In this document: one piece after another, positions 1-24,382 of the stretch | How positions within the stretch are numbered: the first letter of the stretch is position 1 | How the letters are laid out: each line of letters starts with the position of its first letter | Origin: a virus | DNA length: 24,382 nucleotides | IMG/VR virus record: IMGVR_UViG_3300043353_000020 | Location: 1-24,382 of that record | Strand: one strand, 5' to 3' | Notes under the pieces: generated by a model | Database searches by the model: none | Told to the model about the DNA's origin: nothing | What the model saw: only the letters and a program-made list of their open reading frames with translations | Position numbers and translations under genes: made by a program

Positions 1-127
1 CGTGCAGGCCCTCGGGATCACCGTGTCCGAGTTCTTTGGACAGGTAGAGCAGGAGCGTTCGCGTGATGGATCGCCGCCGCCACTCGCCCAGCGCCTCGAT
101 CGCCTCGAAAAATTCGACGAAACCATC
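1..127. repeat. Terminal direct repeat, left copy (circular join)
   Basis: These 127 bases are identical to 24256-24382. An exact repeat of this length at both ends of a contig, with a coding frame running through it, is what a de Bruijn assembler with k=127 leaves on a circular molecule. The alternative, a real short terminal repeat of a linear virion, is less likely because the repeat lies inside a gene. Confidence 0.93.
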
Positions 128-295
128 GTCGCGGAATTTGTCCGGCTCCGCATGGAGATCGACAAGATCCGCCGCGACACCGGCGGCGATACTGCCGGCG
201 AGCCTCTGGCGCCGCTTGGCGCACGTCGTCGCCGCCCTCGTCTCCCTGGCGACACGGCATCCGCCCGAAGCACTCGCGATCGTCGCGTCGCTTGA
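2..295 (+). CDS. XRE-family regulator, C-terminal part (gene crosses the circular join)
   Basis: This is the continuation of the gene starting at 24095. Joined across the repeat, the frame gives 151 residues and stops with TGA at 293-295. The part here begins at the end of the HTH region (LGITVSEFFGQVEQ) and runs through a charged helix ending near KIRRDTGG. After about base 175 this frame becomes arginine-rich and loses the GC-rich third positions seen elsewhere. The +1 frame instead reads a natural-looking helical tail (WRRLAHVVAALVSLA, then ERLLNELANGKT) to a TAA at 330-332. A one-base slip near 165-200 would give a 163-residue protein overlapping the integrase start. I therefore regard the 295 stop as suspect: natural frameshift mutation, programmed shift or base error. 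Role inferred: CI-like lysogeny repressor. Confidence 0.75.
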   Translation: MQALGITVSEFFGQVEQERSRDGSPPPLAQRLDRLEKFDETIVAEFVRLRMEIDKIRRDTGGDTAGEPLAPLGARRRRPRLPGDTASARSTRDRRVA

Positions 296-306
296 ACGTC
301 TGTTAA

Positions 307-1428
307 ATGAGCTCGCCAATGGCAAAACGTAAGACCAAACCGACCACCCGCGGCATCCGCCAGCGCGCCGACGGCTCGTACCAAGTGCACAAGATGATCG
401 CCGGCGTGCGCGCCTGGGAATCATTCCCGGCCGGCACGGCCGAATCGGTCATGGTGAAATGGCGCGAGGATCAGGCGGCGAAGAAACCGGCGCCGCTCGA
501 GACGCCAGCCGCGGGATCCTTCGCGGCCGACATCGTCGAGTACGGCAAACGCCGCGCGGCGCTCCGGACGATCGGATCCGCGGTGTTCATGCTGGATCGA
601 TGGGCGCTCGCGCTTGGCCGCGGCCGGCATCGGAACACGATCGCGCCCGACGAAATCGAGAAACAGTTGCAGACCTGGCAGATCGCCGGCATGCATCACG
701 CGACCGCGCGCAATTACGTGCTTCGCTTGCAGTCGTTCTATCAGCACTTGAACGGCAAAGGCGGCCCGAATCCGGCGCGCCTGGCGACGAAACCGCCGCG
801 GCCGAAGTACGACGAGCCGCGCGCGATTCCCTACGACGTGATCATGCGAATTCTCGGCGCCATGCACGCGCGCCGCACGTCCGGCGCCGTCGCCTTGACG
901 GCCGTCCGGGTGAAGGTGATCGCCTATACCGGGATTCCGCCCGGCGTCCTGGCGAAATTGCGCCCGACGCACATCGACTTGGCCGGCGCGATCGTGCACT
1001 TGCCGCCGCGCCTGAAGGGTGCCGGCGTCGAGGCGCGATCGATTCCGCTCACGACACAAGGCGTCGCCGCGTTCCGCGCGTTGATCAAGGCGAAGGCGTG
1101 CGGCCCGTTCAGCGATCGACCGCTGAATAAGGCGTTTCGGCGTGCGGCCGTCGCGTGCGGCCTCGTCGACGAGCGCGGCGCCGCGGCCGTGCACGTGTAC
1201 GACCTCCGGCATAGTTTCGGAACGTTCCTGTACCAGTTGACGCGCGATCTCGAAACCGTCGGCCGGTTCCTGGGCCATGCGAAGGGATCGCCGGCCACGG
1301 CCCGATATGCGCTCGGCGCGAATCGCGCCGTAGACCAGGCGGCCGCGGCCGCGGTGAGCGCGCGCCTGGCCGCGATCGCCGCCGAGCAGTCCCGCCAACA
1401 GGCGCCGGCGCCGCACGCCGTCGCGTAA
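307..1428 (+). CDS. int: Tyrosine recombinase (phage integrase)
   Basis: 373 residues. It should catalyse site-specific integration between attP and a host attB. Residues about 14-55 (GIRQRADGSYQV) resemble an arm-type DNA-binding domain; about 70-165 is the core-binding helical domain; 170-345 is catalytic. Visible active-site elements are Lys237 (RLKGAG), Arg301 in VYDLRHSFGT, His324 in FLGH and the nucleophile Tyr334 in TARYAL. Two canonical residues differ: the first arginine of the usual TGLRxSEL box is Pro211 (TGIPPGVL), and the His of HxLRH is Tyr298. The gene follows the regulator in the same rightward unit and sits upstream of the attP-like gap, the usual temperate layout. ATG307 has no clear ribosome site; ATG319 (MAKRKTK) is a good alternative, with GAG about seven bases upstream. 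Confidence 0.93.
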   Translation: MSSPMAKRKTKPTTRGIRQRADGSYQVHKMIAGVRAWESFPAGTAESVMVKWREDQAAKKPAPLETPAAGSFAADIVEYGKRRAALRTIGSAVFMLDRWALALGRGRHRNTIAPDEIEKQLQTWQIAGMHHATARNYVLRLQSFYQHLNGKGGPNPARLATKPPRPKYDEPRAIPYDVIMRILGAMHARRTSGAVALTAVRVKVIAYTGIPPGVLAKLRPTHIDLAGAIVHLPPRLKGAGVEARSIPLTTQGVAAFRALIKAKACGPFSDRPLNKAFRRAAVACGLVDERGAAAVHVYDLRHSFGTFLYQLTRDLETVGRFLGHAKGSPATARYALGANRAVDQAAAAAVSARLAAIAAEQSRQQAPAPHAVA

Positions 1429-1446
1429 AGAAAAGGATCCCTCTCC

Positions 1447-1872
1447 ATGATTGTCGGCACTTGCCCCTTTTGCGAATGGAACGCGCGCCAGGATGCCGCG
1501 CCGGCCGATCACGAGCTCGCGACGGCGTACGTGGCGAAAGCGTTGATGATGCATCTACGCCTCAAGCACGCGCGCCACGACGAAACCCGAGCCGACAACG
1601 TCGCGTTTTCGACGATCCTCTCGGCCAGGACAAAAACCGGCATGGTCGAATTCTCGCTGAACGATCAGATGTCGCAATGGGATCTGGACAAGGCGCGACA
1701 GATCCATCGCATGCTTGGCGAGGCGATCGAGGCGGCCGTGTCCGATACCTTGATCTATCAGTTCCTCGTCGACAAGGTTGGACTCGCCGACAACGCGGCG
1801 AGCGCCGCGCTCCTCGATTTTCGCGAGCTTCGCCAGGGATCGCGCGACATCATCACCGACGGTGGAAACTGA
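1447..1872 (+). CDS. Unknown protein with N-terminal zinc-finger-like motif
   Basis: 141 residues, family not recognised. The N-terminus has CPFC (Cys6, Cys9) followed by a histidine pair about 30 residues on (MMHLRLKH), a C2-H2 arrangement that could bind zinc. The rest is predicted helical and acidic, with FSLNDQMSQWDLDKARQIHRM in the middle. The start is supported by AAAGGA about nine bases upstream of ATG1447. It follows integrase by 18 bases in the same unit, so it is probably expressed in the lysogen. Its place beside int and a zinc-finger look suggest DNA or RNA binding, perhaps an accessory regulator, but nothing proves this. Confidence 0.8.
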   Translation: MIVGTCPFCEWNARQDAAPADHELATAYVAKALMMHLRLKHARHDETRADNVAFSTILSARTKTGMVEFSLNDQMSQWDLDKARQIHRMLGEAIEAAVSDTLIYQFLVDKVGLADNAASAALLDFRELRQGSRDIITDGGN

Positions 1873-1876
1873 CCGC

Positions 1877-2086
1877 GTGACCGACGATCGGGATTGGGTG
1901 ATCTGGTCGTTCGAGCATCGCGCCTGGTGGCGGCCGGGCCGCATGGGGTACAGCGTCGAGATCGATCGCGCCGGCCGGTATACCGAGCAGGAAGCGCGCG
2001 CGATCGTGCGCGACGCGAATCGCTATAGCGCGACGGCGCAGGAAATCGCGATCCACCTGACCGACGATACCCGCCTCATCCTCTGA
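1877..2086 (+). CDS. Small conserved-type phage protein (WVIWSFEHRAWWRP)
   Basis: About 69 residues from GTG1877; GTG1862 in the same frame is an alternative. The GGTGG at 1861-1865 can serve as ribosome site for 1877. The sequence is rich in tryptophan at its start (WVIWSFEHRAWWRPGRMGY) and then has AGRYTEQEARAIVRDAN. I recognise the pattern as one often seen in short phage proteins of unknown function. It is the last gene of the rightward unit and its TGA forms the first TGACACAAA repeat of the putative attP. Confidence 0.75.
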   Translation: MTDDRDWVIWSFEHRAWWRPGRMGYSVEIDRAGRYTEQEARAIVRDANRYSATAQEIAIHLTDDTRLIL

Positions 2087-2114
2087 CACAAATTTCGCCG
2101 CGGTTTGACACAAA
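2084..2114 (+). repeat. TGACACAAA repeats, left pair
   Basis: TGACACAAA occurs at 2084-2092 and 2106-2114, 22 bp apart (about two helical turns). The first copy overlaps the stop codon of the preceding gene. The same word recurs at the far side of the gap. They are candidates for integrase arm-binding sites. Confidence 0.75.
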
Positions 2115-2252
2115 CGGCCCCTGTTAGGCGCATCAAACCGGAGAGAACCGGATCTCTCGCCAGGCGGCGACGCGCCCCAAAACAGCGAATTCAGGCCCGT
2201 TTATATTGGTTTATTTGGCGATTTCGCGGGAGCGGCGCGCGCGGCTGGTCTT

Positions 2253-2285
2253 ACGGGTGCGCGTCCCTCTGCAACGCAGACCCGT
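2253..2285. other. Imperfect inverted repeat in the attP centre
   Basis: ACGGGT (2253-2258) pairs with ACCCGT (2280-2285) and GCGT (2261-2264) with ACGC (2274-2277), with a two-base mismatch between the stems and a nine-base loop. No T-run follows on either strand, so it is a poor intrinsic terminator. Inverted arms around a 7-9 base spacer also fit integrase core sites, which is a guess. Confidence 0.4.
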
Positions 2286-2295
2286 TCCGCTAACG

Positions 2296-2311
2296 TGTTC
2301 CACGTGAAACA
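2296..2311. promoter_or_regulatory. parS: parS-type ParB binding site
   Basis: TGTTCCACGTGAAACA matches the bacterial chromosomal parS consensus TGTTNCACGTGAAACA at every defined base. The 18-bp form from 2295 to 2312 is a palindrome with a single mismatched pair. No parA or parB gene is found in this genome, so any ParB bound here would come from the host. The site lies between the two repeat clusters of the putative attP. Confidence 0.8.
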
Positions 2312-2322
2312 CTTATCTGTTT

Positions 2323-2363
2323 TGACACAAATCGTCTGACACAAATCGCGCCCGAGTGTGTCA
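2323..2363. repeat. TGACACAAA repeats, right cluster
   Basis: Copies lie at 2323-2331 and 2337-2345 on the plus strand, sharing the longer word TGACACAAATCG. A third copy is inverted (2355-2363, read as TGACACACT on the minus strand) and overlaps the stop codon of the lipoprotein-like gene. Spacings are 14 and 18 bp. They match the left pair at 2084 and 2106. Confidence 0.75.
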
Positions 2364-2564
2364 GCGATCGTCGGCCGTCCAGCGCGCCGGCGCGCACGTG
2401 TAGCCGCAGACGCCGTCCGCACAGCGCACGTCGACGAGCACGCGCACCGGGAGCCCGTCGAGACAGACCCAGCGCTTCGGCGCGCCTGGCGGCGTCACGT
2501 CGACGCGATGCACCACGGAGCAGCCGCACGCCGCCGCGGCGAGCACCACGAGCGCCAGGCGCAT
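2361..2564 (-). CDS. Small cysteine-rich secreted or lipoprotein-like protein
   Basis: 67 residues. The N-terminus MRLALVVLAAAACGC is a short signal sequence with a hydrophobic core and cysteines at 13 and 15, so it may be a lipoprotein, although the lipobox is weak (AAAC or ACGC). The mature part has four more cysteines (VCLDGL, VRCADGVCGYTC), which suggests disulfides outside the cytoplasm. It is the last gene of the leftward unit and its ATG overlaps the previous stop as TGATG. Late position plus export suggests lysis (Rz1-like) or superinfection exclusion; neither is shown. Confidence 0.7.
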   Translation of the reverse strand: MRLALVVLAAAACGCSVVHRVDVTPPGAPKRWVCLDGLPVRVLVDVRCADGVCGYTCAPARWTADDR

Positions 2565-2875
2565 CAGCCGGCCTCGACGTTGCCGCCGAACCGTTCGGAG
2601 AATTCCTCGTCGGAGATGACCTCCGTCGGCGCGCCCGTGTAGCGGTTGGAGATGACCCAGTCGGTCAGGTTGAGGATCTTCGGCCCCGTGGGCAGGAGAA
2701 CCCGCGGCACGCCGTCGGTGTAGGGTGGCGGCGGATCCGCGGATCGAAAATCAGTGTTGAAGATCACCGCGCCCACCGGCAACGGCGCGCCCTCGACGTA
2801 TTGCTCGGCGTACACCTTCAGCGGCTTCTCGGTGTGTTGCTTCTGATTGCCTTGTGCGCCGTGCGGTGCGCCCAT
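2564..2875 (-). CDS. Unknown protein after the tail tip genes
   Basis: 103 residues, hydrophilic, family not recognised. The N-terminus is Gln/Gly/His rich (GAQGNQKQHTEK), the middle has ADPPPPYTDGVPRVLLPTG and the C-terminus is acidic (VISDEEFSERFGG). There is no membrane segment. AAGG lies about ten bases upstream of ATG2875. Its place between the tail-tip gene and the terminal lipoprotein suggests a late tail accessory or lysis-cassette member. Confidence 0.65.
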   Translation of the reverse strand: MGAPHGAQGNQKQHTEKPLKVYAEQYVEGAPLPVGAVIFNTDFRSADPPPPYTDGVPRVLLPTGPKILNLTDWVISNRYTGAPTEVISDEEFSERFGGNVEAG

Positions 2876-2890
2876 CGGTTGCGACCTTTC

Positions 2891-3364
2891 TTACGGGGCG
2901 GCGGTGGGATAGCTGCCCTGGAAAATGAGCGTGGCGCCCGAGACGCCCTGGTTCGTGACCGGCGCGCCCGTCGTGCCGTTGAACAGCAACAGGGCCGCCG
3001 AGCCGTTCGAGATGTGATACATCGTCGGAACGCCGTACACGGCAAACCCGCCAGCCGTCGTGCTCGCGGCGAACGGCAAGTTGCCGATCTTGGCTTGGTT
3101 CGCGTCCGCGTTGGCCGGATAGGCGACGTAGCCCCAAAAGAAGACCACGCACCCGACCTTCGCGAAATAGCAGCCGCCATTCGACAGGGGCAGATTCGCG
3201 CCGCTCGTATCGACCGGTACCCATGCTTGCCGAGTCGTCCCGAAGGCGGCGTCGACCGGATCGAGGATCACGCCCTGAATCGCCGCCTTGTTCCACACGG
3301 AGCCGGTGAGCCCGGTCCCGTTGTCGTCGATCAGCGCATTGAACGGCGCGCGGTTGATAGCCAC
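2891..3364 (-). CDS. Tail tip or receptor-binding-like protein
   Basis: 157 residues from a GTG start four codons after the hub stop. The N-terminus (AINRAPFNALIDDNG, then VWNKAAIQGVILDPVDAAF) is of the kind used to anchor short tail-tip proteins in siphoviruses. The rest is glycine-, alanine- and aromatic-rich and likely beta structure (GCYFAKVGCVVFFWGYVAY). Being directly downstream of the hub gene, it is a good candidate for the distal adhesin; host specificity would then lie in residues about 45-157. No enzymatic motif is visible. Confidence 0.65.
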   Translation of the reverse strand: MAINRAPFNALIDDNGTGLTGSVWNKAAIQGVILDPVDAAFGTTRQAWVPVDTSGANLPLSNGGCYFAKVGCVVFFWGYVAYPANADANQAKIGNLPFAASTTAGGFAVYGVPTMYHISNGSAALLLFNGTTGAPVTNQGVSGATLIFQGSYPTAAP

Positions 3365-3367
3365 GTT

Positions 3368-5671
3368 TTAGAATCCTTCCTCGAGCGTCCCGACCAGGCG
3401 GCGCAGCAGATCTTCGAACGACGTGCGGACCGTACTGGCAATACACGTGAATTGCGGCGGCCCGTCGCCCTGCGTGATCGTCACGTCCTGGAGCACGAGG
3501 TACTGGTTGGTGATCCCGATCGTCGGCAGGTTGATCCGCACCTGGCGGCCGCTGCGCGACTTCGGATCGAACGTCGTGTAGCGCGCGGTGAGGATCGCGT
3601 ACCCGTACATCGCGACATCGGCGACACAAATCGCCGTGAGCGACGGTTCGCCGCGCCGCTCGTCCACGATCAGGTTTTCAATGATGCCCGAGCCGCCGAC
3701 ACGCGCGGCGAGCGCCGCTTGCGCGCTCGTGTCGTCGACTTGTACCCAAATATTGACCGGCGCGCCGAGAATGAGCGCGGCGCCCAGGCCGGCGACGCCG
3801 ATCAGCATCGGCGCGCCGCTGATCGTGGAGTTGTAATTGACGGCCGCGGCGATCGCACCGGCGCCAGACGCCGGGATCCCGGTGATCGTGTTGCCGCTGA
3901 TCCCGGTGTACCGGATCACCTGTTGCCCGTTGCCGATGACCGCCCATCCGCCGGCGGCGCGCGCCCAGGCGGTACCCGACACCGGGATCGTCGGCGCGCC
4001 CGGAAGCACCTGGCCGGCCGGCATCTGGAGCCCGGAGGTATCGACGCCTGGCGCGACCGCGCCGAGCACGCCGTCGGGGCCCACGTCGCCGAATTGTGTC
4101 TGCGTGTTGTCGTTCAGGATGCCCAGGAACTTCAGCGCGGTTTGTCCGGCCGCGGTGCGATAGAGGCGGCGCGCCGTGACCGACGCCGGCCCGACCGCGA
4201 TCGCGCCCACCCCGACCGCGCTCGGTTGCGTGAGATCCCCGCCCACGGGCGCCGCCGGCGCGCCGCCGGTAAACGAGACGGTGTAATCGGTCCACTGTTG
4301 CCCATAGCCGGCGGGTTGGTTCGGCGGGTACGGTTGCGTGTAGCCTGCGCTCGCGCCCTGGATGGTGACGAGCGCCCATCCCTGCCCGTTGTTGTCGGTG
4401 CGATAGATATAGACGTACCGACCCGCCATGTCCGTCGTCGTCACGAAGTTCAGTTGCGGCCGGTTCCCGTTCGACGTGATCCGGATGCCCGGTGCGGGCG
4501 GCGACAGGTGGCCGGCGCCGTCCGAAATATAGAACCGGTAGTCCATGACCGTCCCGGCCGGCGGTCCGCCGAACTGGATCCCCGTGCTGACCGAAAACGA
4601 GGCGTTGTTCGGCGCGCCGATCGCCCCGCCGACGATCGTGATGCTCGCGACCGGTGACGGGAGCGTTTCGCCGGCGGCCGTCACCCAGGTGTACGCGTAG
4701 TTGTGCGCGCCTGGCGTGATCCCGGTTCCCGCGATGACCACGACCGTCGGCGCGCCGGCCGGCGTGACGCCTGGCCCAATCAGCGCCCCGTCGCCGCCGA
4801 TCACGGTGCCGGTGTACGTGAGGCGTTGCCACTCGCTGATCGCCTTCCCCCCGCCGGCCGTGAACATGACCGCATTGGCGATCGGGATCAGCGTGTCGCC
4901 GGCGTTGACGGCCGACAGCGTCGGCTGACTATGCCCCTTGCCGTAGCAGCGCGTCCGGATCTGCGCGTCGTCATAGTTGAAGGCGAACGGCGGATCCTCG
5001 AGCATCTGGCCCGGCCGGCCGTCGACGTCGTCCGGGCTCAGGCCAGGCTCGTCGCCCTGAAAGAGATGCAGTACGTAGTTTTCGAAGTAGTAATACCCGC
5101 CGATCAATTTCGCCAGCAGCCGGAGCGCGCCGTTGACGCGCTCGGACCCATCCAGATAGAGCGTGACGGGCGGTAAGTTGAGTTGCACGCCGTCGGCGAG
5201 AAAGCCCGGCATGAACCGGGTGATCAGGTCATACGCGACATTCGTCGCGCTCACGCCTTCCCAGGCGCCGAACGGCCGGAGCCAGTCGCTCTGCACGGTA
5301 TCGTCGATCGCCTCGCAGTGCCACTCGAGCGTGGGGTGCGGGACGGCCGATCGCCCGACGTGGTTCTGTACGGCGCTCTGGACTCGCCCGACAAAGAGCA
5401 GGTATTGCGGATCCACGCCGGAGACGACGCGCAGCCGTTGCCCGACGTGCGGCGGCGTCGCCGCGTCGACGGTCAGCGTGCACGTGTTCGGCGCGTCGTT
5501 GATCACGTCGTGAATTTGCAACGATCCTTCGCGGACCTTGAGCAGCGCGCCGTCGAGCGTGATCGTGAGCCGCGACGCGCGCACGCGCCGGAGCCCGGGC
5601 TCGATCGCGTTGAGCCGAAAGGCATTCAGCCGGCCGACATTGACGATCGCGTTGCTCGAGGCGGCCGCCAT
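3368..5671 (-). CDS. Central tail hub/baseplate protein
   Basis: 767 residues from ATG5671, placed directly after the tape-measure TAG (GTG5680 in frame is an alternative). Residues 1-260 look like a hub N-domain (RASRLTITLDGALLKVREG; YYYFENYVLHLFQGDEPG). The middle, about 260-640, is Gly/Pro/Thr-rich and contains fibronectin-like stretches (HNYAYTWVTAAGETLPSP; RYVYIYRTDNNGQGW) and two copies of a small beta unit (GDTLIPIANAVMF..RLTYTG and GAPTIPVSGTAWA..VIRYTG). The C-terminal part returns to hub-like sequence (ENLIVDERRGEPSL; TTFDPKSRSGRQVRINLP). It follows the tape measure, the canonical place for distal tail/hub genes. Confidence 0.75.
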   Translation of the reverse strand: MAAASSNAIVNVGRLNAFRLNAIEPGLRRVRASRLTITLDGALLKVREGSLQIHDVINDAPNTCTLTVDAATPPHVGQRLRVVSGVDPQYLLFVGRVQSAVQNHVGRSAVPHPTLEWHCEAIDDTVQSDWLRPFGAWEGVSATNVAYDLITRFMPGFLADGVQLNLPPVTLYLDGSERVNGALRLLAKLIGGYYYFENYVLHLFQGDEPGLSPDDVDGRPGQMLEDPPFAFNYDDAQIRTRCYGKGHSQPTLSAVNAGDTLIPIANAVMFTAGGGKAISEWQRLTYTGTVIGGDGALIGPGVTPAGAPTVVVIAGTGITPGAHNYAYTWVTAAGETLPSPVASITIVGGAIGAPNNASFSVSTGIQFGGPPAGTVMDYRFYISDGAGHLSPPAPGIRITSNGNRPQLNFVTTTDMAGRYVYIYRTDNNGQGWALVTIQGASAGYTQPYPPNQPAGYGQQWTDYTVSFTGGAPAAPVGGDLTQPSAVGVGAIAVGPASVTARRLYRTAAGQTALKFLGILNDNTQTQFGDVGPDGVLGAVAPGVDTSGLQMPAGQVLPGAPTIPVSGTAWARAAGGWAVIGNGQQVIRYTGISGNTITGIPASGAGAIAAAVNYNSTISGAPMLIGVAGLGAALILGAPVNIWVQVDDTSAQAALAARVGGSGIIENLIVDERRGEPSLTAICVADVAMYGYAILTARYTTFDPKSRSGRQVRINLPTIGITNQYLVLQDVTITQGDGPPQFTCIASTVRTSFEDLLRRLVGTLEEGF

Positions 5672-5672
5672 G

Positions 5673-7496
5673 CTACACACGCCGCGCTTGCAGGACGGAT
5701 CGCATGATCAGATCGCTCACGCGCCGCGCGAGGTTGCTTTCGGTGTCGACGAGGTGGAAGGTGTTTTGTACGACCGTCGCGCCGGCGCCGTTCGGGGTGA
5801 TCACGCCGCTCGCGCCTGGCGTGTAGAGCTCCGGCCCTTTCTCGCCCACGAGGTACGAGGTACCGGCCGCGACCGGGCCGCCAGCCGCGCGCGCCGGCGG
5901 GACGTAGTAGCTCGAGCCGGCGCCCGATCCGCTCGTCGCGGAATTCGCCTCGAACGGGACATACACCGAGCCGCCCTGGTTGCCCGTGGGCGACGTGTAC
6001 ACGCTGCCGTCCGTAGAGCCGCCGACGTTGCCCGACGGGCCGCCGACGCCAGCCTGCGCGTTTCTGACGGCATCCTCGGCGATCGCCTGCTGGTACAGCG
6101 CGCGCGTGTAGTCGGTGACGGCGCCGGACGCCGCCGGCAGGATCGTGTCCGCTTGGGCCTTGAGCGACGCGTTATAGGCGTCGACCTTGAGCATCAAATC
6201 GGTATAGCGGTCGGCGGCCTCGTCGGTCAGCGTGCCGTTGCGCGCCATCGCCTCGAGCGCGTCGCGCATGGTCGCCCCGAGATCGTCGCGCATCTTCGCC
6301 GACAGGCGGCCGACGTCGTCATTGAGCCCGGTGATCGCATCGCTCCAGGTCGCGGCGCGCTTGAGCGCCGGCGTCCCGAAGGCGTCCTCCTGCAGCTTGG
6401 CGACTTCCTCCCAGTGCGCGCGCGTCGCCGTTTCGATCTCGGCGTTCTGTTTCTCGAACGCTTTGGCGAGCTCGTCGTACGCCGCCTTCGTCGCATCCGC
6501 GGCCGCCTTGTTCTGTTCCATCGTCGCCGTCGCGGCCGCGCCCCAACTATCCTGTTGGATCTTTGCGTCCTCGGCCGACAGTGTGATCGCCTGGAACCCG
6601 GTGGCGACCGCGGTCTGGAGCGGCGGGATCGCGGCGAGCGCGACGGACAGCCCGGCGTCGGCCGACGCCTGGATCGCCGCCCAGTCCTGCGAGGCTTTTA
6701 CCTGTGCGTCGAATTCCTTGTTCGTTTCGGCCAGGCTCCCGAGAATGGCGCCGCCGGCGTTGACCGTCTCGGTTTTCAGGTGCTTCCAGGCATTTTCGAT
6801 TTCGTTGAGGTTCTGAACGTATTTCTCTTTCAGGACTGGCGCCTGGTCGCCGAGATCCTGGATCTCGGCCTTCATCGCCGGGTAAATCTCCTTCCAGTTC
6901 TTGTGGAAAATCGCTTCGGCTTCGGCCGCGCGCTGGTAGGGATCCTCGATCCCCGCGACGGCGGCGCTCAGTTGGACGAATTGGTCGTACGCCGAGAGCT
7001 TCTTAAACTCGTCGAGATTGATATTCAGATCGCCGACGGCGCGGACGACGCCGGCATTGTTGCTGCCGATATCCGCCTGGAGCTGCTGCGCGGCGCCGCT
7101 CAGCGCGCCGACGGACACGCTCGACTGTTGCGCGATGAACTGGAGTTTCTGGACCTCGTCGGTCGACATGCCGGTTTTTGCGGCCATCGTCCCGATCGCG
7201 TCGGCCGCCTCGAACACGGCCGCGCCGAAGTTCGCGATCTGCTGCACGGTGAACGCGCCGGCGAGCATGCCGCCGATCTGGCGCGTGACGCCGCCCAGGT
7301 CGATCAGGGACGACGTCGCCGCCTTGGTTTCCGTCGTGATCGCTTTGACCGTCGCCGGCGTGGTCGCGCCCATCTGGTCGAGCGCTTTGCCGGCGTCCTT
7401 GCTATCGGCTTCCAGACCGGCGAGCGCGGCCGTCGCGGTTTTCACGCCGTCATTGAAGGCGGAAAAATCGGCTTCGAAATGTCCGGTGATCGGCAT
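5673..7496 (-). CDS. Tail tape measure protein
   Basis: 607 residues. It sets tail length and is threaded in the tail tube. The N-terminal 250 residues are helical with Ala-rich heptads; residues about 95-125 are hydrophobic (IGGMLAGAFTVQQIANFGAAV). A long coiled-coil region follows (EQNKAAADATKAAYDELAKAF). Near the C-terminus is the Gly-rich motif GGPVAAGTSYLVGEKGPELY typical of tape measures, after a Ser/Gly/Thr linker. At about 0.15 nm per residue the tail would be roughly 90 nm. It starts eight bases after the end of the frameshifted chaperone, the invariant gene order of siphovirus tails. Confidence 0.93.
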   Translation of the reverse strand: MPITGHFEADFSAFNDGVKTATAALAGLEADSKDAGKALDQMGATTPATVKAITTETKAATSSLIDLGGVTRQIGGMLAGAFTVQQIANFGAAVFEAADAIGTMAAKTGMSTDEVQKLQFIAQQSSVSVGALSGAAQQLQADIGSNNAGVVRAVGDLNINLDEFKKLSAYDQFVQLSAAVAGIEDPYQRAAEAEAIFHKNWKEIYPAMKAEIQDLGDQAPVLKEKYVQNLNEIENAWKHLKTETVNAGGAILGSLAETNKEFDAQVKASQDWAAIQASADAGLSVALAAIPPLQTAVATGFQAITLSAEDAKIQQDSWGAAATATMEQNKAAADATKAAYDELAKAFEKQNAEIETATRAHWEEVAKLQEDAFGTPALKRAATWSDAITGLNDDVGRLSAKMRDDLGATMRDALEAMARNGTLTDEAADRYTDLMLKVDAYNASLKAQADTILPAASGAVTDYTRALYQQAIAEDAVRNAQAGVGGPSGNVGGSTDGSVYTSPTGNQGGSVYVPFEANSATSGSGAGSSYYVPPARAAGGPVAAGTSYLVGEKGPELYTPGASGVITPNGAGATVVQNTFHLVDTESNLARRVSDLIMRSVLQARRV

Positions 7497-7503
7497 CGCG
7501 TTG

Positions 7504-8012
7504 TTAGCCCTGCGGCGTGTTCAGCAGTTCCCGAAGGATGTCGTAATCATCGGGATCGAGCGCGCGGACTACGTCGACGGGCCAGCCGCAACGAATGGCG
7601 AGCGCGAGATCGCTGGCCCGTTCATCTCGCCAGCCTGGGCTTTTTTTTCCGCGACTCGCGCGGCGACCGTCGCCGCCTCGTGTGCGTCGATCGCCTCTTT
7701 GATTTCGTAAAAGTCGTCGGGATCGAGGTTGTCGACGAGCGCCACGCGTTGCTCGAGATCGAGCCCCCGGATCGGCGCGTCGTCGCCGGCCAGGTTCCAG
7801 TCGACGAGGTACGCGGCGACCTTCGCGAGCCCGATCCGGTGCGGATCCGGGATCCGTTTCACGGTGCCGTCGTCCTGTTCGACGAGCGCGGAACAGACGC
7901 GGTACGACTCGCGCTGTTCGCCGATGTTCAGCCGGCGCCGGACGATCAGCGTGTCGCCGTTGCCGAGCGTCAGGATCGCAGTTTCCGGGTGGACGAAACG
8001 GGATCGGCTCAT
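7504..8012 (-). CDS. Tail assembly chaperone, -1 frameshift product (gpGT type)
   Basis: A -1 slip at A8 (7641-7648) joins the upstream frame to a second frame ending in TAA at 7504-7506, giving about 169 residues. The added part reads SPGWRDERASDLALAIRCG and then WPVDVVRALDPDDYDIL, ending LNTPQG. A short T-domain of this look before the tape measure is the established pattern in long-tailed phages: the longer form binds the tape measure while the short form coats it. The unshifted frame stops at 7569 and the second frame has no start of its own with a ribosome site. Confidence 0.88.
7569..8012 (-). CDS. Tail assembly chaperone, short form (gpG type)
   Basis: 147 residues when the ribosome does not slip. 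The body (SRFVHPETAILTLGNGDTLI; RVALVDNLDPDDFYEIKEAI) resembles the G-domain of siphovirus tail chaperones. Residues after the slip site (AQAGEMNGPAISRSPF) are low in structure, as expected of a frame kept only as a terminator of the short form. It begins two bases after the preceding stop (TGACATG). Confidence 0.85.
   Translation of the reverse strand: MSRSRFVHPETAILTLGNGDTLIVRRRLNIGEQRESYRVCSALVEQDDGTVKRIPDPHRIGLAKVAAYLVDWNLAGDDAPIRGLDLEQRVALVDNLDPDDFYEIKEAIDAHEAATVAARVAEKKAQAGEMNGPAISRSPFVAAGPST
7641..7648 (-). promoter_or_regulatory. Slippery A8 sequence for -1 ribosomal frameshift
   Basis: On the coding strand the phase is GCG GAA AAA AAA GCC, so the heptamer A AAA AAA followed by G sits correctly for tandem tRNA-Lys slippage by -1. 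The downstream -1 frame is open to the end of the expected T-domain. Confidence 0.85.
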
Positions 8013-8013
8013 G

Positions 8014-8289
8014 TCAGCTTTCCGGCGGTCCCAGGACCGCGCTCAACGTCGTCGGCGCCAGCGTGACGGACAACACCGGCCAGCAGAAATAGCCGCCCTT
8101 GCGCGCGGCCGTGAACTTGAGATCGCGTTGTCGGAGCTGGAAGGCGTCGGCGCGCTGAATGACCGCCGATAGCGTCCATTGCCCTTTCGGCGTGCGTCGC
8201 ACCGTCCAGGACTTACAGACGGCCGCCGTGTGGTACCCCCACACGACGGTGGCCTCGAGCCCGGACAGCGCGACGTCGCCGGTGAACAT
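8014..8289 (-). CDS. Small tail-region protein, unknown
   Basis: 91 residues, between the tail tube and the tail chaperone. It contains WTVRRTPKGQWTLSAVIQRA and then DAFQLRQRDLKFTA and GGYFCWPVL, likely beta strands. I know similar proteins at this place in metagenomic siphoviruses but no function. Position suggests a tail assembly or tube accessory role. It starts three bases after the tail-tube stop. Confidence 0.75.
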   Translation of the reverse strand: MFTGDVALSGLEATVVWGYHTAAVCKSWTVRRTPKGQWTLSAVIQRADAFQLRQRDLKFTAARKGGYFCWPVLSVTLAPTTLSAVLGPPES

Positions 8290-8292
8290 CGA

Positions 8293-8889
8293 TCAGGCCG
8301 GGCCAGCCGCCCACGCGGAGCTCGTCCAGTGCGCTTTGCTGCCGTCGCCCAACAGGATGTACTGGCCGACAGTCCACGCGGTCGCCGGCGTCGCCGTCAC
8401 GCCCGTGAGCGCCGCCAGGTTCGCCGGCGGCATGGCGCCGGCCGGCGTGAACGATCCGAGCCCGGTACCCGGCCCGGCGCCCGTGGCGACCGTTTCGCCC
8501 GGCACGGCCCAATCGCCCGACGCCTTGAAGGTGCCGGTCACTTTCGGCGCGTTCATCGAACAATCGATCGACGCGTCCATGTACGCCGGGCCCTTCCAGA
8601 TGTAGCTCGGTTCGGTCGTATTCGGCATCAGTTCGAGCGTGCCTGGCGACGGCGACATGGCCGCCTTGAACAGCGCGAGCTCCGCGGAATTCCAGAACCC
8701 GCCGAACGTGCCGCCGATGTCCATCAGTCCCGGCACGTACACGCGGTTCGCGTCGCCGAAGCACGACACGTCCTCGTAGTCGGTTTTAAAATCACCCTTC
8801 CAGGTGTTGATCGAGATGATCTGCACCGTGGCCGAGCCCCCCGCCGGATCCCAGCTCACTTTCCCGTACCGGCCGCTTTTGATCGCCAT
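8293..8889 (-). CDS. Major tail tube protein
   Basis: 198 residues. The N-terminal 135 residues (MAIKSGRYGKVSWDPAGG; INTWKGDFKTDYEDVSCFGD; GGTFGGFWN) have the pattern of siphovirus tail-tube subunits, which polymerise around the tape measure. A proline/glycine hinge (VPGETVATGAGPGTGLG) leads to a C-terminal add-on of about 45 residues (TAWTVGQYILLGDGSKAHW) that is probably surface-exposed, as with decoration domains of other tubes. A strong ribosome site GGAGGG lies nine bases before ATG8889, fitting a high-copy protein. Its first 98 bases overlap the end of the DUF3168-type gene. Confidence 0.88.
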   Translation of the reverse strand: MAIKSGRYGKVSWDPAGGSATVQIISINTWKGDFKTDYEDVSCFGDANRVYVPGLMDIGGTFGGFWNSAELALFKAAMSPSPGTLELMPNTTEPSYIWKGPAYMDASIDCSMNAPKVTGTFKASGDWAVPGETVATGAGPGTGLGSFTPAGAMPPANLAALTGVTATPATAWTVGQYILLGDGSKAHWTSSAWAAGPA

Positions 8890-9364
8890 TGTTGGATCCC
8901 TCCACGTTCAGTGCTGTTGCAACCGGATCGGGCCACGCCACGCGGACCCGGTAGTGCGCCCCGTAGTGATGCCAGACGAGCGAGACGTCGACCGGATCCG
9001 GGACGGGATCCTCGAGCATCGGCGGTTCCCGATCGCAGTCCATGAACACAAAGCCCGGGACGTCGAGCGTCGCCAGGCCGAGCAGTTCGTCGATCCGGTG
9101 CGCCGCCTGTTTCATCGTCGCGATCGTCACGTCGCGCGACAGCCCGACCGCCTTCACCGCATACAGCCGTTCTTCGATCGCGCGCGGTTGCCCGAACACG
9201 TGATCGTCGACGCCGTCCTGGAGCGTCACGAGTACGAAGCGCGTGAGCCCCGGCGCCGCGAGCCCGTACCACACCCCCTCCGGCATCAGGCCGGCGAGCG
9301 TCGCGTCGGCTTGCAGCGCGCCGACGACGGCCGTCGAGATCGCGCCGGAGTCTGGCCGGCTCAT
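8792..9364 (-). CDS. DUF3168-type tail completion protein
   Basis: 190 residues. Residues 1-150 fit the DUF3168 tail terminator family, which caps the tail and joins it to the head (ISTAVVGALQADATLAGLM; EERLYAVKAVG; HYGAHYRVRVAWPDP). Family members I know end near the RVRV strand, at about 130-150 residues. Here the frame runs 40 residues further into the tail-tube gene, with a Gly/Ser/His-rich end (SELGSGGGLGHGAD). The overlap may be real or may reflect a base error near 8890-8930. Start ATG9364 overlaps the previous stop as ATGA. Confidence 0.8.
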   Translation of the reverse strand: MSRPDSGAISTAVVGALQADATLAGLMPEGVWYGLAAPGLTRFVLVTLQDGVDDHVFGQPRAIEERLYAVKAVGLSRDVTIATMKQAAHRIDELLGLATLDVPGFVFMDCDREPPMLEDPVPDPVDVSLVWHHYGAHYRVRVAWPDPVATALNVEGSNNGDQKRPVRESELGSGGGLGHGADHLDQHLEG

Positions 9365-9750
9365 TCGTTCACCGTGACGGTTTCGGCGCCGGTTTTCACG
9401 ATCTCGACGAGCTCCGCGGTGAGCGCGCGCCGGTTGCGCTGCATCGTCGGGACAAACAGCTTGCCCGGCGCGTGCGGCCCGGCCGACGTCATGCCGCCCG
9501 ATTCCCACACGCGCGCGTAAATGACGTCGTTCCAGACGCGCCATTTCGGGTGCAGCGCGTCGGTCGTGACGTCGGCGCGCTGGAGCCCGTCGCGCAGCCG
9601 CCCGGTAATCACCGTGTAGCCGGCGCGGATCGACTCGTACGCGGCTTCGGCCGCGCGTTCGACCTGTTGCGCGGCCTCGCCGGCGGCTTGCATCGGCCAG
9701 GCGGCGAGCTCGGCCTCGTATTCGTCGAGCCCGGTCCAGGTGACGCTCAT
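9361..9750 (-). CDS. HK97 gp10-like head-tail/tail component
   Basis: 129 residues. It starts MSVTWTGLDEYEAELAAWP and continues with an Ala-rich helix and ITGRLRDGLQ, the usual pattern of the HK97 gp10 family at the neck-tail junction. The end has FVPTMQRNRRALTAELVEI. ATGA overlaps at both ends keep it in step with the head-closure gene before and the DUF3168 gene after. Role inferred from family and position: neck or tail-terminator assembly. Confidence 0.85.
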   Translation of the reverse strand: MSVTWTGLDEYEAELAAWPMQAAGEAAQQVERAAEAAYESIRAGYTVITGRLRDGLQRADVTTDALHPKWRVWNDVIYARVWESGGMTSAGPHAPGKLFVPTMQRNRRALTAELVEIVKTGAETVTVNE

Positions 9751-10085
9751 TTGATGACCTCGGCGCACACCAGGTTCGTTTCGATGTCGCGCTCGTCGCG
9801 GTTCGCGACAAAGACGACGTTGAGCACGCGCCCTTCGAATGACAGGCGCGTTTGCGTGGTGATGCCCGGGTGATAGCGCCCTTTCACGATGTGCGTCGCT
9901 TGCGCGAGGATCGAGCCGGCGCCGATCGACTCGAGATCGCGCGCGGTTGCCGGCGCAATCGAACAGGCCCACACGGTCGGATCCAGCGGCAACCAGCCAT
10001 CCGTAAATCCGCCGTCGGGATCCGGCGTCACCGGCCCGGGTTCCTCGAGCACGACAAGCTGGCGATAGCTGCCGACGCTAGGCAA
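9747..10085 (-). CDS. Head closure (head-tail joining) protein
   Basis: 112 residues from a TTG start that overlaps the connector stop by eight bases; GTG10052 is the next possible start. The pattern QLVVLEEPGPVTPDPDGGFTDGW, then WACSIAPAT and YHPGITTQTRLSFEGRVLNV, fits the phage head-tail joining family (SPP1 gp16-like). These proteins plug the connector after DNA packaging. Located between the gp6-like connector and gp10-like genes, the expected place. Confidence 0.85.
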   Translation of the reverse strand: MPSVGSYRQLVVLEEPGPVTPDPDGGFTDGWLPLDPTVWACSIAPATARDLESIGAGSILAQATHIVKGRYHPGITTQTRLSFEGRVLNVVFVANRDERDIETNLVCAEVIK

Positions 10086-10437
10086 GGGTCGGATCCCGGT
10101 GGCGGCCGAGTAGCCGCTCGATCGCCGCCCATACCGCCGCGTCGGGTGTCGCGCCCGACGTGCTCGGATCCATGTCGTCGCCGCGGTGTTCGTACAGGTG
10201 CGTCGCGAAGATCTTGATCGCGTGCACCACGGCGCGCGGTGCGGTCGCGTCGGTCCAGGTCGGATCGGCGGCCCCGGTGAGGTACGCCAGGATCGCGTCC
10301 TGCGCGGCCGCGCTGATCGCCGTCACGTCGGCGTCGTGCGCCGTATCGGTGATCCGCAAGTGCGCTTTCATGTCGGCGAGCGGCACGAGCGGGATCGCGA
10401 TCGTGACGCGGCCGGGAAACGCCAGCGGCGGCATCAT
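10078..10437 (-). CDS. gp6-like head-tail connector
   Basis: 119 residues. VPLADMKAHLRITDTAHDAD is the signature opening of the HK97 gp6-like adaptor, followed by helices (ISAAAQDAILAYLTG; VVHAIKIFATHLYEHRGD). It forms the ring under the portal. Two ATGs in tandem (10437 and 10434) overlap the portal stop; the first makes an ATGA junction. Confidence 0.9.
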   Translation of the reverse strand: MMPPLAFPGRVTIAIPLVPLADMKAHLRITDTAHDADVTAISAAAQDAILAYLTGAADPTWTDATAPRAVVHAIKIFATHLYEHRGDDMDPSTSGATPDAAVWAAIERLLGRHRDPTLA

Positions 10438-11762
10438 GGTTGCCCCGCCATCGCCGCGACTGCGGCCGCGACCTGTTCCTCGGTCGGTCCTGGCGGCGTC
10501 GCCGGGGGTGCCGGTGACGGCGTGGCAAAAGGCGCCGCCGCGTCGCGCTCGGCGAGCGCCGCCAGGCTGAACATTTGTTGCTGTTGGTACACCGTGTCGC
10601 CGCCCTCGACCGGCCCGAGCCCGTAGAACTTGCGCCGGATCTCGTTGATCGTGAGCGTGCCGGCGGCCTCTTTCGCCGCCTTCGATCGCGTGTCGGTATC
10701 CATCCAGATCAGCGCGTCGAGATCGAATTCGGTCCCGAACGGCGCCGGGAGCTCGAGCCCTTCGTCGAGCGCGTTCTCCATGCTCACCATGTGCACCTGC
10801 AGACACTGCGCGTGATACTGCAGTTGCGTCGCTTCGCTGTTCGCGTACGGCGGTTGCTTCGTCGAGTCGACGTAGCTCACGGGTACGCCGAAACAGCCGG
10901 CGATCGTCGACACGGTCGCGTCGCGCTGTTCGGTCAGTTGCGAGTCGACGGCCGTCGTATCGATCGCCTGGTATTTGATGCCGTTGCCGACGACCGCGGT
11001 GTCGCCGTTGCCGAGCGCCTTCCATTGCTCCTTGAGGCGCGCCGCGGTGTCCAGCGAGATCTCCGTCGGCGCGATGAGCATCCCCGTCGGCCGGCCGCCC
11101 TTGCCGAAAAACGTACTGCTGGAATTCTGGATATTGTTCGCCTCGAGCGCGGCGCCGCCGCACGCGTAGAGCGGCGACAGCCCGATGAGCGGGTGAAACA
11201 CGCAATTCCAGCGGTCATGGATGATCTCGCGCGCCGGCGCCGCGATCCCCTCCGGCGGAATCCCGATCACGTCCGACGTGTCCAGTTGGTAGTACACGGA
11301 TCCATCGGGCGCGATGAGCACGGTCACCTTCGCCGGATCGAGCACGTACAGTGCGACCACGACGCCGCGCGCGTCGCGATCCTTGAGCACGTAGGTATTG
11401 CCCCAGAGCAATTTGCTGATCGTCCATTGCTCTTTGAATTGGGCGAGCGTCTGGTACCGGTTCGGTTTGCGGAGGACCGGCGAAAACGCCGGCGAGCTCG
11501 TCTCGGTCCAAATCCCGTTGTCGTCGACTTCGACGAGCCGGAGCGGCGTCTTCGCGATGTCGCCCGAGATCAGCGAGACGCACCGGAACACCGTCGGGTT
11601 GCTGATCCCGGTATCGATCGTGATCTCGGCGTTCTGCTGCCAGGCGCCCGTAAACGGTTCGCGGACCAGCGGCGACCAACCGCCGGCGCCCGGTACGCCG
11701 CCGGCGCGTACCGGAGCCAAGAGGGCGCCGACACGCGCGCGGACCGTCGCAAAGATCCCCAT
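10434..11762 (-). CDS. Portal protein (HK97 family)
   Basis: 442 residues from ATG11762, 13 bases after the capsid stop; the upstream in-frame ATG at 11849 would add an Arg-rich 29-residue stretch inside the capsid gene and is unlikely. Portal features are NPTVFRCVSLISGDIAKTPL near the N-terminus, LLWGNTYVLKDRD, the wing-stem segment, and VSYVDSTKQPPYANSEA with a following long helix, as in HK97 portals. The C-terminus is an Ala/Pro-rich tail (PATPPGPTEEQVAAAV). It forms the dodecameric DNA gate. Gene order here is capsid then portal, the reverse of HK97. Confidence 0.93.
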   Translation of the reverse strand: MGIFATVRARVGALLAPVRAGGVPGAGGWSPLVREPFTGAWQQNAEITIDTGISNPTVFRCVSLISGDIAKTPLRLVEVDDNGIWTETSSPAFSPVLRKPNRYQTLAQFKEQWTISKLLWGNTYVLKDRDARGVVVALYVLDPAKVTVLIAPDGSVYYQLDTSDVIGIPPEGIAAPAREIIHDRWNCVFHPLIGLSPLYACGGAALEANNIQNSSSTFFGKGGRPTGMLIAPTEISLDTAARLKEQWKALGNGDTAVVGNGIKYQAIDTTAVDSQLTEQRDATVSTIAGCFGVPVSYVDSTKQPPYANSEATQLQYHAQCLQVHMVSMENALDEGLELPAPFGTEFDLDALIWMDTDTRSKAAKEAAGTLTINEIRRKFYGLGPVEGGDTVYQQQQMFSLAALAERDAAAPFATPSPAPPATPPGPTEEQVAAAVAAMAGQP

Positions 11763-11775
11763 GTGGTGATCGGCG

Positions 11776-13149
11776 TTACGCCGCCTTGCGGTCGTTGCTC
11801 TGGAGCGACGCCGGCGCGTCGGTGCCACTCGGCGCCGGCCACGCGACACCCGTGAGGTACTTCACCGCGTTCGGATTCGCCCGGAGCCAGTTCACGTACC
11901 GTTCCGCGCGCAGCCCGACCATGTTGTTCTGCCAGAGCGAGACGAACACGGTCGTCGCATCCGCCGGCGACATGGGCGCGGAATCCATCTGCAGCGACGC
12001 TTCGCGCGACACGTCGATCGTCACGCCGCCGTCGTCCGCGAACAGGATCAGGCTCGGCTGCAGCGCGATCACAAGCTGCCCGACGGTGTTGCTCACGACG
12101 AAATTGATCCCGCGGTACGATCCGCCGTTCATCGTCACGCCCGGGAATTGCGGCGAGCCGTCCAGATTCGATCGGAAGGACAGCGCCAGCGCGTTGCCGG
12201 CCGACAGGATGAACGTGAGCCCGTCCGCCGGGATATTGAACGAGGCGAAGTGCGCGATCAGGCCGAGAATATCGGCGAGCGGATTGGTGGTCGCCGTGGC
12301 CGTCGGCGCGCCGTTCGTGATGGACGCCGGGTGCACGTTGGCGACCGCGGCGACCGCGGGGTCGGTGAATTGCTGATCAAGGAACCGCGCGATCCCGGCG
12401 ATCATGTCGGCGCGCACAAGCGCCTCGGCCGACGGCGACGAGAGCCGCGCGAGCTCGTCGGTGATCGCGATGATGCCGGCCGCCTTCGCGATCCCGAGCG
12501 TGACACTCGTGAATCCGAGCGCCGTCATGGGCTTGGGCTTCGCCTCGCCAACCCAGTTGTATGACCCGCCGGCTGTCTGACTTGGGACCAGCGTATTGAA
12601 CGGCACATTCCGCAGCCCGGGAATCTTGCCCAGGATCGTCGCCGCGCGGAGCAGCTCGATAAATTCATTCGAGATCGACGGCCGCACGAGCGGTCCGGCC
12701 CATGTCGGATCCGTCGTGGTGCCCGGTGCGATCGCCGCCTTGAGCGCGAGCGCGACCTCCGGCGTTGAATCGTTCCAGCGTTCGGCGTACGCCGCGGCCT
12801 CGTGCATGTTGCCGTTGCAGACCAGTTTCGCGCACGCAAGCCGGACAAACGCGGTGCCGGCCGGCACGTTCGCGCCCTTCACCGAAATGACCGGGAGCGC
12901 CGGCGCGCGTGGGGTCGGCGGTACCGGCACGGCCGCGGCCGCCTGGATCCGTTCGAGATCACGCCAGCGCACGAGGTCCGCGTCGATCGATTTGACCTCG
13001 AGCGCGAGCCCGTCATGTTCCGTCGCGGCCGCCTCGTCGAGCGTCGCGCCGCCGTCGGCGGCCGTCGCCATGATGTCGGCCATGCGGCCTGTGTGCGCGG
13101 CGCGCTTGTTCTCGAGCGCCTGGATATGTTCGGCCGTGGTGAGTTTCAT
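11776..13149 (-). CDS. Major capsid protein from internal start
   Basis: Starting at Met163 of the fusion (MKLTTAEHIQALENKRA) this gives 457 residues: a delta-like helical region plus the HK97 capsid fold. The GAGGT six bases upstream is better than the site of the full-length frame, as expected if capsid is needed in large excess over protease. This is an inferred second product; whether it is made, and where the protease cuts, is not visible. Confidence 0.6.
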   Translation of the reverse strand: MKLTTAEHIQALENKRAAHTGRMADIMATAADGGATLDEAAATEHDGLALEVKSIDADLVRWRDLERIQAAAAVPVPPTPRAPALPVISVKGANVPAGTAFVRLACAKLVCNGNMHEAAAYAERWNDSTPEVALALKAAIAPGTTTDPTWAGPLVRPSISNEFIELLRAATILGKIPGLRNVPFNTLVPSQTAGGSYNWVGEAKPKPMTALGFTSVTLGIAKAAGIIAITDELARLSSPSAEALVRADMIAGIARFLDQQFTDPAVAAVANVHPASITNGAPTATATTNPLADILGLIAHFASFNIPADGLTFILSAGNALALSFRSNLDGSPQFPGVTMNGGSYRGINFVVSNTVGQLVIALQPSLILFADDGGVTIDVSREASLQMDSAPMSPADATTVFVSLWQNNMVGLRAERYVNWLRANPNAVKYLTGVAWPAPSGTDAPASLQSNDRKAA

Positions 13150-13635
13150 ACCGGTACCTCGCGCTGGGCGCGCCAGCGATTTCACGTGCAGAATCGTTGC
13201 GTGGACATTCGCGGGAATCGCGACCAGGGAGAGCTCACAGATTTCCGTCGCGGTCAGGCGGCGCGCGCCGGCGGTCAAGTACTGGACGCCGTCGCGCGCG
13301 ATGTTGTGACCGATCGACACGGCGCGATAGAGCCGCGCCTTGACGGATTGCCAGGCTTCGTCGACGCGCGTCTGGAGCGTGCCGGGCTCGTCGACCGTTG
13401 GGATCGTCGCCTCGAACGCGATCCGCCCGTCTGGCAGACGCGACAGCATGGCGGTCCCGACCGGGAGCCGTTGATCGTGGTGGAGCAGGAGCGCGACGGG
13501 ATTACGGAAGGTGACGCCGGCCGGATCGATGATGTCGCCCTGGCGATCGAGCTCCGGCGTGGACGCGATGCCGCTGAAGGTGCGGCGCGACGCGTCGATC
13601 GATTTGACCTCGAGCAAGGCGTACGCGCGATCCAT
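11776..13635 (-). CDS. Prohead protease-major capsid protein fusion
   Basis: 619 residues. The first 160 match the HK97-type prohead protease: ASRRTFSGIASTPELDRQGD, His52/His53 (LLHHDQ) and Ser136 (ELSLVAIPAN) as catalytic candidates. Residues about 163-250 are a charged helical stretch comparable to the HK97 delta scaffold. Residues about 260-619 are the capsid fold (GKIPGLRNVPFNTL; TDELARLSSPSAE; GINFVVSNTV; GLRAERYVNW at the end). An internal ATG at 13149 (Met163) has GAGGT six bases upstream, so capsid could also be made alone. No clear ribosome site precedes ATG13635, 56 bases after the RHH gene. Confidence 0.92.
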   Translation of the reverse strand: MDRAYALLEVKSIDASRRTFSGIASTPELDRQGDIIDPAGVTFRNPVALLLHHDQRLPVGTAMLSRLPDGRIAFEATIPTVDEPGTLQTRVDEAWQSVKARLYRAVSIGHNIARDGVQYLTAGARRLTATEICELSLVAIPANVHATILHVKSLARPARGTGMKLTTAEHIQALENKRAAHTGRMADIMATAADGGATLDEAAATEHDGLALEVKSIDADLVRWRDLERIQAAAAVPVPPTPRAPALPVISVKGANVPAGTAFVRLACAKLVCNGNMHEAAAYAERWNDSTPEVALALKAAIAPGTTTDPTWAGPLVRPSISNEFIELLRAATILGKIPGLRNVPFNTLVPSQTAGGSYNWVGEAKPKPMTALGFTSVTLGIAKAAGIIAITDELARLSSPSAEALVRADMIAGIARFLDQQFTDPAVAAVANVHPASITNGAPTATATTNPLADILGLIAHFASFNIPADGLTFILSAGNALALSFRSNLDGSPQFPGVTMNGGSYRGINFVVSNTVGQLVIALQPSLILFADDGGVTIDVSREASLQMDSAPMSPADATTVFVSLWQNNMVGLRAERYVNWLRANPNAVKYLTGVAWPAPSGTDAPASLQSNDRKAA

Positions 13636-13691
13636 CAGTGCGAACGAGGATCAGGCCGAGCCCAGCCGGCGCCGGTTGTTTTGTAGAAAAA

Positions 13692-13871
13692 CTAGAGTTT
13701 GAGTTTCAGGAGATCGCGCACGATCGCCGAGACGGTGCGATCGTGTTTCAGCGCGAGCCGCACCAGGCGATCGTAGTCCGCGGTGCGGACGTACGTCGTG
13801 ACGGTGGTTCGCGGATCGTCGACGCGCGGCCGGCCGCCTTTCCGCGGCGGAAGGCGCGCGTCCTCCGTCAC
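13692..13871 (-). CDS. Ribbon-helix-helix protein
   Basis: 59 residues from a GTG overlapping the terminase stop (GTGA). The N-terminus is basic and AT-hook-like (RKGGRPRVDD). It is followed by a strand (TTVTTYV) and two helices (DYDRLVRLALKHD and TVSAIVRDLLKL), the layout of MetJ/Arc-type DNA-binding dimers. The place between large terminase and the capsid gene is unusual for a regulator; it could control late genes, or take part in DNA recognition during packaging since no small terminase is recognised. Both are inference. Confidence 0.75.
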   Translation of the reverse strand: MTEDARLPPRKGGRPRVDDPRTTVTTYVRTADYDRLVRLALKHDRTVSAIVRDLLKLKL

Positions 13872-15745
13872 CCGATCACCGTGATCGCATACTGCGGCGT
13901 CGCGGCCGTCGCGCGCAGGTACCCGCCGATCGCCTGGAGCAGCGCGTCGATCGCGTCGATCTTGTTCGGCGATTCGGCCGCCTCTTTTTTCGGCAACAGC
14001 GAATCATCGATCCGGCGACTGACCACGACGTTGCTCGCTTGCCAGCGCAGGCACGTATTCCCGTCGTGGCGGAACCGGCCGTGCTTCACGCGCGCCTCGA
14101 GCTCGCGCGCCGGCGGCGTCGTGTTCTTCGTGTTCTTCGGTTCCATGCGCGCGGGGTACCCGGAGTTGAACAAGCTTCCGACTAGCTGCACCGATCCGAA
14201 TTGATCAAAGCAGATGTCTTTGACCTGGAACCGCGTACACGCCGCACGAATGTCGGCCTCGATCCGCCCGTGGTCAATCATGGTGCCGGTCGTGAGCACG
14301 AGCTCGGCGCGCCGTTTCCACATCAGGTACTCCGGCACGGCGCGCGCGCGCATCTCGACGACTTGCTCCGGCAGATAGCACGTCACGAACGCGTACAGCC
14401 GATCGTCGCGGTGAAACACATACGCGACCGCGGCGAGATCGTCGAGTTGCGCCAGGTCGCCGCCGATCCAGCACGGCGCGCCGAGAAAGTGCTCGATTCG
14501 CAGCGCGGGATCGGCGCACGCGTCCCAGTGCGCCATCGACAGCCAGGCCGATCCGGCGCTCGCCCACTGCGAGCAACATTTCACGCGGAATTCCGCCTCG
14601 AGCCCGGGCGTTTGCTGCGCGTCGAGACAGTACCGGCGCAAGTAGTCCAGGCTCGGCGTGATCCCGAGCATCGGATTCGCCTTGATCCACACGCGCTCGT
14701 CGCGCCAGTCGTCGCCCTCGTCGAGCGTGTAGATCAGCCCGAGCACGTGGTCGGCCTCGATCACGCCCTCGAGCACCTTGCAGAGCGTCGTTCGCAGCGC
14801 GTAGCCGATCGAGAGTTGGTTATAGCCGGCCGTCGTCGGACATAGCAGCAACGGATTCGGACGCGCGCCTTGCGCCGACTTCAGCACGTCGTACAACTCG
14901 AACGTCTGCGCGTGGCCTTCGTCGAGCACGATCAACGACGGATTCAGCCCGTCCTGCGTCGACGCGCGCGAGTTGATCGGCTTCATCGTGCCGATCGTGG
15001 TCGCGCCGTCCGGCATCAGGCAAATGCTGTTGACAAACGGCCGGATCCCCTGGCGCCGCAGCCACGGCGAGCGGTGCGCCATCTGCTGCGCGATCCCGAA
15101 CACGACGCGCGCCTGGCTGCCCGTCGTCGCGCCGCAAATCACGCTGGGCCCGAGCTCGTCTTCCTCGAGCATGTGATACAGCGCGATCGCCGCCATGAGC
15201 GTCGACTTCGCGCCCTTCCGCCCGAGCTCCCAGTACAGCGACGTAAACCGCCGGCGCGCGGGATCGGCCCGGTGCCGCCAGCCGAACAAGGTTGTAAGCA
15301 AGAAGATTTGCGCCGGCTCGAGGTGGATCGTCGCGGTCGCCCAGCGGCCCTCGACGTGCGGGAGCCGTTCGACAAACGCGCACACGGCCGCCGCGGCCTC
15401 GTCGGACCACACGAACGGCCACGCGGCCTCTGCCCGGGACCGCGCCAGGTCGCGCGCCTGCCGCGCCATGGCCAGCCGGACCCACTTACACGCCGGGATT
15501 ACCTCGGCCGCTACATCGGCCCTATACGCGTTCGCGAGCGCGACATAGTCCCTCGGTGCCGGCCGCGTCGGATCGGCGTCTGGCGGCCTCGCTGGCGGCC
15601 TTTCCGACGGGTCTAGCCGGGTTCCCGCGGTGGTGCCGCGCCGGTCCTTCTCGGCCTTGGACAGCCGCGGACGGCCTCGTTTCTTAGGGATTTCGGCCGG
15701 ATCGCCGGAACTCGTTGATTCTGCAGCACTTATTGCATCCGACAT
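13868..15745 (-). CDS. terL: Terminase large subunit
   Basis: 625 residues from ATG15745, with AGGGA eight bases upstream; ATG15796 in frame is an alternative. It is the packaging motor with ATPase and nuclease domains. The Walker A-like loop is GRKGAKST (about 175-182), Walker B LIVLDEGHAQ (DE near 275-276). The nuclease shows GGDLAQLDDLAAVAYVF, CFDQFGSVQ and NKIDAIDALLQAIGG near the end. The N-terminal 65 residues are basic and Pro-rich with an AT-hook-like KKRGRPRLSK. No small terminase is recognisable upstream; the neighbour is an HNH gene, a frequent partner of TerL in HK97-like phages. Confidence 0.93.
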   Translation of the reverse strand: MSDAISAAESTSSGDPAEIPKKRGRPRLSKAEKDRRGTTAGTRLDPSERPPARPPDADPTRPAPRDYVALANAYRADVAAEVIPACKWVRLAMARQARDLARSRAEAAWPFVWSDEAAAAVCAFVERLPHVEGRWATATIHLEPAQIFLLTTLFGWRHRADPARRRFTSLYWELGRKGAKSTLMAAIALYHMLEEDELGPSVICGATTGSQARVVFGIAQQMAHRSPWLRRQGIRPFVNSICLMPDGATTIGTMKPINSRASTQDGLNPSLIVLDEGHAQTFELYDVLKSAQGARPNPLLLCPTTAGYNQLSIGYALRTTLCKVLEGVIEADHVLGLIYTLDEGDDWRDERVWIKANPMLGITPSLDYLRRYCLDAQQTPGLEAEFRVKCCSQWASAGSAWLSMAHWDACADPALRIEHFLGAPCWIGGDLAQLDDLAAVAYVFHRDDRLYAFVTCYLPEQVVEMRARAVPEYLMWKRRAELVLTTGTMIDHGRIEADIRAACTRFQVKDICFDQFGSVQLVGSLFNSGYPARMEPKNTKNTTPPARELEARVKHGRFRHDGNTCLRWQASNVVVSRRIDDSLLPKKEAAESPNKIDAIDALLQAIGGYLRATAATPQYAITVIG

Positions 15746-15788
15746 AAGTCGAGTCCCTGGGAGTCCTCCGGCGAGGTGCGCGTAACAT

Positions 15789-16160
15789 TTACACATCCCC
15801 CCGGGCTTTCGGATATCGACCGGTTTTCTTGCGGTGACAGCGCGTGCACAACGGCTGCAGATTCGACGGATCGAGACGCCGCGGATCGGTCAGTCCTTCG
15901 AACGGCTGCACGTGGTCGACCTCTTGCGCGAGCGTTACGCATCCAGCGGCCTCGCAGGCCCGGCACAGCACGTTCTCTGGTTGCCGTAGGAACCACGATC
16001 GCAGCCGCTCCCAGTCTGCCCCGTAGCCGCGCGCCTGGCGACTCCCCTGGCCGAACCTGACGGCCGGCGCCGGCGTGGCCGTGGCGTGCGCCGGACAGCG
16101 ACCGCGGACCACGCGCGCCGGACAACCCGGCTCGCTACACGCCTGGAGCGGTCGATCCAT
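15789..16160 (-). CDS. HNH endonuclease
   Basis: 123 residues from ATG16160 (TGATG with the preceding stop). N-terminal CSEPGCPARVVRGRCPAH is a four-ligand zinc site. The HNH core reads CRACEAAGCVTLAQEVDHVQ, then DPSNLQPLCTRCHRKKTG, with the zinc Cys pairs and the catalytic DH. RGYGADWERLRSWFLR before it is typical of the terminase-linked HNH family, which assists DNA maturation at cos or head-full cutting in some phages. The gene sits immediately upstream of terL. Confidence 0.92.
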   Translation of the reverse strand: MDRPLQACSEPGCPARVVRGRCPAHATATPAPAVRFGQGSRQARGYGADWERLRSWFLRQPENVLCRACEAAGCVTLAQEVDHVQPFEGLTDPRRLDPSNLQPLCTRCHRKKTGRYPKARGDV

Positions 16161-16249
16161 CAGAACCACCACCAGAGCGCCGCGACGATGCCGGCCATGA
16201 GCGGCAGCGCCACGAGAAACCCGAACAGGAGATCATCCCGTCGATCCAT
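16160..16249 (-). CDS. Tiny single-span membrane protein
   Basis: 29 residues: a charged start (MDRRDD), then one hydrophobic segment (LLFGFLVALPLMAGIVAALW) ending WWWF. The ATG overlaps the preceding gene by 17 bases and the TGA forms TGATG with the HNH start, which argues for a real translated unit. Short single-span proteins in phages can be holin-like, lysis or membrane-anchoring factors. Function unknown; also a candidate in the search for the missing lysis genes. Confidence 0.6.
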   Translation of the reverse strand: MDRRDDLLFGFLVALPLMAGIVAALWWWF

Positions 16250-16409
16250 CGTCGCGCCTCTCCGGCCGCATGTAGACGTAGGCGGCCTGGCACTGCGGAC
16301 ACTCGAGGAACCCGACGATCACCGGATCGACCGGATCGCGGCGTTCATCGTGGCCGGCGACGGCGACGAGCGACGCGCCGCGCTTGCCGCAGACTACCGG
16401 CCGCGCCAT
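16233..16409 (-). CDS. Small CxxC protein
   Basis: 58 residues from ATG16409 (TGATG with the stop before). It has VVCGKRG near the start and ECPQCQAAYVYMRPERR in the second half, so a one-knuckle zinc ribbon is possible. No family recognised. It lies between the HExxH protein and the tiny membrane protein. Confidence 0.65.
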   Translation of the reverse strand: MARPVVCGKRGASLVAVAGHDERRDPVDPVIVGFLECPQCQAAYVYMRPERRDDGSTG

Positions 16410-17161
16410 CAGTGCGCGTTCGCGTCGGGCCGCACGACGGCCGCCAGGCACGCTGGCATCGTCTGACTCATGGCGAGGTTCGCAAACCCGCGAACCCCGT
16501 CGTCCTTGCGAAGCAGCGCCCAGGTCATGACCTCACGGCGTTCGCTTTCCGGCCACGTTGCGATCACGTCCACGTCGACACCGACGCCGAGCGCCTCGCG
16601 CAGCGTCTCGTAGAGCGTCGTGATCCCTACCCACGCGCCCGATACTCTCGCTTCGGCGCGGCGCAGGGCATGCGCGAACGCTTCAATGTCGCGTTTCCAC
16701 ACGCCGTGCCTCGAGACGATGTCGCTGAATTCCTCCAAATCGTGCTTCCGGGTGCGGAACACGACGCGGCCGCGCTCGTCGCGTTTGACACCGCCGCGCT
16801 CGTCATACGCAACGGCGGCGTGCATCAGCTCATGATCGAGCAGCGCTCGGCGTTGATCGTCCGTGACGCGGACGTCCTGCCAGAACCAGCGATTCAACAG
16901 GATCACGAAATCGAACGGCGCGAGCTCGCGATCGAGATCCGACGCCTTCTTACACCGCCCGAGCACCAGGCGGCCGTCAACGTCGGTTTTCCAATTGAGT
17001 GCCCAGGCCAACGCGATCCGCGCGTGGGTGCGCCCGAGTTCGTCCTCGTGGTGTGTTGCGACGATCGAGGTAAGTAATTCGTACATCGGCTTCCCGACGT
17101 CGCCGGCGGCTTCAATGAGCTCGTAGGCGACAGGCTTCGCACGTTTCGGTCGTTTCGCCAT
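16409..17161 (-). CDS. Putative phage metallopeptidase (HExxH)
   Basis: 250 residues; ATG17161 is preceded by AAAGG at five bases. The zinc-protease motif is HELMH (residues 110-114) in RALLDHELMHAAVAYD, with RKHDLEEFSDIV downstream supplying possible third ligands (His140, Glu143 or Glu144). FDFVILLNRWFWQDV before the motif is typical of a putative metallopeptidase domain in phages. The C-terminal 80 residues are unassigned (LYETLREALGVGVDVDVIA). The substrate is not known: it could be a host protein or, less likely, part of lysis. It lies in the early-middle block among small unknowns. Confidence 0.8.
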   Translation of the reverse strand: MAKRPKRAKPVAYELIEAAGDVGKPMYELLTSIVATHHEDELGRTHARIALAWALNWKTDVDGRLVLGRCKKASDLDRELAPFDFVILLNRWFWQDVRVTDDQRRALLDHELMHAAVAYDERGGVKRDERGRVVFRTRKHDLEEFSDIVSRHGVWKRDIEAFAHALRRAEARVSGAWVGITTLYETLREALGVGVDVDVIATWPESERREVMTWALLRKDDGVRGFANLAMSQTMPACLAAVVRPDANAH

Positions 17162-17170
17162 GTTCACCTT

Positions 17171-17302
17171 TCAAACGATCAGAGTGAGGATCCACAGCGC
17201 CAGGCCGAGCGGGATCAGGTTGATCCGCGCGGTGACGCCGGCACTCGCCAGCGCGAAACAGACGAACGCGAGCACGAGCAACAGGAAGTGCACTTGCGTC
17301 AT
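17171..17302 (-). CDS. Small two-span membrane protein
   Basis: 43 residues, ATGA overlap with the gene before. Two hydrophobic stretches, FLLLVLAFVCFALASAGV and IPLGLALWILTLIV, are joined by a short TARINL turn, making a hairpin in the membrane. Proteins of this pattern are common in phages without known function. With no recognisable holin in the genome, this is one candidate, but it lies far from the late genes that usually hold lysis. Confidence 0.7.
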   Translation of the reverse strand: MTQVHFLLLVLAFVCFALASAGVTARINLIPLGLALWILTLIV

Positions 17303-17487
17303 ACGTTCCTTTCTTCCGACCGTTCGACGGCGATCCGCGCGTACTTCTCGAAGTAGTCGGCGAACGCGTGGCGCAGCGTGTCCTGGTGGCGCGGATCCGC
17401 GAGCCGATACAAGAGCGCGAGCTCGCGTACGAAACTCCCGCCGTACTGACTCATCGCGTTCAGCATGTTCTCGTCGGCTCGCTTCAT
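17299..17487 (-). CDS. Small conserved-type phage protein (YGGSFVRELA)
   Basis: 62 residues, starting with an ATGA overlap. MLNAMSQYGGSFVRELALLY followed by ADPRHQDTLRHAFADYFEKY is a pattern I know from many short phage proteins of unknown role. All helical by appearance, no catalytic motif. Confidence 0.75.
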   Translation of the reverse strand: MKRADENMLNAMSQYGGSFVRELALLYRLADPRHQDTLRHAFADYFEKYARIAVERSEERNV

Positions 17488-17675
17488 GTTTTCTTCCTCG
17501 TGGCGCGCACCGAACCCACGCGTGAGACGTAGCACGTGGCCGGATCGCCGAGCACCTTCAAATCGCGGATCGCCCAGGTGCGCCAGATCGCCGGGAGCTC
17601 GCCGCGCGCGACCGCCTCGAGTTGCCGCCGCGTCAGCCGCCACGACGCGATCCACTCGCCCGGCTTCGCCGTCAT
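17484..17675 (-). CDS. Small unknown protein
   Basis: 63 residues from ATG17675, which makes an ATGA overlap with the preceding stop (ATG17684 would add three residues). Contains EWIASWRLTRRQLEAVARGE and a basic end (RKKT). No family recognised. Confidence 0.65.
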   Translation of the reverse strand: MTAKPGEWIASWRLTRRQLEAVARGELPAIWRTWAIRDLKVLGDPATCYVSRVGSVRATRKKT

Positions 17676-17923
17676 AGTTCCCACCCGTCGCGCCGATCCC
17701 AGCGCCGCGTGACGATCGGCAGGGATACCGGGATCTCGCCGTCGTTCGGCCGCTCGAGCGGCGCGTCACGTGGCGCCGGCCGCCGCGGCCCGAGTAGCCC
17801 GAGCTCGCGACAGCGCTGCACGTACTGGCGCGTCAGGATCCCAGCGCCGACGCCGTCGCCGCGTGCGATCGCGCGCTCGATCGTGCCGAGCCAGACGTCG
17901 ACAATGCGATGGCGATCCTTCAT
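17672..17923 (-). CDS. Small unknown protein, basic
   Basis: 83 residues. An N-terminal helical part (VDVWLGTIERAIARGDGVG, LTRQYVQRCRELGLL) is followed by an Arg/Pro-rich tail. ATGA overlap with its neighbour upstream. Function unknown; its position after the RusA gene suggests an early accessory protein. Confidence 0.65.
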   Translation of the reverse strand: MKDRHRIVDVWLGTIERAIARGDGVGAGILTRQYVQRCRELGLLGPRRPAPRDAPLERPNDGEIPVSLPIVTRRWDRRDGWEL

Positions 17924-18204
17924 TCGAAATACACCGAGAGCAAGCTGCTGATCGTCCGGAGCAATTCGAGCGTTTCGCGCTGCGCCGCCAGTTGCACGTC
18001 GAGACTGCGCGCGAGCGCGATTTGATGCCGCGCGATCGCGTTCAGTTGTTCCTGCACTGTGACGACGGCGACGGCGAGCTCGGCGTACGACCTGGCGACG
18101 GGGTCCGGCGCGATCTCGAACCCGTGCGGTTTCTGATCGTGGTCGAGATCGTCAGGTGTGCCGCAGATCGCGCAGCGCCCAGGGTTCCGGTATTCGTTCG
18201 GCAC
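17920..18204 (-). CDS. Small protein with zinc-knuckle-like start and coiled coil
   Basis: 94 residues from a GTG that overlaps the RusA stop (TAGTG). Residues about 8-22 (GRCAICGTPDDLDHDQ) look like half of an HNH or zinc site, with a C-x2-C and a D-H-D. Residues about 35-94 form a long helix with heptads (AELAVAVVTVQEQLNAIA; TLELLRTISSLLSVY). There is no second Cys pair, so it is not a complete HNH enzyme. Confidence 0.7.
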   Translation of the reverse strand: MPNEYRNPGRCAICGTPDDLDHDQKPHGFEIAPDPVARSYAELAVAVVTVQEQLNAIARHQIALARSLDVQLAAQRETLELLRTISSLLSVYFE

Positions 18205-18722
18205 TAGATGACTCCGGCGCGGCGCGCGGCCGACGTGAACAGGTCGAGCCCTTCGAGTTGTTGCTCGAGCGCGGACGGCCAGGCGGCGCCGGCCGGTCCG
18301 ACGGCAATGTCGACGCGCGCCGGCGTCTCGAGCGGCGCGTACCGCTTGCACGCCTCGAGCTCGTTCACCTGCGCGTCATCGGTCCACGCAATCGCCGTGA
18401 GCGCGTCGAGCACGGCGCGCGTCAGCTTGTCCAGGTCCGGCCGTTTCGTGTGTGCGGCGCTGGCGTGTCGGTGAGTGTTCAGCGCTTTCGGCCGCGGCAG
18501 GTAGAACGCGAGCGTCACGCGCACGGCGCCGGCAATCACGCGACGTTCCGCCTCTGGGAACTCGGCGACCGCGGCGCCGGCGGCCGCGGCGATCTGGCGC
18601 TGCCAGGCTTTGACATTGCGGTTGCCGTCGGTGATCACCGGCGCGCGCATGCCAGGCCGAACGAAGGCGCGCATGCTGCCTTTCGGGACGGCGGCGCCGT
18701 AGACGGTGAACCGAAGCGTCAC
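18204..18722 (-). CDS. rusA: RusA-family Holliday junction resolvase
   Basis: 172 residues from GTG18722, with AAGG seven bases upstream. It resolves four-way junctions made during recombination. The N-terminus RFTVYGAAVPKGSMRAF and the core KRPDLDKLTRAVLDAL with TDDAQVNELEA carry the RusA acidic residues (Asp96, Asp98, Asp115 or Asp116). The length is somewhat above the 120 residues of E. coli RusA, extended at the C-terminus. With RecT and the PD-(D/E)XK nuclease in the same operon it completes a phage recombination set. Confidence 0.92.
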   Translation of the reverse strand: MTLRFTVYGAAVPKGSMRAFVRPGMRAPVITDGNRNVKAWQRQIAAAAGAAVAEFPEAERRVIAGAVRVTLAFYLPRPKALNTHRHASAAHTKRPDLDKLTRAVLDALTAIAWTDDAQVNELEACKRYAPLETPARVDIAVGPAGAAWPSALEQQLEGLDLFTSAARRAGVI

Positions 18723-18763
18723 GCGGCCGCCTTGAAAGGAATCCCGCGGTGAAAGAACCGCAT
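18719..18763 (-). CDS. 14-codon bridging ORF, possible translational coupler
   Basis: MRFFHRGIPFKAAA. Its ATG overlaps the preceding stop as TGATG and its TGA overlaps the rusA GTG as GTGA, so it spans the inter-gene gap exactly. Such an arrangement would let ribosomes pass from one gene to the next. It may be chance. Confidence 0.35.
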   Translation of the reverse strand: MRFFHRGIPFKAAA

Positions 18764-19170
18764 CAGTCGCAGCCTTTCCACTTGCGCGCTGCGTCGCGGC
18801 GCCGGAGCTCCACGACGATCGATCGCGCAATCGGGCGCGACACGATCGGCGGCTCCGGCACGAGCCGATCGACGAGCCGGCGCGGTGTCGAATCGACGAC
18901 GATCGGCCGGTTCGATCCGACCAGGCGTAGCGCCTCGGACACGTCGTCAGCGGTCCACTTCAGCCGAATCCGGCCGGCGCGCGCTTTCACGTCGGCGACG
19001 ACGTCGGCGTACGTCGTGGCGTCCGGTGCTGAATTGAGTGTTTCTCTCAGCATTTTTGCCAGGATCCGCGCGGTGACGTTGCCGGCGTCGTGGAGGTTTT
19101 CCACAGGTTTTCCACAGAAATGGGGAAATCGCGCGCTTTTGGCGCGAGGTTCTACTCTCTCAACTATCAA
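18763..19170 (-). CDS. Unknown protein overlapping the origin candidate
   Basis: 135 residues from TTG19170, four bases after the DUF1376 stop. The next start in frame is ATG19053, which would drop 39 residues, including those coded by the DnaA-box-like repeats. It has ILAKMLRETLNSAPDATTYA, then IRLKWTADDVSEALRLVGSN, and a basic end (RRRDAARKWKGC). Not recognised. Its place between DUF1376 and RusA suggests a replication or recombination accessory. Confidence 0.6.
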   Translation of the reverse strand: MIVERVEPRAKSARFPHFCGKPVENLHDAGNVTARILAKMLRETLNSAPDATTYADVVADVKARAGRIRLKWTADDVSEALRLVGSNRPIVVDSTPRRLVDRLVPEPPIVSRPIARSIVVELRRRDAARKWKGCD

Positions 19171-19320
19171 AACCTAGCGCTCCAGATCCGGATCTGGCAG
19201 GTACCCAGATCTCTCTAGATCCGGATCCGGATCCGGAGAACCGGGTTTGTTACCACCATCGTTACCGGGGCTATCGCCATTCGCGTTACCGTTTGCGTTA
19301 CCGGCCTTCTTACCGCGCCG
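19097..19320. other. Candidate phage replication origin inside the DUF1376 region
   Basis: Three kinds of repeat lie together: two TTTTCCACA words 11 bp apart (19097-19105 and 19108-19116; one mismatch from the DnaA box TTATCCACA), a GATC-rich patch with a perfect 16-bp palindrome (19182-19197), and 12-bp-period iterons (19249-19320). They fall in and just after the linker part of a replication-type gene, as in lambda, whose origin lies inside gene O. No AT-rich unwinding element is obvious. Confidence 0.5.
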
Positions 19321-19647
19321 AGCCCGGTAGGATTGCTGTTTGGTTGCACGCCTGGCCGACTGCGCGAGCACGGCGTCGAGTGTTTCGTTGTGCCAGCCGT
19401 CCTCGCGTTTGACGAAGTAATGCATCACGCGCGCGCGGATCGCTTTCCAGCGCTGCGCGTCGCCGCTCGCTTTCGCCAGGATCCGCTCATCGGTTGGCAG
19501 CGCGCCGCCTCTCAGATGCGCGTGATCGAGCAAGTTGCGGTACGCGCCTTGTTCCTCGAGCGTGAGCGTGAGATACGCCGACGACTTCAGCCAGCGATCG
19601 CTCCACCAAAAGAGCCCGTGCAGTTGCATCGCCGCCGCTCCGCTCAT
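19174..19647 (-). CDS. DUF1376-type replication protein
   Basis: 157 residues, ATGA overlap with the gene before. Residues about 10-95 match DUF1376: FWWSDRWLKSSAYLTLTLEE, then GAYRNLLDHAHLRGGALPTD, then a tail near RVMHYFVKREDGWHNETL. Proteins with this N-domain are thought to serve phage replication initiation. The last 45 residues are low complexity: a GNAN-type four-residue repeat and then Pro/Asp-rich PDPDPDLER, with PDPDLER repeated at the end. These residues are coded by 12-bp iterons and the GATC-rich palindromic patch, so sequence there may be kept for DNA function. No helicase-loader domain is attached, unlike many larger relatives. Confidence 0.8.
   Translation of the reverse strand: MSGAAAMQLHGLFWWSDRWLKSSAYLTLTLEEQGAYRNLLDHAHLRGGALPTDERILAKASGDAQRWKAIRARVMHYFVKREDGWHNETLDAVLAQSARRATKQQSYRARRGKKAGNANGNANGDSPGNDGGNKPGSPDPDPDLERSGYLPDPDLER
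19249..19320 (-). repeat. 12-bp iterons (GGTAAC)
   Basis: On the coding strand, GGTAAC begins a 12-bp unit four times (plus-strand GTTACC at 19249, 19261, 19285 and 19297), with degenerate units in register at 19273 (ATCGCC) and 19309 (CTTACC). They code for the GNAN-like repeats of the DUF1376 protein. Confidence 0.75.
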
Positions 19648-20360
19648 CGCCGATCGAACCGCGGGACGGCGACCATGAGCACGCCGCGCGTCGGCGCGCT
19701 GGCCGGGTAGTACCAGAGCTCGTACTGCGGCGGATGCGCGTAGTTGAACACCGGTTTCGCCTCAAACGACGCCGACGAAAAAATGATGTCGTACACGCCG
19801 GCCGTCGTGCCGCCGCTCGCGTTCGAGACGTTCGCCAGGAGCATCAGCGCATCGACAGCATGGCCGTTGTACTGGTTTTGCCCGGGCTCCTTCGCGATGT
19901 GGCCCCACATCGGCGAGTGCTCGGCGTGCAGCGCGTCGCAGCAATCCTCCGTGAACTTCCCGCAGCCGGCGATCGTCGCCAGGTTCGGCTGTGTCGCCGC
20001 AAAGACGCCGTTGATGATGTCGAGCGGTGTCCGTGGCCCGGCCGGCGGCGTTGGTCCTGGCGCCGGTTCGATCGCCGCCGCGGTGAGCGTGTAATCGTCG
20101 ACTTGGAGCCGCGCGACGTCGTCGGTGTCGGTGTGTTCCAGCCGGAGAAACCCGCGCACGCGGAGCGATTCATAGTTCGGCGCCTCGAGCCGGAGCTCGG
20201 CGCCGTGGTCGCTCGTCACGGCATCCGGCACGTAGGCGATCTGTCCAGGCCGGCCGGCGGGATCGGTGTACGGAACGGCGGTGATCGCCGGGGCCCCGTC
20301 GGGTGTCAGAGTGGCGCGCGCGTCGAGTGGTGTCGGGTAGAGCACAAAGGCAAACGGCAT
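19644..20360 (-). CDS. Unknown two-part protein (NGHAVDAL domain)
   Basis: 238 residues. The N-terminal half is probably beta (FAFVLYPTPLDARATLTPDG; FLRLEHTDTDDVARLQVDDY). A Pro-rich linker (PAPGPTPPAGPRTP) leads to a C-terminal domain with GKFTEDCCDALHAEHSPMWG, QNQYNGHAVDALMLL and GVYDIIFSS. Similar C-terminal segments occur in phage proteins of unknown role. The Cys, His and Asp residues could form a hydrolase site, but order and spacing do not match a family I can name. Its presence in the replication block argues against a simple tail role. Confidence 0.65.
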   Translation of the reverse strand: MPFAFVLYPTPLDARATLTPDGAPAITAVPYTDPAGRPGQIAYVPDAVTSDHGAELRLEAPNYESLRVRGFLRLEHTDTDDVARLQVDDYTLTAAAIEPAPGPTPPAGPRTPLDIINGVFAATQPNLATIAGCGKFTEDCCDALHAEHSPMWGHIAKEPGQNQYNGHAVDALMLLANVSNASGGTTAGVYDIIFSSASFEAKPVFNYAHPPQYELWYYPASAPTRGVLMVAVPRFDRR

Positions 20361-20364
20361 GCGG

Positions 20365-20796
20365 TTAGTCCTTTCCGGCCCCGAGTAGGAATTGCGACGC
20401 CGGGAGCCGGCCCGATGCGTACGCTTCGGCGATCTGTGGTTTCACGAGATCGCCGACGGTCTGGTCGTTCGGCATGACGATATGGGCGAGGAATTCTTCC
20501 TCGAACGAGGCGATCTTGTTGTCGACGGCTTCGAGCTTCGCTTTGATGACCAGGAGCAGCGCGCGCCAGCGTTGCCGCTCGGCCTGTTCGTAATTCCTCC
20601 GCACGCGAAAGTTCTTTTCGGCCGGGAGCTCGATCGTGAATCGGACGATCCGATCGCAGAGGACGAACTGTACGCGCGCGCGGTTGGCGGCGTTGTCGAC
20701 AAACGTCCCGTACTGCGCCGCCTTGTGCTTCCCGAGCAGTTGCTCGATTTGCATCCGGGTCTGGTGCGGCGCCACTTTGGTTTTCTCGGCGTACAT
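20365..20796 (-). CDS. Conserved-type phage protein (MYAEKTKV)
   Basis: 143 residues. MYAEKTKVAPHQTRMQIEQL opens a pattern common in phages of Proteobacteria and relatives. It is followed by VRFTIELP, ERQRWRALLLVIKAKLEAVD and EFLAHIVMPNDQTVGDLV. Function unknown; usually found near recombination genes, as here. Four bases separate it from the stop before. Confidence 0.8.
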   Translation of the reverse strand: MYAEKTKVAPHQTRMQIEQLLGKHKAAQYGTFVDNAANRARVQFVLCDRIVRFTIELPAEKNFRVRRNYEQAERQRWRALLLVIKAKLEAVDNKIASFEEEFLAHIVMPNDQTVGDLVKPQIAEAYASGRLPASQFLLGAGKD

Positions 20797-20800
20797 CGCG

Positions 20801-21526
20801 TTACCGCACCGGCTCGTCGACCGAGTAGATCTCGATCCCCGGAATCGATCCGCTCGACTTCATCGACCGCACGTACGCGCCGACTTTGACCTCGTCGACG
20901 ATCAGGAATTCGCGCGGGATCAGTTTCATCGTGCGCGCGGTGATCGGCGCCGGCGTCGCCTTGACGTCGGCCGGGCCGCCGGTGTACTTCCACTTCCAGC
21001 GCTTCGCGAATTTCAGCCCCGACACGCCGCGCGTCACGTCCGGCAGCGCGACCACCGGCGGCGGCGCCTGGATCGCATCCTCGAGCACCGCGGCCGCCAG
21101 CGGCGCCTGGCCGGACGCCTCGAGCGCCGCGGCTTCGTGCACCGCGGCCGCTTGCTGTTCGCGGTGCTGGCGGTCCTGTTCCTCGCGTTCGCGCTCCTGG
21201 CGCGCGCGGTCCTCGGCGACCTTGAACGCGCTCATGGCGTCGCGGATCGCGCGATCGCGTGCCTCGAGCGGCTGCAGGATCACGTTTTCCCGGTCGCAGA
21301 TCGTCCGGTGCAGCTTGTAGGCCATCGACTTGATCGGCGCGAAGTAATCCACGACGGTTTTCTTGAGCGCGGCGATTCGGTCGCGATCGGCGACGGCGAG
21401 CTCGAGATCGGCGACGGCCGTGATCTGACAGTTCGCCAGGCCGGCGGCGAGCGCCACGGCCGACGTCGCGAGCTCCGGCGCCAGGCTGTTTGCGGTGTCC
21501 GGTTGCATGACGTCGAGAGCGATCAC
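20801..21526 (-). CDS. Coiled-coil protein of the RecT operon
   Basis: 241 residues from GTG21526, whose GTGA overlaps the nuclease stop and which has AGGTG just upstream; ATG21508 is an alternative. Residues about 50-90 (VDYFAPIKSMAYKLHRTICD; PLEARDRAIRDAMSAF) and the following heavily charged helix (RARQEREREEQDRQHREQQ) match a protein family I know beside phage RecT genes. The C-terminal part reads FAKRWKWKYTGGPADV, IPREFLIVDEVKVG and GIEIYSVDEP. No enzymatic motif; may bind the recombinase or nuclease. Function not established. Confidence 0.75.
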   Translation of the reverse strand: MIALDVMQPDTANSLAPELATSAVALAAGLANCQITAVADLELAVADRDRIAALKKTVVDYFAPIKSMAYKLHRTICDRENVILQPLEARDRAIRDAMSAFKVAEDRARQEREREEQDRQHREQQAAAVHEAAALEASGQAPLAAAVLEDAIQAPPPVVALPDVTRGVSGLKFAKRWKWKYTGGPADVKATPAPITARTMKLIPREFLIVDEVKVGAYVRSMKSSGSIPGIEIYSVDEPVR

Positions 21527-22182
21527 GCGTACACCTCCGCGCGCGTCGGCCGACGACGCGCCACGATCCGTTGTGATTCGACGAGCGCGAAGAATTCGCG
21601 ATAGTCCGACGGCGCCGCGTACGGCTCGAGCGCGAAGGTGCCGTCTTTCCGGAGCGCCACGCCGTAGCGCCGCACGACGCCGCGCGCTCGAGCCAGGAAG
21701 TTCGAGAGCTCGAGATCGTCCTCGGTCGCCCATTCGAACGCGAGCGCGTGATAGGCCGCGGTTTGCAAATCCTTCGCGACGTCCTGCGGCCGGCCGGTCG
21801 CGAAATCGAGCAGGACCGGCACGCCGTCGAGGTATCCGAAACAGTCGGCCGTCCCGGCGACCTGGTGCTTACGCGACGCGAGCCGGCGCTCGTTCAGCAC
21901 GGCGCGGAAATGGCGTTGATCGGTGAAGGCCAACCACGCCTCGAGGTACCCGGCGTACGTCGGGAAATCCCGGCCGAACTGGTCGATGTCGAGATCGTTT
22001 TCGTTGTAGTAGTGGATCGCCGCGTGCACCGTGCGGCCGCGGTGTTGCGCCGCCTCGAGGATCGACAGCGGCACGTGCGAGAAATCGATCAGGCCGGCCG
22101 CCTTCAGGATGCCTGTTACGCTCGGCACGCGATCGCCGTCGAGCGTGTACACGTGCGGGTCTGGATCGAACGTGAGCCCCAC
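21523..22182 (-). CDS. PD-(D/E)XK (RecB/Cas4-like) nuclease, lysine missing
   Basis: 219 residues from GTG22182, with GGAG about seven bases upstream. It should be the 5'-3' exonuclease partner of RecT. The fold motifs are RGRTVHAAI (His53), AGTADCFGYLDG (Asp113), LLDFATG (Asp126) and QTAAY (Gln140-Tyr144). In the family the third motif reads (D/E)xK-T-G; here the lysine is Ala128 (codon GCG). Lys137 on the next helix (VAKDLQ) might replace it, as in nucleases with a migrated lysine. The C-terminus has the usual RRYGVALRKDGTFALEPY. If no substitute lysine acts, it would be a binding-only protein. Confidence 0.85.
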   Translation of the reverse strand: MGLTFDPDPHVYTLDGDRVPSVTGILKAAGLIDFSHVPLSILEAAQHRGRTVHAAIHYYNENDLDIDQFGRDFPTYAGYLEAWLAFTDQRHFRAVLNERRLASRKHQVAGTADCFGYLDGVPVLLDFATGRPQDVAKDLQTAAYHALAFEWATEDDLELSNFLARARGVVRRYGVALRKDGTFALEPYAAPSDYREFFALVESQRIVARRRPTRAEVYA

Positions 22183-22185
22183 AGC

Positions 22186-23166
22186 CTACTCCGCGATGAA
22201 ATCGACCAGGCGCAAGCGGCCGCCGGCGTCGATCGGCCGGTACGTGAACCGGAGCCGGTGGAGCGGTTTACCCAGGTACTTGTAGAGCTCGCCGAGCGCG
22301 TCATCGGGATCGCCCTCGACCTCGAGCACCAGCCCGTTGCCGAGCACGATCTCCGTCCGCGTGAGCGTGCGCTCGATCGCTTGCACGTTGGCGACGATCT
22401 CGAGCGGCGGATCTTCCTTCGGTGCGGCCGACGGCTGGTACTCGGTCCCGGCCGGGTCCTCGACGTGCACGGCCGCCGGTTCCTCACTGCGGCGCCGCAC
22501 GGCTTTCTCGGCCGCCGGCGGCGCCTGGAGCACGAGCCGCGGCGCATCATCGGCCGGGACGTCCTGCAGTTCCTCGACGCTGTGGACACCCTTCAGGACG
22601 TCTGGAAAGGCATCGCGCGCGGCGAACGAGCGCGCGCGCATTTGGAGCATGCGATCGGGGTACTGCTGCCACGGACCCTCTTTGCCGAGCAGCCCGGCCT
22701 TTTTCGCCTGACCGACGCTGAAGGTGCGCGTCACGGGCTCCGGCTTGCCACGTCGGACAAACGAGCAGACCGCGCGCGTCGTGTCGGCCTTCAGATCCTC
22801 GAGCGTCAGCCCGGCCTGGCGCGCGCCGCCGACTTCGAAGTACTCGACGTGGTCGCCGTAGAGCGGCGAGACGAGGATCAGCGCCAGGAGCCCGTCGCCG
22901 AAGATGCCCGGCCGGCCGTTGATAACCGCGATCGACTGGAGCGCGGTCATGGGCGGGAGCCCGATCTCGGTCCCGAGCTGGACGGCCGTGAGGATGTCGT
23001 ACGGCTTGTTGCGATAGTCCTTTGGCACGAGCAGCGATTGCGCCGCGTACGATGCCCAGCGCCAGGCGTCCTCGAAGTTTTGCGGGGTGACGCCAAAGGC
23101 GAGCGGCGCGCGGTCCTGGCGCGGCGCCAGGTCGGTGGACGGGGTATCGGGTGCGTCGGTGCTCAT
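22186..23166 (-). CDS. recT: RecT-family single-strand annealing protein
   Basis: 326 residues from ATG23166 (ATGA overlap; an earlier in-frame ATG at 23265 lies inside the previous gene). It anneals complementary single strands in phage recombination. Family marks are FEDAWRWASYAAQSLLVPKD, GLPPMTALQSIAVINGRPGI, FGDGLLALILVSP, VRRGKPEPVTRTFSVGQAKK and WQQYPDRMLQMRARSFAARD. The C-terminal 120 residues vary in the family; here they include a Pro/Glu-rich linker and a small domain (EIVLGNGLVLEVEGDPDDAL) that may bind SSB or the nuclease. It lies directly upstream of the PD-(D/E)XK gene. Confidence 0.95.
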   Translation of the reverse strand: MSTDAPDTPSTDLAPRQDRAPLAFGVTPQNFEDAWRWASYAAQSLLVPKDYRNKPYDILTAVQLGTEIGLPPMTALQSIAVINGRPGIFGDGLLALILVSPLYGDHVEYFEVGGARQAGLTLEDLKADTTRAVCSFVRRGKPEPVTRTFSVGQAKKAGLLGKEGPWQQYPDRMLQMRARSFAARDAFPDVLKGVHSVEELQDVPADDAPRLVLQAPPAAEKAVRRRSEEPAAVHVEDPAGTEYQPSAAPKEDPPLEIVANVQAIERTLTRTEIVLGNGLVLEVEGDPDDALGELYKYLGKPLHRLRFTYRPIDAGGRLRLVDFIAE

Positions 23167-23351
23167 GCGGGGTTCCGTTTCTGAAAGAGGCGGCGCCAGA
23201 ACCGGCGGCCCGGCGCCGGCGCCTCGAGGATCCATCCGCTCGAGTACGCGCCGCAGTGGAGGCACTCGAGCCGCACGATCCGGCGGCCGCGGTCGACCGT
23301 GCGGATCCAGTAGTGGCCGCCGAACAGGCGACAGCGCAGCCGCGCGAACAT
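23163..23351 (-). CDS. Small zinc-binding-like phage protein (DUF1660-like)
   Basis: 62 residues from ATG23351 (TGATG overlap). The pattern CRLFGGHYW near the start and RLECLHCGAYSSGW in the middle gives Cys, His, Cys, Cys as possible zinc ligands, like the short prophage proteins of DUF1660. The end is basic (RRFWRRLFQKRN). Function unknown; encoded between the HTH control genes and recT, so expressed early. Confidence 0.75.
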   Translation of the reverse strand: MFARLRCRLFGGHYWIRTVDRGRRIVRLECLHCGAYSSGWILEAPAPGRRFWRRLFQKRNPA

Positions 23352-23584
23352 CAGCCGGCTTTCCGGAAATAGCGGCGCCCGGGTACGGCGACCGGCGCCG
23401 GCTTCCAGGCGCCGGCGAGATAGCGATCGACCAGGTCGGCGCGGTACCGGATCTTCTTGCCGATGCGCGGCCGGAGTTCCTCGAGAAACGGCAGCCGGCC
23501 GGCGGCGCGCGCCTCGTAGAACGAGCTCGGCGCGAGTTGCAGGAGCTCGCACACTTCGGCGACGGTGTAGCAGCCCGGCGTCAT
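23351..23584 (-). CDS. Excisionase/AlpA-like HTH protein
   Basis: 77 residues, ATGA overlap with the XRE gene. YTVAEVCELLQLAPSSFYEA and RIGKKIRYRADLVDRYLAG make a winged helix-turn-helix of the MerR/excisionase type. As the second early gene opposite the integrase unit, it may act as directionality factor (Xis) for prophage excision or as an early activator. The tail (APVAVPGRRYFRKAG) is basic. Confidence 0.85.
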   Translation of the reverse strand: MTPGCYTVAEVCELLQLAPSSFYEARAAGRLPFLEELRPRIGKKIRYRADLVDRYLAGAWKPAPVAVPGRRYFRKAG

Positions 23585-23892
23585 AACAGGATCTCGTCGA
23601 GCAAGGCCGCGATCCGCTCGCGACGGGTGATCTTGCGGCGCCGTTCGCGCAGTTGCGCGCGCGTCGCAAACGGGTTCGGCCCGAAGCGCAATTGCTCCGG
23701 CTCGACGCCGAGCGCCAGCGCCAGCGCGCGCCGGGTGCGCGGCGTCGCCGGCGTGTCGCCGCGCCGTTCGAGCTTGCTGATATGCGCCTGCGAGACGCCG
23801 GATCGTTCGGCGAGCTCCACTTGCGACCAGTGCCGATCGCGACGGCGCGTGACGAGGTAGACCGGCTGAGGTTTCGATTGCGGTGGTGCCAT
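23581..23892 (-). CDS. XRE-family HTH regulator, Cro-like
   Basis: 103 residues. The HTH spans about residues 17-70: HWSQVELAERSGVSQAHISK, then LERRGDTPATPRTRRALALA. A basic C-terminus follows (QLRERRRKITRRER). It is the first gene of the leftward unit, divergent from the other XRE gene, and so in the position of Cro in the lambda scheme. AAGGA lies upstream of ATG23892. An inverted repeat overlaps its start codon, suggesting autoregulation. Confidence 0.88.
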   Translation of the reverse strand: MAPPQSKPQPVYLVTRRRDRHWSQVELAERSGVSQAHISKLERRGDTPATPRTRRALALALGVEPEQLRFGPNPFATRAQLRERRRKITRRERIAALLDEILL

Positions 23893-23911
23893 CCCGTTTC
23901 CTTGACGGGAT
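23891..23911. promoter_or_regulatory. Operator-like inverted repeat at the early start
   Basis: ATCCCGT and ACGGGAT are perfect 7-base arms around the 7-base spacer TTCCTTG. The repeat covers the start codon and ribosome site of the Cro-like gene and abuts its putative -10. Size and place fit an XRE-dimer operator. Confidence 0.7.
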
Positions 23912-23939
23912 ACTTCTAAAGGTGGCCGCTCGCCGTCAA
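23910..23939 (-). promoter_or_regulatory. Putative promoter of the leftward early operon
   Basis: On the minus strand TTGACG (23934-23939) is followed after 18 bases by AAGTAT (23910-23915). The -35 matches five of six consensus bases; the -10 is weak. The operator-like repeat overlaps the transcription start area. Confidence 0.45.
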
Positions 23940-23982
23940 CTAGTCGGCCTATTTCCTAATGTTTTCCCCGGCTCTCGTTTCT

Positions 23983-24044
23983 GTGTTTTTCCAGTTATTC
24001 CTGACGGAAGTGTTTTCTGGTAAATTTGCTGTGTGTTTTGACAG
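23983..24044 (+). repeat. GTGTTTT-type repeats in the divergent control region
   Basis: GTGTTTTTCCAG (23983-23994), GTGTTTTCTGG (24010-24020) and GTGTTTTGACAG (24033-24044) are spaced 27 and 23 bp. The last holds the -35 of the rightward promoter. They may be half-sites for one of the two XRE proteins. Confidence 0.4.
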
Positions 24045-24067
24045 CTTGTGACGTTAGGCAGAATTCT
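24038..24067 (+). promoter_or_regulatory. Putative promoter of the rightward lysogeny operon
   Basis: A perfect -35 TTGACA (24038-24043) precedes the regulator. The -10 is poor: AATTCT at 24062-24067 with an 18-base spacer is the best I find. The 202-base gap 23893-24094 is AT-richer than the rest of the genome. Confidence 0.4.
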
Positions 24068-24094
24068 GTTTTATGCATGGGAGCGAAAAGCACA

Positions 24095-24382
24095 ATGGAT
24101 TGGAGATTGGTGCGGGAGCACTACCGCCGGTTGTTTGAGGCATCCGGACGGACGCAAACAGACGTGGCGCGCGCCGCCGGCCTGAGCCAAAGCGCGATCC
24201 ATAAACTCTTGGCGAATAAGCGCGACGGCCCGACCGTCGAGACGCTCTTAGCCGCCGTGCAGGCCCTCGGGATCACCGTGTCCGAGTTCTTTGGACAGGT
24301 AGAGCAGGAGCGTTCGCGTGATGGATCGCCGCCGCCACTCGCCCAGCGCCTCGATCGCCTCGAAAAATTCGACGAAACCATC
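24095..24382 (+). CDS. XRE-family regulator, N-terminal part (CI-like; continues at base 2)
   Basis: ATG24095 has GGGAG nine bases upstream; an in-frame ATG24077 lacks a ribosome site. The HTH covers residues about 5-62: TQTDVARAAGLSQSAIHKLL followed by DGPTVETLLAAVQALGITVS. The frame is open to the window end and resumes at base 2 through the 127-base overlap. It leads the rightward operon with integrase, opposite the Cro-like gene, so it is the likely lysogeny repressor. There is no LexA-like protease domain, so induction would not be by RecA-driven self-cleavage. See 2-295 for the doubtful C-terminal frame. Confidence 0.85.
   Translation, partial: MDWRLVREHYRRLFEASGRTQTDVARAAGLSQSAIHKLLANKRDGPTVETLLAAVQALGITVSEFFGQVEQERSRDGSPPPLAQRLDRLEKFDETI
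24256..24382. repeat. Terminal direct repeat, right copy (circular join)
   Basis: Identical to bases 1-127. Counting it once gives a 24,255-bp circle. Confidence 0.93.

Follow-up and report, generated by a model that had tools for sequence, protein, structure and literature searches.

A putative replication origin inside the DUF1376 gene of a phage from soil

Introduction

DUF1376 proteins are widespread in phages, and no function has been assigned to the family. In the phage considered here, the 3' part of the DUF1376 gene carries short words repeated at regular steps, which raises the question of whether these repeats serve the encoded peptide or the DNA itself. The first-pass annotation of this DNA had suggested that they might serve the DNA and had put forward a candidate in-gene replication origin. 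Such an origin appears very probable because the DNA sites are kept in related phages where the protein code is not. The fuller reading, that the segment is a phage replication origin of the lambda-O type located inside the gene of its own initiator and read by the DUF1376 protein, is given a probability of about 0.75. The DUF1376 gene is accordingly proposed as a replication initiator gene whose 3' part would hold the origin, and we infer that the protein binds the array, that the strands open and that replication starts there.

The Phage and Its DUF1376 Gene

The window, i.e., the whole stretch of DNA analyzed, comprises 24,382 nucleotides of the IMG/VR record IMGVR_UViG_3300043353_000020, from a soil phage. 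Because a 127-bp direct terminal repeat is found at the ends of the record (window 1-127 and 24256-24382), it probably represents a complete circular genome, that of a temperate phage of about 24.26 kb. This is a small size for a tailed temperate phage. Genes for an integrase, a terminase, a portal, head and tail proteins, a RecT-like annealing protein, an exonuclease and RusA can be found in the window, and RecT, the exonuclease and RusA are among the neighbors of the DUF1376 gene. No obvious helicase or helicase loader was recognized among the window genes examined. A 619-aa open reading frame (ORF) at 11776-13635 on the minus strand corresponds to a head maturation protease fused to the major head protein.

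The DUF1376 gene occupies 19174..19647 on the minus strand and encodes 157 aa. Its product matches Pfam DUF1376 (PF07120) with an E-value of 8.4e-13 and 49 bits, above the curated cut-off of 30.1; this is its only Pfam match, and no sequence relation with the lambda O family was found. Its PHROG matches are primosomal protein or unknown families. In an AlphaFold2 model of the protein (pLDDT 84), helices and strands follow one another in winged-helix order, and a fold search with this model gave no significant match (4PTA at rank 19, E 1.2). The domain is followed by a low-complexity linker with GN repeats and PDPDPD. Regarding the distribution of the subfamily to which the protein belongs, no member was found in sequenced bacterial genomes and no match to named phages was obtained by tblastn. 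Read along the minus strand, the DUF1376 domain is followed by six 12-bp units, a tract of 6-bp period with a palindrome, the stop codon, an A+T-richer stretch with a short hairpin, two TGTGGAAAA words and a small ORF.

The Iteron Array

The iteron array lies at 19249..19314 on the minus strand and is made of six 12-bp units with the core RTAACG, here GGTAAC. Four units are exact, namely unit 2 (19297-19302), unit 3 (19285-19290), unit 5 (19261-19266) and unit 6 (19249-19254), and two are degenerate, unit 1 reading GGTAAG (19309-19314) and unit 4 GGCGAT (19273-19278). The six units in 12-bp register, two of them degenerate, had been described correctly by the first-pass annotation, in position as in number. 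Only five GGTAAC are found in the whole window, four of them in the array, and a scan of the genome for repeats at helical lags, made without reference to any word, ranks the array first with a score of 24 (next best, 10).

A protein search of viral contigs yielded 44 loci, and the comparison set consists of 32 non-redundant DUF1376 loci, some of them added from a later pattern scan. RTAACG is present behind the DUF1376 domain in 28 of these 32 relatives, with 99 sites in all, whereas the remainder of these loci predicts about 2. The spacing is kept as well: 60 of the 69 short spacings are exactly 12 bp, and none is 9, 15 or 18 bp, though these would be equally compatible with the reading frame. 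The six spacer bases between the words have a composition near background, i.e., a fixed word is separated by diverged spacers, and the units are therefore not recent copies of one another. The paired pattern RTAACG-N6-RTAACG is present in 16 of 19 related phage records. Every match falls at the DUF1376 tail and has the orientation of the gene, and the same 19 records contain no match to the reversed pattern. Iterons are kept in the long forms of DUF1376 as well.

The protein code does not follow this constancy. The array of several phages runs across the stop codon or lies past it, with eight RTAACG sites past the stop in locus L004, nine in L017 and four in L043, and in L004 and L024 it switches frame by steps of 13 and 11 bp. 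In addition, a T precedes 106 of 139 linker Asn codons (76%) compared with 82 of 1,379 elsewhere (6%), giving p 2e-80, a value to be read with the caveat that sites inside one array are not independent. The T is synonymous, being the third base of its codon, and the residue encoded there can be Gly, Arg, His, Asp or Ser. Taken locus by locus, 22 of the 24 loci with at least two linker Asn have at least half of them preceded by T. Because of the sites past the stop codon, the frame switches, the synonymous T bias, the 12-bp spacing and the placement of the paired pattern, an explanation by the protein alone is rejected, and the comparison indicates that selection acts on the DNA of the array and not on the peptide. 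The earlier suggestion that the peptide repeat may exist in order to carry DNA sites thereby passes the check on homologues that had been proposed with it, as homologues keep the word and its spacing while residues, frame and stop position change.

The array has been lost in L003 and L041. L003 is a close relative with 69% identity in DUF1376, and around its position 6350 neither RTAACG sites nor an obvious hexamer tract can be seen; the origin of L003 is therefore elsewhere or changed.

The Hexanucleotide Tract

Behind the iterons, a tract with a 6-bp period extends over 19182..19239 on the minus strand, running from TCTCCGGATCCGGATCC to CCAGATCCGGATCTGG. It contains the perfect 16-bp palindrome CCAGATCCGGATCTGG (19182-19197) and six GATC sites in about 60 bp. 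The palindrome and the run of GATC in which it lies are present as the first-pass annotation describes them, but neither is conserved as such in relatives. Most relatives carry a hexamer tract behind the iterons built on other sequences (TCTCCG, CTGGAT, CAGGAT, CAGGAA or CAGTAT), often following the stop codon, and GATC content tracks the hexamer chosen by each phage. Palindrome and GATC cluster were hence rejected as separate elements. Over the whole window, GATC occurs about twice as often as expected (365 vs. 177). The three repeat classes of the first-pass annotation can thus all be found at the coordinates given, but the palindrome and the GATC run are parts of a single 6-bp-period tract, and the DnaA-like words lie past the DUF1376 stop codon.

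Hexamer tracts are also present in 13 of the linkers of 46 non-redundant distant DUF1376 genes, collected by domain alone, compared with 0.08% of control stretches. Sequence comparison thus indicates that the tract, like the array, is maintained by selection on the DNA directly behind the DUF1376 domain. It may be an unwinding or helicase-loading element, and it occupies the place of the AT-rich unwinding tract of lambda. It is GC-containing and not A+T-rich. The A+T content near the array is modest: the 80-bp maximum is 54% AT, a value that 7% of random stretches attain, and the combined p for 16 records is 9e-4. An RNA element was considered as well and rejected: no Rfam family matches the segment at the gathering threshold, and the miRNA matches below the threshold only reflect inverted hexamers.

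Elements Downstream of the Stop Codon

The stop codon is followed by a stretch richer in A+T (19128..19173 on the minus strand), which contains AGAGTAGAACCT and a short hairpin (stems 19142-19147 and 19129-19134). Within it, at 19128-19165, lies an element composed of GAA(T/G)TAG, then AACCT or NGCAG, and a short GC hairpin of changing sequence, located just upstream of the small gene. Equivalents are found in fourteen loci (L004, L005, L006, L011, L013, L014, L021, L028, L030, L031, L033, L036, L037, and L043). Because long DUF1376 forms without this element keep the iterons, it is set apart from them and appears by its distribution to belong with the small downstream gene. It is possibly a leader or attenuator RNA, or a DNA hairpin.

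The small ORF itself (18763..19104, minus strand) encodes an all-helical protein of 113 aa from a probable GTG start and is conserved downstream of short DUF1376 genes. A search of viral contigs with this ORF alone gave no hits, and its homologues were found by position only; D34, K40, and A58 are invariant among them. There is no Pfam match to this protein, and a fold search with its model gave no significant match. One may speculate that it acts as a partner or loader in phages with a short DUF1376.

Two DnaA-like words, TTTTCCACA on the plus strand (TGTGGAAAA on the minus strand), are found in tandem 11 bp apart at 19097-19105 and 19108-19116, with one further exact copy elsewhere in the window. 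They are placed as the first-pass annotation had it, but they recur in only 5 of the 32 relatives and overlap the region of a start codon, and as evidence for an origin they are weak. The 6 copies in the relatives (0.07 expected) all lie where the next gene begins, and in the window the copy at 19097-19105 contains what is probably the GTG start codon of the following ORF, CTGTGGAAAAC being a plausible start-codon context. TTATNCACA is absent from all 32 loci. DnaA boxes (TTWTNCACA) near the array, found in 5 of the 32 loci, are not conserved and were rejected as a defining part of the origin. From its distribution, TTTTCCACA does not appear to be a conserved origin part; it may nevertheless be functional.

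GC Skew

The GC-skew minimum of the window is located 1.3 kb from the array. The first-pass annotation had proposed skew as a check on the origin, and the relatives do not show a minimum near the array consistently: averaged over 16 records, the circular distance from the array is 0.20 of the genome for the minimum and 0.205 for the maximum, compared with 0.25 by chance. GC skew was therefore rejected as an origin marker, being uninformative over these records.

Distant DUF1376 Genes

In the linkers of the 46 distant genes, six-mer matches peak at lags of 11, 12, 22, 23, 24, 33, and 34 bp and stay at background level at 9, 15, 18, 27, and 30 bp. At lag 11 alone, 175 six-mer matches are found in 28 loci where 4 are expected, and the helical lags that are not triplets give 351 matches vs. 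29 expected. A step of 11 bp is not a whole number of codons, and the 11-bp repeats therefore cannot be peptide repeats. The repeated words differ, e.g., AGCAATG, TCAACGG, GATCACA, or TCAGCGA; RTAACG was accordingly rejected as a universal DUF1376 word, distant members using other words as a rule. The phased design of the linker, as far as these sequences tell, recurs throughout the DUF1376 family.

The Same Word in Other Initiator Families

Viral contigs were also scanned for four phased RTAACG, and families were tallied among the matches listed, not among unique members, so that the tallies are to be read as a trend and not as a test. Tail-fiber repeats, including exact GNVT-type ones, and many replication genes are among the matches listed, and the top PHROG families among them are replication initiation, primosomal, replisome organiser, and DnaD-like. 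Of 10 array genes tested, 3 (L083, L153, and L076) match Pfam Phage_rep_org_N, and RTAACG linkers are present in other initiator families as well (L046, L054, L106, L111, L123, L142, L149, and L162). A single protein of this group reads the word in two frames (N-A/G and V-T), and inverted copies are frequent in these linkers. A permuted control word gave fewer replication-gene matches among the matches listed; arrays with diverged spacers account for 34 of 120 matches listed for RTAACG and 2 of 120 for the control word. The control-word matches listed include a few initiator genes, consistent with other words serving as iterons.

It is tentatively suggested, as a possibility still short of an even chance, that DUF1376 together with replication initiation proteins, replisome organisers, and DnaD-like loaders makes up one large winged-helix class with in-gene origins, many of which would share RTAACG in a stop-avoiding frame and the hexamer tract as a new unwinding or helicase-loading element. 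If so, unrelated initiators that use the same word would suggest either a single recognition code or a host factor common to them.

Proposed Mechanism and Alternatives

With regard to mechanism, the winged-helix-like domain of DUF1376 would bind the RTAACG words, which return at roughly every turn of the helix with a step of 12 bp in the window, 11 bp being the step in many other DUF1376 genes. The resulting nucleoprotein array would strain the adjoining strand-asymmetric hexamer tract and the A+T-richer DNA behind it, and the host helicase would be loaded at the strained DNA, as with lambda O. In long forms, the C-terminal part of DUF1376 could help in loading; in short forms, such as that of the window, the small downstream protein may do so. 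The conservation of word and spacing in homologues favors the in-gene origin, as do the primosomal PHROG class, the predicted winged-helix order, and the like architecture of Rac ydaU; the palindrome with its GATC sites, the DnaA-like words, and the skew, all raised with the original idea, fail or weaken as support. Counting against it are the skew of the relatives, the low A+T content of the hexamer tract, the loss of the array in a few relatives, the lack of a significant fold match for the DUF1376 model, and the lack of a recognizable helicase or loader among the window genes examined.

Among other explanations, the least unlikely, though still improbable, is that the array is an in-gene operator by which DUF1376 or another regulator controls transcription of the replication operon, replication starting elsewhere. 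A phased array to which a winged-helix protein binds would have the same appearance in either case, the DUF1376 gene is located in the early operon, and the conserved TAG-hairpin downstream suggests possible regulation of the gene that follows. However, the sites are far inside or past the gene and not at a promoter, the long DUF1376 forms that do not have the downstream element retain the iterons, and an operator leaves the hexamer tract and the lambda-O-like order unexplained. The two roles are not exclusive. Less probable again are DNA sites for packaging, partition or recombination, to which the presence of RecT, exonuclease, and RusA nearby might lead, position and periodicity being what is known of the sites; against this, the arrays are always behind the DNA-binding-like domain of an initiator, and among the matches listed in the RTAACG scan they also occur in replication-initiation, primosomal, replisome-organiser, and DnaD-like genes.

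A DnaA-dependent origin resembling oriC, marked by the tandem TTTTCCACA and the GATC cluster, is very unlikely: two such words one helical turn apart, and the excess of copies in the 32 loci, would fit it, but their restriction to 5 relatives at the start of the next gene in the context CTGTGGAAAAC, the lack of TTATNCACA in all loci and the dependence of GATC content on the hexamer of each phage do not. Hardly credible, finally, is a linker produced by low-complexity slippage and devoid of DNA function. Linkers with GN repeats and PDPDPD do grow in this manner, and the same pattern scan finds the GNVT-type tail-fiber repeats; yet slippage is contradicted by the sites past the stop and in shifted frames, the invariant synonymous T, the 11-bp spacing in distant relatives, and the diverged spacers around a fixed word.

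On the preferred reading, an origin inside the initiator gene, the phased sites would give DUF1376 a concrete role as an origin-binding initiator. The position of the origin would become predictable from sequence alone in many uncultured phages and prophages, and DUF1376 linkers (GN repeats, SPSPSP, DTDTDT) would be by-products of DNA sites.

Relation to Known Origins

In-gene origins are already known; what differs here is the initiator family, the short helically phased words, and the hexanucleotide tract. In the literature searched, with subscription journals outside its scope, no earlier report of an in-gene origin for DUF1376 was found, and the literature searched contained no paper on a GTAACG origin. 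In lambda gene O and in the origins of Stx phages, the origin lies in the middle of the initiator gene, with iterons bound by the gene's own product and an adjoining AT-rich tract where the strands open (PMC7466680). The window has in common with lambda O the directly repeated sites inside the initiator gene, six units in the DUF1376 ORF, and a special tract adjoining the iterons. It differs in its protein family, in its 6-bp core at 12-bp steps, in a tract that is a GC-containing hexanucleotide repeat, and in that the array may pass the stop codon.

RepA_N initiators, found in pSK41- and pAD1-type plasmids and as RepA of the PLE satellite, bind iterons through a DnaD-like winged-helix N-terminal domain (PMC3155836, PMC7145576). 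A list of plasmids that have recognizable iterons and an in-gene origin includes pSK41 and pAD1 (PMC3155836), whereas the PLE iterons are in a non-coding region (PMC7145576). There is no detectable sequence relation between RepA_N and DUF1376, and RepA_N iterons are longer and semi-palindromic; as to fold, a winged-helix-like order is predicted for DUF1376, the match to 4PTA being not significant. In repABC plasmids, oriV is inside repC, where silent changes abolish replication (PMC3155836). As proposed for the window, the origin is inside the initiator gene, but repABC has no iterons and its key element is an A+T-rich region.

The Rac prophage of E. coli has an active origin, oriJ (PMC3945230); the literature searched yielded no statement of where oriJ lies with respect to ydaU. 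The linker of Rac YdaU carries ATGTTCAA-type repeats at 33, 33, and 12 bp together with an inverted copy, followed by AGATAAAGATACAGAT (AGAT-type) hexamers. YdaU thus belongs to the same Pfam family as the window protein and shows the same architecture of repeats and hexamers, but it uses another word, has a long C-terminal part, and is followed by the gene of a putative ATP-binding protein, YdaV.
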